A DNA stretch of 64,000 bases, taken from positions 496,001-560,000 of the forward strand of contig NZ_NEVM01000002.1 of NCBI RefSeq assembly GCF_002261225.1. The letters run 5' to 3'. Shown here in pieces: positions 1-64,000 of this stretch. The DNA is from Bordetella genomosp. 10. Lineage in GTDB: Bacteria > Pseudomonadota > Gammaproteobacteria > Burkholderiales > Burkholderiaceae_B. Both the position numbers and the translations under genes were made by a program. The notes beneath the pieces were generated by a model. That model was given only the letters and a program-made list of their open reading frames with translations, had not been told where the DNA came from and searched no databases. The stretch's first letter is position 1. Each line of letters starts with the position of its first letter.

Positions 1-2421
1 CATCCGGAGCAAGCAGCCGATCCGGCGGTGGGCTTCCGCATCGCGGGGCTGTTCTGGGAACGCAATGGGCTCAACGCGCTGGCCGATGCCGGCCGGTTCG
101 ACGACATCACGGGCCGCATCAATGGCGGCCAGAATGGCGCGGAAGATCGCCGGCGCCTCTATGCCCTGGCGCTGGAAGTATTGCGCGGCAGCCTGCCCGA
201 TGCGGCGGCCGCCCCGGCGCCAGCCATGCGGCGCGCAGGCAAGGCGGGCGCCCGGCGCGCTGGGCAGGCGATGGCGGCGGAGGCGCTGCCGCGTGGCTGG
301 GAGGCCATTGCGCAAGCCGAGCCCGCGACGCCCGTGGACCAGAAGGCGAGCGGAGCTCGCCGCCGTGGCGGGGCGGACGCTTCGGCACGCAAGGGAGATG
401 CGAGCCCCGCTCTCGCGCGGCAGTTCGATGCCCGGCCCGACACACTGGATTTCCGCGATCAGATGTACACCCCCACGCTGATCGAAGTGCCCACGCACGT
501 ATCGCTGGGCGACTACCTGGAATGCAAGGTGCCCATCCTCGACCAGGGTTCCGAAGGGGCATGCACCGGCTATGGCCTGGCCACGGTGGCGCACTACCTG
601 TTGCTGCGCCGGCGCGTGGTGCCCGACGCAACGCCGGTAAGCCCACGCATGATGTATGACCTGGCCCGTCGCTATGACGAATGGCCGGGCGAGGACTATT
701 CCGGGTCCAGCGCGCGCGGCGCCATGAAGGGATGGCACAAGCACGGCGTCTGCGCCGAATCGCTTTACCCCAGCAGGGCGGGGAAGAAGGCCGCCAGGCA
801 AGGCGCGGCGATCGACGGCGGCCTGAACGACGAACGCGTGACCGATGCATTGCGCCGCCCGCTGGGCGCCTATTTCCGGGTCAACCACAAGGATCTGGTG
901 GCGATGCACTCGGCCATCGCGGAGGTCGGCGCGCTCTACGCCACCTGCTCCGTCCACGATGGCTGGTCTCGGACGGGGGCGGACGGCGTGATCGCGCAGT
1001 CGTCCGCGATCCTGGGCGGGCATGCCTTCGCCATCGTCGCCTACGACGAGCGCGGTTTCTGGATCCAGAACTCGTGGGGCTCGGACTGGGGCCGTGGCGG
1101 CTTCGGCCTGCTGAGCTACGACGACTGGCTGGAGAACGGCACCGACGTGTGGGTAGCCCGCCTGGGCGCGCCGGTGATGCTGCGGCGGGCGGAATCCACC
1201 GCGGCGGTGCACGCCACCACGGCGGCGCAGTCCGCCAGCTACTCCTACGCCGACTTGCGGCCGCACATCGTCAGCGTGGGCAACAACGGAGTGCTCAAGG
1301 CCGGCGGCGATTACGGCAGCACGCCCGAGGAACTGCGGCGCATTTTCGAGGAAGACATACCCCGCGCCACCGAAGGCTGGGCGGCGCCGCGGATACTGCT
1401 CTACGCGCACGGCGGTCTGGTCAGCGAGCAGGCCGCGGTGCAGCGGCTGGCCGAATACCGGCCGCCGCTATTGGAGGGCGAGGTATATCCGCTGGGCTTT
1501 ATCTGGCGTTCCGACTACTGGACCACCATCACCAACATCCTGCGCGATGCCGTCAGCCGCCGCAAACCCGAAGGCATACTGGATGCCTCCAAGGACTTCA
1601 TGCTGGATCGCCTCGATGACGCGTTGGAACCGCTGGCGCGCGTGCTCACCGGCAAGTCCTCCTGGAGCGAAATGAAGCAGAATGCCCTGGCTGCCAGCGA
1701 CAAGGGCGGCGCCGCCGAACTGGTGGCCGACCTGCTGCAGGCTTTGCGCAACCGCTTGCCGGCGCTGGAAGTTCATATGGTGGGACACAGCGCCGGCTCC
1801 ATCCTGCTGGCGCCGCTGGTAAGCCTGCTCGTCGCCCGGGGCGTCCCCGTCAAGAGCTGCACCTTGTGGGCGCCTGCTTGCCGGGTCGAGTTGTTCGAGC
1901 AGCATTACGTGCCCGCGTTGAAGGAAAAAAAGCTCGAGAAGATGACCATCTTCGCCCTGACCGACAAGGCCGAGCGAGACGACCAGTGCGGCCACATCTA
2001 CAACAAATCGCTGCTGTACCTGGTTTCCGACGCCTTCGAGGACCTGGCGCGCATTCCTTTGTTTCGCGATGGCCGCCCCATCCTCGGCATGGAGCGCTTC
2101 ATCGACCGCGACCTCATGCGCAAGCTGGGCGTGGATCTCGTGATGGCCCCCAACACAGAGCCGGACGATTCGCTCTCTGCCTCCAGCGCCAGCCACCATG
2201 GCGACTTCGACGACGACCAACGCACGGTCATGGCCACGTTCCGCCGCATCGCGCAGGCAGGCGGCAAGACGGCGGTTTCAAGAGGCGCCGCCGCGACGCG
2301 CGTGCGGACCAGGGCCACCAAGGACGGCGAGCAGCCGAAGAGGGCGCTTACCTTCAACCGTTCGGCATCCTCCATGCGCGACCAACGGCAACTCATCGAT
2401 CTGCGGACCAAGTCGAGTTAA
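1..2421 (+). CDS. Multi-hydrolase protein (GH19 end, papain-like C1 peptidase, alpha/beta hydrolase), 5' partial
   Basis: The reading frame is open to the left edge, so the true start lies outside. A GTG at 28 is the first possible start inside. The first ~60 residues (FWERNGLNALAD, then ITGRINGG and a NGxEDRRRLY stretch) match the C-terminal end of GH19 chitinase/endolysin domains. Counting from 28, a papain-type (C1) peptidase follows: Cys179 in QGSEGAC, His332 in GGHAF, Asn348 in QNSWGSDWG. A second hydrolase region begins near residue 450 (LLYAHGG) and has the nucleophile elbow GHSAG with Ser588, typical of alpha/beta serine hydrolases. All visible catalytic residues are present. No signal peptide can be judged because the N-terminus is missing. 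The combination of a cell-wall glycosidase, a cysteine peptidase and an esterase/lipase fold suggests a secreted or injected toxin such as a T6SS-type effector. That role is inference; no secretion or immunity gene adjoins it downstream. Confidence 0.8.
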   Translation, partial: HPEQAADPAVGFRIAGLFWERNGLNALADAGRFDDITGRINGGQNGAEDRRRLYALALEVLRGSLPDAAAAPAPAMRRAGKAGARRAGQAMAAEALPRGWEAIAQAEPATPVDQKASGARRRGGADASARKGDASPALARQFDARPDTLDFRDQMYTPTLIEVPTHVSLGDYLECKVPILDQGSEGACTGYGLATVAHYLLLRRRVVPDATPVSPRMMYDLARRYDEWPGEDYSGSSARGAMKGWHKHGVCAESLYPSRAGKKAARQGAAIDGGLNDERVTDALRRPLGAYFRVNHKDLVAMHSAIAEVGALYATCSVHDGWSRTGADGVIAQSSAILGGHAFAIVAYDERGFWIQNSWGSDWGRGGFGLLSYDDWLENGTDVWVARLGAPVMLRRAESTAAVHATTAAQSASYSYADLRPHIVSVGNNGVLKAGGDYGSTPEELRRIFEEDIPRATEGWAAPRILLYAHGGLVSEQAAVQRLAEYRPPLLEGEVYPLGFIWRSDYWTTITNILRDAVSRRKPEGILDASKDFMLDRLDDALEPLARVLTGKSSWSEMKQNALAASDKGGAAELVADLLQALRNRLPALEVHMVGHSAGSILLAPLVSLLVARGVPVKSCTLWAPACRVELFEQHYVPALKEKKLEKMTIFALTDKAERDDQCGHIYNKSLLYLVSDAFEDLARIPLFRDGRPILGMERFIDRDLMRKLGVDLVMAPNTEPDDSLSASSASHHGDFDDDQRTVMATFRRIAQAGGKTAVSRGAAATRVRTRATKDGEQPKRALTFNRSASSMRDQRQLIDLRTKSS

Positions 2422-2526
2422 TTGAGGCTTTAAACCGTCTTGGGCGCAGTTGGTAGATGCCTTGCCCGAAGTTCGGAGGAAGCGCGGCAGGCCACGTGGT
2501 GTGCCGGCATCGCCGCTTCATGCCCC

Positions 2527-3243
2527 TCAAAACCCCGCACGTCCAAGCGAGGCGCCGCCATCGACGTGCAGGGTCTGGCCGGTCATGAATCCGGCATCGT
2601 CGGACAACAGGAACGCGATGGTTGCGGCGATTTCGTCCGGTTTGCCGAAGCGGCCCATCGGGACGCCGGAGAGATAGCGGCGTTCGCCCTCGCTGCCCGC
2701 CGGGTTGTTGGCGCGGAACAGTTCGGTTTCGGTCGGGCCGGGCGCCACGGCGTTGACCGTGATGCCGGTATCGGCCAGCTCCAGTCCCCAGCCGCGGGTG
2801 AAGCTGACCAGCGCGGCCTTGGCCGCCGCGTAGGCCGTGCGCTGCGGCATGCCGAGGATGGTCAGGCTGGAAATATTGACGATGCGGCCCCAGCCGCGGG
2901 CTTTCATGCCCGGCAAGGCCGCCTGCGCGGCCGCCAGGGCGGGATGCAGGTTGACGCGCAGGACTTCATCGAGCGTGGGCAGGGTGACATCGGCCAGCGG
3001 CGCCGGGCGGACGAGACCCACGTTGTTCACCACGCCGTCCAGCGGGAACCGCTGCACGATGCCTTCCAGCGCCGTTCGCGTGGCGTCGTCATCGCCCAGG
3101 TCCACGGAGAGGAAGGCGCCGGGAAAATCGTCCGGCGCGGTGCGCGCGATGCCGACGACGCGATGACCGGCGGCGGCCAATCGCAGCGAGAGGGCAAGGC
3201 CGATGCCCTTGCTTGCGCCGGTGACGAGAAAGGTGCGGGACAT
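2527..3243 (-). CDS. SDR family NAD(P)-dependent oxidoreductase (FabG-like)
   Basis: This is a 238-residue classical short-chain dehydrogenase. The N-terminal cofactor motif TGASKGIG, the NNVG motif near residue 82, and the Ser/Tyr/Lys catalytic set (SSLT, then YAAAK) are all present. The family C-terminal PGPTETE and FLLSDDAGFMTGQ segments follow. The ATG at 3243 is preferred because AAGGAG lies 6 bases upstream; the longer frame to 3267 lacks such a site. It lies 60 bases downstream of the peroxiredoxin-like gene on the same strand and is probably co-transcribed with it. The family reduces ketones or oxidises alcohols with NAD(P)H. The substrate cannot be told; FabG itself normally sits in a fatty-acid cluster, which is absent here. 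Confidence 0.88.
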   Translation of the reverse strand: MSRTFLVTGASKGIGLALSLRLAAAGHRVVGIARTAPDDFPGAFLSVDLGDDDATRTALEGIVQRFPLDGVVNNVGLVRPAPLADVTLPTLDEVLRVNLHPALAAAQAALPGMKARGWGRIVNISSLTILGMPQRTAYAAAKAALVSFTRGWGLELADTGITVNAVAPGPTETELFRANNPAGSEGERRYLSGVPMGRFGKPDEIAATIAFLLSDDAGFMTGQTLHVDGGASLGRAGF

Positions 3244-3255
3244 GCGTGCTCCTTC

Positions 3256-3279
3256 GCCGCTCGCCAAGCGGCGAGCGGC
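3256..3279 (-). other. Intercistronic stem-loop
   Basis: A perfect 10-bp inverted repeat (GCCGCTCGCC / GGCGAGCGGC) with an AAGC loop sits between the peroxiredoxin-like gene and the downstream SDR gene, just upstream of the SDR ribosome-binding site. It has no T-tract on the minus strand, so it is more likely an mRNA stability or partial attenuation element than a strong terminator. Confidence 0.5.
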
Positions 3280-3282
3280 ATT

Positions 3283-3308
3283 CGGTTGATTCAGGCGGTT
3301 GATTCAGG
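3283..3308. repeat. 13-bp tandem duplication across the peroxiredoxin stop
   Basis: CGGTTGATTCAGG occurs twice in perfect tandem (3283-3295 and 3296-3308). The second copy contains the stop codon of the minus-strand peroxiredoxin-like gene, so the first copy is extra 3' untranslated sequence. It probably arose by slippage and has no effect on the protein. Confidence 0.7.
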
Positions 3309-3969
3309 CGGCGGCCTTGCGAATGGCCGGCAGCATTTCCGACGGATCGGGGCGACGGGTGTAGTCGGGATTGACCTCGGCATAGACGATGGTCCCGTCC
3401 GGCGCGATCACGTAACGGGCCGGCATCGGCAGGGTCCAGCTCGGATCGCCGTTGAATGCCGGCAGGTCGTTCTTCAGCGATTTGTAGAGGTCCACCAGGT
3501 AGTCCTGCAGCTCGAAGCGCAGGCCGAACGCGGCGGCCACGTCGTTGCGCGTGTCCGAAAGGATCGGGAATTCCAGCGCGTTCTGGCGCACGGACTTGCG
3601 GCTGTTGGCAGCCACCTGCGGCGAGATCGCCACCACGTTGGCGCCCGCTTCGCGGATGTCCGGCAACGCGGCTTGCAACGCCTGCAATTCCATATTGCAG
3701 TACGGGCACCAGACGCCGCGGTAGAACGTCACCACCAGCGGCCCCTGGCGCAGCAGGTCGGCGGAAGAGACCGGTTTGCCCTCCGGGTCGTTGAGGGTGA
3801 AGGCAGGCGCTTGGTCGCCAGCCTTCAGCGCTTTCTGCGCCGCGCCGGAAGCAATGAGCTCAGCGGTGGCGCGGTGCATGGTGTCGATGACCGGGCGAGG
3901 CACGCTGTAGGGCGGCTTGCCGGCCTCGAAGTCGGCCTTGAAGGCGTCGAGTTTGTCTTGCAGCGACAT
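3304..3969 (-). CDS. Peroxiredoxin-like (AhpC/TSA family) protein
   Basis: This 221-residue thioredoxin-fold protein has the redox motif CPYC at residues 88-91 (YRGVWCPYCN). Ahead of it is the typical GDQAPAFTLNDPEG segment of peroxiredoxin-like proteins. The family reduces peroxides or disulfides in the cytoplasm. The start at 3969 is chosen over the longer frame to 4278 because a GAGGAG site lies just upstream and the extension has no domain character. It is divergent from a LysR gene (4121) across about 150 bases, a layout that often means the regulator controls it. The SDR gene follows on the same strand. Peroxidase activity is inferred from the family, not shown. Confidence 0.85.
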   Translation of the reverse strand: MSLQDKLDAFKADFEAGKPPYSVPRPVIDTMHRATAELIASGAAQKALKAGDQAPAFTLNDPEGKPVSSADLLRQGPLVVTFYRGVWCPYCNMELQALQAALPDIREAGANVVAISPQVAANSRKSVRQNALEFPILSDTRNDVAAAFGLRFELQDYLVDLYKSLKNDLPAFNGDPSWTLPMPARYVIAPDGTIVYAEVNPDYTRRPDPSEMLPAIRKAAA

Positions 3970-4120
3970 GGGGAATCTCCTCGGAGGGATTGGTGAAGGA
4001 AGGGTCGGGAATCGGGGGAAGCCGATACAGCCTGGAAGCTGTTGACCGGGATTCTGGATGGTCTCCGGGAGGAATGGCAGATATGATGTAGCCATAATTC
4101 TTATTCCTGTAAGGAATGGC

Positions 4121-5020
4121 ATGGACCGATTGCTGGCGATGACCACCTTCGTGCGCGTGGTGGAAGCGTCTTCCTTCTCCGGCGCCGCGCGCGTGCTGGG
4201 CGTCGGCCAGCCGGCGGTTTCCAAGACCGTGGCGCAACTGGAGCAGCGGCTGAACGTGAAACTTCTGCTGCGCTCCACGCATGGGCTGACGCCGACCGAA
4301 GCGGGCTTGCGTTTCTATGAGCGCGCGCGCGTCGCCATACAGGAAGCGGACGAGGCCGAGCTGGCCGCGCAAGGGGAGGGCGCCGGATTGTCCGGCCGAC
4401 TGCGCATCTCGGCGGCGCCCACGTTCGCGCGCTTGCACGTCATTCCGCATCTGCCGCGGTTTCTGGCCGAGCATCCCGGTCTTGAAGTGGACGTGGTGCT
4501 GGACGATCGCACGATCGACCTGATCGCCGAAGGCATCGATATCTCGTTGCGGATGGGGACGCTGGCCGATTCGGGCATCGTGGCGCGCAAGTTGGCGTCA
4601 TCGCGCCGGTCCGTGTTCGCCACGGCCGCATACCTGAAGCGCGCCGGAAGACCGCGCGTTCCCGCCGACCTGGCCGATCACGAAACGCTGGTGTTCCCGC
4701 AATTGAGCAATGCGTGGAGCTTCAGCCGCGACGGCGCCGAGGTATCGGTGCTGGTGCGGGGCCGGGCGCGCTTCAGCGCCGCCGAGGGGATTCGCGCCGC
4801 CGTGCTCGCCGACATGGGCTTGGCCATCGCGTCGGACTGGATGTTCGCGCCGGAACTGGCCGATGGCCGGGTGCTTCGCTTGCTGGAGAAGTGGTCGCTT
4901 CCCGACATCGACCTATGGGCGGTGTTCCCGACGGGGCGCCTGGCCACGGCCAAGGCGCGCCTGTTCGCGGAGTTCGTCGAGGAGGTGATGTGCGCCGGCG
5001 ACCGGATCTATCGAGGATAG
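4121..5020 (+). CDS. LysR family transcriptional regulator
   Basis: This 299-residue regulator has an N-terminal winged helix (residues 1-60: FVRVVEASSFSGAARVLGV, then QPAVSKTVAQLE) and a LysR substrate-binding domain. It resembles the branch that regulates neighbouring oxidoreductase genes (CrgA/DsdC-like). The ATG at 4121 gives the canonical MDRLLAMTTF beginning and is preceded by TAAGGAA. The longer frame from 4058 overlaps the promoter region. It is divergent from the peroxiredoxin-like/SDR pair, so it probably controls those genes and itself. Confidence 0.88.
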   Translation: MDRLLAMTTFVRVVEASSFSGAARVLGVGQPAVSKTVAQLEQRLNVKLLLRSTHGLTPTEAGLRFYERARVAIQEADEAELAAQGEGAGLSGRLRISAAPTFARLHVIPHLPRFLAEHPGLEVDVVLDDRTIDLIAEGIDISLRMGTLADSGIVARKLASSRRSVFATAAYLKRAGRPRVPADLADHETLVFPQLSNAWSFSRDGAEVSVLVRGRARFSAAEGIRAAVLADMGLAIASDWMFAPELADGRVLRLLEKWSLPDIDLWAVFPTGRLATAKARLFAEFVEEVMCAGDRIYRG

Positions 5021-5084
5021 TCTCGTCGCGCCCGGGCACGGCCCCGCGGGACGGTGCGCCCGAACTCCCCGAACCTGCCTGCCG

Positions 5085-6569
5085 CTAGTGCGCCGGCCCG
5101 GCCAAAGCCTTCGTCCCGGCCTTGTCGTGCGTGGCGTACTTCTCGATCATCGTCGCACTGGCTCGATTCAATCCCGAGATATCGACGGCAATGCCATTGC
5201 GGCGGAACTTGTCGACGATGCGATCCAGCGCCTCGATCGCCGTGATATCCCAGAAATGCGCATGGCTCAGGTCGAGATGGACCGACCGGACTGACTCCTT
5301 GAAATCGAACTCCGACACCAGGGCCTCCGACGAGGCAAAGAACACTTGTCCGCGGACGATGTAGCGGCGTTCGTCCGCCTGCTCGTCCAGTGTCGAGTCC
5401 ACGCTCAGGATGCGGCGGGCTTTTTCGGTGAAGAAGACGGCGCTGAGGAGGACGCCCAGTCCCACGCCGATAGCCAGGTTGCCGGTGGAGACGACGGCCG
5501 CCACGGTGGCGAGCATGACCACCGACGACGTCTTCGGATTGGTTCTCAGCTTGACCAGGGAGCGCCAGTCGAAGGTGCTGATCGATACCATGATCATCAC
5601 CGCGACGAGCGCGGCCATCGGGATCTGCCGTACCCAGGGGCCGAGGAAGACCACCAGGACGAGCAGGAACGCGCCGGCGACGAAGGTGGACAGGCGTCCG
5701 CGTCCGCCCGATTTCAGGTTGATGACGGTCTGCCCGATCATCGCGCAGCCCGGCATGCCGCCGAGAAATCCCGCCACGATGTTGGCGCAACCCTGGCCGC
5801 GGCATTCGCGGTTCTTGTCGCTGGACGTGTCGGTGAAATCATCGACGATGCTGGCGGTCATCAAGGACTCCAGCAAGCCGACCACGGCGATGCTGGCCGA
5901 ATAAGGGAAGACGATGCGCAGCGTTTCCAGCGACCACGGCACTTGCGGCAGCGCGAGGATGGGCAATCGGTTCGGAAACGCGCCCATGTCGCCCACGGTG
6001 CGCAATTGCAGATGCAGCGCCATCGAAATGGCGGTGAGCACGACGATGCACACGAGCGGCGAGGGAACGGCCTTGGTGAAGCGGGGAAGCAGGTAGATGA
6101 TCGCCAAGCCGCCGGCCACCATGACGTAGACGTACCAGGCGGCATTCTGCAATTGCGAGATCTGCGCCAGGAAAATCAGGATCGCCAGGGCATTGACGAA
6201 ACCGGTGATGACCGAGCGCGACACGAAGCGCATCAGCGAGCCGAGTTTCAGGTAGCCGGCCGCGATCTGCAGCACGCCGGCCAGGATGCCGGCAAGCAGC
6301 AGGTATTGGACGCCATGCGTCTTGACCAGGTCGCTGACCAGCAGCGCCACCGCGCCGGTGGCCGCGGAGATCATGCCGGGACGGCCGCCGGCGATGGCGG
6401 ACACGACGGCGATGCTGAAGGCGGCGTACAGGCCGACCTGGGGATCGACGCCCGCGATGATGGAGAAGGCGAGCGCTTCGGGAATGAGCGCCAGGGCGAC
6501 GACGATGCCGGCCAGGATGTCGGCGCGCACGTTGGAGAACCATTCCTCGCGGAAGGTATGCGTTTTCAT
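5085..6569 (-). CDS. SulP family inorganic anion transporter with STAS domain
   Basis: This 494-residue inner-membrane protein belongs to the SulP (SLC26-like) family, whose members carry sulfate, bicarbonate or other anions. The N-terminus (residues 10-50: [19 protein letters not shown], then [12 protein letters not shown]) is the diagnostic start of the transmembrane domain. Around ten hydrophobic segments follow to about residue 375. The last ~110 residues form a cytoplasmic STAS domain. At 494 residues it is one of the shorter bacterial SulP forms. It stands alone, with its 3' end facing a LysR gene. The ion is not predictable from sequence. Confidence 0.9.
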
Positions 6570-6708
6570 GGGAGGGCCTGGGGAAGAAGGACGCGGATCA
6601 GGCCGGCTGGAGAGGATCGCAGGGAATTAGCGGCTGAAACGTTGCAGCGCGGCATTCTAGGACATCGAGCAGGAGGCGTCCAACAGGAGGTGTCTATTCG
6701 GCCGGAGC

Positions 6709-7644
6709 TCACGCGGCCATGTGCCTGGGCATCCATTCGCAGAATACCTGGACGGCGATCGAATCCGTTTCCTTGCGCCATAGCAGGCCTATGGGGCGGA
6801 TCGGATCCTGGCGCGCGACGTCCAGGACGCACACCTGGCCCGTGGCGAGGGCGGGGCCGGCCAGGGTATGCGGCAGCAGCACCAGCGCGTCGCTTTCCGC
6901 GACCATGGTGGTGATGGCCGACAAGGAACTGGTGGTGATGTTGACGAGGGCGGGGCGGACCGGGCTGTCCTTGTACCAACTGTCGAACAGGACGCGGCCG
7001 GTCATGCTGTGGGGAAACGCGAGCCATTGCTCCTTGGCCAGCACGGACAGGTCCAGGCGGCGCCGGCGCGCGAGGCGATGTCCTGTCCGCGCCAACACGA
7101 CCGGCCGGTCGGGCAGCAGCGGGACGAAGCGGCAGCCCTGCGGCGTCTGCGAAGGTTGCCGTATCAGCAATACGTCCACGGTGCCGGTGGCCAGGTCCTC
7201 GAGCAGGGCCGCGCTCTTGCCCTCGTTCAGGTGGAAATGGATTTCGCGGTGGGCCTGCGCGAAATGCGCGAGGGCCGACATGATGGGGCCATGGCAGGCC
7301 GCGGGCATGGCGCCGATATGCACGACGCCCGCCGCGCCCGATTGCAGGTCGGAGAGCGATTGCGTCGCGGTTTGCGCCACCTGCAACATGCTGCGCAGGA
7401 AGGGCAGGAGCGTGCGGCACGCCGGGGTGGGGCGCATGCCGCGCGCGTGCCGCTCGAAGAGCCGCGTTTCGGCCAGCCGTTCCAGGTCCCCCAGCAGCTT
7501 CACCACGCTGGGCTGGCTGATGTCCGCCTCCGCCGCCACTTTGTGCGTGTTGCCGAGATCGGCGGTCAAGACCACGAGTTGGAGATGGCGAAGCCGGACT
7601 TTGCCGATCATCCGGTTCAGCAGGGTGGGTGCGTCGCGAGTCAT
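6709..7644 (-). CDS. LysR family transcriptional regulator (GbpR/CbpR-like)
   Basis: This 311-residue protein has a helix-turn-helix at residues 15-75 (RLRHLQLVVLTADLGNTHKVA, then QPSVVKLLGDLE) and a LysR co-inducer domain. The RLRHLQ opening and PSVVK recognition helix are typical of the galactose-binding regulator type. It is divergent from the Bug receptor gene at 7832 with 187 bases between the starts, so control of that receptor is likely. The upstream intergenic stretch is visibly richer in A+T. Confidence 0.87.
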   Translation of the reverse strand: MTRDAPTLLNRMIGKVRLRHLQLVVLTADLGNTHKVAAEADISQPSVVKLLGDLERLAETRLFERHARGMRPTPACRTLLPFLRSMLQVAQTATQSLSDLQSGAAGVVHIGAMPAACHGPIMSALAHFAQAHREIHFHLNEGKSAALLEDLATGTVDVLLIRQPSQTPQGCRFVPLLPDRPVVLARTGHRLARRRRLDLSVLAKEQWLAFPHSMTGRVLFDSWYKDSPVRPALVNITTSSLSAITTMVAESDALVLLPHTLAGPALATGQVCVLDVARQDPIRPIGLLWRKETDSIAVQVFCEWMPRHMAA

Positions 7645-7831
7645 GGAGGCCGAGGTTGGCGTGTCTAAGGGAGTTTATCAAGGAACCGATAGCATTTTGG
7701 CATCGTTCGGGTCGATTTGCTTTTGCTCCTTGCATTGGAGGACAGGACAATGCCCGGCAGCGCATGCCATCACGATGGACTCGTGGCGGGCCGTCCTTCA
7801 TATTCAACATCCATAACGACAAGGGGTTTTC

Positions 7832-8824
7832 ATGTCCGGTTTCATTTCCCATATTCCAGGACGCCGCGCCTGGCTGTGCGGCGCGGCCGCCCTGGCGCTC
7901 GGCCTGGCGGCGCCCACGTATGCCGATACGTTTCCGTCGGGGCGCATCACGCTGGTCGTGGCGTTTCCCGCGGGCGGCACCAACGACGCCGTGGCCCGTT
8001 ATCTGGCCGAGCCCCTGGGCAGGATCCTGGGCCAGCCGGTGGTCGTGGACAATGTCGGCGGGGCGGCGGGCGCCATCGGGGCCGCGCAGGTCGCGCGCGC
8101 CGCGCCTGATGGCTATACGCTGCTATTGGGATCGGTCAACGAGACCGTGTTGGCGCCCATCACCAACCCCTCGGTGCGGTATGGCTACAAGGATTTCACG
8201 CCGATCGCCAAGGTAGGCAGCACCGCCTTCGTGGTGGTCGGCCGCAAGGACCTCCCGGCCAACAGTATCGACGAGGTCGTGCAGCTCGCGCGCCAGAAAC
8301 CCGGCACCCTGACTTTCGGCAGCACGGGCGTGGGGTCGTACCAGCAGATCGTCATGGAGAACATCCAGCAATTGACGGGCGTTTCCATGGTCCACGTTCC
8401 CTATCGCGGCGGCGGTCCCATGCTCACGGACCTGCTGGGAGGCCAGATCGACCTGGCGGTAAGCCTGCCCACGACGATGCTGCCGCAGATCAACCGGAAA
8501 AGCGTCAAGGCCTACGGCGTCACCGGCCAGACCCGCGACCCGGCCGCGCCCGAACTGCCGTCCATCAACGAGGGCAAGGAAATCAAGGGCGTGGATTTCG
8601 TGTTCTGGTTCGGCGTGTTCGGTCCCAAGAGCCTGCCCGAGGATCGCCGGACCCGTTTGCAGGCCGCCGTCGTCCAGGTGCTGAACGACGCCACGGTGCG
8701 CAAGCAGTTGCAAGCCGCGGGCCTCGCGGTGGCGACGCCGCAGGAACAGGCCTCGCTGCCGGCCTTCCTGGCCGAGGAGGACGCCAAGCTGCGCGCGGCG
8801 ACCAGCAAGATGAAGTTCGAGTGA
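7832..8824 (+). CDS. Bug family periplasmic solute receptor (TctC-like)
   Basis: This 330-residue extracytoplasmic receptor of the tripartite tricarboxylate transporter type has a signal peptide (residues ~10-31, ending near APTYA). Next come the Bug hallmarks: ITLVVAFPAGGTNDAVAR, PDGYTLLLG and the VPYRGGGPMLTDLLGGQ segment. The family binds small carboxylates in a two-lobed cleft. No TctA/TctB membrane genes accompany it, so it is an orphan receptor that probably uses membrane components encoded elsewhere or acts in signalling. The upstream divergent LysR (7644) is the likely regulator. Confidence 0.9.
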   Translation: MSGFISHIPGRRAWLCGAAALALGLAAPTYADTFPSGRITLVVAFPAGGTNDAVARYLAEPLGRILGQPVVVDNVGGAAGAIGAAQVARAAPDGYTLLLGSVNETVLAPITNPSVRYGYKDFTPIAKVGSTAFVVVGRKDLPANSIDEVVQLARQKPGTLTFGSTGVGSYQQIVMENIQQLTGVSMVHVPYRGGGPMLTDLLGGQIDLAVSLPTTMLPQINRKSVKAYGVTGQTRDPAAPELPSINEGKEIKGVDFVFWFGVFGPKSLPEDRRTRLQAAVVQVLNDATVRKQLQAAGLAVATPQEQASLPAFLAEEDAKLRAATSKMKFE

Positions 8825-8832
8825 ACGCAGGT

Positions 8833-8870
8833 GGGCGGCGCGTCATGCAGTCCGTTGCAGGACGCCGCCC
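8833..8870. terminator. Possible stem-loop between convergent genes
   Basis: GGGCGGCG (8833-8840) and CGCCGCCC (8863-8870) are complementary, with a 22-base loop, in the gap between the Bug gene and the convergent LysR gene. There is no T-tract and the loop is long, so termination here is only a possibility. Confidence 0.3.
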
Positions 8871-8945
8871 GGGGTTGCCGCCTGTTCGGACGCTCATTCT
8901 CCATGAGCGACCGGGAGCACCGGGCCACGGCTGCAAGCACGGCGC

Positions 8946-9854
8946 CTAGTCATGAAGCGTCCGGCTGAACGAAATCAGCATCGAAGCAAGTCTGCGCGCG
9001 GCGGGGGCCAGGGGGACGGCGGTGCGTTGGACAAGGCAGATGTCGGCGCTTGGAATAGGCTCGGAAACCGGAATGACGCTTAGCGAGGACTCGAAACCGC
9101 CGGGTTCCACGACGAAGGATGGTCCCAGGAAAAGATAGTCGCTTTCGCTGACCAGCCGCAGCGTGTCGAGCAGCGAATCGACGGTCATGGCGACTTTCGG
9201 CTGCGGCAGGTCGTTATCCAGGAACCAGTCCCCCAACCGGTTGGATGGCGTTCCCGGGCGCCCGAGCGGCTTGGTGTTGATCCACTCGGCGTCGGCCAGC
9301 GCCGCCACCGACGTGGCGCGCGCCAGCGGGTGTCCGCGCCGGCAGAGGATGCGCGGCCTGGAAGCCAGCAGGCGGGTGCTGTGAAGATCGGTCATGTCGC
9401 TGCGCGCCGAGACCAGCGTTACCGAGAAATCCAGTTTCCCTTCCCGTATTCCCGTTAGCAGCATGGAAGACGGCCCGCTCGCGATATGCACGCGCACGGC
9501 GGGGTGATCGGTGCGAAGTTGGCGCAAGGGCACGGGAAACAGCCGCGCGCAGGCTTCCGCTGATCCGCCCACCGACAGCGCGCCGGTCAGTTCGCCATTG
9601 AAATAACCGAACTCCTGTTCCGCGCGATCGCACTCGCCGAGAATGATCCGCGCTCGGGCAAGCAGGCACGATCCCTCGGGCGTCAGCACGACGCCGCTTT
9701 GCGCGCGCACGAACAGCGTCGCATTCAGCGATCGTTCTAGCCGCCGGATCTGCTGGGTCAAGCCGCTTTGCGCGATGCCCAATATGCGGCTGCCCGCCCG
9801 TATGCTGCCTTGCTCCACGATCGCCACGAACGCTCGCAACTGGTCCAGCGTCAT
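8946..9854 (-). CDS. LysR family regulator of the first CMD/ALDH/HIBADH module
   Basis: This 302-residue protein begins MTLDQLRAFVAIVEQGS, with recognition helix QSGLTQQIRRLE, and continues into a normal LysR effector domain. The LysR at 21989-22915 shares the same opening, the IILGEC(D/A)RAEQ segment and an INTKPLGR / VNTRPFGR segment, so the two are close paralogues. Each is divergent from an identically ordered operon. The operon start here is 126 bases away. Control of the adjacent operon is inferred from layout. Confidence 0.9.
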   Translation of the reverse strand: MTLDQLRAFVAIVEQGSIRAGSRILGIAQSGLTQQIRRLERSLNATLFVRAQSGVVLTPEGSCLLARARIILGECDRAEQEFGYFNGELTGALSVGGSAEACARLFPVPLRQLRTDHPAVRVHIASGPSSMLLTGIREGKLDFSVTLVSARSDMTDLHSTRLLASRPRILCRRGHPLARATSVAALADAEWINTKPLGRPGTPSNRLGDWFLDNDLPQPKVAMTVDSLLDTLRLVSESDYLFLGPSFVVEPGGFESSLSVIPVSEPIPSADICLVQRTAVPLAPAARRLASMLISFSRTLHD

Positions 9855-9903
9855 GGTGTAAACCCCTATAAGTTTTGGCGATCATGATAATGATATTGAC
9901 ATC

Positions 9904-9932
9904 TTCCCTGCTCTTGGGGGCAACCCTAGACT
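9904..9932 (+). promoter_or_regulatory. Candidate promoter of the first module
   Basis: TTCCCT (9904-9909), 17 bases, then TAGACT (9927-9932), about 48 bases before the first gene. The -10-like element lies inside CCTAGACTT, which also occurs upstream of the paralogous second module at the same 17-base spacing. The -35 match is poor, as expected for a LysR-activated promoter. The assignment is inference from the shared motif. Confidence 0.4.
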
Positions 9933-9980
9933 TGCCTCTGTCCGGCTCGTCGACCGGACCTTATGTCAGAGGAAGATGCA

Positions 9981-10385
9981 ATGAGCACCAAGGATCTGTT
10001 CAAGCGTGGCGAGGAAATTCGCCGCGAGGTATTGGGCGAGGGCTATGTCGCCAATTCCGCGGCGAGCACGGACGCGTTCAGCGAGCCCATGCGCGAATTC
10101 GCCATCAAGAATCTTTGGGGAGACGTCTGGGACCGTCCTGGCCTGGACCGCCGCGCCCGCAGTATCGTCAACCTGGCCTTGCTGTCGGCGGCCAATCGGC
10201 CGTCAGAGCTGAAGGTGCACCTGCGGGGAGCCCTGAATAACGGCGTGACGCGCGAGGAGATCAGCGAGATCTTCCTGCAGGTCGCGCTTTACTGCGGCAT
10301 ACCTACCGGCAGCGACGCCACGCGCATCGCGCGGCTGTTCTTTGCCGAGTACGACGCCGAGCAAGCCGCGCAGGCCGCGCGATGA
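9981..10385 (+). CDS. Carboxymuconolactone decarboxylase family protein
   Basis: This 134-residue all-helical protein of the CMD/AhpD superfamily has the segments GDVWDRPGLDRRARSIVNLA and TREEISEIFLQVALYCGIP. No CxxC is present, so it is not an AhpD-type peroxidase and fits the decarboxylase/isomerase branch. The ATG at 9981 is chosen because AGAGGA lies 7 bases upstream and it aligns with the paralogue at 23029. The ATG at 9963 would place that site inside the gene. Its stop overlaps the aldehyde dehydrogenase start as ATGA, which indicates translational coupling. Confidence 0.86.
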   Translation: MSTKDLFKRGEEIRREVLGEGYVANSAASTDAFSEPMREFAIKNLWGDVWDRPGLDRRARSIVNLALLSAANRPSELKVHLRGALNNGVTREEISEIFLQVALYCGIPTGSDATRIARLFFAEYDAEQAAQAAR

Positions 10386-11893
10386 GCGCCGGCGCCGTGC
10401 GTGATGCCGACCCGTCTCCCCTGGCTTGGCTACGGACCTTGCTCGGCTTGTCCGCCGATGCCCCGTTGGGCTCGTACATTGGCGGGACGAACGTCGCCGG
10501 CCAGGGTGCGGCGATCGCCCTGACCAATCCGGCAACGGGCGGGGCATTGCTGGAGTACAACGATGTCACCGCGGAGCAGGTAACCGCCGCGCTGGAGAAT
10601 TCGCAACGAGGACAAAGCCAGTGGGCCGCCAGGACGGCGCAGGCCCGCGCGATAGTCCTGGCCGAACTCGGCCGGCTCGTCTCGGTCCATGCCGATGCCC
10701 TGGCCCGCCTGGAGTCGTGGTCCTGCGGCAAGGCGATCAAGGGTAGCCGCGCGCAGATGGCCGCGGTGGCCGAGACCTTTCGCTATTACGCGGGCTGGGC
10801 CGACAAGTTCACCGGACAGACCATCCCGGTTCCGACCGGGCAGCTCAACTACACGTTGAGGGAGCCGCTGGGCGTCATCCTGCAGATCATGCCCTGGAAC
10901 TCGCCCCTGTATCTCGCGGGCTGGAATGCCGCGCCCGCGCTGGCGATGGGTAACGCGGTGCTGCTCAAGCCGTCCGAGCTGACCCCGCTGACGGCGCTGG
11001 CCCTTGCAAAACTGGCGCTGGACGCGGGCCTGCCGCCAGGAACCCTGAACGTGGTCAATGGGCTCGGGCAGACGGCAGGGCCGGTCGCCATCGACCATCG
11101 CGCGGTCAAGAAAGTCGTATTCGTCGGGTCGACGCAGACGGGCAGGCGCGTGAACAGCGCCGCCGGCCTGAGGCCGATCCCCTGCTTGCTGGAGCTGGGC
11201 GGGAAATCCGCCAATATCGTCTTCGACGACGCGGACCTGGAGCAGGCCGCGCGCGCCGCCGTCGTCGCGGCCTTCGCCAACACCGGACAGAACTGCGCCG
11301 CCGGATCGCGATTGCTGGTGCAGCGCAAGGTGCATGACGTCTTCGTCGAGAAAGTCGTGGCGGCTTCCCGCGCCTACAAGGTCGGCCACCCCTTGGATGA
11401 AAGCGCCGACTGCGGCCCCATCAACAATGCCGCGCAGTACCGCCGAACCTGGGACATGATCGCCATGGGCCTGGACGAGGGCGCAAGGCTCGCCCTGGGC
11501 GAGGGCAGGGCGCCGGCGCAGGATGGCTATTACATCGGTCCCACGATATTGACCGGCGTAAACAACCGGATGCGTATCGCCCGCGAGGAGATTTTCGGTC
11601 CGGTCGTGGTGGTGATTCCCTTCGATTCCGAGGACGAAGCCGTCGAGATCGCCAACGACTCGGAATTCGGACTGGCCGGCGCGGTATGGACGCGCGATAT
11701 CGCGAGAGCCCATCGGGTGGCCGCGCGGGTGAGGGCGGGCATTTTCTGGATCAATATGTTCCGCGACATGCACGTGGCGACCCCTTTCGGGGGCTATGAC
11801 AACAGCGGCTACGGGCGCGGAAGCGGCATGGAAGCCCTTTACGAGTACACACAGACCAAGAGCATCTGGGTTCCCTTTACGACGGGCGCCTGA
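10382..11893 (+). CDS. NAD(P)-dependent aldehyde dehydrogenase
   Basis: This 503-residue ALDH oxidises an aldehyde to its acid. The catalytic pair is visible: Glu271 in LELGGKSAN and Cys305 in NTGQNC. The MPWNSPLYLAGWN Rossmann segment and the EEIFGPVV motif are also present. The length is normal for the family. The start overlaps the CMD gene by 4 bases. A very similar enzyme lies at 23441-24943 and a more distant one at 28468-29994. The C-terminal DMHVATPFGGYDNSGYGRG stretch resembles the betaine-aldehyde/vanillin branch, but the substrate is not predictable. Confidence 0.93.
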   Translation: MSAGAVRDADPSPLAWLRTLLGLSADAPLGSYIGGTNVAGQGAAIALTNPATGGALLEYNDVTAEQVTAALENSQRGQSQWAARTAQARAIVLAELGRLVSVHADALARLESWSCGKAIKGSRAQMAAVAETFRYYAGWADKFTGQTIPVPTGQLNYTLREPLGVILQIMPWNSPLYLAGWNAAPALAMGNAVLLKPSELTPLTALALAKLALDAGLPPGTLNVVNGLGQTAGPVAIDHRAVKKVVFVGSTQTGRRVNSAAGLRPIPCLLELGGKSANIVFDDADLEQAARAAVVAAFANTGQNCAAGSRLLVQRKVHDVFVEKVVAASRAYKVGHPLDESADCGPINNAAQYRRTWDMIAMGLDEGARLALGEGRAPAQDGYYIGPTILTGVNNRMRIAREEIFGPVVVVIPFDSEDEAVEIANDSEFGLAGAVWTRDIARAHRVAARVRAGIFWINMFRDMHVATPFGGYDNSGYGRGSGMEALYEYTQTKSIWVPFTTGA

Positions 11894-11926
11894 CTTTCCC
11901 TTTTCCTGGAATCAACCGGTATCACC

Positions 11927-12808
11927 ATGACGGACAAACAGATCATCGGCATCATCGGCCTGGGCAATATGGGCCGGGGCATGGCCAACACCCTCAAGCG
12001 CGCCGGCTTCGGCGTCATCGGCCTGGATCCTTCGGCGGCCGCGGTCGCCGCTGCCCAGGCGGACGGCATCGAGCTGGCCTCGGACCTCAAGGCCTTGGCT
12101 GCCGCCGCTTCGACGATCGTGCTTTCCCTGCCCAACACGCAGATCGTGCAAGCGCTGGTGCAAGGCGAGCAGGGCCTGGCCGCGCTGGCCAGGCCAGGTA
12201 CGCTGATTATCGACACGACGACGGGCGATCCGGCCTTGACCCGGGATGTGATCGCGCTGCTTGCCCGCCACGCGCTGCGGTATATCGATGCGCCCGTCAG
12301 CGGCGGACCGCGCGGCGCCGCGAGCGGCCAGATGACCATGTTCATCGGCGGATCCGAGGAGGACGTGGCCGCCGCGCAGCCGGTTCTGGCAGCGCTGGGT
12401 TCCAAGCGCTTTCACATCGGGCCGGCGACGGCGGGCCAGGTCGGCAAGCTGGTGAACAACCTGCTCGTGGCCTCGCACCTGTTGACCGCGAGCGAAGCCT
12501 TCCGCATGGCCGAGGCGGCTGGGGTGAGCACGGCGCAACTGATCGACGCGGTGAACGCCGGCAGCGGCCGCAGCGGCGTGACGATCTACAACTATCCCAG
12601 CCGCATCATGAACAACGCCTTCGACTCGGGCTTCACCATGGGACTGATGCGCAAGGACGTCGGCCTGGCGATCGGCTTGATCGATCAATTGGGCCTGCAA
12701 TTGCCGATTTCCGCGGACGTCGGCACGATCTGGAAGGCCAGCGCCGCGGAATTGGCCGATGGTGAGGATTTCAATCGTATCGTCACGCTCAATGGAAAGA
12801 CCGCGTAA
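11927..12808 (+). CDS. NAD(P)-binding 3-hydroxyisobutyrate dehydrogenase family oxidoreductase
   Basis: This 293-residue beta-hydroxyacid dehydrogenase has the Rossmann motif GLGNMGRGMA at residues ~10-19, the substrate motif DAPVSGGPRGA near residue 125, and the catalytic-lysine helix GKLVNNLL near residue 173. Such enzymes oxidise 3-hydroxyisobutyrate, tartronate semialdehyde and similar hydroxyacids. It lies 33 bases after the aldehyde dehydrogenase in the same operon. Hydroxyacid-to-aldehyde-to-acid oxidation by this pair is a reasonable inference. Confidence 0.92.
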   Translation: MTDKQIIGIIGLGNMGRGMANTLKRAGFGVIGLDPSAAAVAAAQADGIELASDLKALAAAASTIVLSLPNTQIVQALVQGEQGLAALARPGTLIIDTTTGDPALTRDVIALLARHALRYIDAPVSGGPRGAASGQMTMFIGGSEEDVAAAQPVLAALGSKRFHIGPATAGQVGKLVNNLLVASHLLTASEAFRMAEAAGVSTAQLIDAVNAGSGRSGVTIYNYPSRIMNNAFDSGFTMGLMRKDVGLAIGLIDQLGLQLPISADVGTIWKASAAELADGEDFNRIVTLNGKTA

Positions 12809-12842
12809 AGCGGGCAATCCTGCGAATCACAAGGGGAAGAAA

Positions 12843-13823
12843 ATGAATCGCTATTTAAAGTCCGCGGCGCTCCTGGCCGTTGCATCCTTTGCCGCCTTTT
12901 CCACGCCCGCCGCGTCGGCCGCCTATCCCGACAAGCCGATCCGGCTGATCGTGCCATTCCCGCCTGGAGGGACGACCGATACCGTGGCCCGCTTCGTCGC
13001 CCAGGCCTTGAGCGAGAAGCTGTCCCAGCAGGTAGTGGTCGACTACAAGGCGGGCGCAGCCACCATCATCGGAGCGGACTTTACGGCCAAGTCGGCGCCG
13101 GACGGCTATACGCTGATGCTGGCCACCGCGACGACATTCACGGTCAATCCCATACTCTATCCTGAGTTGTCCTACGATCCGATCAAGAGTTTCACGCCTA
13201 TCGGCCTCGTGGGGACCACCAGCCTGGTCCTGCTCGCCAACAAGAAACTGGAGCCCGCCAACGATCTGCAGACCTTGCTCGCTGAAATACGCAAGGATCC
13301 TTCCAAATACTCATACGGTTCGCATGGCAATGGCACGACGGTGCATTTCGCGGCCGAGATGCTGTGGTCGGCGGCCAAGGTCAGGATTACGCATATTCCC
13401 TACAAGGGCGCCGCGCCTGCCCTGACCGATCTGATGGGCGGCCAGATTCCGATCAGCTTCGACGCGGTGCCGGCGGCGGCATCGGCCATCAAGACCGGCC
13501 TGATCAAGCCTATCGCCGTCACGGGTCCGACACGCGCGGCGGCCATGCCCGATGTCCCCACGATCGCGGAAAGCGGCTTTCCGGGCTTTTCGATGCAGAC
13601 CTGGTTTGCCGTGGTCGGGCCGGCTCATCTTCCCGGCAACGTGCAGAAGACCCTGGAGAAGGCGCTGCGCGCCGCGGTGGACGACAAGACGGTCCAGGCC
13701 AAGCTCGTCGAGGCCGGCCTGGAGCCGAAGTTCGAAGATCCGACTAGCTATACGGAGCGGGTTCACAAGGAGATCGCCGCCCTGCGCCCGATCGCCGAAG
13801 CCAATCACATCATTCATAACTGA
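12843..13823 (+). CDS. Bug family periplasmic solute receptor (TctC-like), module 1
   Basis: This 326-residue receptor has a clear signal peptide (MNRYLKSAALLAVASFAAF, cleavage near ASA) and the Bug core: IRLIVPFPPGGTTDTVARF, PDGYTLMLA, IPYKGAAPALTDLMGGQ. The ATG at 12843 follows AAGGGGAAG. The longer frame back to 12759 overlaps the preceding gene and lacks a leader. It closely resembles the receptor at 26025, for example in the shared VVDYKAGAATI and YGSHG segments. It probably captures the acid that the module oxidises. Confidence 0.92.
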   Translation: MNRYLKSAALLAVASFAAFSTPAASAAYPDKPIRLIVPFPPGGTTDTVARFVAQALSEKLSQQVVVDYKAGAATIIGADFTAKSAPDGYTLMLATATTFTVNPILYPELSYDPIKSFTPIGLVGTTSLVLLANKKLEPANDLQTLLAEIRKDPSKYSYGSHGNGTTVHFAAEMLWSAAKVRITHIPYKGAAPALTDLMGGQIPISFDAVPAAASAIKTGLIKPIAVTGPTRAAAMPDVPTIAESGFPGFSMQTWFAVVGPAHLPGNVQKTLEKALRAAVDDKTVQAKLVEAGLEPKFEDPTSYTERVHKEIAALRPIAEANHIIHN

Positions 13824-13828
13824 GCCGC

Positions 13829-15295
13829 ATGGATTCGTCGACCCACAGTGCGACCGGGAGAGAGGCGGCCTGCGAAAACCGGTCGAGGTGCCTGGAAGCC
13901 GCGGCGGAATACTTCGACGATGGCGGCTTCCTGCGGGATTTGAATCGCAGGGTGGGGTTCCCGACCGAGAGCGACCGGAATCCCGACCTGGCGGTGTTGG
14001 CCAGTTATTTGAGGGATGAAATGGCGCCTGGGCTGCGGGCGCTGGGTTTCAGCGCTCGCCTATTGCCGAATCCCGTCGACGGCGCGGGTCCGTTGCTGGT
14101 CGCTAGCCGCGTGGAATCGCCCGAGTTGCCCACGGTCTTGCTTTACGGCCATGGCGACGTGGTCAGCGGCAACTCGCCGGCCTGGCGCGCGGGGCTGGAC
14201 CCGTGGCAGGTCGTCATCGAGGACGACCGCTGGTATGGCCGCGGTACGGCGGACAACAAGGGCCAGCATACGATCTGTCTCGGTGGCCTGGCCGCCGCGC
14301 TGGAAGCGAGGCGCGGGGCATTGGGATACAACGTCAAGGTGCTGCTCGAGAGCGGCGAAGAGGCGGGCTCGCCCGGTCTCGAAGCCTTCTGCGCCGAGCA
14401 GGCTGGTCTGCTCGAAGCGGACTTGTTCATCGGGTGCGATGGGCCCCGTATCCGGGCCGATCGTCCCACGCTATTTCTCGGTTCCAGGGGAATGGTCAAC
14501 TTCACTTTGTCCTTGCGTTGCAGGGAGAGGGCGTTCCACTCGGGCAATTGGGGCGGCGTCATCCGCAATCCCGCGACCGTGATCGCCAGTGCGGTGGCAT
14601 GCCTGGTCGATGGACGCGGCGTGATGCAGGTGGCGGGTTTGCGCGCGCCGGCCATTTCGGACGCGGTGCGGGCGGCGGTCGCGACGCTGCCGATAGGTGG
14701 GGGCGAGGGCGATCCCGTCCTGGCCGAGGGATGGGGGGAGCCCGGCCTGACGCCCGCCGAACGCCTGATGGCGTGGAACACCATGGAAGTGCTGGCCTTG
14801 GGCGCGGGCGATGCCGATCGTCCGGTCAATGCCATTCCTGCGCGGGCCGTCGCCCATTGCCAACTGCGATTCGTGCCGGGCACGCCGTGGCAAGCGCTGC
14901 CTGCGTTGGTCGCCGCGCATTTGCGGGCGCACGGCTATGGAGATGTCGACGTCGAACTGGGGATGCACTCGGCGGCGACGCGGCTCGATCCCGCCGATCC
15001 ATGGGTGCATTGGTGCGCGGAATCCCTCGCATGCACGACGCAGCGTGTCACGTCCATCATGCCCAACCTGGCCGGGTCGATTCCGAATGCGGCCTTCAGC
15101 GATGTGCTGGGTTTGCCGACGCTCTGGATCCCGCATTCATATCCCGCCTGCGGGCAGCACGGTCCCAACGAACACCTGCTCGGGTCGCTTGCAAGAGAAG
15201 GATTGCAGATGATGGCGGGCGTCTTCTGGGATCTTGGGCAAAACGATGCCCCCTGGTTTATTGGGCATCGCCGCCTGAGCGTTCATACGGCATAG
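13829..15295 (+). CDS. M20 family metallopeptidase
   Basis: This 488-residue di-zinc amidohydrolase/peptidase has the expected metal ligands: His108 in YGHGDVV, Asp in GRGTADNKGQ, the Glu-Glu pair in LESGEEAGSPG, Asp in GCDGP, and the C-terminal His in QHGPNEHL. The family cleaves peptides, N-acyl or N-carbamoyl amino acids. It starts 5 bases after the Bug gene and is probably the last gene of module 1, which the second module lacks. Its 3' end overlaps the convergent gamma-glutamyltransferase gene by 13 bases. Confidence 0.9.
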   Translation: MDSSTHSATGREAACENRSRCLEAAAEYFDDGGFLRDLNRRVGFPTESDRNPDLAVLASYLRDEMAPGLRALGFSARLLPNPVDGAGPLLVASRVESPELPTVLLYGHGDVVSGNSPAWRAGLDPWQVVIEDDRWYGRGTADNKGQHTICLGGLAAALEARRGALGYNVKVLLESGEEAGSPGLEAFCAEQAGLLEADLFIGCDGPRIRADRPTLFLGSRGMVNFTLSLRCRERAFHSGNWGGVIRNPATVIASAVACLVDGRGVMQVAGLRAPAISDAVRAAVATLPIGGGEGDPVLAEGWGEPGLTPAERLMAWNTMEVLALGAGDADRPVNAIPARAVAHCQLRFVPGTPWQALPALVAAHLRAHGYGDVDVELGMHSAATRLDPADPWVHWCAESLACTTQRVTSIMPNLAGSIPNAAFSDVLGLPTLWIPHSYPACGQHGPNEHLLGSLAREGLQMMAGVFWDLGQNDAPWFIGHRRLSVHTA

Positions 15296-16848
15296 ACATC
15301 CCCGTCGCGGCGGCGGTCGGTCCAGGCGCCGATAGTGTCCGGGCCTGTCCTGCCGACTAGTTTGCTGCTGCCCAGGCTTGCGCCGTCGAGATCGCGCATG
15401 GCGAAACCCAGGGAGCGGAGCGCGTCCCGCTGCGCCGCTGGTATGCCAGGTTCGAGTTCCAGGACGGTCGGTCGATGCGCGGTAATGTCCTGGGGAGCGG
15501 TGCCGGGCGTGACGACCCAGCGCGGGGCAGAGACGGCCATCTCCGGCGGGGCCTGCTCTCGCAGCAGCTTCATGATGACATGCAGATTGGCTTGGGGCTG
15601 GACATCCGCGCCGGGCGAGCCGCCCGCCCAGCAGTTCGCGCCGTCTTTCCGGACGACGTAGTTGTGCAGGGTGTGCATGGATCGTCGCCCTGGCGCCAGC
15701 GCGTTGGCATAGCGGTCGTCGAGAAAGAAGCCGCTGAGGCGGTTGTTCAGGACGATGCCGCTGCGCTGGCCGACGACCCCCGAGCCGAACACGTCGAAGA
15801 GGCTGAGTATGACCGACACCGCGTTGCCGTCGGCGTCCATGACGGCCAGCGCCGTCGTGTTGCCGCTGCAGGAGGCGTTGATGGGCTGCGACGCGGGCCG
15901 GGGGGCCGGGGCGCGCTCGATCAGCGTTTGCGCCGCGGCATGCGCGTCTTCCGAGTCCTTCAGGTAGTCCAGCCGTTCATTGAACGCCTGGATCAGGGCC
16001 AGGGCGGTGTTTCGCGTATCCTCGCCCTCCGGCGGGATGCGTTCCAGCAAGGCGAGGGCACGCAATAGCACGAAGCCTTGGGAAACGGGCGCCTGCGAGT
16101 AGATGTCGTGGCCGGCGAAGCGACAGCGTAACGGCGGCCCGACTTCCGGCCGCACGCGCAACACGTCCTCATGCGTCATCAGGCCGCCGTCTTCCTGGGC
16201 AGCTTGCGCGAGATCGCGGCCGACCCATCCGCCATGGAATCCTGCCGCGCCTTCCTGCATGAGCAGGTCGATGGCCTGCGCGAGTTGCGGTTGCCGCAAG
16301 CGGTCGCCGGCTGCCAGGGGGCGACCGTTCGGCGCGAAGATGCGCCCCCACGCCTGCTGGCGCGCGAGTGCGGCCTGGCGCGTGGCGATCAGCGCGCCGA
16401 GCCGCGCGCCTACGTCGAAGCCTTCCTCGGCCAGGCGGCGCGCGGGTTGGAGAACGTCGGCCAGCGGCATGGCGCCCCAACGCCGGGCCAGGGTTTCCAG
16501 GCCCCAGGCGGTGGCCGGCGTCTGGGCCGACAAGCCTCCATGTTCGGGCACGGTGATCAACCCCATGGACCGGTAGCGCGCTATCGATGCCGCCATGGGC
16601 GCGGCGCCCGTGGCGTTCAAGGAGACCACGGGTCGATCGCGCAGGGCGACCAAGGCGAACAGGTCGCCGCCCAGGCCGGTCATGTGCGGCATGGCCACGC
16701 AGGCTGCCGCCGCCGCCGCGGTGGCGGCATCCACCACATTGCCGCCGCAATCGAAGATTTTTCGCGCGGCGTCCACGACTTCGGGAGAGCCGCCCGCGAT
16801 CGCGAACTTCTTTCCGTTCGCGGCGCGGTAGGCGGGGGTATGCGGCAT
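15283..16848 (-). CDS. Gamma-glutamyltransferase family protein
   Basis: This 521-residue Ntn-hydrolase precursor is expected to self-cleave before a threonine that becomes the nucleophile; Thr331 in SGNTTALAVMD is at the right place. Supporting motifs are MTGLGGDLFAL near residue 56, GIVLNNRLSGFF, and GGSPGADVQPQANL in the small subunit. No obvious signal peptide is present, so it may be cytoplasmic, unlike the periplasmic E. coli GGT. It lies 52 bases downstream of a Bug gene on the same strand. The pair suggests uptake and hydrolysis of a gamma-glutamyl or amide compound (inference). Confidence 0.9.
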   Translation of the reverse strand: MPHTPAYRAANGKKFAIAGGSPEVVDAARKIFDCGGNVVDAATAAAAAACVAMPHMTGLGGDLFALVALRDRPVVSLNATGAAPMAASIARYRSMGLITVPEHGGLSAQTPATAWGLETLARRWGAMPLADVLQPARRLAEEGFDVGARLGALIATRQAALARQQAWGRIFAPNGRPLAAGDRLRQPQLAQAIDLLMQEGAAGFHGGWVGRDLAQAAQEDGGLMTHEDVLRVRPEVGPPLRCRFAGHDIYSQAPVSQGFVLLRALALLERIPPEGEDTRNTALALIQAFNERLDYLKDSEDAHAAAQTLIERAPAPRPASQPINASCSGNTTALAVMDADGNAVSVILSLFDVFGSGVVGQRSGIVLNNRLSGFFLDDRYANALAPGRRSMHTLHNYVVRKDGANCWAGGSPGADVQPQANLHVIMKLLREQAPPEMAVSAPRWVVTPGTAPQDITAHRPTVLELEPGIPAAQRDALRSLGFAMRDLDGASLGSSKLVGRTGPDTIGAWTDRRRDGDVYAV

Positions 16849-16900
16849 CAGGGGTCTCCAATGGGTTTGCGGAAAACGGTCGGGTCGGCGGCGGCGCGCT

Positions 16901-17911
16901 TTACTCGACTTTCACATCGGCCGCCTTGACCGCCTTGCTCCAGTACCGGATTTCGTGCGCCAGGCTGGCGCGCAGCGTGGCTTCAGGGGCATAGTCGATC
17001 ACCATCCCCTTGTCCACGATGGACGATCGCAGCGCCGGATCGGCGAGCACCTGCTCGAGCGCGGCCGAGATCTTGTCCAGCGCGGCCTGCGGCGTCCCCT
17101 TCGGAGCGAATACGCCCATCTGGTTGTCGATCTGCATATCGTCCAGGCCCGCTTGCTTCAGGGTCGGCACGTCGGGCAGCAGGGGGAAGCGGTCCTTGGA
17201 GGCCACGGCCAGGAAGCGCAGCTTGCCGGCCTTCACCAGGGCCAGGGAGCCGGTGATGCTGTCGAACATCATGCTGGCGCTATTGGTGATGAGGGCCGGT
17301 TGCGCATCGGAGCTGCCCTTGTAGGGAATGTGCGTCAGTTTTATCCCCGTCCTGGCCATGAATACCTCGGCCTCCAGGTGCGACAAGGTACCCAGGCCTT
17401 GCGAGGCAAAATTGTAGGCGCCGGGCTTGGCCTTGACGTAGTTCACGAATTCCGCGACGGTCTTGACGGGAAGCACCGCCGGGACCACCAGCGCGTGAGG
17501 CGCGTAGCCGATGCGGGCAATCGGCTCGAAGTCCGCCTGCAGGTCCGCGGGCTGGGTACGGTAGACCGCGGCGGCGACGGCCTGGTTGGTATAGGAGGCG
17601 AGATACAGGGTATAGCCGTCCGGCCTGGCCTTGGCCGCGGCCATGAGCCCGATCGCGCCGCCCGCGCCCGGCCGATTGTCCACCACGACGGCTTGCTTGA
17701 GCAGTGTGCCCAGGCGCTCGGCCAGCGATCGAGCCAGGATGTCGGCGGCGCCGGCCGGCGGATAGGACAGAATGATCTGGATCGGCCGGGCGGGATACGT
17801 GTCGGCTCGGGCCCTGGGAGCAAGCGCGAAGGTCAGCAGGGCGATGAGAATGAGCGCGGAGGCGCTGCGCAGGGCTTGGGTGAGTCCTTGTACTCCGAGG
17901 CGACGTGGCAT
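16901..17911 (-). CDS. Bug family periplasmic solute receptor upstream of GGT
   Basis: This 336-residue Bug/TctC receptor has a long hydrophobic leader (residues ~15-37, ending ARA) and then IQIILSYPPAGAADILARSLAERLG. The first glycine of the usual PxGG loop is alanine here (PPAGAADIL). The start at 17911 is preceded by AAGGGA. The frame extends to 17995 but that extension is hydrophilic and would bury the leader. It is probably co-transcribed with the gamma-glutamyltransferase gene downstream. Confidence 0.9.
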   Translation of the reverse strand: MPRRLGVQGLTQALRSASALILIALLTFALAPRARADTYPARPIQIILSYPPAGAADILARSLAERLGTLLKQAVVVDNRPGAGGAIGLMAAAKARPDGYTLYLASYTNQAVAAAVYRTQPADLQADFEPIARIGYAPHALVVPAVLPVKTVAEFVNYVKAKPGAYNFASQGLGTLSHLEAEVFMARTGIKLTHIPYKGSSDAQPALITNSASMMFDSITGSLALVKAGKLRFLAVASKDRFPLLPDVPTLKQAGLDDMQIDNQMGVFAPKGTPQAALDKISAALEQVLADPALRSSIVDKGMVIDYAPEATLRASLAHEIRYWSKAVKAADVKVE

Positions 17912-18109
17912 GGCGGTTTCCCTTGTGGTGTTTTCGATCGAATCGATGCCGATTCGCCAGGGCCTCCGCCCGTGGGTCAGGGCCCTGTCACGCACATACT
18001 AGAAACGGGAAACGATAAATTCCATCGATATATTTTTAAGATATTCGTTAGCCTGGCTGTTGAATCGAGGGTAAATCCCAGTCCACGCAAGTGCGCCGGC
18101 GCATGCCGC

Positions 18110-19036
18110 TCAGGCGGCTGTCTTGCCCGGACTGGCTTGCCGCAAGGCGGCGCCGCGGCGCAGCAGTTCTTCCGTGAATAGCTTTACCGACGGGTGGTTT
18201 CTCTCGCCGCTGCGATAGGCGACCGAGATGCTGCGCCGCACTTCGGGCCGGAGCTTGACGGCCTTGATGCCGGGTATCTTCTTGTGCAGGAGCAGGCCCG
18301 GCGCAACGGAGACCGAGCAGCCGGCGGCCACCATGGCCGATACCATCTGGAAGCCCGAGCAGGCGGCGTTCAGCCTGGGCTCGAAACCGGTGCGCCTGCA
18401 GAGATTCACGATGAAGTCGCCATACGCGCTGGAGGTCGCGTCCAGCGCCCAGGACGCGTTTCGAAGGTCGGTGATCGAGACGCTGTGTTTCGCGGCCAGG
18501 GGATGGCCGGCGGGAAGCAGGGCGTACAGCACGTCCTCGGTCAGCGCGACCCGGTCCAGGCCTTCGGGGCGCCCCTCCAGGACGGTCGAGAGGTCATCGA
18601 CGATCGCGACGTCGACACGCCAGGAGCGCAGCGCGGCCAGTCCGTCGCTGGGCTCCATTTCCTCCAGGACGACGTGCAGGCGCGGAAACAGTTGCACGAG
18701 GGCTTTCATCGTCTGCGGCAGGACGACGCAGGCGATGGACGGGAAGGCCGCCACGCGGAGCTCGCCCGCGATTTCCTTGCGCAATTGCGCCATCTCGGAC
18801 TTCGCTTCGTCCAGCACGACCAGGATGCGTTCGGCATAGCCGACCAGGGCCTGCCCGGCGGGCGCGAGAACGACGCCGCGGCCGCGGCGTTCCGTCAGGG
18901 AAACGCCGGCTTCGATTTCCAACTGCGCCACTTGCTGCGACACGGCGGATGGCGACAAGTACAGCGCCTGCGCGGCCGCGGCCATCGTGCCGCAGCGCGA
19001 TAGCTCCCGCAGCACCTTCAGTCGGCTCAAATCCAC
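18110..19036 (-). CDS. LysR family transcriptional regulator
   Basis: This 308-residue regulator starts at a GTG codon (MDLSRLKVLRELSRCGTMAAA), with recognition helix SPSAVSQQVAQLE and a full effector domain. It lies on the same strand as, and upstream of, the Bug/GGT pair and is divergent from the SHMT-like/serine dehydratase pair at 19235 across about 200 bases. It could control either set. The A+T-rich stretch 19050-19140 between the divergent starts is the likely control region. Confidence 0.88.
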   Translation of the reverse strand: MDLSRLKVLRELSRCGTMAAAAQALYLSPSAVSQQVAQLEIEAGVSLTERRGRGVVLAPAGQALVGYAERILVVLDEAKSEMAQLRKEIAGELRVAAFPSIACVVLPQTMKALVQLFPRLHVVLEEMEPSDGLAALRSWRVDVAIVDDLSTVLEGRPEGLDRVALTEDVLYALLPAGHPLAAKHSVSITDLRNASWALDATSSAYGDFIVNLCRRTGFEPRLNAACSGFQMVSAMVAAGCSVSVAPGLLLHKKIPGIKAVKLRPEVRRSISVAYRSGERNHPSVKLFTEELLRRGAALRQASPGKTAA

Positions 19037-19234
19037 GTTCTTCTCCCTGGTCCGGGTCCTGAATGGATAATCTGGCTAATGTATTGATTCAGAAAACGTC
19101 AGTAGACCTGATGATATACATCCTCTTAAATGCTGGCTATCGCCAACCGACCACCCACGGGCACAAGCGATGCCGAATCGAGGCATCCGCTTCCATCGCT
19201 TGCCGCGCCTGGGACATGTGAAGAGGATGAGGAC

Positions 19235-20551
19235 ATGTTGAGCCCCCGACCCTGGGTTCCCGCCGCCGCCGAGGACTATGCGCAGTCGCTTGCCGCGCGC
19301 TTCAGCGAGCAGACGCCGGAGCAGAACGAGCGCGACCTCCTGGCCTTCGTCGAGGAAAATCGCGCCATTCACGAGCGGGACTGCTTCAATCTGAATCCGG
19401 CCACCAATGCCATCAATCCCAAGGCAGAGGCGCTGCTGGCGAGCGGCGTGGGGTCGCGGCCTTCGCTCGGCTACCCCGGCGACAAGTACGAGATGGGCCT
19501 GGAGGGCGTGGAGAAGATCGAGGTGCTGGCGGCCGAGCTGGTGTCCGAAGTGTTCGGCGCCAGGTATGCCGAACTGCGGGTGGCGTCGGGCGCCCTGGCG
19601 AATCTGTACGCGTATATGGTCGCGGCCAAGCCCGGCGACACCGTGTTCGTTCCCGGCGCGGCCATCGGCGGCCATTTCAGCCATCATCCCGAAGGCGCGG
19701 CCGGGATGTACGGCCTCCAGCCCTACATGATGGCCTTCGACGCCGACCGGTATACGGTCGATGTCAGCCGCCTGCGCGAGGACGCGCATCGGCTCAAGCC
19801 CAGGATGATCACCGTGGGAAACAGCCTCAATCTGTTCCCCCATCCCATCCGCGCCGTTCGGGAGATCGCCGACGAGGTCGGCGCGCTGGTGTTGTTCGAT
19901 GCCGCCCACGTCTGCGGCCTCATCGCGGGCCATGCGTGGCAACAGCCGCTGGAAGAGGGGGCGCATCTGATGACGTTGAGCACCTACAAGAGCCTGGCGG
20001 GGCCGGCCGGGGGGCTTATCGTTACCAATGACGAGGCCGTTGCCCGGCGGCTGGATGCCATCGCCTATCCGGGGATGACGGCGAATTTCGATTCCGCCAG
20101 GTCGGCGGCGATCGCCATGACCATGCTGGACTGGAAGGTCTACGGCAAGCAGTACGCCGCCAGAATGGTCAGCGCGAGCCAGGCCCTGGCCCAGGCGCTG
20201 GTCGGGGAAGGCCTGCCGGTCTTCGCGCGCGACCGCGGCATCACCACGTCGCATCAGTTCGCGATCGAGGCGCATGCCTTTGGCGGGGGGCAGGCGATGG
20301 CCAAGCGCTTGCGCTGCGCCAATATCCTGGCTTGCGGCATCGGCTTGCCGCTGGCGCCGGTCGAAGGCGATATGAACGGGCTGCGCATGGGTACGCCGGA
20401 ACTGGTGCGTTGGGGGATGGAGGACGCGGACATGCCCACGCTGGCGGGATTCATCGCCGACGTGCTGTTCGAACGCAAGCGTCCCGAAGCGCTGGCCGGC
20501 GAAGTCAGCGCCTTCCGCCGGCGGTTCGACAAGCTTCATTTCCTTCGTTGA
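19235..20551 (+). CDS. Serine hydroxymethyltransferase-like PLP enzyme
   Basis: This 438-residue fold-type I PLP enzyme resembles SHMT. The N-terminal [14 protein letters not shown] replaces the usual SENF region, [17 protein letters not shown] corresponds to the GYPGxRYYGG segment, and Lys252 in [14 protein letters not shown] is the PLP lysine. Departures from GlyA at these motifs suggest a side branch, such as an alpha-methylserine or other beta-hydroxy-amino-acid hydroxymethyltransferase or aldolase, rather than housekeeping GlyA. The ATG at 19235 follows GAGGA. L-serine dehydratase follows 13 bases downstream, so the product is probably serine destined for pyruvate (inference). Confidence 0.82.
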
Positions 20552-20564
20552 TCCGGGGTTCACG

Positions 20565-21947
20565 GTGGCACTCAGTGTTTTCGACCTCTTCAAGGTCGGC
20601 ATCGGTCCGTCCAGTTCGCATACGGTAGGACCCATGCGGGCCGCCGTCTTGTTTCTCCGGACTCTGGAATCGTGCGGCGCGGCAGGCGATGTGGCCCGCG
20701 TTCGCGCGGAATTGTATGGGTCGCTCGGAGCCACCGGCAAAGGCCATGGCAGCGATACCGCGGTCATGCTTGGGCTCAGCGGATACGAACCCGACACGGT
20801 GGACGTGGATCGGATCGCGGACATCGTGGACGGGGTCCGCACTTACAAGCGGATTTCGCTGGGCGGCATTCGGGATATCCCGTTCGATCCCCGCAAGGAC
20901 ATCCTGATGTATCGGCGCGCATTGCCGCTGCATGCCAACGGCATGCGCTTCGTGGCGGAGAACGCCCTGGGCGAGGAACTGCGATCGTCGACCTTCTATT
21001 CCGTGGGGGGCGGTTTCGTCGTCAGCGAAACGGTGCTGCGGGACGGGAGCCGGCGCGCGTCGGTGGTGCCCGACGCGAGTGAACTACCGTTGCCTTTTCG
21101 TACCGGCGAGCAACTGCTCGGACTGGCGCAGCGCCTGCGAATCAGCATCGCGGAGGTCATGCGCCGCAACGAACGCCATTGGCGGCCCGACGCGGAAACC
21201 CGGGCGGGACTGCTCGACATATGGCGGGTCATGCAAGCGTGCGTCGAACGGGGCTGCCGGTCGGAAGGCGTCTTGCCCGGCGGTTTCAGCGTGCGGCGCC
21301 GGGCGGCCGCGCTGGCTCGCAAGCTGGCGGCGCGCGATGCGTCCGACGACCCGTTCCTGGCCATGGACTGGGTGAACCTGTTCGCCATGGCGGTGAACGA
21401 GGAAAACGCCGCCGGCGGCCGCGTGGTGACCGCGCCCACCAACGGCGCGGCGGGCATCGTGCCGGCGGTGCTGCATTACTACGCCAGGTACGTGCCTGGC
21501 GCGGACGACGACGGCATTGTGGATTTTCTCCTGACGGCCGCGGCGGTGGGAATCCTGTATAAGGAAAACGCTTCCATATCCGGCGCCGAAGTCGGTTGCC
21601 AGGGCGAGGTCGGCGTCGCATGCTCGATGGCGGCCGCCGGTCTTTGCGCGGTGTTGGGCGGCAGCCCGGCCCAGGTGGAGAATGCCGCGGAGATCGGCAT
21701 GGAGCATCACCTGGGACTGACTTGCGATCCGGTGGGCGGACTGGTCCAGATTCCCTGCATCGAACGAAACGCGCTGGCCGCCATCAAGGCGATCAACGCG
21801 GCGCGCATGGCCTTGAACGGCGACGGCCGGCACCATGTCAGCCTGGACCAGGTCATCAAGACCATGCGGGAAACGGGCGCCGATATGAAGACCAAGTACA
21901 AAGAGACGGCGCGCGGCGGGCTTGCCGTGAATATCGTCGAGTGCTGA
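20565..21947 (+). CDS. sdaA: L-serine ammonia-lyase (iron-sulfur type)
   Basis: This 460-residue enzyme deaminates L-serine to pyruvate and ammonia using a [4Fe-4S] cluster. It matches single-chain bacterial SdaA in length and motifs: [12 protein letters not shown] at residues 13-24, [32 protein letters not shown], and the cysteine-bearing [18 protein letters not shown] and [19 protein letters not shown]. The start is GTG at 20565, 13 bases after the SHMT-like gene. The final motif [16 protein letters not shown] is intact. Coupling with the SHMT-like enzyme suggests a catabolic, not housekeeping, role. Confidence 0.92.
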
Positions 21948-21988
21948 GCGCGGCATGGCCTGCGGGCATCCCGGCGCCCGCGGCGGCG

Positions 21989-22915
21989 TCAATCCAGCCT
22001 GCGGGGCGCGTGTCCGGCCTTGCCGGACCGTTCCAGGATCAGGTCCGCGAACGCTCGGGCCGCCGGCGCCAGGTCTATCGTGGCGCGTTCGACCAGGCAC
22101 ATATCGGATTCCGGGATGGGTTCGGCGACCTCGATGAGGCTCAGATGCTGGCGCAGGGAAAGTTTTTCCAGGATGATGCGCGGCGCCAGGAATAGGTAGT
22201 CCGAACTGGACACCAGGTCCAGCGTATCGAAGAGGGACTCCACGCTGCCCACCATCCTGGGCATGTCCAGGCCATTGCGCGCGAACCAGTCGGCCAGGCG
22301 GTTGGTGGGCGTGCCGACGCGGCCGAACGGCCGCGTATTGACCCATTCCGCGTCCCGCAGGTCGTGGATGGACGCGGCCTTGCGCAGAGGATGGTTCTTG
22401 CGGCAAATGATGCAGGGTTCGGACTTGGCCAGGTAGGTTCCCCGCAGGTCGCCGGTGTCGGTGCCCGACGACACCAGCGTCAGGGCAAGATCCAGCTTGC
22501 CTTCCCGCAGCGAGGACAGCAGCAGGGTGGAGGGACCCGCGCTGATGTGCACCGAGACCCGGGGATGCTGCTTGCGAAAACGCTGCAGCACCGGCGGCAG
22601 GAGCCGGCCGAACACTTCGGACGACACGCCGACGTTGATGGCGCCGGACAGTTCGCCCTGGAGGTGCTGGAAGATCTGCTCGGCCCGCGCGCACTCGCCG
22701 AGGATGATGCGGGCCCGCGCCAGCAGCTCGCCGCCCTCCGGGGTCAGGGAGATCCCCTTGCCGGAGCGCACGAACAGCCGCGCCCGCAGGCTTTCCTCGA
22801 GCCGCTTGATCTGCTGCGTCAGCCCGCTCTGCTCCATGGCCAGATGGCGGGCCGCGGCGCGAATGCTCCCGTGTTCGACGACTTCGACGAAGGCGCGCAG
22901 TTGATTCAGCGTCAT
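21989..22915 (-). CDS. LysR family regulator of the second CMD/ALDH/HIBADH module
   Basis: This 308-residue LysR begins MTLNQLRAFVEVVEHGSIRAAAR, with recognition helix QSGLTQQIKRLE. The start at 22915 is chosen to match the paralogue at 9854; a further upstream ATG would add 12 residues that the paralogue lacks. It resembles the 8946-9854 regulator along its length and is placed identically relative to its operon. The intergenic region to the operon is 113 bases and contains the shared CCTAGACTT element. Confidence 0.9.
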   Translation of the reverse strand: MTLNQLRAFVEVVEHGSIRAAARHLAMEQSGLTQQIKRLEESLRARLFVRSGKGISLTPEGGELLARARIILGECARAEQIFQHLQGELSGAINVGVSSEVFGRLLPPVLQRFRKQHPRVSVHISAGPSTLLLSSLREGKLDLALTLVSSGTDTGDLRGTYLAKSEPCIICRKNHPLRKAASIHDLRDAEWVNTRPFGRVGTPTNRLADWFARNGLDMPRMVGSVESLFDTLDLVSSSDYLFLAPRIILEKLSLRQHLSLIEVAEPIPESDMCLVERATIDLAPAARAFADLILERSGKAGHAPRRLD

Positions 22916-22961
22916 GGCGAATGGGAGTATATAAAGTAATCGGGATAACAATTTTAGTATC

Positions 22962-22990
22962 TTGTACCCTCCCTGGTCGATGCCTAGACT
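22962..22990 (+). promoter_or_regulatory. Candidate promoter of the second module
   Basis: TTGTAC (22962-22967) and TAGACT (22985-22990) are separated by 17 bases and lie 38 bases before the first gene. The -10 part is within CCTAGACTT, repeated upstream of the first module. The -35 element is better here than in module 1. The assignment rests on consensus and on conservation between paralogous promoters. Confidence 0.5.
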
Positions 22991-23028
22991 TCATTCACGA
23001 CAGACAAGTCACAAGGACGACCTGAATC

Positions 23029-23415
23029 ATGAGTGAAGACCTTTTCGCGCGCGGTGAGCAGATCCGCACGGAAGTGCTGGGCCCCGAGTACGTGGCCGCC
23101 TCGACCGCCGGCACCGACGCCTTCAGCGAGCCGATGCGCGCCTTCGCCATCCGCAATCTGTGGGGCGACGTCTGGGCCCGGCCCGGCCTGGATCGCCGCG
23201 CCCGCAGCATCGTCAATCTGGCCATTCTTTCCAGCGCCAACCGGGCGGGGGAATTGAAGACCCACGTTCGCGCGGCCTTGAACAACGGCCTGACGCGCGA
23301 GGAAATCGGCGAGATTTTCCTGCAGGTGGCCCTGTATAGCGGCATTCCGGCCGGAAGCGAAGCGACGCGCGTGGCCAGGCAGACGTTCGCCGAAATCGAC
23401 GCCGCCAATAAATAA
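23029..23415 (+). CDS. Carboxymuconolactone decarboxylase family protein, module 2
   Basis: This 128-residue CMD-family protein closely resembles the 9981 gene (MSEDLFARGEQIRTEVLG, GDVWARPGLDRRARSIVNLA). The ALYCGIP cysteine of the first copy is serine here (ALYSGIP), and there is no CxxC. The start follows a GGACG-type site. It is the first gene of the second module, 25 bases before the aldehyde dehydrogenase; the tight ATGA coupling of module 1 is not kept. Confidence 0.88.
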   Translation: MSEDLFARGEQIRTEVLGPEYVAASTAGTDAFSEPMRAFAIRNLWGDVWARPGLDRRARSIVNLAILSSANRAGELKTHVRAALNNGLTREEIGEIFLQVALYSGIPAGSEATRVARQTFAEIDAANK

Positions 23416-23440
23416 GACCAAGACGCTATTTCGGGACGAC

Positions 23441-24943
23441 ATGCTCATGATCAACGACGGCATTCCGGCATGCTTTGCGTCATTGCGCGACCGCTACGTC
23501 GGCCAGGCGCGGGACGTCGGGTCCTTCATCGCGGGCGTGGCCGTTCCCGGCGAGGGCAGTGAACTGCCGCTGGTGTATCCGGCCGACGGAACCGTGCTGC
23601 AGACCTACCGCGACGCCACGCCGGCCATCGTGAAGAAGGCGCTGGCCTCCTGCGAGCAGGGGCAGCGGGCGTGGCGCGACTTGTCGGCCCAGCGGCGCGG
23701 CGAATTGCTGGCGGCATTGGCGAGCCTGGTCATGCAGAACGCCGAAGGACTGGCGCTGCTCGAATCGATTTCCTCCGGCAAGGCGATCAAGGGATGCAGG
23801 GCGCAACTGGCGGCGGTATCGGAAATCTTCCGCTACTACGCCGGCTGGGCCGACAAGTTCGGCGGCAACGTGATTCCCGTGCCGGGCGGCCAGTTGAACT
23901 ACACGCTGCGCGAGCCCATCGGCGTGATTCTGCAGATCATGCCGTGGAATTCCCCGCTGTACCTCGCGGCCTGGAATGCGGCGCCGGCGTTGGCCATGGG
24001 CAACGCGGTGCTACTCAAGCCCTCCGAACTCACGCCCCTGACCGCGCTGGCCCTGGCCAGACTCGCCATCGAAGCGGGATTGCCCGCGGGAACCTTGAAC
24101 GTGGTCGGCGGACTGGGCCAGACCATCGGCGACGCCGCCATCGCCGATCCCATCGTCAGGAAAGTGGTTTTCGTCGGCTCGACGCAGACCGGCCGCCGCG
24201 TGAGCGCCGCCGCGGCCGCGCGTCCCATTCCCTGCCTGCTGGAGCTGGGCGGAAAGTCCGCCAACATCGTGTTCGAGGACGCCGACCTGGGCGCGGCGGC
24301 CAAGGTGGCCGCCATCGCCGCGTTCTCGAACACGGGGCAGAACTGCGTGGCCGGTTCGCGCCTGCTGGTCCAGCGCGGCATCTATGACCAGTTCGTCGAC
24401 CGCGTCGTGCAGGAGGCGGCCCGGTACCGTATCGGGCCGCCGCTGGACGAAGATTCGGAAAGCGGGCCGATCAACAACGCGGCGCAATATCGCCGGGTCT
24501 GGCAGATGATCCGGTTGGGTCTGGACGAAGGGGCGGCGCTGGCCTATGGCGCGGCCGAGGCGCCGCCGCAGGACGGCTTCCTGGTCGGTCCCACGGTCCT
24601 GAAGAACGTGCGCAACGACATGCGCATCGCGCGGGAAGAAGTCTTCGGGCCGGTCCTGGTCGCCATTCCCTTTGACGACGAGGCAGACGCGATCACCCAG
24701 GCCAACGACAGCGAATTCGGCCTGGGCGGCGCCGTCTGGACGCGCGACGTGGCTCGCGCGCATCGGGTGGCGGCCAGCGTCAGGGCCGGCATCTTCTGGA
24801 TCAATATGTACCGGGACATGCACGTGGCGACGCCTTTCGGCGGCTACGACAGCAGCGGCCACGGCCGCTCCAGCGGCGTCGAAGCCCTGTACGAGTACAC
24901 CCAGACGAAAAGCGTCTGGGTGCCTATCGCGAACGGCGCGTAG
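23441..24943 (+). CDS. NAD(P)-dependent aldehyde dehydrogenase, module 2
   Basis: This 500-residue ALDH has Glu268 in LELGGKSAN and Cys302 in NTGQNC. It shares long stretches with the module 1 enzyme, including FRYYAGWADKF, MPWNSPLYLA and the C-terminal DMHVATPFGGYD region. It oxidises an aldehyde to an acid with NAD(P)+. The closeness points to a recent duplication and related substrates. A GTG/ATG choice near the start is possible, but ATG at 23441 gives the same register as the paralogue. Confidence 0.93.
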   Translation: MLMINDGIPACFASLRDRYVGQARDVGSFIAGVAVPGEGSELPLVYPADGTVLQTYRDATPAIVKKALASCEQGQRAWRDLSAQRRGELLAALASLVMQNAEGLALLESISSGKAIKGCRAQLAAVSEIFRYYAGWADKFGGNVIPVPGGQLNYTLREPIGVILQIMPWNSPLYLAAWNAAPALAMGNAVLLKPSELTPLTALALARLAIEAGLPAGTLNVVGGLGQTIGDAAIADPIVRKVVFVGSTQTGRRVSAAAAARPIPCLLELGGKSANIVFEDADLGAAAKVAAIAAFSNTGQNCVAGSRLLVQRGIYDQFVDRVVQEAARYRIGPPLDEDSESGPINNAAQYRRVWQMIRLGLDEGAALAYGAAEAPPQDGFLVGPTVLKNVRNDMRIAREEVFGPVLVAIPFDDEADAITQANDSEFGLGGAVWTRDVARAHRVAASVRAGIFWINMYRDMHVATPFGGYDSSGHGRSSGVEALYEYTQTKSVWVPIANGA

Positions 24944-24990
24944 ACGCGCGCCGCAACGAGCCACCTTTTGCATTCGAGAGAAATCGGGTA

Positions 24991-25866
24991 ATGGAATCCA
25001 TCAAGACTATCGGCATCGTCGGCCTGGGAAATATGGGCCTGGGCATGGCGCTTTCGCTGCAGCGAGCGAACTTCCAGGTGCTGGGCCTGGACAAGAACGG
25101 CGCCACCGCGGGCAAGGCGGCGGAAAGCGGCATCACGCTGGCCCGGGACATGGGGCAACTGGTCCGGGAAAGCGACTGCATCGTGCTGTCGCTGCCGACC
25201 TCGGCCATCGTCCGGGACGTCGTGGCTGGAGAAGGGGGTATCGCCGGCCTGGCGCAAGGCTCGCTCACCATCGTCGATACGACGACCGCGGATCCCGAGG
25301 AAACGCGCGCGTTGGCTGCCGGAATACGCGATCAGGGCCTGATCCTGATCGACGCGCCGGTCAGCGGTGGTCCCGGTGGCGCGCTCCGCGGCGAACTGAC
25401 CATGTTCGTCGGGGGGGCCGACGAGGACGTCGAGGCGGCGATGCCCGTGTTGAAGGGCATGGGCAAGAACATTTTCCATATCGGCGCCACGGGCGCGGGC
25501 AACATCGCGAAGATCGTCAATAACCTGCTCACGGCGGCGCAACTGCTTACCGCCGCGGAAGCGTTCAGGATGGCCAATGCCGCGGGCGTGAAGACGGAGC
25601 AATTGATCGAGGCCGTGAACGCGGGCTCCGGGCGCAGCGGCGTGACGCTGTTCAACTATCCGAATCGCATCCTGCCGGGTACCTTCAATTCGGGCTTCAC
25701 CATGCAGTTGATGCGCAAGGACGTGGCGCTGGCGGCAACCCTGCATGAAAAGCTGGGGGTCGACGTGCCCGTCTCCAAGGTGGTTGCCGAGCTCTGGCGC
25801 GACAGTATTTCCGCCCTGGCCGATGGCGAGGACTTCAATCGCATCGTCAACTTCACGCGCGGCTGA
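24991..25866 (+). CDS. 3-hydroxyisobutyrate dehydrogenase family oxidoreductase, module 2
   Basis: This 291-residue protein has GLGNMGLGMA at the N-terminus, DAPVSGGPGGA near residue 123, the catalytic-lysine helix AKIVNNLL, and the EDFNRIVN end shared with the paralogue at 11927. It probably oxidises a beta-hydroxyacid with NAD(P)+. It lies 47 bases after the aldehyde dehydrogenase in the same operon. Confidence 0.92.
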   Translation: MESIKTIGIVGLGNMGLGMALSLQRANFQVLGLDKNGATAGKAAESGITLARDMGQLVRESDCIVLSLPTSAIVRDVVAGEGGIAGLAQGSLTIVDTTTADPEETRALAAGIRDQGLILIDAPVSGGPGGALRGELTMFVGGADEDVEAAMPVLKGMGKNIFHIGATGAGNIAKIVNNLLTAAQLLTAAEAFRMANAAGVKTEQLIEAVNAGSGRSGVTLFNYPNRILPGTFNSGFTMQLMRKDVALAATLHEKLGVDVPVSKVVAELWRDSISALADGEDFNRIVNFTRG

Positions 25867-26024
25867 AGCTGCCGGGGATCAGCGCGGACCGCGCCGCGTT
25901 ACGCCGTCCGCGCGACGAATTGCATGACGGCAACATCGCCATCGGGGCGCGATATCGAGCGCGGCCGGTGGAAAGCTATCTGGCGGCTTGGCCAGTTATC
26001 CAAGATCCTCAAGGGGAGAAAAAA

Positions 26025-26999
26025 ATGAAGCGCGGTATAAGTAGAGTCGTAAAAATGCTGGCCGGGATCGTGGCCCTGTCGGTCAGCGGCGCGAGCCTCG
26101 CGGCGTTTCCGGACCGGCCCGTCAAGCTGGTGGTGCCGTTTCCCGCGGGCGGGCTGGCGGACACGGTGGCCCGCGTCGTGGCGGAACGCCTTGGCGCTGC
26201 GCTGGGCCAGACCGTGATCGTGGACTACAAAGCCGGCGCCGCGACCATTGTCGGCGCCGATTCGGTCGCGACGGCGAGTCCCGACGGCTACACCTTGCTG
26301 CTCGGTTCGGCGACCACCTTCGCGGTGAATCCCATCATCTACAGGAAGCTGCCCTACGATCCGCTCAAGAGCTTCGAACCCATCGGCATCGTCGGCAGCA
26401 ATGCCCTGGCGCTGCTGGCCAATCATTCGGTGGCCGCCAATAGCGTCAAGGAGCTGATAGGGGAGATCAAGGCGCAGCCCGACAAGTTCTCCTACGGCTC
26501 GCATGGCGCGGGATCCACGGTCCACTTCGCGGCCGAGATGTTGTGGTCGGCGGCCGGCGCCAAGGTATTGCACATTCCCTACAAGGGCAGCGCGCCCGCG
26601 CTCACGGACCTGATGGGCGGCCAGATTGCCTTGGCGTTCGATTCCGTGCCCGCGGCGATCGCCGCGGCCAAGGGCGGGCGGGTGAAGATCCTGGCGACCA
26701 CGGGAAAGCGCCGGGCGGCCTTGCTGCCCAACGTTCCCACCATCGTCGAGAGCGGCTATCCCGTGACCATGGAAGCCTGGTGGGCGGTCGTCGCGCCGCA
26801 TGGCATCCCGGCCGAGGCAAGGGAGCGCCTGGTCAAGGCATTGAAGGAAACCATGACCGATTCCGGCGTGCACGACAAGCTGGTGGGACTGGCGTTCGAT
26901 ACCCGGTACGGCGCGCCCGCCGAATACGCCAAGCTCATCGAGGAGGATACGGCAAAGCTCGCGCCCATCGCCAAGGCGAACAATATCCACCAGGAATAG
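26025..26999 (+). CDS. Bug family periplasmic solute receptor, module 2
   Basis: This 324-residue receptor has signal peptide MKRGISRVVKMLAGIVALSV, cleaved near SLA, then VKLVVPFPAGGLADTVARVV, VDYKAGAATIVGAD and IPYKGSAPALTDLMGGQIA. The start at 26025 follows AAGGGGAG. The frame upstream to 25920 contains no leader. It is paired by similarity and position with the receptor at 12843. Last gene of the second module. Confidence 0.92.
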   Translation: MKRGISRVVKMLAGIVALSVSGASLAAFPDRPVKLVVPFPAGGLADTVARVVAERLGAALGQTVIVDYKAGAATIVGADSVATASPDGYTLLLGSATTFAVNPIIYRKLPYDPLKSFEPIGIVGSNALALLANHSVAANSVKELIGEIKAQPDKFSYGSHGAGSTVHFAAEMLWSAAGAKVLHIPYKGSAPALTDLMGGQIALAFDSVPAAIAAAKGGRVKILATTGKRRAALLPNVPTIVESGYPVTMEAWWAVVAPHGIPAEARERLVKALKETMTDSGVHDKLVGLAFDTRYGAPAEYAKLIEEDTAKLAPIAKANNIHQE

Positions 27000-27030
27000 A
27001 GGCAGGAATAGAAACAGGAACAGATGCCGC

Positions 27031-27053
27031 GGAAGGGGAGGATGTCCCCTTCC
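27031..27053. terminator. Stem-loop between convergent operons
   Basis: A perfect 9-bp inverted repeat GGAAGGGGA / TCCCCTTCC with a 5-base loop lies in the 70-base gap between the Bug gene ending at 26999 and the convergent DUF3100 gene ending at 27070. No T-run follows, so it may be a bidirectional barrier rather than a classical intrinsic terminator. Confidence 0.5.
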
Positions 27054-27069
27054 TGGCCGGTGGCCGCCC

Positions 27070-28413
27070 CTACACCGGACTATGCATGAAGAACTGCGCG
27101 ATGATCGTGGCGCCGATGAAGGTTCCGCCGTTGGCGGCGAAGGAGACCGCGACGATGCGCCAGCCTAGCCGGCGGAAGGCGGGGACGTCCTTGGCGATCG
27201 ACAGGCCGGCGAAGGCGAGAATCGGCGTGGAGAGCGCGAGGAAGTTGATCTTGCCGGTGAGGGCGGCGATGTCGTGGGCGCCGGGGAATCCCGGATAGGT
27301 CAGGATCATGCCGATGAGCGAGACCCATATCACCGCGGGGAGCTTGCGCGCCGTCAGGCGATAGAGCGCGTAGCCGACGCCGACGACGCCGACGATGATC
27401 GCCATGCCGGCGATGGCGGCCGGGTCGGTCGCGGGCACCTTGTAGTTGATCCAGTTGCCGAAGAGCGAGAATACGCCGACGGCGATCCACACGACGATTT
27501 GCGCGCCGATGCCCGACTTGGGCAGTTCATGCTCGATGTCCGCGCCGATGTCGGCGGCGTCGATCGACGCTTTCGTGGTGCGGCCGAGGATGGGCTCCAG
27601 CACCTTGTACGCCCAGAGCGTAAAGGGCAGTGACAGGAAAAGCGTGAAGTAGGTGCCGATCGTGGTCGTGATGAGGTTGCTGGCCGCGGCGAAGGCGGCG
27701 ATGTCCTTGGCGACCTCGGGCGGCTGCTGCGCGGCGATGGCGCCCGACGCGGCCGCCATCAGGCTGCCCGATCCGACCCCCGCGCCCATCGCCAGCGCGA
27801 GCGGATTGAATATGCCCAGGCTCGTCAGCAGCCCGGCAAGCAGCGCGATGAATACCGCGCCGAACACGGTCCCCGTGAGGTACTCGGCCAGGACGCCCTG
27901 GCCCTCGGGCGATTTCATGCCGAAGCGTTCGCCGATGATCGCCAGGCTGGGCTCCCGTCCCACCGAGAACGTCGCGCCGATGGCCTGGCGCTTGATGCCC
28001 AGCAGCAGCGCCAGGGGCAGGCCGAATATCATCGTGCCGAAGAAGTGGCCGAATTCCTGGAACAGCAGGCCTGCGCCGGACGCCACGAGCTTCGGAATGG
28101 CGCCGCCGACCAGCAGGCCCAGCTTGGCGATGAACAGCAGCAGCACGGGCTGGAGCAGCGACGCCGCCGTGCGCTGCATGTCGCTGTTGATGCGCACGCC
28201 GGCCGGCATGCGCTTCGCGTTCAGCCCCAGCACCGCGCCGATGAGGACCGCCCACAATAGCGGCAGCAGCACGATCTCCGTCGACCCCAGCGGGATCGAG
28301 ACGTTGCCGATGAATTCGGCGATGAGGACGATGACGAAAGCCGCGATGAACAGGCGGGTCTGCTCGCCCATCGATGCGACCCGGACCGGCGGGTAGACGG
28401 ATTGCGTGGACAT
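27070..28413 (-). CDS. DUF3100-like multi-pass membrane protein
   Basis: This 447-residue inner-membrane protein has about ten hydrophobic segments. It resembles proteins annotated DUF3100: FGHFFGTMIFGLPLALLLG, ATFSVGREPSLAIIGERFGM, and GAGVGSGSLMAAASGA with small-residue membrane helices. The function is not established; the family looks like a transporter or exporter. It is the last gene of an operon with a 3-HIBADH-like enzyme and an aldehyde dehydrogenase, 54 bases after the latter. That placement suggests it moves the substrate or product of those enzymes (inference). Where the other modules carry a Bug receptor, this one carries this protein. Confidence 0.78.
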   Translation of the reverse strand: MSTQSVYPPVRVASMGEQTRLFIAAFVIVLIAEFIGNVSIPLGSTEIVLLPLLWAVLIGAVLGLNAKRMPAGVRINSDMQRTAASLLQPVLLLFIAKLGLLVGGAIPKLVASGAGLLFQEFGHFFGTMIFGLPLALLLGIKRQAIGATFSVGREPSLAIIGERFGMKSPEGQGVLAEYLTGTVFGAVFIALLAGLLTSLGIFNPLALAMGAGVGSGSLMAAASGAIAAQQPPEVAKDIAAFAAASNLITTTIGTYFTLFLSLPFTLWAYKVLEPILGRTTKASIDAADIGADIEHELPKSGIGAQIVVWIAVGVFSLFGNWINYKVPATDPAAIAGMAIIVGVVGVGYALYRLTARKLPAVIWVSLIGMILTYPGFPGAHDIAALTGKINFLALSTPILAFAGLSIAKDVPAFRRLGWRIVAVSFAANGGTFIGATIIAQFFMHSPV

Positions 28414-28467
28414 GTGATTTCCCCTTGTCTGTTGGTATGAAGTCGGTGCCGCGACGGGCCTTGCGCG

Positions 28468-29994
28468 TCAGCTATCGACGGCGGGCGCGTAGCCGAAGGG
28501 CTGGTTCGGCTGCTCGGCGGTTTCCACCCAGACGCTCTTGACCTGCGTATATTCCTGCAGCGCCTCGATGCCGCTGGAGCGGCCGTAGCCCGAGGCGTCG
28601 TATCCGCCGAAGGGCGAGGCCACGTTGATGGTCTTGTACATATTGACCCAGAAGGTGCCCGCCTTGACCTGGGCCGCCACGCGGAACGCGCGCCCGATGT
28701 CCCGCGTCCACACCGCGCCGGCCAGCCCGAAGTCGCTGTCGTTGGCGATCGCCACGGCCTCCTCCTCGGTGTCGAACGGAATCGCCACGACCACCGGCCC
28801 GAATATCTCGGTGCGCGCCACGGCCATCTGGTTGGTCGCCTTCCCCAGCACGGTCGGCCGCACGTAATAGCCGGGGCCTTCCACCTTGCCGGCCGGGCCG
28901 CCGACGATCTCGGCGCCTTCCCTGACGCCGGCGTCGATCATGTCGAGAACGTGGCGATACTGCCTGGCGTTCTGTATCGGACCCACTTCCGTTTCGGCGG
29001 CGGTGGGCTCGCCCACGCGCAGGCGGCTGGCGCCCGCGGCGACCATTCCGACGAACTCGTCGTAGATGCGCCGCTGCACCAGCAGGCGCGAACCGGCCAC
29101 GCAGCTCTGGCCCGCGTTGCCGAAAATGGCGGCCTGCGCGCCTATGCACGCGCGTTCGAGATCCGCATCCTCGAAGACGATATTCGCGGATTTTCCGCCG
29201 AGCTCCAGCAGGCAGGGGATGCAGCGCGCCGCGGCGGCCGCGGCGATCTTGCCGCCGGTCGGCACGGAGCCGACGAATACGACCTTCTTCACGGCGGCGT
29301 GGCCCAGGGCCGCCTGTCCCGTCGTGTGCCCGAAACCCGCCAGCACGTTGATGACGCCCTTGGGAATACCCGCCCGCTCGGCCAGCGCCGCGACCGCCAG
29401 CGAGGACAGCGGCGTCAGTTCGGAGGGCTTGAGCAGCACCGCGTTCCCCATGCAGATCGCCGGCGCGATCTGCCAGCCGCAGGTGTTCAGCGGCGCATTC
29501 CACGGCGTGATCTGCAGCACGACGCCATAGGGTTCGCGCCGCGTGTAGTTGAGATGGCCGCTGGGGACGGGGATGACGTTGCCGTACAGCTTGTCGGTCC
29601 AGCCGCCGTAGTATTCGAACATCTCGGCCACGCGCAGGGCTTCGCCCCGGCAATCCCGGATGGGCTTGCCCGCCGAGAGCGATTCGAGCCGGGCGAGGGG
29701 CTCGATATGGGCGCGCAGCAGCCGTCCCGCTTCCTGCATCAGCCGCCCGCGCTCCGCGTGGCTCAGCGCGGCCCACGCCTTCTGGCCGGCGCGCGCCGCC
29801 TCGGCGGCCCGGGTGGCGACCCCGGGGCCCGCATCCGGGTAGCTGGCCAGGCGCTCGCCCGTGGCGGGATTCACGAGCGCGATCTCCTCGCCTTCGCCCT
29901 CGACGATCTCGCCGTTGACGTAGGAGCCGATGCGGCCTTCGGGGAAAAACGGAGTGAAAGCGGCGAGCAGCCGATCGCTGATATGGGATTGCAT
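28468..29994 (-). CDS. NAD(P)-dependent aldehyde dehydrogenase, third module
   Basis: This 508-residue ALDH has Glu264 in LELGGKSAN and Cys298 in NAGQSC, plus ITPWNAPLNTCGWQ and TEIFGPVVVAIP. It belongs to the same broad group as the ALDHs at 10382 and 23441 but is clearly more diverged (TPWNAP instead of MPWNSP; SC instead of NC before the nucleophile). The start at 29994 follows AGAGGAA. It lies between a 3-HIBADH-like gene and the DUF3100 gene, all on the same strand. Confidence 0.93.
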   Translation of the reverse strand: MQSHISDRLLAAFTPFFPEGRIGSYVNGEIVEGEGEEIALVNPATGERLASYPDAGPGVATRAAEAARAGQKAWAALSHAERGRLMQEAGRLLRAHIEPLARLESLSAGKPIRDCRGEALRVAEMFEYYGGWTDKLYGNVIPVPSGHLNYTRREPYGVVLQITPWNAPLNTCGWQIAPAICMGNAVLLKPSELTPLSSLAVAALAERAGIPKGVINVLAGFGHTTGQAALGHAAVKKVVFVGSVPTGGKIAAAAAARCIPCLLELGGKSANIVFEDADLERACIGAQAAIFGNAGQSCVAGSRLLVQRRIYDEFVGMVAAGASRLRVGEPTAAETEVGPIQNARQYRHVLDMIDAGVREGAEIVGGPAGKVEGPGYYVRPTVLGKATNQMAVARTEIFGPVVVAIPFDTEEEAVAIANDSDFGLAGAVWTRDIGRAFRVAAQVKAGTFWVNMYKTINVASPFGGYDASGYGRSSGIEALQEYTQVKSVWVETAEQPNQPFGYAPAVDS

Positions 29995-30015
29995 GGGGTT
30001 CCTCTGTGAATGCCA

Positions 30016-30057
30016 GATGCCAAATACTGGATGCCAAATGCTGGATGCTGGATGCGG
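30016..30057. repeat. Short imperfect tandem repeat
   Basis: GATGCCAAATACTG (30016-30029) and GATGCCAAATGCTG (30030-30043) are tandem 14-mers differing at one base, followed by two partial copies, GATGCTG and GATGCGG. They fill the gap between the 3-HIBADH-like stop and the aldehyde dehydrogenase start. Probably slippage-derived spacer. Confidence 0.6.
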
Positions 30058-30060
30058 GCT

Positions 30061-30927
30061 TCAGCGATTGCCGAGTTCGACGATGCGGTTGAAGTCTTCA
30101 TCGTCGGCGATGGTCTGCGCGCTCCCGGCCCACAATTCGGCGACCTTGGCCGACAGCGGAAGGTCCAGGCCGAGCGCGCCGATGAGCTCCTGCCCCAGCC
30201 GCACGTCCTTGCGCATGAGCTTCATGGTGAAGCCGGAGTCGAATTTCCCGTTCATGATCCAGGTCGGGAAACTGTGTTCGGTGACGAAGCTGCGGCCCGA
30301 GCCCGCGTTGATGCCTTGCAGCAGGGCCTCGGTGGGGACGCCGGCGCGCGCCGCCATGCGGGTGATTTCGGCGGCGACGATCAGATGGGAGGCGGTGAAG
30401 AGATTGTTGGCGATCTTGGCGACGTGGCCGGCGCCGACGCCGCCCACGTGCACCCGCTTGCCGCTCATGGCTTCGAGCACCGGCATCGCGCGCGCCAGGT
30501 CCTCGTCGGAAGCGCCGATGACCATTGCCATCGTGCCCTCGCGCGCGCCCTTGGGGCCGCCGCTGACGGGCGCGTCCATCATGCGCATGCCGGCGGCCTC
30601 CAGTTGCGCGGCGAGCCGGCGCGTCGTTTCGGGATGGGAGGTCGACGTGTCGATGACCAGCAGCCCCGGTTTGGCGTTGGCGATGATGCCCCCGGGTCCG
30701 GCGACCACCTCGGCGACGATCGCCGCGGTGGGCAGCGAGAGGATGACGATGTCGGCGGCCTGGACCACTTCCCCGATGGTGTCGACCGTTTTCACGCCTT
30801 CGGCGGCCACGCTCGCGCGCGCCGCCGCCGACGCGTCGGTTCCGGTCACGGCGAAACCGCCGCGCCCGAGGGTTAGCGCCATGCCGCGGCCCATGTTGCC
30901 GAGGCCGATTACGCCGATGCTCTTCAT
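30061..30927 (-). CDS. 3-hydroxyisobutyrate dehydrogenase family oxidoreductase, third module
   Basis: This 288-residue protein begins MKSIGVIGLGNMGRGMALTL, has DAPVSGGPKGAREG near residue 117, the lysine helix AKIANNLF, and ends EDFNRIVELGNR. The start at 30927 is the canonical one; the frame back to 31071 would overlap the divergent promoter. First gene of an operon with the aldehyde dehydrogenase and the DUF3100 protein. A LysR gene is divergent 165 bases away. Confidence 0.92.
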   Translation of the reverse strand: MKSIGVIGLGNMGRGMALTLGRGGFAVTGTDASAAARASVAAEGVKTVDTIGEVVQAADIVILSLPTAAIVAEVVAGPGGIIANAKPGLLVIDTSTSHPETTRRLAAQLEAAGMRMMDAPVSGGPKGAREGTMAMVIGASDEDLARAMPVLEAMSGKRVHVGGVGAGHVAKIANNLFTASHLIVAAEITRMAARAGVPTEALLQGINAGSGRSFVTEHSFPTWIMNGKFDSGFTMKLMRKDVRLGQELIGALGLDLPLSAKVAELWAGSAQTIADDEDFNRIVELGNR

Positions 30928-31092
30928 GTCCTTCGCTCTCCGTGGAATGCCTGCGACGGGGTCTTCGCAGGCCTGCGCCGGGTTGGCGCGCGATAAAGTC
31001 CCGGCAGAATCCCATGAAGCTGTTCTGACAAAAATATCAATGGCGGTACAATTGCGTTGCTTTTCAGTCAACGCTCATGGGGCCAGGGGCGC

Positions 31093-32037
31093 ATGGAGAC
31101 GATCGACGATCGCAGGATCCGCTACCTCTACGAGGCGGTAATCGCCGGCTCCGTGCGGGCCGCCGCGGACAAGATGGACATGAATCCCTCGGTGGTCAGC
31201 AGGCAGATCGCGCATCTGGAGTCCGAACTCGCGATTTCCCTCATCGAGCGCCATGGGCGGGGCATCCGGCCCACGGAAGCGGGCATGATGCTGGTCGAAT
31301 ACCATCGGCAGCACCGGGCGCACCAGAGCGACCTGGCGACCAAGCTCGGAGAATTGCGCAGGCTGGAGCGCGGGCACATCGATCTGGTGCTGGGCGAGGG
31401 ATTCGTCAGCGACCTGATGGCCGAGCCCTTGCAGCAGTTCTGGGCCGCGCATCCGGGCCTGACGATCAAGATGAACCTGGCGGGGACCAACGATGTGCTG
31501 CGCCAGGTCAGCGAAGACCTCGCGCATATCGGCCTGGTCTACAACCCATCGGTGAGTTCGACTATTCGTTCGCGCGTCGCGGTGCGCCAGCCCATGTGCG
31601 CCGTCGTGCCGCCCGGGCATCCGCTCACGCGGCTGGAGCGGCAGCCCCTGTTCAAGCACGTCGCGGAATATCCCCTGGCTCTCATGCATGGTTCCTACGG
31701 CACCCGCCAGGTGGTCGCCCTGGCCGAACAGATGGACCGCATCCGGCTCACGCCCAAGCTCGTCACCGACTCCATCACCGTGGTCAAGCGCTTCGTCATC
31801 GGCGGCCTCGGGGTCGGATTGCTGCCGGCGTTCTCGGTGTCGCAGGAAATCGATTCGGGCGACGTGCTTGCCCTGGAGATCGACCATCCCTTGCTGGCCG
31901 GCGCCGAGGCCCACATCATCACGCGGCTGGGGCGGCAGCTTCCGACCGCCGCCAACCAATTGCTGCTGAGGTTGATCGCCACCATGCGCGCCTTCAAGGA
32001 CATGAGTTTCCGCAAGACCGGAGGGGACCGGCGATGA
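31093..32037 (+). CDS. LysR family transcriptional regulator
   Basis: This 314-residue regulator starts METIDDRRIRYLYEAVIAGSV, with recognition helix NPSVVSRQIAHLE. It is divergent from the 3-HIBADH/ALDH/DUF3100 operon and probably regulates it. Its stop overlaps the start of a TsaC-like gene (ATGA at 32034-32037), so the two are translationally coupled. The frame can be read back to 31057, but a ribosome-binding-like AGGGGC precedes the ATG at 31093. Confidence 0.88.
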   Translation: METIDDRRIRYLYEAVIAGSVRAAADKMDMNPSVVSRQIAHLESELAISLIERHGRGIRPTEAGMMLVEYHRQHRAHQSDLATKLGELRRLERGHIDLVLGEGFVSDLMAEPLQQFWAAHPGLTIKMNLAGTNDVLRQVSEDLAHIGLVYNPSVSSTIRSRVAVRQPMCAVVPPGHPLTRLERQPLFKHVAEYPLALMHGSYGTRQVVALAEQMDRIRLTPKLVTDSITVVKRFVIGGLGVGLLPAFSVSQEIDSGDVLALEIDHPLLAGAEAHIITRLGRQLPTAANQLLLRLIATMRAFKDMSFRKTGGDRR

Positions 32038-32600
32038 GCGTGTTGACCAACGATCCCGCGGATCTGGCCATGCCGCTGCGCGGCGGGCGCATCGTGGCCT
32101 ATCCGACGGAGGCCGTGTTCGGGCTGGGCTGCGATCCGCATTCGGAGCGCGCCGTCGCGGATCTGGCGGCGCTCAAGCAGCGCAGTCCGGAGCAGGGCTT
32201 TCTGCTGATCGGCTCGGATTTCGCGCAGATCGCGCCTTACATCGATATGGGGAAAACCCCCGCCGACGCGCTGGACCGCGCCATGGCGACCTGGCCCGGG
32301 CCCTATACCTGGATCTTTCCCGCATCGCCGCATGCGCCGTCGTGGCTCAGGGGCACGCGCGCGGGCGTGGCGCTGCGCGTCACCGGGCATGCGTGGGCCG
32401 CGCGCGTGTGCGAGGCTTTCGGCGCGGCCATCGTGTCCACCAGCGCCAACCCGCACGGCTTGCCCCCCGCCAGGACGGCGCGCGAGGCGCAGGCCTATTT
32501 TCCAACCGGGCTGGGCGCGATTCTCGACGCGCCGGTCGGCGCGCAAGGGCGGCCGTCGACGATTCGCGACGCGCTGACGGGCGCGATCGCCCGCGCCTAG
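32034..32600 (+). CDS. tsaC: Sua5/YciO/YrdC family protein, TsaC-like
   Basis: This 188-residue protein resembles TsaC, which makes threonylcarbamoyl-AMP from threonine, bicarbonate and ATP for the t6A37 modification of tRNA. Signature segments are GRIVAYPTEAVFGLGCDP (residues ~19-36), LKQRSPEQGFLLIGSD, the PGPYTWIFPA loop, GVALRVTGH and STSANPHGLPPARTA near residue 140. The length fits TsaC rather than the longer Sua5 form. Coupling to a LysR gene by a 4-base overlap is unusual for this enzyme. It could be a second copy or a YciO-like paralogue, which cannot be decided here. Confidence 0.85.
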   Translation: MSVLTNDPADLAMPLRGGRIVAYPTEAVFGLGCDPHSERAVADLAALKQRSPEQGFLLIGSDFAQIAPYIDMGKTPADALDRAMATWPGPYTWIFPASPHAPSWLRGTRAGVALRVTGHAWAARVCEAFGAAIVSTSANPHGLPPARTAREAQAYFPTGLGAILDAPVGAQGRPSTIRDALTGAIARA

Positions 32601-32766
32601 GCCATGTTTCTTCGGATAGCCCCGGCGGGTTGACCGTTCCCGATCCGCCAACGCATTCCAAATTCTCAAGCCGTTCGACAAATCGGAAATTCCCAAACAG
32701 CCGATGGCTGCTCCACCATGGATATCGGTCGCGCAAGACGGCCGCCGATAAATACGGAGGAGATCG

Positions 32767-33768
32767 ATGAAAAAAGCCATAGGCATGGGGGGATTGCTGC
32801 GCCGCCTCGCGTTTTGCGGCTGCGCAAGCCTTGCCGCCGTCAGCGCCACGCAGGCCGACGCCGCCCGGAACTACCCCAACCACAGCATACGCATGGTCGT
32901 CGCCGGCGCGCCCGGCGGAGCAAGCGATACGATTGCCCGGATTCTTTCGGAAAAAGTGGGCAGCATCCTGGGGCAATCCGTGGTGGTCGAGAACCGGCCT
33001 GGGGCGGGCACCATGCTGGCCTCCGAATTCGTCGCCAAGGCGCCGCCGGACGGCTACATCATCCAGTTCATCACGGACAGCCACACCATCAATGGCGCCT
33101 TGCGCAAGCACTTGCGCTACGACCCGGTGCGCGATTTCTCCGCGGTGACGCTGCTCGCCACCCAGCCGAATCTCATCATGGTGGCCAAGGACGTCCCCGT
33201 CCAGACGCTGGGCGACCTGGTCGCGCTCGCCAAGAAGGAGCCGGGCAAGCTCACCTTCGGTTCCCCCGGCGTCGGCTCCTCCAGCGCCATGGCGGGGGAG
33301 CTGTTCAAGGCCGTGACCGGGGCCGACCTGCTGCACGTTCCCTACGTGGGCGGGACGCCGGCGGTGATGGACGCATTGGGCGGCCGGGTGGACGCCTTGT
33401 TCCTGCCGGTGATCGACATGGCGCAATACGCGAAGAACGGCCGCCTGCGCGCGCTGGCCATTACCAGCAAGCACCGGTCTCCCCTGGTTCCCGACGTGCC
33501 GACGAACGCCGAGGCCGGCGTGCCGGGCGTGGAGGCGGGCGCCTGGTACGGCATCGCCGCGCCCGGCAAGACGCCGGCCTCCGTCATCCAGATCCTGAAC
33601 CATGCCTTCGTGGCGGCGCTGAAGGATCCGACCGTGCGGGAAAGACTGTTGGCCACCGGTTCGGAAGTGATCGGCAGCACGCCGGATTATTTCGCCCGAT
33701 ACATGGTGGACGACATCGCGCACTGGAAGCATCTGGTGCAGGAAAAACCGAGCCTGGCCATCGATTGA
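32767..33768 (+). CDS. Bug family periplasmic solute receptor
   Basis: This 333-residue receptor has a leader with a basic start (MKKAIGMGGLLRRLAFCGC), cleaved near ADA. The core has IRMVVAGAPGGASDTIARIL, VVENRPGAGTMLA, PDGYIIQFI and VPYVGGTPAVMDALGGR. A good GGAG site precedes the ATG. A cysteine in the leader (FCGCAS) could fit a lipobox only poorly, so a soluble receptor is preferred. It is followed after 63 bases by an MmgE/PrpD gene, probably in one operon. No membrane transporter genes adjoin. Confidence 0.9.
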   Translation: MKKAIGMGGLLRRLAFCGCASLAAVSATQADAARNYPNHSIRMVVAGAPGGASDTIARILSEKVGSILGQSVVVENRPGAGTMLASEFVAKAPPDGYIIQFITDSHTINGALRKHLRYDPVRDFSAVTLLATQPNLIMVAKDVPVQTLGDLVALAKKEPGKLTFGSPGVGSSSAMAGELFKAVTGADLLHVPYVGGTPAVMDALGGRVDALFLPVIDMAQYAKNGRLRALAITSKHRSPLVPDVPTNAEAGVPGVEAGAWYGIAAPGKTPASVIQILNHAFVAALKDPTVRERLLATGSEVIGSTPDYFARYMVDDIAHWKHLVQEKPSLAID

Positions 33769-33831
33769 CGCGGCCGATTCGCAACCCGTTCCTCACCCCA
33801 TTTCGCCCCCCATCCGAAGGAAGTTGTCGTC

Positions 33832-35190
33832 ATGAGTCATGGAATCGCCCTGGCCAGGTTCGCGGCTGGTCTGCGTTGGGAGGATGCGCCCGCGCCGCTA
33901 CAGGACAAGCTGCTCGATCACGTGGTCGATAGCGTCGGCGTGATGTTCGCCGGCATCGACATGCCCGCCTGCATAAGCGCGCGCCTGGCGGCCGCCGAGT
34001 GGGGGCAGGGGGAAGACGCGACGATCGTCGGCCTGGCGCAGCGCGCGCCGGCCGCCAGCGCGGCATTCGTCAACGCGCTGCACGGCCGTATCCATACCTA
34101 TGACGACACCTATGAGCCCGGCACCTTGCATCCGGGCACGCCCGTCGTCGCGGCGTCCATGGCCATGGCCGAGCGCCTCGGCGCCGATGGGCGGCGCTTC
34201 CTGGGCGCCGCGCTTGCCGGCTACGAAGTCGCGGCGCGGGTCGCGGCGTCGGTGAGCCCGAGTCATTATGCGTCCGGCTTTCACAATACCGGGACCTGCG
34301 GGGTGTTCGGCACGACCGCCGCCGCGGCTCGCCTGCTGGGCCTGGACGGCGACGCCTGCGCGGAGGCCTTGGGCCTGGCCGGCGCCGCCGCCGCAGGGCT
34401 GAGGCAGCATCAGATCGACGGCTCGATGTTCGACTCCGCCCTGCATGGCGCGCGCGCCGCGCAGTCGGGCGTGATGCTGGCGCAGGTCCGCGCGCACGGG
34501 GCGGGCGGACCGCCGGGGATCCTGGACGGCCAGATGGGATTCTGCGCCGTGATGGCGCCGTCGAGCGATCCCGCCCGGCTGGACGCCGATCTGGGAACGC
34601 GCTTCGAATTCGCGCAGATGACGATCAAGCCTTATCCGACGTGCCGCTTCGCCCACGGGCCGACCGAGGCGGCGCTGACCTTGCGCCGCGATTACGGCAT
34701 CGACCCGGGCGGGATCGCCGGCGTCGAGATCGCCGCCTTTCGCCAGTCCATGGAGGTGTGCGACCGGCCCGTGCTCCACTCGGCCCTGGACGCGACTTTC
34801 AGCCACCAGTATTCGGTCGCCCTGGCGCTGGTGCATGGCACGGTGTCGCTGGACATGATCCGCCATCCGCGCACGGCCGGCGCGCTGGTGCACGACCTGC
34901 TGCCCCGCGTGAAGGTCCTGCACGATGCCGATCTGGAACGGGACTTTCCCCGCTGCTGGCCGCACCGCGTGACGGTCGTCATGCGCGACGGGCGCCGGTT
35001 CTCGATGCGCAGCGACTATCCGCCGGGCAGAGTGTCGCCGGTGCCGTCGTCGTCGGTGGACGCCAAGTTCATGTACAACGCGGCTCCTTATCTGGGCGAG
35101 CCGCGCGCGCGCGAGGCGGTCGAGGCCCTGCGCGGGATCGCCGCGGCGTCCGACGTCGGTCCGGTGTTCCGCCTGCTGTCACCTCGTTAG
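33832..35190 (+). CDS. MmgE/PrpD family protein
   Basis: This 452-residue protein is of the 2-methylcitrate dehydratase/MmgE fold, which dehydrates tricarboxylates or isomerises aconitate-like acids. Typical segments are VDSVGVMFAG near residue 34, ALHGRIHTYDDTYEPGTLHPG near residue 82, and IKPYPTCRFAHGPTEA near residue 266. The length is normal. It sits behind a Bug receptor gene, which fits uptake and dehydration of a carboxylate. Two further paralogues occur at 46788 and 48165. Its 3' end overlaps the convergent LysR gene by 12 bases. Confidence 0.9.
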   Translation: MSHGIALARFAAGLRWEDAPAPLQDKLLDHVVDSVGVMFAGIDMPACISARLAAAEWGQGEDATIVGLAQRAPAASAAFVNALHGRIHTYDDTYEPGTLHPGTPVVAASMAMAERLGADGRRFLGAALAGYEVAARVAASVSPSHYASGFHNTGTCGVFGTTAAAARLLGLDGDACAEALGLAGAAAAGLRQHQIDGSMFDSALHGARAAQSGVMLAQVRAHGAGGPPGILDGQMGFCAVMAPSSDPARLDADLGTRFEFAQMTIKPYPTCRFAHGPTEAALTLRRDYGIDPGGIAGVEIAAFRQSMEVCDRPVLHSALDATFSHQYSVALALVHGTVSLDMIRHPRTAGALVHDLLPRVKVLHDADLERDFPRCWPHRVTVVMRDGRRFSMRSDYPPGRVSPVPSSSVDAKFMYNAAPYLGEPRAREAVEALRGIAAASDVGPVFRLLSPR

Positions 35191-36144
35191 CCGGCCGACC
35201 GCATCGGGGACCGCGAGATCGGCGGCAAGGTCCCGGTGCGCCGAAGGGTCGAGCGTCAGGTCGTCGGCAATCCGATCCCGCAGCCATTCTCGAAAGAGGC
35301 GCGCGGCGCGCGTCTGGCGGCTGGGCGAGGGCGTGATCAGGTAATGGGCCGAACGCCGGCGCACGGGCTGGCCGAAAGGGCGCAGGAGGACGCCGCTGGC
35401 AAGGTCCCTGTGCAGGTGGGGCAGTTGTCCGATGGCGATGCCCAGGCCGTCGATCGCCGCCTGCCACGTCAGCAGGGAGACGCCGAAGGTCATTCTTTCG
35501 GTCTCCGCGGCCAGGTGGCCCAGCCCCGTGGCCGTCAGCCAGTCGTCCCAATCCCGCCTGCGATGGCGGGAGACCAGGAGCCGGTGCCCCAGCAGGCCGG
35601 AAGGGCGCATGGCGCCATGCACGGCCAGGTAGGCCGGCGAGCAGACGGGCTCCATTTCGTCCTCGAAGAGGACTTCCGCATTGGCCTTGGACCAGTTTTC
35701 GCCGCCTTGCACCACGCTGACGTCGACGGGATCGCGATCGTAGTCGGCGTCGACGTCGGGCAGGGCATTGATGACCTGGATCTTTATGGTCGGATACTGC
35801 CGTTCGAAATCCGGCAGGCGCGGGATCAGCCATTTGGCGGCGAAGCTCGTGGGCGTGCGGACCCGGACGCTGCTGTCGGATTGGTCCAGCGATTCGCTGG
35901 CGCGCGCGATTTCCTCGAAGGCGGGGATGATCTGTTCGGCGTAGGCCGCGCCCAGTTGCGTCAAGGTCATGCCGCGAGGGTCGCGCCGGAACAGCTTTTT
36001 CTCCAGATACGATTCCAGCAGGGCGATCTGGCGGCTGACCGCCGATTGCGTGACGTGCAGTTCCTGGGCGGCCGCCTTCAGGTTGCGGGTGCGCGCCACG
36101 ACCTCGAATGCGCGCAGCGCGTTGAGCGGGGGCGTCCGGCTCAT
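35179..36144 (-). CDS. LysR family transcriptional regulator (GcvA-like)
   Basis: This 321-residue protein begins MSRTPPLNALRAFEVVARTRNLKAAA, with recognition helix TQSAVSRQIALLE, a start typical of the GcvA branch. The start at 36144 lies one base after the stop of the upstream IclR gene (TGA-G-ATG), so both regulators are probably translated from one message. The frame back to 36270 overlaps the IclR gene. It probably regulates the convergent Bug/PrpD operon or the divergent CoA operon; the layout does not decide which. Confidence 0.88.
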   Translation of the reverse strand: MSRTPPLNALRAFEVVARTRNLKAAAQELHVTQSAVSRQIALLESYLEKKLFRRDPRGMTLTQLGAAYAEQIIPAFEEIARASESLDQSDSSVRVRTPTSFAAKWLIPRLPDFERQYPTIKIQVINALPDVDADYDRDPVDVSVVQGGENWSKANAEVLFEDEMEPVCSPAYLAVHGAMRPSGLLGHRLLVSRHRRRDWDDWLTATGLGHLAAETERMTFGVSLLTWQAAIDGLGIAIGQLPHLHRDLASGVLLRPFGQPVRRRSAHYLITPSPSRQTRAARLFREWLRDRIADDLTLDPSAHRDLAADLAVPDAVGRLTR

Positions 36145-36145
36145 C

Positions 36146-36958
36146 TCATGCTCCGCCAGGCATGACGGCGGCCAGCAGCGCGGTTTTCGCTTCCTCGCGG
36201 AGCGAGAGCAGGGGGGCGGCCAGTTGCTTCTCCGTCGCCGCGATGCCCGCGGTGGTTCTGACGCTGACATTGAGGATGTAGATGGGCCGGTCCGGCAGGA
36301 CCAGCGGCGTGGCCATCGCGACGACTTCCGGCTGCCACGAGGCCGCGCAATAGCCTTTCTCGTGGACGCTGAGCATGGCGGCGTCGATCTCTTCGCGCAG
36401 GGCGTTCCAGTCGGCGGAGCGCCGCCGCCGGAACTGCGCCAGCAGCGCGCGCCGCTGCGCGCCGTCCACGGCCGCGAGATAGGCCCGGCCCAGGGAAGTG
36501 AGCTCCATGGGCACGCGCTGGCCGGCGACGACGCTGCGCAGCGCCACCTTGCGGTTGAAGCGAAACGATTCCAGATAGACCATTTCCTCGCGGTCCGCGC
36601 TCGCCAGCCCGACGTTGATGCGCATTTTCTCTGCCAGGGTCCGCATCAGCGGGGCGACCGCGCCCAGCACGGGCGAGCCGGCGCGCATCGCGTGCGCCAG
36701 GCTCAATACCGGCGTGGCCAGCCGGTAGGTGCGCCGGCTCCGGTCGTGCTCCAGCAACCCGCATTCGACCAGCGTCTGCGTAAGGCGGCTGACCGTGGCG
36801 CGCGAAAGCCCGGTGCGCTCCGCGATCTCCCCGTTGCCCAGTTGGTCGGCGCCCGGGCGGAAGGCGCGCAGGATCTCCACGCCCCGCACCAGCGAGCGGT
36901 TGACGACGGGGTCTTCGTAGTGCTGCCGGCGTGGCGTTTTGGACGGGGTAGGGGGCAT
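36146..36958 (-). CDS. IclR family transcriptional regulator
   Basis: This 270-residue protein has an N-terminal winged helix (residues ~20-80: VNRSLVRGVEILRAF, GLSRATVSRLTQTLVECG) and the C-terminal IclR effector domain (VPMELTSLGRAYLAA, EKGYCAAS). It is divergent from the enoyl-CoA hydratase operon at 37189 across 230 bases. Two near-identical 20-mers lie directly upstream of its start and may be its operator. It is translationally adjacent to a LysR gene. Confidence 0.9.
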   Translation of the reverse strand: MPPTPSKTPRRQHYEDPVVNRSLVRGVEILRAFRPGADQLGNGEIAERTGLSRATVSRLTQTLVECGLLEHDRSRRTYRLATPVLSLAHAMRAGSPVLGAVAPLMRTLAEKMRINVGLASADREEMVYLESFRFNRKVALRSVVAGQRVPMELTSLGRAYLAAVDGAQRRALLAQFRRRRSADWNALREEIDAAMLSVHEKGYCAASWQPEVVAMATPLVLPDRPIYILNVSVRTTAGIAATEKQLAAPLLSLREEAKTALLAAVMPGGA

Positions 36959-36977
36959 GGCGGCCGCGACAGGGGAA

Positions 36978-37020
36978 CGTGGTGCAGCTTAGCAGCGTGA
37001 CGTGATGCAGCTTAGCACCG
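36978..37020. promoter_or_regulatory. Paired 20-bp direct repeats, candidate IclR operator
   Basis: CGTGGTGCAGCTTAGCAGCG (36978-36997) and CGTGATGCAGCTTAGCACCG (37001-37020) are 18/20 identical, spaced 23 bases start to start (about two helical turns). They lie 20 bases upstream of the IclR start in the divergent region. Binding by IclR is inference from spacing and position. Confidence 0.5.
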
Positions 37021-37188
37021 TTTTTCCATCTGTTGGAATTCGGGGGGTACGCATTCCGGTGCCGGCACCTACACTACCCGGTCAAGGGAAAGAAGGGGCG
37101 CTTCGCCACGGACGCCTTTTCCTTCAAGCAGAACGACACCGAAAAACGACCCCGCCGCCGGCTGCGTCGATCCAGGGATATACGGGAC

Positions 37189-38025
37189 ATGACCACGAGT
37201 TTGATCGAACTGAGCGTTACCGATGGCATTGCCACTTTGCTGCTCAACCGCCCCGACAAGCGCAACGCCATGAGCGACGACATGCGCACGGCGTTCATCC
37301 AGGCGCTGGAGCGCATCAGCGCCGACAAGGCCATCCGCGCCCTGGTGCTCAGCGGCAACGGCAAGGGCTTCTGCGCTGGCGGGGACGTCTCCGGCATGGA
37401 GCGGCGCATGAGCGCGCCGGCCGGCGAAATCGCCTTCAACGGCTGGCACCGCCAGCAGCGCGTCCACTATGCGCAGTCGCTGCTGCACACCATGCCCAAG
37501 CCGACCATCGCCGCCGTGAACGGGGCGGCCTCCGGCCTGGGCGCCGACACCGCGCTGGCCTGCGACTTCATCATCGCCAGCGAGGCCGCCAGCTTCACCT
37601 GGTCCTATATCAACCGGGGCATCGTGCCGGATGGCGGCGGCATGTATTTCCTGCCGCGCCGCGTGGGCCTGTCCAAGGCCAAGGAACTGATCTTCACGGG
37701 CCGCAAGGTGGAGGCGGAAGAAGCCCTGCGCCTGGGCATTTCGGACCGCAACACGAGCGCGGACAGGCTGCTGGCCGACGCGCAGGCCTGGGCCGCCGAA
37801 CTGGCCCGGGGCTCGACCACCGCGCTGGCGCTGGGCAAGACCATCATCAACCAGACCTTCGAGATGTCGGCCGAACAGGTGTTCGCGCAAGGCAGCCAGG
37901 CGCAGGGCATCTGCTACACGAGCACCGAGCACCGCGAATCGGTGATGGCTTTCCTCGCCAAGGCGGCGGAGAAACATGCCGGGCAGGGCGCCGGCGGCAA
38001 CGCGCCCGCCGGCGAGAAAGAGTGA
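37189..38025 (+). CDS. Enoyl-CoA hydratase/isomerase family protein
   Basis: This 278-residue crotonase-fold enzyme begins MTTSLIELSVTDGIATLLLNRPDKRNAM. The oxyanion-hole motifs are present: GFCAGGDVSG near residue 63 and NGAASGLGADTALACDF. The region of the usual catalytic acid reads GIVPDGGGMYFLPR, so hydratase versus isomerase or hydrolase activity is open. The start at 37189 follows a GGGA site; the frame upstream to 37033 lies in the promoter. First gene of an operon with an acyl-CoA synthetase (5-base gap) and a lactonase-fold protein. Confidence 0.9.
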   Translation: MTTSLIELSVTDGIATLLLNRPDKRNAMSDDMRTAFIQALERISADKAIRALVLSGNGKGFCAGGDVSGMERRMSAPAGEIAFNGWHRQQRVHYAQSLLHTMPKPTIAAVNGAASGLGADTALACDFIIASEAASFTWSYINRGIVPDGGGMYFLPRRVGLSKAKELIFTGRKVEAEEALRLGISDRNTSADRLLADAQAWAAELARGSTTALALGKTIINQTFEMSAEQVFAQGSQAQGICYTSTEHRESVMAFLAKAAEKHAGQGAGGNAPAGEKE

Positions 38026-38030
38026 CCCGC

Positions 38031-40124
38031 ATGAACGCCATTTCCCGCCTCGTCCAGCCCCGCAGCGTGGCCGTCATCGGCGCGTCCGCCGACGGCCGGA
38101 AGACCGCCGGCCGTCCCGTGGCCTACCTGCGCAAGCACGGCTTCAGCGGCGACATCTATCCCGTCAACCCGCGCGTCGACGATATCGACGGGCTGCGGTG
38201 CTATCCCGACATCGCCTCCTTGCCCGCGGTGCCCGACGTGGGCATCGTGCTCCTGGGTGCCGAGCGCGCGGATCTTGCCGTGCGCGAACTGGCCGAACGC
38301 GGCGTCGCGGCGGCCATCGTCCTGGCAAGCGGCTATAGCGAAACAGGCGAGGAGGGCGCGCGCCGGCAGGCCCGGCTCGTCGAAGCGGCCGGCGGCATGC
38401 GCATCCTGGGGCCCAACACCATCGGGCTGGTGAACCTGACCGACAACATCGTCCTGTCGGCCAGCGGCGCGCTGGAGATGGATCGCTTCCCCGTGGGCTC
38501 CATCGGCGTGGTCTCGCAAAGCGGCGGCATACTCGGCGCGCTGCTGTCGCGCGCGGCGCCGCGCGGCATCGGCCTGTCCAAGCTGATTTCCACCAGCAAC
38601 GAGGTCGACCTGGACCTGGCCGACTTCGTCGACTACCTGGCCGACGACGACGCCACCAAGGTGATCGCGCTCTACATCGAAGCCGTGCGCAACCCGGAGA
38701 AATTCCGCGCCGCGGCGCTGAAGGCGGCGCGCGCGGGCAAGCCCGTGGTGGCGTTCAAGATCGGCCGCTCCGAAGCCGGCGCGAAAGCCGCCGTGTCCCA
38801 CACCGGCGCCCTGGCCGGCGCCGACCGCATGTACGACGCGCTGTTCCGGCAGGTCGGCGTCATTCGCGCCCAGACCTTCGGCGACCTGCTCGACATCCCG
38901 GCCGCGCTGGCCACGGGCCGCGTGCTGCGCGGCAACCGGGTCGCCATCCTCACTTCCACGGGCGGCGCCGGCACGCTGGTGTCGGACAGCCTGGGCGTGT
39001 CCGGCTTCGACACGCCGGCGCCCGACCCCGACACCGCCGCGCGGCTGCGCGCCTTGCAGACGGGCGATCACGCCGCGCTGGACCGCAACCCCATCGACGT
39101 GACGCTGGCGGGCCTGCAGCCGGACCTGCTGCGCGGCGCCATCCGCGCGCTGCTGGCCAGCCCCAGCTACGACGCGCTGACCATCATCGTCGGCTCCTCC
39201 AGCCTGGCCATGCCCGAGCTGATGGCCGGCGCCATCCAGGATTGCCTGCCGGAAAGCGACAAGCCGGTGATCGCCTTCGTCAGCCCCCACGCGCCGTCCG
39301 TGGCGGCCCTGCTGACGCAACGCGGCGTGCCCGCCTTCGCGGCCGCCGAGAGTTGCACCGTGGCCCTGGCCGGCATGCTGCACCATGCGCGCTGGAAGGC
39401 GCCCGAGCCATCGGCGCCGGCCGCGCCCGTCGACGTTGCCGGCCTGCCGGCGGGGGCGCTGGACGAAGCCCAGGCCAAGCAGTTGTTCGCCCGCTTCGGC
39501 GTGCCCTGCGCGGGAGAGACCGTGGTGGCGAGCCCGGCCGAGGCCGAACAGGCGGCGCGCGCCTTGGGCGGACGGGTCGTCCTCAAGATCCTGTCGAACG
39601 AAATCACGCACAAGAGCGACGTGGGCGGCGTGGCCGTCGGCCTCGCGCCCGAGCAGATCGGCGCGCGCCTGGCGGCCATGAAGGACGAGGTCCAGGCCAG
39701 GACCGGCATCGCGCCGCGGCGTTTCCTGGTGCAGGAGATGGTGGCCGGCGGCACGGAAGTGATCGTCGGCATGCATCGGGATCCGCTGGGGACGGCCATC
39801 CTGGTGGGCATGGGCGGCATCGCGGCCGAATTGTTCAAGGACACCGCGATGCGCCTGTTGCCCGGCGACGGCGGCGGCCTCGGGCGCGAACAGGCGCTGG
39901 AGATGGTGCGCGAGCTCAAGAGCTGGCCGCTGCTGGACGGCTTCCGCGGGCGGCCCAAGGGCGACGTGGAGGCGCTGGTCTCGGCCATCGTGGCGTTCTC
40001 GCGGATGACGGCGCAATTGGGCGATCGCCTGATCGAAGCCGAAATCAATCCGCTCTTCGTGCTGCCGGCGGGGCAGGGCGTGCGGGCCGCGGACGGCGTG
40101 GCCGTGCTGGGAGCGGCCGCATGA
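38031..40124 (+). CDS. NDP-forming acyl-CoA synthetase family protein
   Basis: This 697-residue protein resembles fused ADP-forming acetyl/acyl-CoA synthetases. An N-terminal CoA-binding Rossmann domain (PRSVAVIGASADGRKTAG, residues ~9-26) is followed by succinyl-CoA ligase-like domains. The phosphohistidine is expected at His257 in AVSHTGALAGAD. The C-terminal ATP-grasp region starts near residue 475 (LDEAQAKQLFARFGVPC, VVLKILSNEITHKSDVGGV, EINPLF). Such enzymes activate or release CoA on small acids. It starts 5 bases after the enoyl-CoA hydratase gene and overlaps the next gene by 4 bases, so the three are one coupled operon. Confidence 0.9.
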   Translation: MNAISRLVQPRSVAVIGASADGRKTAGRPVAYLRKHGFSGDIYPVNPRVDDIDGLRCYPDIASLPAVPDVGIVLLGAERADLAVRELAERGVAAAIVLASGYSETGEEGARRQARLVEAAGGMRILGPNTIGLVNLTDNIVLSASGALEMDRFPVGSIGVVSQSGGILGALLSRAAPRGIGLSKLISTSNEVDLDLADFVDYLADDDATKVIALYIEAVRNPEKFRAAALKAARAGKPVVAFKIGRSEAGAKAAVSHTGALAGADRMYDALFRQVGVIRAQTFGDLLDIPAALATGRVLRGNRVAILTSTGGAGTLVSDSLGVSGFDTPAPDPDTAARLRALQTGDHAALDRNPIDVTLAGLQPDLLRGAIRALLASPSYDALTIIVGSSSLAMPELMAGAIQDCLPESDKPVIAFVSPHAPSVAALLTQRGVPAFAAAESCTVALAGMLHHARWKAPEPSAPAAPVDVAGLPAGALDEAQAKQLFARFGVPCAGETVVASPAEAEQAARALGGRVVLKILSNEITHKSDVGGVAVGLAPEQIGARLAAMKDEVQARTGIAPRRFLVQEMVAGGTEVIVGMHRDPLGTAILVGMGGIAAELFKDTAMRLLPGDGGGLGREQALEMVRELKSWPLLDGFRGRPKGDVEALVSAIVAFSRMTAQLGDRLIEAEINPLFVLPAGQGVRAADGVAVLGAAA

Positions 40125-41167
40125 AGCCCGACGATGCCTTCCTCGTGCACGTCTCGGCGTCCGAGAGCAGGGAGATCCACGCATTCCTGCTGGACCCGCG
40201 AACGGGCAGCCTCGATCTGGTCGAAGCGATCGACGTGCCGGGCACGGGCGCGCCCACGCGCGGCAACATTCCGCTGGCGTGGTCCCGGGACCGCAGGACG
40301 CTGTATGCCCAGGTGCGCGTCGACCCGTTTCCACTGTCCGCCTTTCGTCTCGATCCCGCTACCCATACGCTGCGGCTGATCGACACCTGCGACCTGCCCG
40401 CGCCGATGGCGTATCTGGCGCCCACGCTGGACGGCCGCTTCCTGCTCGGCGCGTCCTACGACGGCGCGATGCTGACCGTCAACCGCATCGAAGCGGACGG
40501 CCGCATCGCCTTGCCCTGCGCGCAGACGATTCCGACGCCGCCGAAGGCGCACTGCATCCTCGAAGCGCCTTTCGGCGGCGTGGTCTACGCCACGTCGGTC
40601 GACGGCAATGCCATCCTGGCTTACCGCCTGGATGAGGCCAGCGGGCGGCTGGAGGCGGCCGAGCCGGCGGCGACGGCGATGCGGCCGGGCTCGGGGCCCC
40701 GCCACCTGGTTTTCCATCGGGCGCTGGACCGGCTGTACTGCGTCAACGAGCACGCGGGTTCGCTGGCCGCCTACCGCGTCGACCGGGCCTCCGGCGCGCT
40801 GGAGGAATTGCAGTGGGAATCGCTGGTGCCCCCGGATTTCTCCGGCAATGCCTTGGGCGCCGACATCCATGTCGCGCCGGACGGCGCCTTCCTCTACGCC
40901 AGCGTGCGCAAGACGCATGCGATCGCGGCGTTCCGCATCGATCCCGCGACGGGCTTGCTGTCGCGCGCCGGCGTCTTCGAGGTCGAAGCCTATCCCCGCG
41001 GTTTCGCCATCGACCCGAACGGGCGATTCCTGCTGTGCGCGGGGGTGCAGAGCAACCACGTCGGCGTCTACGCCATCGACCCGGGCACGGGAGGCCTGAC
41101 GGCGCTGGGGCGTTATCCCGCGGGCAAGCGGCCGAGCTGGATCGAGATCGTGCCGGTGCACGCATAG
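40121..41167 (+). CDS. Lactonase family protein (Pgl-like seven-bladed propeller)
   Basis: This 348-residue protein has repeated DPxTG and PDGxFLY-type blade motifs (IDPATGLLSRAGVFEVEAYPRG, DPNGRFLLCAG, VGVYAIDPGTGGLTALG), as in cytosolic 6-phosphogluconolactonase-like or muconate-cycloisomerase-like propellers. No signal peptide is seen. The start overlaps the acyl-CoA synthetase stop (ATGA), so it is translationally coupled. Hydrolysis of a lactone in the same carboxylate pathway is likely; the exact lactone is unknown. Confidence 0.85.
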   Translation: MKPDDAFLVHVSASESREIHAFLLDPRTGSLDLVEAIDVPGTGAPTRGNIPLAWSRDRRTLYAQVRVDPFPLSAFRLDPATHTLRLIDTCDLPAPMAYLAPTLDGRFLLGASYDGAMLTVNRIEADGRIALPCAQTIPTPPKAHCILEAPFGGVVYATSVDGNAILAYRLDEASGRLEAAEPAATAMRPGSGPRHLVFHRALDRLYCVNEHAGSLAAYRVDRASGALEELQWESLVPPDFSGNALGADIHVAPDGAFLYASVRKTHAIAAFRIDPATGLLSRAGVFEVEAYPRGFAIDPNGRFLLCAGVQSNHVGVYAIDPGTGGLTALGRYPAGKRPSWIEIVPVHA

Positions 41168-41182
41168 TTTCCCCTTCCCGCG

Positions 41183-41204
41183 GCGTCTCGGCAATCGAGA
41201 ACGC
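41183..41204. terminator. Imperfect stem-loop between convergent genes
   Basis: GCGTCTCG and CGAGAACGC pair with one bulge around a GCAAT loop. Outer sequences TTCCCGCG and GCGCGGGGAA can extend it. It lies between the lactonase gene and the convergent LysR gene. No T-run follows on the plus strand. Confidence 0.35.
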
Positions 41205-41300
41205 TGGCGCGGGGAACAGGAATGATGCCGTTCGAACGTTTGGGCCGCGGCCTGAAGCTGACCGTCGCGGGCCGCAGGACTTGTGGCCCGGTCCGAGCGG

Positions 41301-42230
41301 CTATTCGATCCGGATCGACTCCGATTGCTGCCAACGCGTCGCCGCCTCCTTCAACGCTTGGAAGGTTGCCTTGACCGCGGGCCGCTCCAGCGCATGGGGA
41401 AGCATCGCGACCCGGATTTTCCGGTGTATCGGCGGTTGCAGGCCGACCATCTTCATGCCGTCCAGGTGCTCGGTCCACCCCAGCCCCATCTTGGGAAGGA
41501 CGGTAATCATGCCCATTTCCCTGACGAACTCTATCGTCGCGGTCGTATTGCTGCAGTTGCAGACTTCGTTGGGCGTGAAGCCGGCCGCCTGGCAAGCCCG
41601 GATCAGGTGGGCACGGTAAGCGGGCGCGGCCTGGTTGATGACCCAGCGCTCGGCGCTCAATTCCTGAAGGCGGACGCTCTTGCGGTTCGCCAGCGGATGC
41701 GTGCTCGCGACAATCAACATGAATCGGTCCTCGCCCAGGTGGGCGAACTCGAGCGGGCGGGCCGGGCGCATGATGTCGGCCCACTCGTCGATGACCGCGA
41801 GATCGATTTCCCGGGCGGCGACCGCTCTCAGGCCCGCATTCGATTCGGTTTCATTGAAGGTCAGCGAAATATGCGGGTACTGGTTCCGTAGCTGCCTGAA
41901 TGCCTGCGGCGCCAGGCCCGTGGCGAGCGATCCGAAGGCGGACACCCGGACTTCGCCGGCAATCACGTCGCTGCCGGCTTCGAGATCGGTCTCGATCTGT
42001 TCCACGAGCTTGAAGACCTCGGCCGCCCGCATTGCCAGCCGCTCGCCCGCCGGCGTCAGCGTGACCCCTTGCGAAGATCGCTCCAGCAAGGGCTCTCTTA
42101 TTTCCTGCTCGAGCAATGCCAGTTGTTGGGAGATCGCGGGCCGGGTCAGGCTCATCGATCTTGCAACGGCGGTAATCGATCCAAGCGCCGCCAGTTCATG
42201 CAGCAGGCGCAGGCGATGAAGATTGAGCAT
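41301..42230 (-). CDS. LysR family transcriptional regulator
   Basis: This 309-residue protein starts MLNLHRLRLLHELAALGSITA, with recognition helix TRPAISQQLALLE. The ATG at 42230 has AGGA 9 bases upstream; an ATG at 42239 is possible but has poor spacing. It is divergent from the PLP enzyme / DUF4392 / Bug operon and probably senses its substrate. The intergenic stretch is A+T-rich and contains CCGTAA inverted repeats. Confidence 0.88.
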   Translation of the reverse strand: MLNLHRLRLLHELAALGSITAVARSMSLTRPAISQQLALLEQEIREPLLERSSQGVTLTPAGERLAMRAAEVFKLVEQIETDLEAGSDVIAGEVRVSAFGSLATGLAPQAFRQLRNQYPHISLTFNETESNAGLRAVAAREIDLAVIDEWADIMRPARPLEFAHLGEDRFMLIVASTHPLANRKSVRLQELSAERWVINQAAPAYRAHLIRACQAAGFTPNEVCNCSNTTATIEFVREMGMITVLPKMGLGWTEHLDGMKMVGLQPPIHRKIRVAMLPHALERPAVKATFQALKEAATRWQQSESIRIE

Positions 42231-42277
42231 TCCGGTCATTCCTGACGCAGTCCCGGTTTTCGTGGGGCAGATAAACA

Positions 42278-42296
42278 CCGTAATTTTAACTTACGG
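42278..42296. promoter_or_regulatory. Inverted repeat, candidate LysR site
   Basis: CCGTAA (42278-42283) and TTACGG (42291-42296) form a perfect inverted repeat with a 7-base A+T spacer in the divergent LysR/PLP-enzyme region. A third CCGTAA occurs near 42348. A dyad of this length with an A+T centre is what LysR regulators usually recognise. Assignment is inference. Confidence 0.45.
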
Positions 42297-42351
42297 GGCT
42301 AGTCAGGAAATCTGTCGTTTTAAATTTCGACCTGGTCCCGTAAATTTTTGC

Positions 42352-42383
42352 CCAATACCGAGATACCCCAATACCCCCAATAC
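42352..42383. repeat. Three CCAATAC direct repeats
   Basis: CCAATAC occurs at 42352-42358, 42368-42374 and 42377-42383, immediately upstream of the PLP-enzyme gene. It could be a regulatory cluster or simple-sequence drift; nothing else supports a function. Confidence 0.45.
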
Positions 42384-42391
42384 ATCCGGAA

Positions 42392-43699
42392 ATGGCAAAA
42401 ATGGCTATCGATAAAAGCGACAAGGTCCACACGGACCGTTATGGAAATCCCATAGACCGTACCGTTGGCTATGCACGGGGAAAAATCCTCAGATCGAGCG
42501 TGGAAGAGCGGCTGCGCCTGGTTCACGGGCAGCGGGTGGCGACGCAGCGGCTGGCTGAGCGGGGAAGCAAGTCGATAGGGATCTTCACCGGCAATCTGCG
42601 TGCTTTTCCCATGCAGGCCGAGCGCATGCCTGTCGTCTGCGATGAGTGGACCGGCCCGGGGTTGGTCGACGAGGCTTTTCAGGAAGCCGGCGTAAAACAC
42701 CTGGGCGGATCGCGTCCGCTGCATTCCGCCGCGCTCTTCAACCGCACCAGCGGCGGGCTCATCGCGGCGATTGGCGCGCTTTGCGCGGGCCGGCCCGTGG
42801 TCAGCGCGGTGCCCGCCGGCAGCAAGTCGCACGCGTCCGTGTCCCGGGGCTGCTATGCCGCGCGCGTGGACCTGATCGAATGCGACACGGCCGCGGCGTT
42901 CGACGATGCCGTCGATGCGCAAAAGCCGGCGCTGGTCCTGGTCACGACGGTCTCGAGCAATCTCGACCGCATGCCGGAGGCGACCATCGCCGCGATGGTG
43001 CGGGCCGCCGCGCGGGCGGGCGCGATCAGCCTGATCGACGACGCGTACGGCGCGCGTATCCGTCCGATCCTGCATGGCGGCGAGCATGGGCTGCGCTTAG
43101 GCGCCGATCTGGTCATCACGAATTGCGATAAGGCCGGGATGATAGGTCCGCGCGCCGGCCTGCTGGTGGGGGTCGATGCGCATGTTCAACGCGTCGCGGC
43201 CAAGGCCGCCGAATTCGGCAGCGAGGCGCGCGCGCCCATCGTTGCCGCGGTGACCGAGTCGCTCGAAATGTTCGCTCCCGCATGGCTACAGGAGGAATCC
43301 GACATGGGGAAGGAACTGACCGGGTTGTTCGAACAGAAGTTCGGCGCTGAACGCGTCCAGCGCAGTGACCTGGGACCCATCATCGTCGAGGACGAGTTGT
43401 TCGCCATGGCATTGGAACGCGCCGGGATCACGCCGGCCGGCACCGGTCTCGTTCCCGCCGAAGCGACTTCCGCGCTGGGCGTCATTCTGTTGCGCGATCA
43501 CGGCGTGTTGACGACGAACACCCATGGCCAGCCAGGCGCCAAGGTCTCGCTGCGCCTGCGTCCCACGCCCGACGGTATCGGGTGGCTGGGCAGCCTTTCC
43601 GCGGTGGTCGACGCCCTTGACGCGTCCCTGGATACGCTGGCCCCGTTGATGGGGAATACGGCGGCCATTTCACGCCTGATCATCGGCAAGGAAATCTAA
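42392..43699 (+). CDS. SelA-like PLP-dependent enzyme
   Basis: This 435-residue fold-type I PLP protein has the organisation of the SelA/DgaE group. HSAALFNRTSGGLIAAIGAL (from about residue 110) resembles the phosphate-binding entry. ISLIDDAYGARIRP carries the Asp that contacts the pyridine nitrogen. The lysine in ITNCDKAGMIGPRAGLLVG sits where SelA-type enzymes bind PLP. It is not a true SelA in context: no SelB, SelD or tRNA-Sec genes are near. The first ATG at 42392 or the in-frame ATG at 42401 may be the start. The stop abuts the start of a DUF4392 gene with no spacer, so the pair probably acts on the same amino acid. The reaction (racemase, lyase or aminotransferase) is unknown. Confidence 0.75.
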   Translation: MAKMAIDKSDKVHTDRYGNPIDRTVGYARGKILRSSVEERLRLVHGQRVATQRLAERGSKSIGIFTGNLRAFPMQAERMPVVCDEWTGPGLVDEAFQEAGVKHLGGSRPLHSAALFNRTSGGLIAAIGALCAGRPVVSAVPAGSKSHASVSRGCYAARVDLIECDTAAAFDDAVDAQKPALVLVTTVSSNLDRMPEATIAAMVRAAARAGAISLIDDAYGARIRPILHGGEHGLRLGADLVITNCDKAGMIGPRAGLLVGVDAHVQRVAAKAAEFGSEARAPIVAAVTESLEMFAPAWLQEESDMGKELTGLFEQKFGAERVQRSDLGPIIVEDELFAMALERAGITPAGTGLVPAEATSALGVILLRDHGVLTTNTHGQPGAKVSLRLRPTPDGIGWLGSLSAVVDALDASLDTLAPLMGNTAAISRLIIGKEI

Positions 43700-44707
43700 A
43701 TGAATAAAGCATTAGCTGTCGCGGCGCTCGATCGGCGACTGGACCTGCTCAGCAATATCGACGTCGGCGGACGCGGCGTGGAAGCACTGCTCGAGGCCTC
43801 CCGCGCCGCGCTTTCCGGCGCCTCTCCCGTCGGCGCCGCCGCCGACCTGTTGGCCGGCCTGCCTCGCGGCGCCACGGTGCTCTATACGACGGGTTCCGTC
43901 TCGCGCGCCTGGATTTCGCCGCGCGTCGGCGAAAACGACGGTCCCGCGGGGACGGCGGCGCTTGCGCGCGCCTTGACCCTGGGCCTGGGGACCCACAACG
44001 TCGTGGTCTGCGAGGAGACCTTGGTCGACGGCCTGGCGGCCATATTCACGACGGCGGGCTTTTCCGTGCTTTCCTTCGACGAAGCGAAAAAGGCCAGCCA
44101 GGACGGCAGCCTGGCAACGGTTTCCTTCGAGCCCTTCACCGTGAACACGCATGACGCGGAGCGGGAAGCGGAAGCCTTGCTGGCGCGCATCGAACCGGAT
44201 CTGCTCATCTCGGCGGAGCGCGTCGGCCGCGCTCGTGACGGCGTCTACTACAGCATGCGCGCGATTGACTATGGACAAGGCCGCGCCCGAATCGACCACA
44301 TCTTCGATCTGGCCAACGCCAGGGGTATTCCGACGCTATGCGTAGGCGATGGCGGCAATGAAATCGGCATGGGCCTGATCGCCGATGCGGTGGCGAGGAA
44401 CGTCAAGCATGGCGAGAAGATCGGCGCGGTTTCCTCCTGCGGCGTGCTCGTGACCGCCGCATGCAGCAACTGGGGATGCACCGCCATTGCCGCCGCACTG
44501 GCCGCGCGCCTGGGCAATGCGGCGCTGCTGCATACGCCCGCGCGCGAGGAGCATCTATTGCGCCGAGGAGTGGACGTCGGCCTGATCAACTCGGTCGACA
44601 ATTGTGTCGATGCGAATGTCGACGGCATCCCCGCCGTTACGCATTTGGCGCTGGTCCAGCTTATGGAAACCATCGCCGGGCGTTTCATCGCTCAAAACGC
44701 TGCCTGA
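43700..44707 (+). CDS. DUF4392 / D-glutamate cyclase-like protein
   Basis: This 335-residue protein matches the DUF4392 domain, found in the mammalian D-glutamate cyclase DGLUCY. Characteristic segments are LISAERVGRARDGVYYSMRA (from about residue 175) and LCVGDGGNEIGMGLI (from about residue 215). Family members convert D-glutamate to 5-oxo-D-proline or a related lactam. The partner DUF1445 domain often seen with it is absent here and is replaced by an upstream PLP enzyme. The start directly follows the upstream stop (TAA-ATG), which implies translational coupling. Activity on D-glutamate is an inference from the family. Confidence 0.82.
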   Translation: MNKALAVAALDRRLDLLSNIDVGGRGVEALLEASRAALSGASPVGAAADLLAGLPRGATVLYTTGSVSRAWISPRVGENDGPAGTAALARALTLGLGTHNVVVCEETLVDGLAAIFTTAGFSVLSFDEAKKASQDGSLATVSFEPFTVNTHDAEREAEALLARIEPDLLISAERVGRARDGVYYSMRAIDYGQGRARIDHIFDLANARGIPTLCVGDGGNEIGMGLIADAVARNVKHGEKIGAVSSCGVLVTAACSNWGCTAIAAALAARLGNAALLHTPAREEHLLRRGVDVGLINSVDNCVDANVDGIPAVTHLALVQLMETIAGRFIAQNAA

Positions 44708-44726
44708 ATCCTATCCAGGGAAAATC

Positions 44727-45731
44727 ATGTTCATGTCGAAATTCCGCGCCCGCCCCGGGCTGGGCCAATTGGCAAAGTGCCTGCTTCTGGCCGTGTGCTC
44801 GGTCTCCCCGGGTTTGGCGGCCGCCGCCCCATGGCCCGATCATCCCATTACCCTCGTCATTCCATTCGCGCCGGGTGGCTCGGCCGACGGCCTTGGCCGC
44901 ATCCTGGCGGACAAGATGGGGCAGAAGCTCAACCAGAGCATCATCGTTGAAAACCGGCCCGGCGCGGCCACCACCATCGCCAGCAGTTTCGTCGCGCGAG
45001 CCAAGCCCGATGGCTATACGCTATACATCGGGATGATGAATCTTCATGGCATGGACAAGGTGCTCTATCCCGGCGTGACCTACGACGGCATCAAGAGCTT
45101 TACGCATATCAACAAGCTGGTCAGTTTTCCGATGGTGGTCGTCACCCGGAACGACAGTCCCTTGAAGAACTTCACGGACCTGATCGCCAAGGCCAAACAG
45201 GAGCCCGGGCGCGTTACGCATGGCAGCGCGGGCGTCGGTTCTTCGAATCACCTTGCGGCCGTGGAATTCATGCGTGCCGCCGGGGTGAAACTGTTGAACG
45301 TTCCCTACAAGGGAGGCAATCCGGCCGCCATGGCGACGATCGCGGGTGACGTGGACATCAGTTTCGCGACGCCGCCGACGGTGATGCCGCTGGTATCCGC
45401 CGGGCGTATCAAGGCGCTGGGCCTGACGTCGGCGCAGCCGTCGCCCTTGTTCCCGGGCATTCCTTCCGCGGCCCAGGCAGGCTTGCCGGGATATGACTTC
45501 CAGGTGTGGCACGGCCTGTATGGACCGGCGGGCATGGACCCCGCGATAGTCGAACGCTTGTACGAAGTGTCAACGGCAGTCTTGAAAGACCCCGAGGTCA
45601 CGGAAAAACTGCGCGCACTTGGCATGACCGCCGAACCCTCCGCTTCCGTCGACGAGTTCAACAAGTTCGTCCGCGTGGTGGCCAAGGAAACCGCAGGGCT
45701 GGCCGCGGCGGCAAAGGCCGACGAGCAATAG
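44727..45731 (+). CDS. Bug family periplasmic solute receptor
   Basis: This 334-residue receptor has leader MFMSKFRARPGLGQLAKCLL with cleavage near AAA. Core motifs are ITLVIPFAPGGSADGLGRIL, VENRPGAATTIA, PDGYTLYIG and VPYKGGNPAAMATIAGD. The start follows CAGGGA. It lies 19 bases after the DUF4392 gene, so the receptor probably delivers the amino-acid-derived substrate (possibly pyroglutamate or a related acid) for the two upstream enzymes. This is inference. Confidence 0.9.
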   Translation: MFMSKFRARPGLGQLAKCLLLAVCSVSPGLAAAAPWPDHPITLVIPFAPGGSADGLGRILADKMGQKLNQSIIVENRPGAATTIASSFVARAKPDGYTLYIGMMNLHGMDKVLYPGVTYDGIKSFTHINKLVSFPMVVVTRNDSPLKNFTDLIAKAKQEPGRVTHGSAGVGSSNHLAAVEFMRAAGVKLLNVPYKGGNPAAMATIAGDVDISFATPPTVMPLVSAGRIKALGLTSAQPSPLFPGIPSAAQAGLPGYDFQVWHGLYGPAGMDPAIVERLYEVSTAVLKDPEVTEKLRALGMTAEPSASVDEFNKFVRVVAKETAGLAAAAKADEQ

Positions 45732-45787
45732 ACATGCCGTATCGATCGATATAGGGCGGAAACCCGGGGCGGGGCTGCGTTCCCGCG

Positions 45788-46744
45788 TCAATCGGCGGTC
45801 TTCAACTGAGGCAGTTTCTCCACCAGCTTTTTCCAGCGCTCGATGTCCGCTTTCATCAGCGCGCTGAACTGCTCGGGCGTCGAGCCGCCGGGCTCGATGC
45901 CGACGGTGGCGAGCTTGTTGCGGATCTCCGGTTCCTCTATCGCCTCGTTGATGCGCTTGTTGAGCGTGGCGACGACGGCGGGCGGCGTGCCGGCCGGCAC
46001 GACCACGCCGTACCAGATGCCCGTGTCCCAGCCGGGAAAGCCCGACTCGGCCATGGTGGGCACGTTCGGGAACCTGGCCAGGCGGCTCTTGCCCGTGGTG
46101 GCGATGGCCCGCAGCTTGCCCGCCTCGACCTGCGGCGCGACGGCCACCACGCCCAGGAACAGCATGTCGACCTCCTTGCCCATCACCGCCGTGACGGCCG
46201 GAACGCCGCCGCGGTAGGGCACGTGCAGGATGTCGACGCCGGCCGATTGCTTGAGCATTTCCGGCTCCAGTTGCGAGAGGGTGCCGGGACCGGAGGAGCC
46301 GAAGGTCAGCTTGCCGGGCCGCTTCTTCGCGGCGGCGAGCAGGTCGGCCACGGACTTGATGGGGGATTCGCCATTGACCACCAGCAGGTCCGGCGTGGAG
46401 CCGATCAAAGACACCGTGGCGAAGTCGGCGATGGGGTCGAACGGCAGGTTGGCGCGCACGGCGGCGTTGACGGTGTGGCTGGTGGTGATCAACCCGATCG
46501 TGTAGCCGTCGGCCGGCGCCTTGGCGACGTAGTCGGACGCCAGCATGGTGCCGGCGCCGGCGCGGTTCTCCGGCACCACCGCCTTGCCCAGCATCGCGGA
46601 CAGGCGCGTGGCGAGGATGCGGCCGGCCGAGTCCACGCCGCCGCCGGGCGCCGCGGGAATGATCATGCGGATGGGCTTGTTCGGGTAGTCCTGCGCGGCG
46701 GCGAGGCAGGCCACGGCAAGAAGCAAAGGACGAAACATTTTCAT
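45788..46744 (-). CDS. Bug family periplasmic solute receptor, PrpD operon
   Basis: This 318-residue receptor has a very short leader (MKMFRPLLLAVACLAAAQ) and then IRMIIPAAPGGGVDSAGRIL, PADGYTIGLI and VPYRGGVPAVTAVMGKE. Alternative starts are the in-frame ATG at 46738 and an upstream extension to 46810; the ATG at 46744 gives the best leader. It is the last gene after two MmgE/PrpD genes on the same strand, 43 bases downstream, and probably supplies their substrate. Confidence 0.88.
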   Translation of the reverse strand: MKMFRPLLLAVACLAAAQDYPNKPIRMIIPAAPGGGVDSAGRILATRLSAMLGKAVVPENRAGAGTMLASDYVAKAPADGYTIGLITTSHTVNAAVRANLPFDPIADFATVSLIGSTPDLLVVNGESPIKSVADLLAAAKKRPGKLTFGSSGPGTLSQLEPEMLKQSAGVDILHVPYRGGVPAVTAVMGKEVDMLFLGVVAVAPQVEAGKLRAIATTGKSRLARFPNVPTMAESGFPGWDTGIWYGVVVPAGTPPAVVATLNKRINEAIEEPEIRNKLATVGIEPGGSTPEQFSALMKADIERWKKLVEKLPQLKTAD

Positions 46745-46787
46745 GGCGTCTCCTGGGTCGTTATCGGCCGCGGGGCGGCTCGTTTTT

Positions 46788-48161
46788 TTATTGCCGGCCG
46801 ATACGGGCAAGCAGGTCCAGCACCGGCGTCCACGAAGGCAGGGTTTCCAGCCGCTCGACCTGTTCGATCAGGCTGGCCGCCTCCTCCGCGGCCAGTCCGC
46901 CGGTGACCAGGCAATCGCGCACCTTGTCGTGGCGCTGCGCGCGGCTCATCGGCCGTTCCGGGCAGCCGGGGAAGCGGTCGCAGCGCTCGATCAGCTCCGT
47001 GCCGTCGGCCAGCTTCACGGTCACCCGCGTCCACATCGCGTCCAGCGTCTGCGGGATCTCGCGGTTGTGGACCAGACGCACCCGCGGCAGCAGACGCTGG
47101 ACGGGTTCGCTGAACGCGGTGTCGCCGTCGAAGGTGGCGATGACGACTTCCTCCTGGCTCAGGCCCACCGCCGCGGCGTACTCGTAGCTGAACTTGCCGT
47201 CCAGGCCGGAGACCGGCTTGGGCCGCGACAGCGTGGTGCGGTAGACGGGCGGCTCGACGATCACTTCCGCCACCGCGTCCAGGCTGAATTTCGGGTTGTC
47301 GCGCATCTGCCGGCAGGCCTCGATGACCCACTGCATGTAGATCTCGGCGGGGTAGCGCTTGATCGTGAAGCCCGGCCGGACGATGGCGTAGTCCTCCAGG
47401 CCGTCCAGCACCTCCGTGGGACGGAAACGCTCGTCGAAGAAGGTCTCGAAGTGGCCGCCGGGCATTTCCAGGATGCGCGGGTTGCCGGACATTCCGCGGG
47501 CGGCCAGCAGGGCCGATTCGACGCCCGAGCGCGCCGCGTTGCCGGGGTGCGTGGGCTTGGCCATGCTGCCGTTGTTGGCGAACAGGCCGCCGGTGCGCGA
47601 TGCGGCCAGGCCGATGGCGCCCGCCACCTGGTCGGCCGACAGGCCCAGTATCACCGAGCATGCCGCCACCGCGCCCAGCGGGCCGACGACGCCCGGCGGG
47701 TGAAAGCCGCGGAAGCTGCTGTCGCGGGCGGCGGTGCGCACCCGTTGCTGGATCTGCCAGCCGACGACGAAGGCCAGGACGGCCCGCTCGGGGGCCACGG
47801 CATAGCGTTCGGAAAGCGCCAGCACCCCGGGCAGGATGGAGGAGGTGCCGTGCGCGGGCGGCATGCCTTGCACTTCGAAGTCCAGCGCGTGCAGCGATAT
47901 GCCGTTCAACAGGGCCGCGGTCGCGGGGCTGGCGGGGACCGCTGTGCCGATCACGGTGCAGGGGCCGGAGGGGTCGTCGCCCAGCGCGGCGCGGGCGATG
48001 CCGGGCGCGGGCTCGCGGCTGCCCGCCGCCAGGCAGCCCAGGCCGTCGAGTATCGCCACCTTGGCGGCCTCCACGGCCTCGGGCGGCAGGGTCTTGAAGT
48101 CGGCCTCGGCGATGTAGGCCGCGAGGCCGCGCGTAACCGGAAGGTCGTGGTCGTAGGGCAT
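46788..48161 (-). CDS. MmgE/PrpD family protein
   Basis: This 457-residue MmgE/PrpD-fold dehydratase/isomerase has DGLGCLAAGSREPAPG near residue 31, LNGISLHALDFEVQGMPPAHGTSS near residue 77, and FTIKRYPAEIYMQWVIEA. The HALDF(E) motif is the usual HxxDFDD region, here less conserved than in the paralogue. It begins 3 bases after the stop of the other PrpD gene. Substrate probably a hydroxylated di- or tricarboxylate. Confidence 0.9.
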   Translation of the reverse strand: MPYDHDLPVTRGLAAYIAEADFKTLPPEAVEAAKVAILDGLGCLAAGSREPAPGIARAALGDDPSGPCTVIGTAVPASPATAALLNGISLHALDFEVQGMPPAHGTSSILPGVLALSERYAVAPERAVLAFVVGWQIQQRVRTAARDSSFRGFHPPGVVGPLGAVAACSVILGLSADQVAGAIGLAASRTGGLFANNGSMAKPTHPGNAARSGVESALLAARGMSGNPRILEMPGGHFETFFDERFRPTEVLDGLEDYAIVRPGFTIKRYPAEIYMQWVIEACRQMRDNPKFSLDAVAEVIVEPPVYRTTLSRPKPVSGLDGKFSYEYAAAVGLSQEEVVIATFDGDTAFSEPVQRLLPRVRLVHNREIPQTLDAMWTRVTVKLADGTELIERCDRFPGCPERPMSRAQRHDKVRDCLVTGGLAAEEAASLIEQVERLETLPSWTPVLDLLARIGRQ

Positions 48162-48164
48162 CGC

Positions 48165-49532
48165 TTACTCGGTGGCCAGTTGCTCGAACACCTGGGCGCA
48201 GTCGCGGCTATCGGCGATGGCCCAGGCTTGGTCGAAAACCTTGTCCGTGTCCGCGCCCAGCGCCGGCTGCACCAGATGCCGGAACTTGATCCTGATGTCC
48301 TCGCGGTTCATGGGATTCCGGTAGGTGCCCTTGGGATTGGCGGCGTGCACCTTCCGCGTGGTGCCGTCGGCCAGTTTCACCGTCGCGCGGATCTGGATGA
48401 TGCCGGGCCATTCGGCCTCGATCTGCTCGTCGACCGCCACCGAGATCTTCTGCATCATCTGGCGCACCTTCGGACTGGACAGCGCCTCGTCGGTGTAGGC
48501 GGCCAGCGTCACGTCGCCCTCCAGCAGCGCGACCGCGACGACGTAGGGCAGGCTATGGTCGGCGGTCTCGCGCGTCGTGGGCGCCCACTTGGCCGGCTCG
48601 CTGCCGGATTCGTGCCGCAGGAAGCGCGAGGTATGCAACACCACCTCTTGTACTTCATCGAGGTCCAGTCCTTCGCGCAGCTTCAGGGCGGCCCAGATCC
48701 CGATCTGGCAGTTGGCCGTCGCCGGAAAATACTTCAGGCCCGAGCGCAGCACGGCCCACTCGCCGAACGGTTCCAGGTTCATCGGGCCGGCCTTGCCCTC
48801 CATGACCTCGATGAAGCCATGCCGTCCTTCGAAGGGATCCGAGGGACCCGTCAGGCCGTTCTCGGCGAGCTGGCAGGCGAAGACAGCCTGCCGGGTGCTT
48901 ACGGCCGTGGCCACGCCCTTGTAATGGGACAGTTCGCCGGAACGGCTGGCCCGCAGCGGCAGTCCGTTGGTCGCGGCCAGGGAGACGGCGGTGCGGATGC
49001 GGTCGCGATCGTAGCCGAGCATGTGCGCGATGCCGGCGGCCGCCCCGATCGCCACGGCGAAGCCCTGGTCGATCGAAAGGTAGTCGACCAGCGCGCCATG
49101 GTCCTTGCGGTAGGACCGGTGCCGCAGCGAGATACGGTGGAAAATCTCGTAGGACACGGCGATGCCGCTCAGCAGGGTGCGGCCGGGCAGGTGGCGGGCG
49201 CCGGCCACCGCGATGAGCGCGCCCAGGATGTCGCTGGGGTGGCCGCCGGTGAAGGTGTCGTTGTAGTCGAGGTAACGGATCATCGACGTGTTCCAGAACG
49301 CCGCCATGCCCAGCGTGGCGACGGCGGTGCTGCCGATGACCGTGCCGCCCGCGTCGCGGGGCAGGTCGGGAACGGCCGCCGCCGCGCGCGCGCCGGGGCA
49401 GTCCCGCGACGCCATCGCGCAGGCGAGGGTATCCACCAGGACGCCGGTGACGTGCTCGATCACGTCGGCGGGAAGATCCTCGGGCCGCACGCTGGCGGTG
49501 AAGTCGGTGATTTGCTCAAGTGCCTGGTCCAT
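48165..49532 (-). CDS. MmgE/PrpD family protein
   Basis: This 455-residue paralogue has WNTSMIRYLDYNDTFTGGHPSD near residue 80, which fits the canonical active-site loop of the family, and FPATANCQIGIWAALKL. It is the first gene of a minus-strand operon with another PrpD-family gene and a Bug gene. Two tandem PrpD homologues may form heteromers or act on successive substrates. The only upstream gene, the ATPase-AlbA gene, is divergent and unrelated. Confidence 0.9.
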   Translation of the reverse strand: MDQALEQITDFTASVRPEDLPADVIEHVTGVLVDTLACAMASRDCPGARAAAAVPDLPRDAGGTVIGSTAVATLGMAAFWNTSMIRYLDYNDTFTGGHPSDILGALIAVAGARHLPGRTLLSGIAVSYEIFHRISLRHRSYRKDHGALVDYLSIDQGFAVAIGAAAGIAHMLGYDRDRIRTAVSLAATNGLPLRASRSGELSHYKGVATAVSTRQAVFACQLAENGLTGPSDPFEGRHGFIEVMEGKAGPMNLEPFGEWAVLRSGLKYFPATANCQIGIWAALKLREGLDLDEVQEVVLHTSRFLRHESGSEPAKWAPTTRETADHSLPYVVAVALLEGDVTLAAYTDEALSSPKVRQMMQKISVAVDEQIEAEWPGIIQIRATVKLADGTTRKVHAANPKGTYRNPMNREDIRIKFRHLVQPALGADTDKVFDQAWAIADSRDCAQVFEQLATE

Positions 49533-49741
49533 CGTGTCTGTGTCCTCTGCGTTCCTTCGGTGCGCGAGCCTGGCGTCGCATGCCCGTTGTCGTTATGCCC
49601 CGCGTCGCGGGTTGCTGATCTGGTTTCGTAGAATAGAGTCGCGTTCGTCTCCCCGTCACCGGCAGATTTCCATTTAGTGGAAATTTAGAGGCTTTCGGGG
49701 CACGCAGGTGTTGAACGAATCGACTCAAACGGTAGGGCTTG

Positions 49742-51040
49742 ATGTACTTCACCAAGATCAGACTTGAAAACTTTGGTCCATTCGCCGGCGCGGAATTTCA
49801 TTTCGAGCCTCGCGCGGTCAACCGGTTTGTCGGGAACAATGGCGCGGGAAAAACGCAGATGGCGGGTGCGATTCTCGCCTCCATCGTTGGGAAACCCGCC
49901 ATCTCGATCACGGAGGGCGGCGCCAGTCCATCCGTGGTGGAAGTAACGATGGAAGACGGCGCAAGCGTCGAGACGGCAAATCTATGGATCGCCGAAGACG
50001 TTCGGGGCAAGCCGGATGTGGCGAAAACGACGGGGCCGCTGGCTCTCCGGGTTCTCGCAACGTTGTCCGAGCCGGAAGGCCAACGCCTATTGCTTGGCGA
50101 TGAGCGGCCTGGCGATATCGATTCGCTATATCCCGGGGATGTGGAGCAAGTCATCCTCGCAACAATCAAGGACGAGCCGCTATGGGGGGAACTTCGACAA
50201 AAGGGCGTGTTTGAGCGGAGCGTCGGTTCCACGGGGGAAAGTTCGGTACGAGCATTGATGTGGCAACTCGTCGTTCGACGGCGTGCTCAATTCAAATTGC
50301 CACTTATCGTTGACGGTTGGGCCAGGTTTTGGTCGCAAGACTTGCTGCCTCTGGTTTACCGATTGCTCCGGGAGATCGCCAAGGACTCACAGGTAATTGT
50401 GTTAGGCACCCACGGCGCAGGCTACGGAGATGATCCTGTCCAGATCATTTCAGCAAATCGAAGCGGACGTTCCCTGGTCGCATACGATCAACGGTTCCAG
50501 ACACGCACGCCCAACCCGCGACAGCCCCATCGATCAAAATGGATCAGGGGAACGAAATACCCTGCACAGGAAAGTCGAGCGTGCGAGTTCAAGGAAGTGA
50601 AAGGCACGAATCCCCTCGGCGCGATCAAGGGCGCCGTTGACCAGTACGTAGTGGCTTTCCTGAATGCTGGGCTCTCACAAGAGGGCGCAATTTTCTGGGG
50701 AATCCGTGACGAAGATCGTTCCATCGTCGGCGTTCGCCTTCTTCCGCAGGAGTGTGACGAACTCCGGCGCATCGTCACAGAGCGCTTGCATCAGATCGTC
50801 CCTCCGATTGCTCCAACAGCCTACCGGATCGATCTCCATCCGGTGAGAGACCGGGAAACGCCGATCGACGACATGTATGTCGTTGAAGTTCGTGTTCCAT
50901 CGGTCAGGCGCACATTGCTTTTTGCGACTGGTGGACAGGAGGTATACGTCAAGACGGATGCGGGTAAGAGGAAGCTGTCTCCGCTGGAGCTTCAACAAGA
51001 GCTGATTCGGCGGCTGGGCATCGATCCCCATCCGGCTTGA
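49742..51040 (+). CDS. ABC/SMC-type ATPase fused to a Schlafen AlbA_2-like domain
   Basis: This 432-residue protein begins YFTKIRLENFGPF, as in RecF/SMC-type ATPases. Walker A is GNNGAGKT at residues 31-38. A signature-like STGESS lies near residue 162, Walker B is PLIVDG with Asp191, and an H-loop THG has its His at 224. The coiled-coil insertion of SMC/OLD proteins is missing, so this is a compact head domain. From residue ~277 (ESRACEFKEVKG, GAIFWGIRDEDRSIVGVRL) the sequence resembles AlbA_2/Schlafen domains found in RNA-cleaving immune proteins. Base composition is visibly lower in G+C than neighbours (30 of 60 bases in 50281-50340). It stands alone between unrelated genes, and a TTG at 49739 directly precedes the ATG. 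A defence-type ATPase-effector fusion is likely; no partner gene is seen. Confidence 0.8.
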   Translation: MYFTKIRLENFGPFAGAEFHFEPRAVNRFVGNNGAGKTQMAGAILASIVGKPAISITEGGASPSVVEVTMEDGASVETANLWIAEDVRGKPDVAKTTGPLALRVLATLSEPEGQRLLLGDERPGDIDSLYPGDVEQVILATIKDEPLWGELRQKGVFERSVGSTGESSVRALMWQLVVRRRAQFKLPLIVDGWARFWSQDLLPLVYRLLREIAKDSQVIVLGTHGAGYGDDPVQIISANRSGRSLVAYDQRFQTRTPNPRQPHRSKWIRGTKYPAQESRACEFKEVKGTNPLGAIKGAVDQYVVAFLNAGLSQEGAIFWGIRDEDRSIVGVRLLPQECDELRRIVTERLHQIVPPIAPTAYRIDLHPVRDRETPIDDMYVVEVRVPSVRRTLLFATGGQEVYVKTDAGKRKLSPLELQQELIRRLGIDPHPA

Positions 51041-51104
51041 ATGAGCCGGTGGGCATAGGGTAGGGTTGGCCGTGCAGTTGCTTTACGGGGCGGCGCTTCG
51101 TAGC

Positions 51105-52280
51105 CTAGGCCAACGCCGCCGCGGCTTCCAGCTCGGACTTCAGCCCGCTGAGGAAATAGCGGCGCAGCAGCATGCGCGGCAGGGCGCGCATGGCGGCGTT
51201 GCGCAGCGCGAAGCTCCACGCCGCGGCAGGCACGTAGACGGGCGCGAGCTTGCGGCTGCGTTGTTGCAGGCGCTGGACGATGGGGCGCAGTCTCCTGTCG
51301 TGCGCGAGCAGGGCCTGGCTGACGGGCTGCCGGCCCAGTTCCTGGGCCAGCACGGCGGCCGAGGCCATGGCCATGCCGGCGCCCTGGCCGGAGATGAGCG
51401 ACAGGCCGTGCGCGGCGTCGCCCAGCAGCACGATGCGGCCGCGATGCCAGGTCGGCATGTCTATCATGGCCAGGTCGTCCAGGGCGATCGGCGCATCGGC
51501 GGGCAGGTGGCGCAGGATGCGCATGGCTTCCGGATGGGTGCGCGCCGCGACTTCCGCGACGAGCGCATGGCGCGCGGCCGACGGCACGGCGCCATGTTCG
51601 TGGCTGCGCCAGACATGCAGGGCCGCCAGCCGGCCGCCCCCCAGCCCGTGGTACTCGACCTGTTGTCCGACGGCGGCGTAGGACACGAAGTCATGGCTCA
51701 GGCCGATGGCGTCCTCGACGTCGTAGGCAGCGTAGCGGTAGCCCAGTTGCTCAACGCGGCGCGCGCCGTCGTCGGCCCCGAACACCTGTTCGCGCAACGC
51801 CGAATGCACGCCGTCGGCGCCCACCAGCAGGTCGGCGCGCAGCATCCGCCCATCGGACAGGGTGACGTCGACGCCCAGGCTGTCGGCCCGACAGGCGGCG
51901 ACGGTCATGCCCAGCCGCATGTCGCAGCGGTCGCGCACGACGTCGTACAGGACGCTTACCAGGTCGGTGCGCTTGAGCGTGATCCATTCGATTTGCTTGA
52001 GCAGTTCGCGGTAGCGGATACGCATCAGTTCGCGGCCGCGCCGGTCGCGGTAGACGTTTTCGCCGATCTCGCGCTCGACGGCGCGCAGCGCCGGCACCAG
52101 TCCCATGCGGCGGGCGGTATAGAGGCCCGGGCCCGACAGCCCCATCATGTAGCCGCCGTCCCGCAGATGCGTGGCGCGTTCGGCCAGGACGACGCGCCAG
52201 CCGGCTTGCGACAGCCACCAGGCGCTGGACAGGCCGGCCACGCCGGCGCCGGCGATCACTGCCAGGGGAGAAGGATTCAT
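51105..52280 (-). CDS. FAD-dependent monooxygenase
   Basis: This 391-residue group A flavin monooxygenase has the FAD motif GAGVAGLSSAWWLSQAG at residues ~9-25, the DG motif LVGADGVHSALREQV near residue 160, and the GD motif LLGDAAHGLSLISGQGAGMAM near residue 283. It begins with a 4-base overlap (ATGA) with the MFS gene and is third in a TonB receptor / MFS operon. A role in oxidising or opening an imported siderophore, or in making it, is suggested by context. The substrate cannot be read from sequence. Confidence 0.88.
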   Translation of the reverse strand: MNPSPLAVIAGAGVAGLSSAWWLSQAGWRVVLAERATHLRDGGYMMGLSGPGLYTARRMGLVPALRAVEREIGENVYRDRRGRELMRIRYRELLKQIEWITLKRTDLVSVLYDVVRDRCDMRLGMTVAACRADSLGVDVTLSDGRMLRADLLVGADGVHSALREQVFGADDGARRVEQLGYRYAAYDVEDAIGLSHDFVSYAAVGQQVEYHGLGGGRLAALHVWRSHEHGAVPSAARHALVAEVAARTHPEAMRILRHLPADAPIALDDLAMIDMPTWHRGRIVLLGDAAHGLSLISGQGAGMAMASAAVLAQELGRQPVSQALLAHDRRLRPIVQRLQQRSRKLAPVYVPAAAWSFALRNAAMRALPRMLLRRYFLSGLKSELEAAAALA

Positions 52281-53530
52281 ACCGTGTCTCGTGCGGAGTT
52301 GGAAAGATCGTCCGGCGCCGTTCGCGCGTGCATGCGGCGACCCAGACGCGGAATCAGGATGCAGGCGCCGAGCGCCAGCGCCGCGGCCATGCCGAAGCTG
52401 GCCCCGTAGCCGTAGCGGGCCGCCAGGAGGCTGGCCGCCAGTCCGCCCGCGGCGGCGGTGGCGGCGTCGGCGCATTGGAACAGGGTGAAATCGACGCCTG
52501 CCTGCAAGGGCGATGCATGTCCCATCAGATAGGCGTAGAGCGCGACGAAGCCCGCGGCGGCGGCCGCGTTCTTGAGCAGCGCGCCCGCCATCAGCCAGTC
52601 CGGCGCGGCGCCCGCGACGACGGCCAGCCAGAACGCGAGCAAGGAGACGGCCTGCAAGGCGACGGTGACGGCCAAGGCGCGTTGCGGGCCATGGCGCTGG
52701 ACCACGCAGGCGCCCAGTGCCGTGCCGGCCAGGCCCGTCGCGACGCCGCCCGCGCCGTTGAGCCAGCCGATGGCCGACAAGGCCACGCCGCGATCGACCA
52801 GCAAGGGGCCCGTCATGCCATAGGCCAGGCGCGAACCGATCTGGAAGACCACCGTCATCAGCAGGCCCTGGCGTACGGCAACTCGCCGCCAGGCCGCGGC
52901 CAGCGAGGGTCGATGACTGGAGGGAAGGGCGCGCGGGCCTTCCCTGGCGGCCGCGAAGGGCAGGGCGCACAGGACGACCAGTCCCGCCATGCTCGCCGCC
53001 GCCGTGCCCCAGCCGCGCGCATCGGCCAGCAGGACGAACAGCCCCGCGCCGGCGAACATGCCCAGGTAGCTGCCTCCCACTTGCCGCGCGTTGCCCCAGC
53101 CGCGCCTGGCCGGCGGCAACTGGTCGACGGCATAGCCGTCGCAGGCCACGTCGATGCTGGCCGCAAGCAGGGCGAGCATGGTGAGCAGGCCCAGCAGCCA
53201 CGGCATCGGCAGCCGCTCGGTCGCGCCCAGGGCCAGCAGGAGCGCCGCCATCAGCAACTGGCCCGGCACGACGATGCGCCGGCTGCGCCGCGCCGTCGAG
53301 CCGGCGGGAAGCCGCACGCGTTCGAGCGCCGGCGCCCACAGGAATTTGAGCGCCCAGGGAAGGATCGCCAGCGACATCAGGCCGATCTGCTCCAGCGGAC
53401 GGCCCGCCGCGCGCAGGGCGGCGGGGATGGCCTGCAGGGTGATGCCGCCCACGATGCCCTGGGCGGTATAGACGCCGCCCATGGCCAGCAGCGCGAACGC
53501 CGTTCGCCCGCGCAAGGGATCAGTATTCAT
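52277..53530 (-). CDS. MFS siderophore transporter (RhtX/FptX/AmpG-like)
   Basis: This 417-residue twelve-helix MFS protein resembles the RhtX/FptX group that moves siderophores across the inner membrane. MGGVYTAQGIVGGITLQAIPAA at the N-terminus, WALKFLWAPALERVR and DVACDGYAVDQLPP are group-like segments. Its start overlaps the end of the TonB-receptor gene by 11 bases and its stop overlaps the monooxygenase start by 4, so the three genes are one translationally coupled unit. The exact siderophore is not predictable. Confidence 0.87.
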   Translation of the reverse strand: MNTDPLRGRTAFALLAMGGVYTAQGIVGGITLQAIPAALRAAGRPLEQIGLMSLAILPWALKFLWAPALERVRLPAGSTARRSRRIVVPGQLLMAALLLALGATERLPMPWLLGLLTMLALLAASIDVACDGYAVDQLPPARRGWGNARQVGGSYLGMFAGAGLFVLLADARGWGTAAASMAGLVVLCALPFAAAREGPRALPSSHRPSLAAAWRRVAVRQGLLMTVVFQIGSRLAYGMTGPLLVDRGVALSAIGWLNGAGGVATGLAGTALGACVVQRHGPQRALAVTVALQAVSLLAFWLAVVAGAAPDWLMAGALLKNAAAAAGFVALYAYLMGHASPLQAGVDFTLFQCADAATAAAGGLAASLLAARYGYGASFGMAAALALGACILIPRLGRRMHARTAPDDLSNSARDTV

Positions 53531-55619
53531 AGGCGACGTTGACCCCTACCGTGCGGCCGGCGTCCACCTGGGCGTAGTTGCCCAGCGCGCCGCCCGCGAA
53601 GGCGTAGGTGCGATAGCGCCTGTCGGTCAGGTTGTTGACATAGGCCGTCACCTCGATGCGGTCGCGCGGCCGCCATGCCAGGCCGAGGTCCACCAGGGTG
53701 TAGGCGTCCTGGCGCAGCGTGTTGCCGACGTCGAAGTATTGGGAGCCGACGCGGCGCACGGCTAGCATGGGGCGCAGCTCGCCCGCCGCCGTGCCGAAAT
53801 GACCCTCGACGCGCGCCGTGAGCAGGTAGGCGGGTGAGAACGGCACGCGGTTGTCGTCGCAGCCGGCGCAGACGCCGGCGTCCAGCGCGCGGAATCTGGC
53901 GTGCGTGTACGTGCCTTCCAGGCCCAGCGTCCATTGCCGCGTCACGTCCCACGCCGCGTCGAATTCGACGCCGGTCGCGCGCGTCTTGCCCACGTTCTGT
54001 AGATGCTGGTATCCGATCTGGTCGCTGACGTAGAGCTGGGCGTCATGGATGTCGGTGCGGAAGACCGCCGCGCCCACTCGCACGGCGTCGCCGGCGTAGC
54101 GGGCGCCGAGTTCGTAGCTGACGGATTTTTCCTTGCCGTACGCTTCCGCGTCGGCCGCGCTGGAAGGGGCGAGGTTGTAGCCGCCGGGCTTGTATCCCTG
54201 CGCGACGTTGGCGTAGACGCGCCAGGCCTGGGTGAGCTGGTATCCCGCCGCCAGGCGACCCAGCACGGTATTGCCGCGGGTGTGGCCGCTGCCGCCGAAG
54301 GCGTCGTAGCCGAAGGTGGAGAAATTCAGCGCGCTGCCGTCGTAGTGGATGTCGGCCTTGTCGCGGGAGTAGCGCAGGCCGGCCGACAGGTCCAGGGCCT
54401 CGGTGGCGTGCCAGGTCACGTCGCCGAAGGCGGCGAGCGATTCGGATTCGTTGCGCGACCCGGTCGTCAGCGCGTTGGCGCTGAGCGGCACGTAGAGGTC
54501 GTTGACGTAGTCGCGCGACTGGACGACCCGCTGGCGGTACAGCCCCAGCGTCGTGTCGACCGTGTGCTTGCCGGTCGTCGCCAGGCGCAGTTCCTGGACC
54601 TGTTGGCGCCAGCGTTCGGGCTGTTGCGAGTAATAGGGGCCGATGGGGTAGTCGCGGTCGAAATGCAGCCGCTGCCATGCCGCCATCGCCGACAGGCGCC
54701 AACCGCCGAAATCGTAGCGGCCCGTCAGCGCCTGGCTGGTGCCGCAACGACGCTGGCGGAAGTCGCTGCGGTCGGCCGGAATGCCGGGCATGATCACCGC
54801 TTCCCTGCTGTGGACGTCATCGAACGGAACGTAGGCATCCTGGCTTGCGCGCGTGCACTCGCCCGACACGGAGAGCCCCAGTTCCCAGGGGCGGCCCGCC
54901 GGCGCCAGGCGCAGCCGGGCCGAGCCGGCATTGGTGCTGCTGCCGCCGACGCCATCGGCGCCGGTGACCGGGTCGCGCAGGCGGCCCGGCGCGTCGCCCA
55001 CGATGCCGGAAACCGAGCCGTAGAGCAGGCCCGGCACCAGCGGCCCGCTCGCGCCGGCCTTGAATTGATAGCCTTCGCGGCTGAATACGCCCGCGCTGGC
55101 GCGGAAGCGCGGCGTGTCGTCGGGTTGGCGCGAAATGATGTTGAGCACGCCGCCTTCGGCGCTCTTGCCGTATAACGTGCCTTGCGGGCCCTTGAGCAGT
55201 TCCACGCGATCCACGTCGACGAGTTGCTGCGCCGCGAACGTCGGAAGCTGCGGGACGCCGTCCACGTAGACGGTGATGGCCGGGTTGTAGAAGTCCTGGG
55301 CAGAGGTGATGCCGCGCACCGATATGACCGGGAACAGCAGGGAGCCGCTTTCCGAGAACTGGACGCCGGGCAGCACGCGGCCCAGTTGCATCGTGTTTTC
55401 GACCTGGTTGTCGCGCAGCGTTTCGGCCGGCACGACGTAGGCCGCGCCGTCGACGCTGTCCAGGGCCTGGTCCCGCTTGGATGCCGTGACGACCACGGCG
55501 GGCAACTGCGCCGTTGGCGTCTCGTTTGCAGGGTCGGCCGCCAGCGCGGCGGCCGGGAGCGTGAGCGCCGCCAGGGATGCCAGGGGGAAATATCGGACGA
55601 GAGGGGGTCGCATGCGCAT
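53520..55619 (-). CDS. TonB-dependent siderophore receptor
   Basis: This 699-residue outer-membrane receptor has a signal peptide (residues ~1-28, ending ALA), a plug domain (PAVVVTASKRDQALDSVDGA, VISVRGITSAQDFYNP, VDRVELLKGPQGTLYGKSAEGG), and a 22-strand barrel region. It ends in VAYEY, with the terminal aromatic normal for barrel proteins. No N-terminal signalling extension is present, so surface-sigma control is unlikely. A Fur box lies 27 bases upstream. First gene of the iron operon; a divergent AraC regulator adjoins. Confidence 0.92.
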   Translation of the reverse strand: MRMRPPLVRYFPLASLAALTLPAAALAADPANETPTAQLPAVVVTASKRDQALDSVDGAAYVVPAETLRDNQVENTMQLGRVLPGVQFSESGSLLFPVISVRGITSAQDFYNPAITVYVDGVPQLPTFAAQQLVDVDRVELLKGPQGTLYGKSAEGGVLNIISRQPDDTPRFRASAGVFSREGYQFKAGASGPLVPGLLYGSVSGIVGDAPGRLRDPVTGADGVGGSSTNAGSARLRLAPAGRPWELGLSVSGECTRASQDAYVPFDDVHSREAVIMPGIPADRSDFRQRRCGTSQALTGRYDFGGWRLSAMAAWQRLHFDRDYPIGPYYSQQPERWRQQVQELRLATTGKHTVDTTLGLYRQRVVQSRDYVNDLYVPLSANALTTGSRNESESLAAFGDVTWHATEALDLSAGLRYSRDKADIHYDGSALNFSTFGYDAFGGSGHTRGNTVLGRLAAGYQLTQAWRVYANVAQGYKPGGYNLAPSSAADAEAYGKEKSVSYELGARYAGDAVRVGAAVFRTDIHDAQLYVSDQIGYQHLQNVGKTRATGVEFDAAWDVTRQWTLGLEGTYTHARFRALDAGVCAGCDDNRVPFSPAYLLTARVEGHFGTAAGELRPMLAVRRVGSQYFDVGNTLRQDAYTLVDLGLAWRPRDRIEVTAYVNNLTDRRYRTYAFAGGALGNYAQVDAGRTVGVNVAYEY

Positions 55620-55645
55620 CGCCGGGCACCGCCAGGGTTATGTTA

Positions 55646-55664
55646 ATTAATGAGAATCATTTAT
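55646..55664. promoter_or_regulatory. Fur box
   Basis: The core AATGAGAATCATT (55649-55661) matches 12 of the 13 central bases of the 19-bp Fur consensus. It sits between the divergent TonB-receptor and AraC genes, in an A+T-rich patch. Iron repression of both directions is likely. Confidence 0.75.
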
Positions 55665-55733
55665 ATTAAAGATCGGCGCCCGGCCCGTTGACTAACGGTA
55701 TCGGGGCCTGAATTGACGTTTTCGGAGTCAAAT

Positions 55734-56684
55734 TTGTCCACCGCCGCTCCCATGCCACCCGACGAGGCTCGCCTGCACGGGCATCATTTGCTGCCCGACG
55801 TGGTGTTGCCCGGCGCCTGGGCCGGGCTGGCGCAGTTCGAGGATTTCGACGACGACATCACGCTCACCGCGTGGCGGGGCAGGGCCACCGAAGCGCTCGA
55901 CGTGCAGGCCGAGGGGCCGCCGATGTTCTGCATCGCGGTGTTCCTGGAAGGCCGGGCCAGCATGGCCATCGACGGCGGACCGCCGTTGCTCGCCGAGCCC
56001 GGCATGGCCGTGATCCAGACCGGCGAGCGGCGCGTGCGGGGCAGCTTCCGGATGGCGGGCGGGCAGGACGTGCAACTGGTGGATATTCGCTATACGCCCG
56101 CGGGCTTGTTGCGCGCCGGAGGCCAGCCCCTGGTCGCGTTGCAGGGCGATTTCCTGCAGGACCGCAGCGTGCCGGCGGCCGGTTCGCTATTGGCGGGTTT
56201 CCCGGCGCCCGCGGCGCTGCTGCGCACGGCGCGCGACATCCTGGCCTGCCCCTACCGGAATCGCACGGTGCGCCAGTTGTACCTGCGCGCCAAGGCGCTC
56301 GAAGCGCTGGCCGTGGTGTTGCAGGCGGTGCAGCAAGCCGGCGATGCGCCGGTCGGCGCGCGGGAACGCCGCCTGTTGTTGCAGGCCCGCCGCCTGATCG
56401 ACGAGCGCTACGGCGAGGATTGGACCGTGGAACGCTTGGCCCGCGCGGTGGGCCTGACCGAGAAGAAACTCAAGGCGGGTTTCCGCGCGCTGGCCGGCCA
56501 TACCGTGCATGCCTATTTGCGCGAAGTGCGGTTGCAGGCGGCGGCCTGCATGCTGGACGAAGGGCATAGCGCCACCGAGGCTGCATTGGCCGTCGGGTAT
56601 TCGAATCTCAGCCACTTCAGCAAGAGTTTTCGCGAGGTCAATGGAATGGGGCCTCGGCATTGGGCGAGGCGGCGGGAAGGGTGA
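55734..56684 (+). CDS. AraC family regulator (PchR-like)
   Basis: This ~316-residue protein has an N-terminal sensor region and a C-terminal double helix-turn-helix (from about residue 220: RLIDERYGEDWTVERLARAVGLTEKKLKAGFRALAGHTVHAYLREVRLQAA, read as short segments, then SNLSHFSKSFREVNGM). It resembles siderophore-responsive regulators such as PchR. The start is probably TTG at 55734, which has GGAG six bases upstream; TTG at 55713 and ATG at 55752 are alternatives. It is divergent from the TonB receptor and likely activates it when the siderophore is present. Confidence 0.82.
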   Translation: MSTAAPMPPDEARLHGHHLLPDVVLPGAWAGLAQFEDFDDDITLTAWRGRATEALDVQAEGPPMFCIAVFLEGRASMAIDGGPPLLAEPGMAVIQTGERRVRGSFRMAGGQDVQLVDIRYTPAGLLRAGGQPLVALQGDFLQDRSVPAAGSLLAGFPAPAALLRTARDILACPYRNRTVRQLYLRAKALEALAVVLQAVQQAGDAPVGARERRLLLQARRLIDERYGEDWTVERLARAVGLTEKKLKAGFRALAGHTVHAYLREVRLQAAACMLDEGHSATEAALAVGYSNLSHFSKSFREVNGMGPRHWARRREG

Positions 56685-56789
56685 AGGTTGAGGCGGGCTG
56701 CCCTGGGGTTCTGATGCCTTGATGCTCTGACTCTCTGACGTTCTGGCGTCTTCACTCATCCTCTTGACCCCTTGACGGGATCCAGGTGT

Positions 56790-56819
56790 CATTCTAATAT
56801 TCCATGGAATTATGGAATG
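56790..56819. promoter_or_regulatory. Palindromic operator upstream of ArsR/SmtB gene
   Basis: A perfect 12-bp palindrome ATTCCATGGAAT (56799-56810) is centred in a longer imperfect dyad with CATTC at the left end (56790) and GAATG at the right end (56819). It lies 10 bases upstream of the ArsR start. Such A+T-rich dyads are typical ArsR/SmtB operators. Confidence 0.65.
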
Positions 56820-56829
56820 AGACGCCGAG

Positions 56830-57186
56830 ATGGTTCACGGACACGAAGCGGGTTGCCGGCATGACTTGCAGGGTACGCAAAGCCTGGGTTGGCGGGCGGC
56901 CGAGCTCGATATCGCCGCGGCGATGTGCCATGCCTTGAGCGATCCGGCGCGATTGCGGCTATTGCTGTGGCTGGCTGAGCGCGAAATGTGCGTGTCCGAA
57001 CTCGTCGAACTCGAGCAGGCCAAGGTCAGCAGCATTTCCGCGCGCTTGCAGATGCTGCATGCGGCTCGCCTGGTGATCAGGCGCCGCGAGGCCAAACATA
57101 TCTACTACGCGCTCGCCGACGAGCACGTCCACGCCCTGTTGCGCAACATCCTCGGCCATGCGGCCGAAGTCCCGGCAGGTCGCTAA
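56830..57186 (+). CDS. ArsR/SmtB family metal-sensing repressor
   Basis: This 118-residue winged-helix repressor (HALSDPARLRLLLWLAEREMCVSELVEL, SSISARLQMLHAARLV) carries a C-terminal helix with Asp97, His99, His110 and Glu113. That is the exact D-x-H-(10)-H-x2-E spacing of the alpha5 zinc site of SmtB. Zinc (or cobalt) sensing is therefore likely. There is no alpha3N Cys motif. It is followed after 32 bases by a histidine-rich protein, so the pair forms a metal-regulated module. It probably binds the palindrome just upstream. Confidence 0.88.
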   Translation: MVHGHEAGCRHDLQGTQSLGWRAAELDIAAAMCHALSDPARLRLLLWLAEREMCVSELVELEQAKVSSISARLQMLHAARLVIRRREAKHIYYALADEHVHALLRNILGHAAEVPAGR

Positions 57187-57218
57187 CCCACGCAGCACCT
57201 TCTTCACTGGAGCCTGAC

Positions 57219-57572
57219 ATGTCCACCTGCAACCAACCCCACCACGCCAATCATGACCACCAGCATGGCCCGAATTGCGGCCACATCGCCATTCGCCACG
57301 AAGGCCACGTGGACTACCTGCATGACGGCCATCTCCACCACCCGCACGGCTCGCACGTCGACGAGCACGTGATCGCGGTCTCCGCCACCAATCCGGACAC
57401 CTGCACGCCCAACCACCACTGCTCGGGCCATCCCGCCGGCCACGTCCACGGCCCCGGCTGCGGCCACGAAGCCGTCCCGCACGGCGACCACGTGGACTAT
57501 CTGGTCGACGGCCACCTGCACCATCCCCATGGCGACCATTGCGACAACCACGGCCCGGTCACGCTGGCGTAA
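57219..57572 (+). CDS. Histidine-rich metal-binding protein with internal duplication
   Basis: This 117-residue protein has 29 histidines and 6 cysteines. It contains a 33-residue duplication: residues 14-46 and 75-107 share H-x-HGPxCGH followed by HVDYLxDGHLHHPHG with identical spacing. There is no signal peptide or membrane segment, so it is cytoplasmic. The composition and its place behind a zinc-type ArsR repressor suggest a metal buffer or chaperone. A GGAG-like site precedes the ATG. A hairpin with a T-run follows. No family name is claimed. Confidence 0.82.
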   Translation: MSTCNQPHHANHDHQHGPNCGHIAIRHEGHVDYLHDGHLHHPHGSHVDEHVIAVSATNPDTCTPNHHCSGHPAGHVHGPGCGHEAVPHGDHVDYLVDGHLHHPHGDHCDNHGPVTLA

Positions 57573-57637
57573 AGCGTTGAGCGGCAGCCTTTCCGTCCCC
57601 GCCGCCCGTAGATAGCCAATCCCGCTCGCCTGACCAA

Positions 57638-57664
57638 GGAGCGCCATGGCGCTCCCCGCCTTTT
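57638..57664. terminator. Hairpin terminator after the His-rich gene
   Basis: GGAGCGCCATGGCGCTCC (57638-57655) is a perfect palindrome that folds to a 7-bp stem with a CATG loop, followed by CCGCC and TTTT at 57661-57664. It closes the ArsR/His-rich unit and separates it from the convergent PIN pseudogene. Confidence 0.6.
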
Positions 57665-57671
57665 GGGCGAG

Positions 57672-58247
57672 TCATAGAATCGCCCGGTATACGGCCAGCG
57701 ACTTGCACGTCTGCACCAGTCCCTGCCGCAGTAGCACGTCCAGGTAGTGGTTCACGTCCAGCGGCGGACTCTTGAGTTGCGCTCGTTGACGTTGGGCTGC
57801 GGCGACTACGGCAGCGGGATCGAGGTCGAACAGGTTCTCGACGAATTCGTCGGGATGCTGCGCTTCAATGCCGAAAGGCGCCAGCGCCTGCGAAGGGAAG
57901 TCCTTTTCATTGAAGGTGACGATCACGCTGGCGTTGCATCGGATCGCCGCCGCCAGGACATGGCGATCGTCTACGTCGGGCAAGCTCAGCCCGTCGATGA
58001 GTGACTCATGATCGGTCACCAAGCCATCCGGAATCGCGCGATCCATCAGCGCCGAGGTGCGATCCAATTGTTCCCGCGTGAGGTCGGGACGATTGATAAG
58101 GAGATTGCGCTTCCATTCTTCGTGGATCTGCTCGCTCCATCGAGCCCGGAATCGGCCCGATAGGCCCAGCTACATCAGGAAGTCGCGGAGCGGCGCAGGA
58201 TAGAGAACGCAGGCGTCGTAGACTACCGTGAATGGGGAATGCCTCAT
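57672..58247 (-). pseudogene. PIN-domain toxin interrupted by an in-frame amber codon
   Basis: Read from ATG 58247, the frame gives MRHSPFTVVYDACVLYPAPL, then FLM, then a TAG at codon 26 (58172-58170), and then continues in the same frame as LGLSGRFRARWSEQIHEEW to 57672, 191 codons in all. The PIN acidic residues are otherwise present: Asp11 in VVYDAC, Glu43/44 in IHEEW, Asp91/93/94 in DVDDRH, and Asp117 in TFNEKDF. No frameshift is needed, so a single base change explains the break. The start overlaps the antitoxin stop (ATGA), as in an intact toxin-antitoxin pair. A product from an internal start would lack Asp11. A sequencing error is not excluded. Confidence 0.82.
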
Positions 58248-58711
58248 TCGTAACCCATGCCCAGCTCTTGCGCCTGCTTGGCAAGTTCCTCCATTGCTTG
58301 TTCGCTCGCTTGATCGCGCTGGGACTTGAACGCCATCAGGTCCGCGAACCGCACACGGCGATGCTTTCCGGTCTTGTGAAAAGGCAGCGCGCCGTCTTCC
58401 AGCAGCTTCACCAGGTGGGGCCGGGAAACATTGAGCAGGTCCGCGGCCTCCTGCGTCGTCAGCTCCGCGTGGACCGGCACGACTTTGACGGCGTTGCCTT
58501 CGGCCAGCTCGGCCAGGATGTCCACCAGCAGGCGGAGGGCCGAGGTCGGTAGCTCGACCTGGTGTGCCTGGTTCTTGTCGTCGAAGATCTGGATGCGTTG
58601 CGTTTCGACCTGCGTCGCCAGGTAGGCAGCCAAGGCGCGCTGGCCTTGCACGGCCAATCGCACGTCCCGTTCAAGGGGAAGTGTCACGTTGGAGAGGGAG
58701 TCGGCGGTCAT
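58244..58711 (-). CDS. Excisionase-type HTH antitoxin
   Basis: This 155-residue protein has a C-terminal DNA-binding domain of the MerR/excisionase type (TTQEAADLLNVSRPHLVKLLEDGALPFHKTGKHRRV, in segments, from about residue 85). It overlaps the PIN toxin gene by 4 bases. The N-terminal ~80 residues probably form the toxin-neutralising or dimer region. It appears intact, although its toxin is broken. Two direct repeats upstream of its start are a plausible autoregulatory site. Confidence 0.85.
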   Translation of the reverse strand: MTADSLSNVTLPLERDVRLAVQGQRALAAYLATQVETQRIQIFDDKNQAHQVELPTSALRLLVDILAELAEGNAVKVVPVHAELTTQEAADLLNVSRPHLVKLLEDGALPFHKTGKHRRVRFADLMAFKSQRDQASEQAMEELAKQAQELGMGYE

Positions 58712-58745
58712 GGTGGCTTCCAGTTGAAGCCGTCATGCTAATCGA

Positions 58746-58772
58746 AATAAACGAAATTCGCAATAAACGAAA
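58746..58772. promoter_or_regulatory. Direct repeats upstream of the antitoxin
   Basis: AATAAACGAAA occurs at 58746-58756 and 58762-58772, 16 bases apart, about 35 bases upstream of the antitoxin start in an A+T-rich stretch. The likely role is binding by the antitoxin HTH (autoregulation), by analogy with other toxin-antitoxin operons. Confidence 0.5.
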
Positions 58773-58848
58773 CCGATGCCTTGCCGGGACTGGCGATCTC
58801 ACCAATCTCCACCGCCAATCGGGGAGCCGGCGTTTCGCCTCGGCGAAA

Positions 58849-59763
58849 TCAAGCCGATAGCTGGCGCCGGTACTGCGTCGGCGAGCAGGCCATGATTCTC
58901 TTGAAGGCGGTGCTGAAGGAACTCTCCGATTCGTAGCCCAGCGAGAAGGCGATCGAGGCGACGTTGTCGGTGCTGGCGCGCAGGCGGTCCGCGGCCATGA
59001 GCATGCGCCAGCGGGCGAGGTATTCCATGGCGGTGCTGCCGACCAGGGCCTTGAATCGTTGCGCGAAGACGGTGCGCGAGATGCCCGCGATGCGGGCCAG
59101 TTCCTCCAGCGTCCAATGGCGGGCGGGCTCGGCGTGCATGGCGCCGATGGCGGGGCTGATCTGCCGGTCCGCCAGCGCCAGGAACCAGCCTTTCGGCAAT
59201 TCGCTGGACGTGTTCATGAACAGCCGCAATACCTGGACCAGCATCAGGTGCACCAGGTGGGTGGACATCAGCGTGCCGCCCGGCTGCGGCGTGCGCAACT
59301 CGGCCGCCAATTGATCCAGGGACCAGCGCAGCACCTCCGCCTGGCCCGAAGCGCGAGGAATGTTGACGAGCGGCGGGAGGGCGTCGAACAGGACGGCGGC
59401 ATGGTTGCCGGAAAACTCGAAGCGCCCGCTGATGAGAAATACCTCGCCGCCGCCGTTATGCACGGCCACCCCTTCACGCGCGGCCGCGTCCAGGATATGT
59501 TCAGAGTCCGCCGGCAATAGCGCCGGATCGGACGAGAGCACGAAGCGGCGCCTGCTGTTGAGCAGGAAGCAATCTCCCTCCTCGAAGCGGATCGGTTGCT
59601 CCAGGTCGTCCGTCACCCCCCAGCAAGCGCCGCGCATGATGGCCGTGAACTTGATGCCGTCATGGGGAGGGAAGTCAAAAGACCAGTCTCCGGCGGCGTC
59701 GAAGCCCGCATAGAACTGGCTGCGGGGCTTGAGCAGGGAGAGGACGTCCGACAAGGGATCCAT
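58849..59763 (-). CDS. AraC family transcriptional regulator with cupin N-terminus
   Basis: This 304-residue regulator has an N-terminal cupin-like sensor (WSFDFPPHDGIKFTAIMRG, EEGDCFLLNSRRRFVLSS) and a C-terminal AraC domain (ARHWTLEELARIAGISRTVFAQRFKALVGSTAMEYLARWRM, in segments, and ASIAFSLGYESESSFSTAFKRI). ATG at 59763 is chosen; a TTG two codons further upstream is possible. It is divergent from the alpha/beta hydrolase pseudogene and SDR genes across 130 bases and probably activates them. Confidence 0.88.
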   Translation of the reverse strand: MDPLSDVLSLLKPRSQFYAGFDAAGDWSFDFPPHDGIKFTAIMRGACWGVTDDLEQPIRFEEGDCFLLNSRRRFVLSSDPALLPADSEHILDAAAREGVAVHNGGGEVFLISGRFEFSGNHAAVLFDALPPLVNIPRASGQAEVLRWSLDQLAAELRTPQPGGTLMSTHLVHLMLVQVLRLFMNTSSELPKGWFLALADRQISPAIGAMHAEPARHWTLEELARIAGISRTVFAQRFKALVGSTAMEYLARWRMLMAADRLRASTDNVASIAFSLGYESESSFSTAFKRIMACSPTQYRRQLSA

Positions 59764-59893
59764 CTGCAAATCCGTACGATCGAAAAAGAAAGCAGTACTT
59801 TAAGGCATGGTTCGTTCGCCCATCAAGCGCTATCTTTGATCCATCGCTGGTAGCTGCTGCGGTCATCCGCACATCGCCACTTGGGAGCATCTC

Positions 59894-60575
59894 ATGAGCC
59901 AAACGCAATCCGTCACTTTCAAGAACCGCACCTGGGACGTGGCCGCCACGCTGCGCCTGCCCGAGGGCTTCGACGCCAACAGGAAATACGCCGCCATCGT
60001 CTGCGCGCATCCCATCAGTAGCTGCAAGGAGCAGACCTCGGGCGCCATCTACGGCGAGGCGCTGACCCGGGCCGGCTTCATCACGCTGGCCTTCGACGCC
60101 TCCACCCAGGGCGCCAGCGGCGGCGAGCCGCGCTTCCTCGAAGACCCCAGCACGCGCGTCGAGGACTTCCGCTGCGCCGTGGACTACCTGGTCACGCTGC
60201 CTTAGCGAGAAGGCCGGCGTCACCGACGTGGACATCACCAACGCGATCGACTACTACCTGACGCCGCGCGGCCAGCAGCCGGGCTCGCCCAACAAGCTGC
60301 GCCTGACCAGCACGGGCGCCGTGCTGGGCTGGGACGCCTTCCACCTGGCCGAAGCGCTGCTGACGCAGCCGCTGCACGTCGTGTTCGGCAGCGTGCCGGG
60401 CGCCTTCGGCTCCTACAGCGATGGGCATGAGCTGTACCGCCGCGCGCGTTCGAGCGAGAAGTCGATCCAGATCGTGCCCGGCGCCAGCCACTACGACCTG
60501 TACGACCAGCCCGAGGCCACGCGCCAGGCGCTGGAACGACTGGTGCCGTTCTACAAGAAGCACCTCGGCGATTGA
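59894..60575 (+). pseudogene. Alpha/beta hydrolase with internal deletion
   Basis: The 5' part (59894-60205, 103 codons: KYAAIVCAHPISSCKEQTSG, AFDASTQGASGGEPRF) ends at TAG just after DYLVTLP. The 3' part (from about 60207, EKAGVTDVDITNAIDYYL to HYDLYDQPEATRQALERLV and the stop at 60575) is in another frame. In the family (about 300 residues) the segment between these holds the nucleophile elbow G-x-C/S-x-G. Roughly 85 residues, including that nucleophile, are missing here, so the enzyme should be inactive. An internal deletion that also shifted the frame explains the layout. The catalytic His region near the end is retained. It precedes three SDR genes. Confidence 0.8.
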
Positions 60576-60613
60576 GGCCTCCAGCGCCTACTCCTGACAC
60601 GCAAGGAATCGAC

Positions 60614-61480
60614 ATGAGCAATGCAAAGAAAGTCTGGCTGATCACCGGCGCTTCCTCGGGCTTCGGCAAGGCGCTGGCCGAGGCCGTCATCGCCAACGGC
60701 GACATCGCCGTCATCACCGCCCGGCGCCTCGATCGCCTGCAGGCCATCGCCCGGGACCACGCGGACCGCGTACTGCCGCTGGCCGTGGACGTCACCGACG
60801 CCGCCGCGCGCGACAAGGCCGTGGCCGATACGCTGGCGCGCTTCGGCCGCATCGACGTGCTCGCCAACGTGGCCGGGCGCGGCGTGGCCGGCGCCTGCGA
60901 GGAATTCAGCCTGGCGCAGTTGCGCGAGCAGATGGAGCTTAACTTCTTCGCCGCCGCCGAGATGACCCGCGCCGTGCTGCCGCAGATGCGCAAGCAGGGC
61001 TCGGGCAACATCCTCACGGTGAGCAGCATCGCCGGCCAGGTGGCGATGAACGCCGCGGGCCCGTATTGCGCGGCCAAGTTCGCCATCGAAGGCTGGACCG
61101 AATCGCTCGCCATCGAGGCCAAGCCGCTGGGCATCCACGTCACCCTGGTCGAGCCCGGCGCCTTCCGCACCGAATTCGCGGGCGATGTGAACATGCGTCC
61201 CGTGCAGAGCATTCCCGCCTACCGCCCCGTGGTCGAGCCGTTCGAGACCTATCTGGAAACCTCCGCCGGCAAGCAGATGGGCGATCCCGCCAAGGCCGCC
61301 CGCCGCATGCTGGAAGTGGTGGCCAGCGAGGCGCCGCCCGTGCGCCTGATGCTGGGCCGCGATGCGTATTCGATCTGGGACGCCACCATCGCCAAGCGCC
61401 AGGAAGACCTGGATAGCTGGCGCGCGCGCGGAGAGGACACGGCCTTCGACGACGCCGAAGTGGTGGAGATCAAGCTTTGA
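60614..61480 (+). CDS. SDR family oxidoreductase
   Basis: This 288-residue classical SDR has TGASSGFGKALAE at residues ~11-23, the ANVAGRG segment, Ser in TVSSIAG, and Tyr/Lys in YCAAK. The ATG at 60614 follows AAGGA; the frame to 60572 lies in the pseudogene 3' end. It resembles the SDR at 62519 in GKQMGDP, PVRLMLGRDAY and other segments, so the two are tandem paralogues. Substrate unknown. Confidence 0.9.
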   Translation: MSNAKKVWLITGASSGFGKALAEAVIANGDIAVITARRLDRLQAIARDHADRVLPLAVDVTDAAARDKAVADTLARFGRIDVLANVAGRGVAGACEEFSLAQLREQMELNFFAAAEMTRAVLPQMRKQGSGNILTVSSIAGQVAMNAAGPYCAAKFAIEGWTESLAIEAKPLGIHVTLVEPGAFRTEFAGDVNMRPVQSIPAYRPVVEPFETYLETSAGKQMGDPAKAARRMLEVVASEAPPVRLMLGRDAYSIWDATIAKRQEDLDSWRARGEDTAFDDAEVVEIKL

Positions 61481-61501
61481 CGCTTGGCAAGGAAATCCCT
61501 C

Positions 61502-62494
61502 ATGCAAGACCCTACGCAAGACCCTACGCAAGACCCTACGCAAGACCCGCAAACGCCCCTGAAGTCCGGCTTCGGCTTCCATAGCACCGCCGCCGACGTC
61601 CTGGCCGGCGTGGACCTGTCCGGCAAATTCGCCATCGTCACCGGCGGCCACTCGGGCCTGGGCCTGGAGACCACCAAGGCGCTGGCCGGCGCGGGCGCGC
61701 ATGTGCGGGTCCTCGCGCGCAATCCCGAGGCCGCCCGCAAGGCGCTGGAAGGCGTGCCCGGCGTCGAGGTCGACCGGCTCGACCTGGCCGACCAGGACAG
61801 CGTGCGCGCGTGCGCCGGACGCTTCGTCGCCGGCGGCCGCAAGGCCGACATCGTCATCTGCAACGCCGCCGTCATGGCCATTCCGGAAACCCGCGTGGGC
61901 AAAGGCTGGGAAGCGCAGTTCGGCACCAATCACCTGGGCCACTACGCGCTGGTCAACCTGCTGTGGCCGGCCATCGCCCCCGGCGCGCGGGTGGTGTCGC
62001 TGTCATCCAGGGGGCATCACTTCGCGCCGATGCGCTGGGACGACGTGCAGTTCGACGCCGGCTACGACAAGTGGCTGGCCTATGGCCAATCCAAGACCGC
62101 CATCGCGCTGTTCGCCAAACAGTTCGACACGCTCGCGCAGGCCAGCGGCGTGCGCGCCTTCTCGGTGCATCCGGGCTCGATCTACACGCCGTTGCAACGC
62201 CACATGAGCATGGAGGAACTGACCGCGCTGGGTTGGCTCAACGACAAGGGCGAGGTGATCGACCCCAACTTCAAGACGCCGGCCCAAGGCGCCGCCACCA
62301 CGGTGTGGGCCGCCACCTCGCCGCTGCTCGAAGGCAAGGGCGGCCTGTACTGCGAGAACTGCGACGTGGCCGTGCGCGACAACACCGCCACGCCCACCGA
62401 AACCGGCGTACGCGACTACGCCATCGACCCTCGACAGGCCGAGCGCCTGTGGAAGCTGTCGGCCGCATTGACCGGCATCGACGCCTTCGCTTGA
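61502..62494 (+). CDS. SDR family oxidoreductase (retinol dehydrogenase-like)
   Basis: This 330-residue SDR has TGGHSGLGLETTKALA near residue 44, NAAVMA, Ser in SLSSRGH, Tyr in YGQSK and the C-terminal PGSIYTPLQRH segment of the retinol/WW-oxidoreductase-like branch. The N-terminus carries QDPT repeats encoded by a 12-bp tandem repeat. A TTG at 61484 is an upstream alternative, but AAGGAAA is positioned for the ATG at 61502. It lies between the two paralogous SDR genes. Confidence 0.88.
   Translation: MQDPTQDPTQDPTQDPQTPLKSGFGFHSTAADVLAGVDLSGKFAIVTGGHSGLGLETTKALAGAGAHVRVLARNPEAARKALEGVPGVEVDRLDLADQDSVRACAGRFVAGGRKADIVICNAAVMAIPETRVGKGWEAQFGTNHLGHYALVNLLWPAIAPGARVVSLSSRGHHFAPMRWDDVQFDAGYDKWLAYGQSKTAIALFAKQFDTLAQASGVRAFSVHPGSIYTPLQRHMSMEELTALGWLNDKGEVIDPNFKTPAQGAATTVWAATSPLLEGKGGLYCENCDVAVRDNTATPTETGVRDYAIDPRQAERLWKLSAALTGIDAFA
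61505..61548. repeat. 12-bp in-frame tandem repeat (3.7 copies)
   Basis: CAAGACCCTACG repeats three times in perfect tandem (61505-61516, 61517-61528, 61529-61540) with a partial fourth copy. It encodes QDPT directly after the start codon of the second SDR gene. Because the unit is 12 bases, copy-number change keeps the frame and would only lengthen or shorten the N-terminal tail. Confidence 0.9.
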
Positions 62495-62518
62495 ATTCCA
62501 TCTACAAGGAGATCTCTC

Positions 62519-63376
62519 ATGAAAATCTGGTTTATCACCGGCGCATCGTCCGGTTTCGGCAAGGCGCTGGCCGAATTGGTGCTGGCCCGCGGCGACAGCG
62601 CCGTGCTCACCGCGCGCCGCCTGGCGCCCTTGCAGGCCATCGCGGCCCCCCACGGCGACCGCGCGCTGGCCCTGCAGATGGACGTGACCGACGCGGCCTC
62701 GCGCGCCGCGGCGCTACAGGCCGCGAACGGCAGGTTCGGCCGCATCGACGTGCTGGCCAACATCGCGGGCGCGGGCGCCTATGGGGCGCTGGAGGAATTC
62801 ACCTCCGAACAGATCCGCGCCAACATGGAGTTGAACTTCTTCGCCGCCGTCGAACTGGCGCGCGAAGTGCTGCCGGGAATGCGCGCGCGGAAATCCGGCC
62901 ACATCCTGAACCTGACCAGCATCGCCGGCCTGGTGGCCTTCCCCGGCAACGGCTTGTACAACGCGTCGAAATTCGCGCTGGAAGGTTTCACCGAGGCGCT
63001 GCATCACGAGGTCAAGCCCTTGGGCGTCCGGGTGACGCTGATCGAGCCGGGGGCTTTTCGCACCGGCTTCGCGGGCGCGGCCGCCATGCGCGCGTCGGGC
63101 CATATCGCCGACTACGCGCCACTGGACGCGGGCGTGGACGAATACTTCGCCACGCAGGACGGCAAGCAGATGGGTGATCCCGTCAAGGGCATGCAGGTGG
63201 TCGTCGACATGGTGGACGGCGACACGGCGCCCGTGCGCCTGATGCTGGGCGAGGACGCCTACCAGTTGTGGGAAGGCGCCGTCGCCGTGCGCAACCGCGA
63301 CCTGGCCCACTGGCGGTCGCGGGGCGAGGACACCGCCATTCCCGGCGCGGCGAAGAACCCCGTGCAGGCGGTCTGA
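62519..63376 (+). CDS. SDR family oxidoreductase
   Basis: This 285-residue SDR has TGASSGFGKALAE at the N-terminus, ANIAGAGAYG, Ser in NLTSIAG, Tyr/Lys in YNASK, and GKQMGDP and PVRLMLGEDAY in the C-terminal half, all shared with the SDR at 60614. AAGGAG precedes the ATG. It is the last gene of the AraC-linked cluster and is followed by a strong hairpin with a T-rich tail. Confidence 0.9.
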   Translation: MKIWFITGASSGFGKALAELVLARGDSAVLTARRLAPLQAIAAPHGDRALALQMDVTDAASRAAALQAANGRFGRIDVLANIAGAGAYGALEEFTSEQIRANMELNFFAAVELAREVLPGMRARKSGHILNLTSIAGLVAFPGNGLYNASKFALEGFTEALHHEVKPLGVRVTLIEPGAFRTGFAGAAAMRASGHIADYAPLDAGVDEYFATQDGKQMGDPVKGMQVVVDMVDGDTAPVRLMLGEDAYQLWEGAVAVRNRDLAHWRSRGEDTAIPGAAKNPVQAV

Positions 63377-63416
63377 GCGGGCAGCCTGCCGGAGCCCGTC
63401 GCCCGATAGGCCGGAG

Positions 63417-63445
63417 GCCGCGGCATTCTTGCCGCGGCTTTCTTA
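63417..63445 (+). terminator. Intrinsic terminator of the SDR cluster
   Basis: GCCGCGGCA (63417-63425), loop TTCT, TGCCGCGGC (63430-63438), then TTTCTTA. This is a perfect 9-bp GC stem with a T-rich tail on the plus strand, between the SDR gene and the convergent dienelactone hydrolase gene. Confidence 0.85.
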
Positions 63446-64000
63446 TTTCGAGGCCAGATGCCGGTCCAGGAATTCCAGCGTCCTGTCGAGCGCGAGTTTC
63501 GCGGCGGCCTGGTTGTAGGCGCCGCGCTGGTCGCAATTGAAGCCGTGGCCGGCGTCATAGAAGTGCGAGACGGCATCGGCATGCCGATGCGCCACCGCGC
63601 GCGCCTTCTCCACCGGCAGTGACTGGTCCTGCTCGCCGAAATGCAGCATGACCGGGCATTTCGGCGACTCGTCGATGAAGTTGGGAATGGCGCCGCCGTA
63701 ATAGCAGACGGCGGCCGACAGCGAGGGCAGGCGGCAGGCCGCCAGCCAGGCCACCGTTCCGCCGTAGCAATAGCCGACGATGCCCTTTTTCAGGTCCGCC
63801 GGCGCGCTGTCCAAGGCGGCTTCCACGTCCAGCAGGGCGTTGCCGAAGTCCAGCTTCTTCATGATCTCGACGCCGCGTCCCACTTCCTCCTGCGTATAGC
63901 CCGACTCGTATTCCGGCTGGACGCGGTCGAACAGGGCAGGCGCGATGGCCACGTAGCCGTTGGCGGCATAGCCGTCCGCCACGCCGCGGATATGGCTGTT
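63443..64000 (-). CDS. Dienelactone hydrolase family protein, 5' partial
   Basis: The frame is open to the right edge (codons before the GTG at 63982 read NSHIRG, as in the family), so the start is outside the window. The visible 185 residues hold the nucleophile elbow GYCYGG (Cys), the PVMLHFGEQDQSLP acid region and the GHGFNCD histidine of dienelactone hydrolase-like enzymes, which open lactones in aromatic-acid catabolism. The end at 63443 overlaps the T-tail of the SDR terminator. Confidence 0.88.
   Translation of the reverse strand, partial: NSHIRGVADGYAANGYVAIAPALFDRVQPEYESGYTQEEVGRGVEIMKKLDFGNALLDVEAALDSAPADLKKGIVGYCYGGTVAWLAACRLPSLSAAVCYYGGAIPNFIDESPKCPVMLHFGEQDQSLPVEKARAVAHRHADAVSHFYDAGHGFNCDQRGAYNQAAAKLALDRTLEFLDRHLASK

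Follow-up and report, generated by a model that had tools for sequence, protein, structure and literature searches.

A Bordetella gene joining a Rad50-like ATPase head to a Schlafen nuclease-type domain: a candidate single-gene abortive-infection system

The window analysed here, a stretch of 64,000 nucleotides from Bordetella genomosp. 10, contains a gene in which a compact ABC-type ATPase head is fused to a Schlafen AlbA_2 domain. We consider it reasonably probable that this gene is a single-gene abortive-infection system, in which the ATP-bound, Rad50-like head would restrain the Schlafen nuclease until a phage-derived signal leads to cleavage of tRNA and a stop of translation. A role as a one-gene alarm is likely because the gene stands alone and looks foreign, its nuclease-type domain has the active-site residues of RNA-cutting Schlafens, and several of its relatives lie beside phage-defence genes. 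We infer that the nuclease would be active, that the head would gate it and that phage infection would be the trigger; tRNA as the substrate is suggested by analogy with SLFN11/13 and SAMD9. The positions of the gene, its domains and its motifs are given in Table 1.

Table 1. Features of the fusion gene and of the segment that carries it (positions in the window; residues refer to the encoded protein)
Feature	Position	Strand	Remarks
Unmatched insert segment with the fusion gene	49686..51101		blastn: lies between two flanks conserved elsewhere
ABC-head/Schlafen AlbA_2 fusion gene, 432 aa	49742..51040	+	ATG at 49742, stop ends at 51040; Pfam AAA_23 and SLFN_AlbA_2
Rad50/SMC-like ATPase head, residues 1-243	49742..50470	+	
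Walker A GNNGAGKT, residues 31-38	49832..49855	+	G31, G36 and K37 in 90/90 aligned relatives
ABC-signature-like STGESS, residues 163-168	50228..50245	+	S163 in 90/90, G165 in 71/90, remainder variable
Walker B PLIVDG, residues 187-192	50300..50317	+	P187 in 90/90, D191 in 86/90; Gly at the catalytic Glu position
Schlafen AlbA_2 nuclease-type domain, residues 259-426	50516..51019	+	
E277-x4-E282-x-K284 active-site motif	50570..50593	+	Invariant in 90/90; aligns with SLFN11 ES....EFK

The first-pass annotation had described the protein as a compact ABC/SMC-type ATPase fused to an AlbA_2/Schlafen-like domain, and both the Pfam domains and the predicted folds agree with this description. In a structure comparison of the predicted fold, the head was closest to Rad50/SMC, and it combines this fold with the Walker A motif, the signature serine and the Walker B aspartate of Rad50/SMC/RecF-type ABC heads. 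The coiled-coil insert proper to Rad50/SMC is absent, as had been noted before: the 432-aa model has no long helices between the two head halves. The C-terminal half might have belonged to a non-Schlafen family, but the Pfam, alignment and structure comparisons returned a Schlafen match instead. It passed the gathering score of SLFN_AlbA_2 (PF04326) with 54.6 bits against 25.3 over residues 277-412, its nuclease stretch aligned with the ES....EFK of two SLFN11 chains and of 5yd0 (titled Schlafen 13), and the full-length structural matches of the AlbA_2 domain include the SAMD9 tRNase domain 9o0d. No HEPN-type ACNase family was found in the protein by the Pfam and NCBIfam scans, the C-terminal domain being AlbA_2, and no Toprim family by the Pfam scan. 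The PADLOC 2023 library matches of the query (best 25 of 51) and of seven ATPase-type relatives cover the ATPase half only. Annotation with that library would therefore overlook these genes as a system.

We then compared the two halves for conservation, using 90 of 110 homologues; the 20 left out of the alignment are fragments and the kinase and methyltransferase fusions. Apart from the invariant Walker A residues, Q39 was found in 89 of the 90 sequences. Residue 192, the position of the ABC catalytic glutamate, is Asp in 37, Glu in 31 and Gly in 13 of them, and Gly in the window protein, whereas the H-loop histidine at position 224 is present in the window protein, yet in only 14 of its 90 relatives. 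The full ABC catalytic set of Walker B glutamate and H-loop is thus incomplete in the window protein. From the list of ATPase motifs proposed at first, Walker A, the signature serine and the Walker B aspartate have stood, while the H-loop is not a feature of the family and the Walker B glutamate position holds a glycine. This glycine points to a head that works as an ATP-binding switch or dimerisation clamp rather than as a fast motor. Judged by its residues, the head is built for nucleotide binding and, in the window protein, is probably a slow or non-hydrolysing switch.

AlbA_2 domains are often regarded as DNA- or RNA-binding only. In the fusion family, E277, E282 and K284, the residues that characterise RNA-cutting Schlafens, are kept in every one of the 90 aligned relatives, and D323, which matches the third carboxylate, is Asp in 78 and Asn in 12. 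Mean majority-residue share is 0.73 for residues 266-432 as compared with 0.37-0.60 for blocks of residues 1-245. Conservation is thus higher in the nuclease half than in the head, the pattern expected if the target stays fixed while the trigger changes. According to the available excerpts of a study on SLFN11, its residues E209, E214 and K216, which correspond to E277, E282 and K284, are essential for tRNA cleavage, the exchange D252A, at the counterpart of D323, is not harmful, and nuclease activity is deficient in Schlafens, SLFN5 among them, in which one of the three essential positions is missing (PMC9482658). Likewise, the E205A and E210A variants of SLFN13 are inactive in the accessible portion of the corresponding report (PMC5862951).

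The fusion gene had also been suspected to be a recent acquisition, which is supported by base composition and a break in synteny. Its GC3 is 0.62 as compared with 0.78-0.92 in seven neighbours, and it is the lowest-G+C stretch of the window. In blastn comparisons, the left flank (45.8-49.6 kb) matches several relatives at 80-85% identity, with homology stopping at 49532-49685, and the right flank (51.1-56.7 kb) is ~72-76% identical to other relatives, with homology starting at 51102-51114. The 1.4-1.5 kb in between, containing the fusion gene, matches neither set of relatives. Both flanks were found in one genome, G509, where they are located on different contigs, which puts the fusion gene at a synteny breakpoint. 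No clean empty site was shown among the relatives with either flank. Taken together, the fusion gene has been inserted on its own where synteny breaks.

The surroundings of this insert were characterised by Pfam for ten neighbouring window proteins, nine of which gave matches: a D-glutamate cyclase-like protein, two TctC receptors, two MmgE/PrpD proteins, an FAD monooxygenase, an MFS transporter, a TonB receptor and an AraC regulator. Nearest to the fusion gene are MmgE/PrpD and FAD monooxygenase genes. No defence gene, restriction-modification (R-M) family, Toprim or LmuA/LmuB was found among these ten proteins. A tandem MmgE/PrpD pair and a TctC-type receptor gene (46788-49532, minus strand) belong to a conserved locus whose end coincides with the start of the insert. 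Further downstream, a protein without a Pfam match encoded at 57219-57572 (plus strand) is small and His-rich, with a repeated HVDYL-x-DGHLHHPHG unit recognised by eye, and probably binds metal; a small ORF that looks ArsR-like by eye (56830-57186) is located just upstream of it.

A protein search at E<=1e-3 returned 110 homologues, query included. By their listed Pfam domains, the ATPase domain is combined with the Schlafen domain in 89 of them, 13 consist of the Schlafen domain alone, and eight (seven kinases and one methyltransferase) share the Schlafen half only. Named homologues are mostly from Burkholderiales, with others from Stenotrophomonas, Steroidobacter and Longimicrobium. A scan of the order of genome G001 gave one positive among 399 genomes, which is G001 itself, and five genus or family scans gave 1/144, 2/60, 1/233, 1/298 and 1/101, that is 6/836 genomes, all of them previously known copies; these counts are lower bounds, since in every scan part of each genome's first-look candidates was scored. 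The fusion family is sporadic but coherent, and the genome scans suggest that it is very sporadic. Among 50,697 phage records, no homologue of the fusion protein was detected, and 72,556 plasmid records contained one partial match, to the Schlafen part only. One of the genomic copies, at locus L002, is also found within an IMG/VR record (L019). In Variovorax gossypii, the copy located near Lamassu (L011:9951-11317) is interrupted by two stop codons, which indicates that some copies are being lost.

We next investigated the genomic neighbourhoods of these relatives at 18 genome loci. Eleven of them are of the ATPase type (L001-L007, L009, L010, L011 and L017); L008 and L018, which are partial matches only, and L012-L016, which have other arrangements, were kept outside this count. 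Neighbours were picked by hand, mostly the larger ORFs near the gene, and for the ATPase-type loci 20 of them were compared with Pfam, 20 with PADLOC and nine with PHROGs; a further scan covered eight neighbours at non-ATPase loci, one at L010 and one Schlafen-containing ORF. The first-pass annotation had proposed to look for the fusion near known defence genes and had named a housekeeping context of homologues as an argument against a defence role. Among the neighbours scanned, 6 of the 11 ATPase-type loci gave a PADLOC match to a known or candidate defence gene (E<=1e-10, within 10 kb), although the neighbours scanned in the window itself are not defence genes. Lamassu LmuA/LmuB genes are present at L004 (Cupriavidus pampae), L007 (Pseudomonas simiae), L011 (Variovorax gossypii) and L017 (Rhodanobacter thiooxydans). 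Neighbours matched PDC-S32/AbiJ_NTD4 and Aga_HEPN/PD-Lambda-3_B at L003 and PDC-S39 at L009, and a weak PRTase-CE match was all that was seen at L005. Integrases are encoded at L002 and L006. Instead of lying in housekeeping contexts, several homologues thus adjoin Lamassu, AbiJ-like genes, other PADLOC candidates or integrases, while no defence gene was found among the neighbours scanned at four of the 11 loci (L001, L002, L006 and L010). The L004 locus of Cupriavidus pampae is a dense defence island, with Lamassu upstream of the homologue and a candidate PDC-M54A gene of 1639 aa downstream (L004:12135-17054).

The gap between the LmuB match and the fusion gene is 496 bp at L004, 235 bp at L017 and 2.7 kb at L007. 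The four Lamassu-side members are 37-59% identical to the query and are accompanied by three different best LmuB profiles, so the pairing with Lamassu probably arose more than once. In a census of 8 genomes (51.2 Mb), 3 of 11 LmuB matches were found within 5 kb of the fusion gene, as compared with 0.019 expected (Poisson 1.2e-6); these values refer to a family that was picked after Lamassu had been seen and to a lax and incomplete search, in which the L011 copy was missed and the control was matched in 13 of 14 genomes. An all-against-all blastp of naively called ORFs in 19 loci (E<=1e-6, 40% coverage) revealed no neighbour common to the loci by close homology: Aside from the duplicate pair L002/L019, there were few and weak matches of 27-34% identity among the ORFs listed around the genes. 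A part in a fixed operon was rejected for lack of a closely similar partner across the 19 loci, by a comparison that is blind to the divergent LmuB/LmuA genes at four of them. The result argues for a fusion gene that works alone, with distant partners lying outside the reach of the comparison.

The Schlafen domain is not restricted to the ATPase fusion. With the Schlafen domain taken from a kinase fusion as the query, 352 homologues were obtained at E<=1e-10, and the best 120 of the 352 were sorted by Pfam: 34 carry a protein kinase, 27 a PF01555 DNA methyltransferase, eight TPR, eight an ABC-type ATPase, five a receiver, two WD40 and one PF25199, and 35 are without another Pfam domain. The E-x4-E-x-KE motif was found in 110 of 116 module proteins checked. 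In proteins P0103-P0218, the module is located at either protein end, together with kinases, DNA methyltransferases, CheY-like receivers, TPR, WD40 or a P-loop domain. These data suggest that the Schlafen module is a wide, largely unnamed effector kit. In a quick, midpoint-rooted tree of the Schlafen domains of 157 proteins hand-picked from 218, all 73 ATPase fusions fall on one side of a branch (SH-aLRT 96), as do the kinases (99) and the TPR proteins (100), so the ABC-head fusion looks like the outcome of one founding event. The methyltransferase label changes eight times, one change being forced by well-supported branches, and receivers three times, two of them forced. This suggests that the module was repeatedly joined to other partners, with the well-supported branches on their own being compatible with a single origin of the methyltransferase fusions.

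RtcR is a regulator that controls RNA repair. At L015:8401-11401, an RtcR/PspF-type sigma-54 activator (E 1.9e-107, AAA-HTH part only) is encoded immediately upstream of a gene whose product carries the Schlafen module at its N-terminus, and in a Chloroflexi locus (L016:8927-16235) two paired type III restriction-modification genes come immediately after a Schlafen-module ORF that agrees in length and source with the methyltransferase fusion P0184. Although single cases, these neighbours support a role of the wider module in nucleic-acid conflict. One might speculate about a general alarm kit, in which the conserved Schlafen tRNase module would sit on interchangeable sensors (ABC heads, Ser/Thr kinases, DNA methyltransferases, receiver, TPR, WD40); the ABC-head branch would then be a Schlafen-armed counterpart of PrrC, found repeatedly next to Lamassu and acting as a second line once Lamassu has been overcome. 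We put this forward tentatively and with considerable doubt.

For the single gene, the preferred reading implies the following course of events, modelled on related systems. The ABC head would bind ATP and hold the Schlafen domain in an inactive or monomeric form. An infection signal, which might be a phage protein by analogy with PARIS and PrrC or a DNA end by analogy with Rad50, would shift the state of the head; the Schlafen domains would then pair and cut tRNA, translation would stop and the phage would fail, in a manner resembling the antiviral action of animal Schlafens. The protein would in this sense be the Schlafen-type equivalent of PrrC and PARIS. Pairing would have a parallel in SLFN11, whose cleavage activity requires dimerisation, as stated in the excerpts at hand (PMC9482658). 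That ABC-head proteins coupled to tRNases, namely PrrC, RloC and PARIS, are established defence designs counts in favour of abortive infection.

Three other explanations were weighed against this reading. PtuA/OLD-type heads act with DNases, and the fusion protein could likewise be a defence effector whose Schlafen domain is directed at DNA or phage mRNA rather than tRNA, by cutting or by binding, with the Rad50-like head recognising DNA ends or replication intermediates and handing them over to AlbA_2. The fold of the head, closest to Rad50/SMC, would fit such a role, as would the SAMD9 AlbA_2 domain, which was solved with DNA according to the title of 7ksp. But the spacing of the active-site motif is that of the RNA-cutting Schlafens, and the full-length match of the domain includes a tRNase, 9o0d, so that we regard a DNA- or mRNA-directed effector as unlikely. 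We hold it to be distinctly less likely still that the protein assists or backs up Lamassu-type (ABC-three-component) systems as an effector instead of being autonomous, and that the copies elsewhere are strays. Such a link would account for the four Lamassu-side loci with their different best LmuB profiles, for the gaps given above at L004, L017 and L007, and for an LmuB-profile match in the L001 genome, on the same contig and 32 kb from the fusion gene. However, no Lamassu was found among the neighbours scanned at the other 7 of the 11 loci and in the window, and the orientation varies, being divergent at L007 and L011.

A function outside defence, in which the protein would resemble RecF in repair or regulation and bind nucleic acid by its AlbA_2 domain, appears improbable to us as well. 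Among the public relatives, some bear the name RecF or RNA-binding domain protein, and RecF is the best NCBIfam match of the window protein, though at 23.2 bits it is far below the cut-off of 172. The sporadic distribution, the foreign composition, the defence and integrase neighbours of several relatives and the invariant nuclease motif all speak against such a function. Abortive infection by tRNA cleavage remains the reading that we prefer.

If it is correct, a stand-alone protein has evolved in bacteria in which an ATPase sensor of the DNA-repair kind is linked to the nuclease fold of animal antiviral Schlafen/SAMD9 proteins, and the fusion would offer a small (432 aa), testable model of an NTPase gating a Schlafen nuclease. 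It would also add a further nuclease fold to the ABC-ATPase/tRNase design, beside HEPN (PrrC), Toprim (PARIS) and HNH (retron-Eco7). Prokaryotic defence by Schlafen RNases has already been published, as the accessible part of a recent paper shows (PMC12839542). A description of the ABC-head-Schlafen fusion was not found among the matches listed in the open-access literature.

The known systems differ from the window protein in the effector, in the arrangement of the domains or in the genetic context. Lamassu LmuA/LmuB genes are missing beside the window gene (ten proteins, Pfam) and present beside 4 of 11 homologue loci. Retron Ec78 and Septu PtuA-PtuB have, in the excerpts available on them, a separate HNH nuclease, PtuB, and no Schlafen domain. 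Among the Schlafens, those associated with BREX (Schlafen - minimal histidine kinase - wHTH) are RNases that serve as a backup suicidal effector in defence loci, according to the available text of PMC12839542, which also cites a bioRxiv study reporting, by its title, bacterial Schlafens with anti-phage activity (Taboada et al.; 10.1101/2025.07.24.666596). Their accessory domains follow the Schlafen domain in that text, whereas the ABC head of the window protein comes before it, and the scanned neighbours included no BREX gene. SAMD9 is a large multidomain protein. It shares with SLFN11/13, SAMD9L and the window protein the AlbA_2 fold, and the source excerpts attribute tRNA cleavage and antiviral roles to these animal proteins; the E-x4-E-x-K motif is found in SLFN11, while the acidic residues of SAMD9 are spaced otherwise (E184, E196, E218, D241). 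SLFN11 is described there with a two-lobed core and a helicase domain, in contrast to the one AlbA_2 domain that follows the ABC head in the window protein.

An ABC sensor combined with a tRNase is also the principle of PARIS, in which, in the portion of the paper available, an ABC ATPase sensor sequesters a tRNA nuclease and is sometimes fused to it (PMC12409363). The A2 profile matches AriA weakly (E 0.005), and the PARIS nuclease AriB is of the Toprim type, unlike the Schlafen-type effector of the window protein. RloC has a coiled-coil zinc hook, which the window protein lacks, and PrrC and RloC share, as far as the excerpts describe them, a HEPN-type ACNase domain with an Arg-Glu-His triad in place of Schlafen AlbA_2. 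PrrC is tied to a type I R-M system, whereas the window gene stands alone, with no R-M family in ten neighbours (Pfam). In its overall design, PrrC nevertheless resembles the window protein: it is a compact ABC-ATPase-tRNase of 341-416 aa by the accessible text of PMC2610378, and both proteins join an N-terminal compact ABC ATPase head to a C-terminal tRNase or putative tRNase in one polypeptide of ~400 aa.
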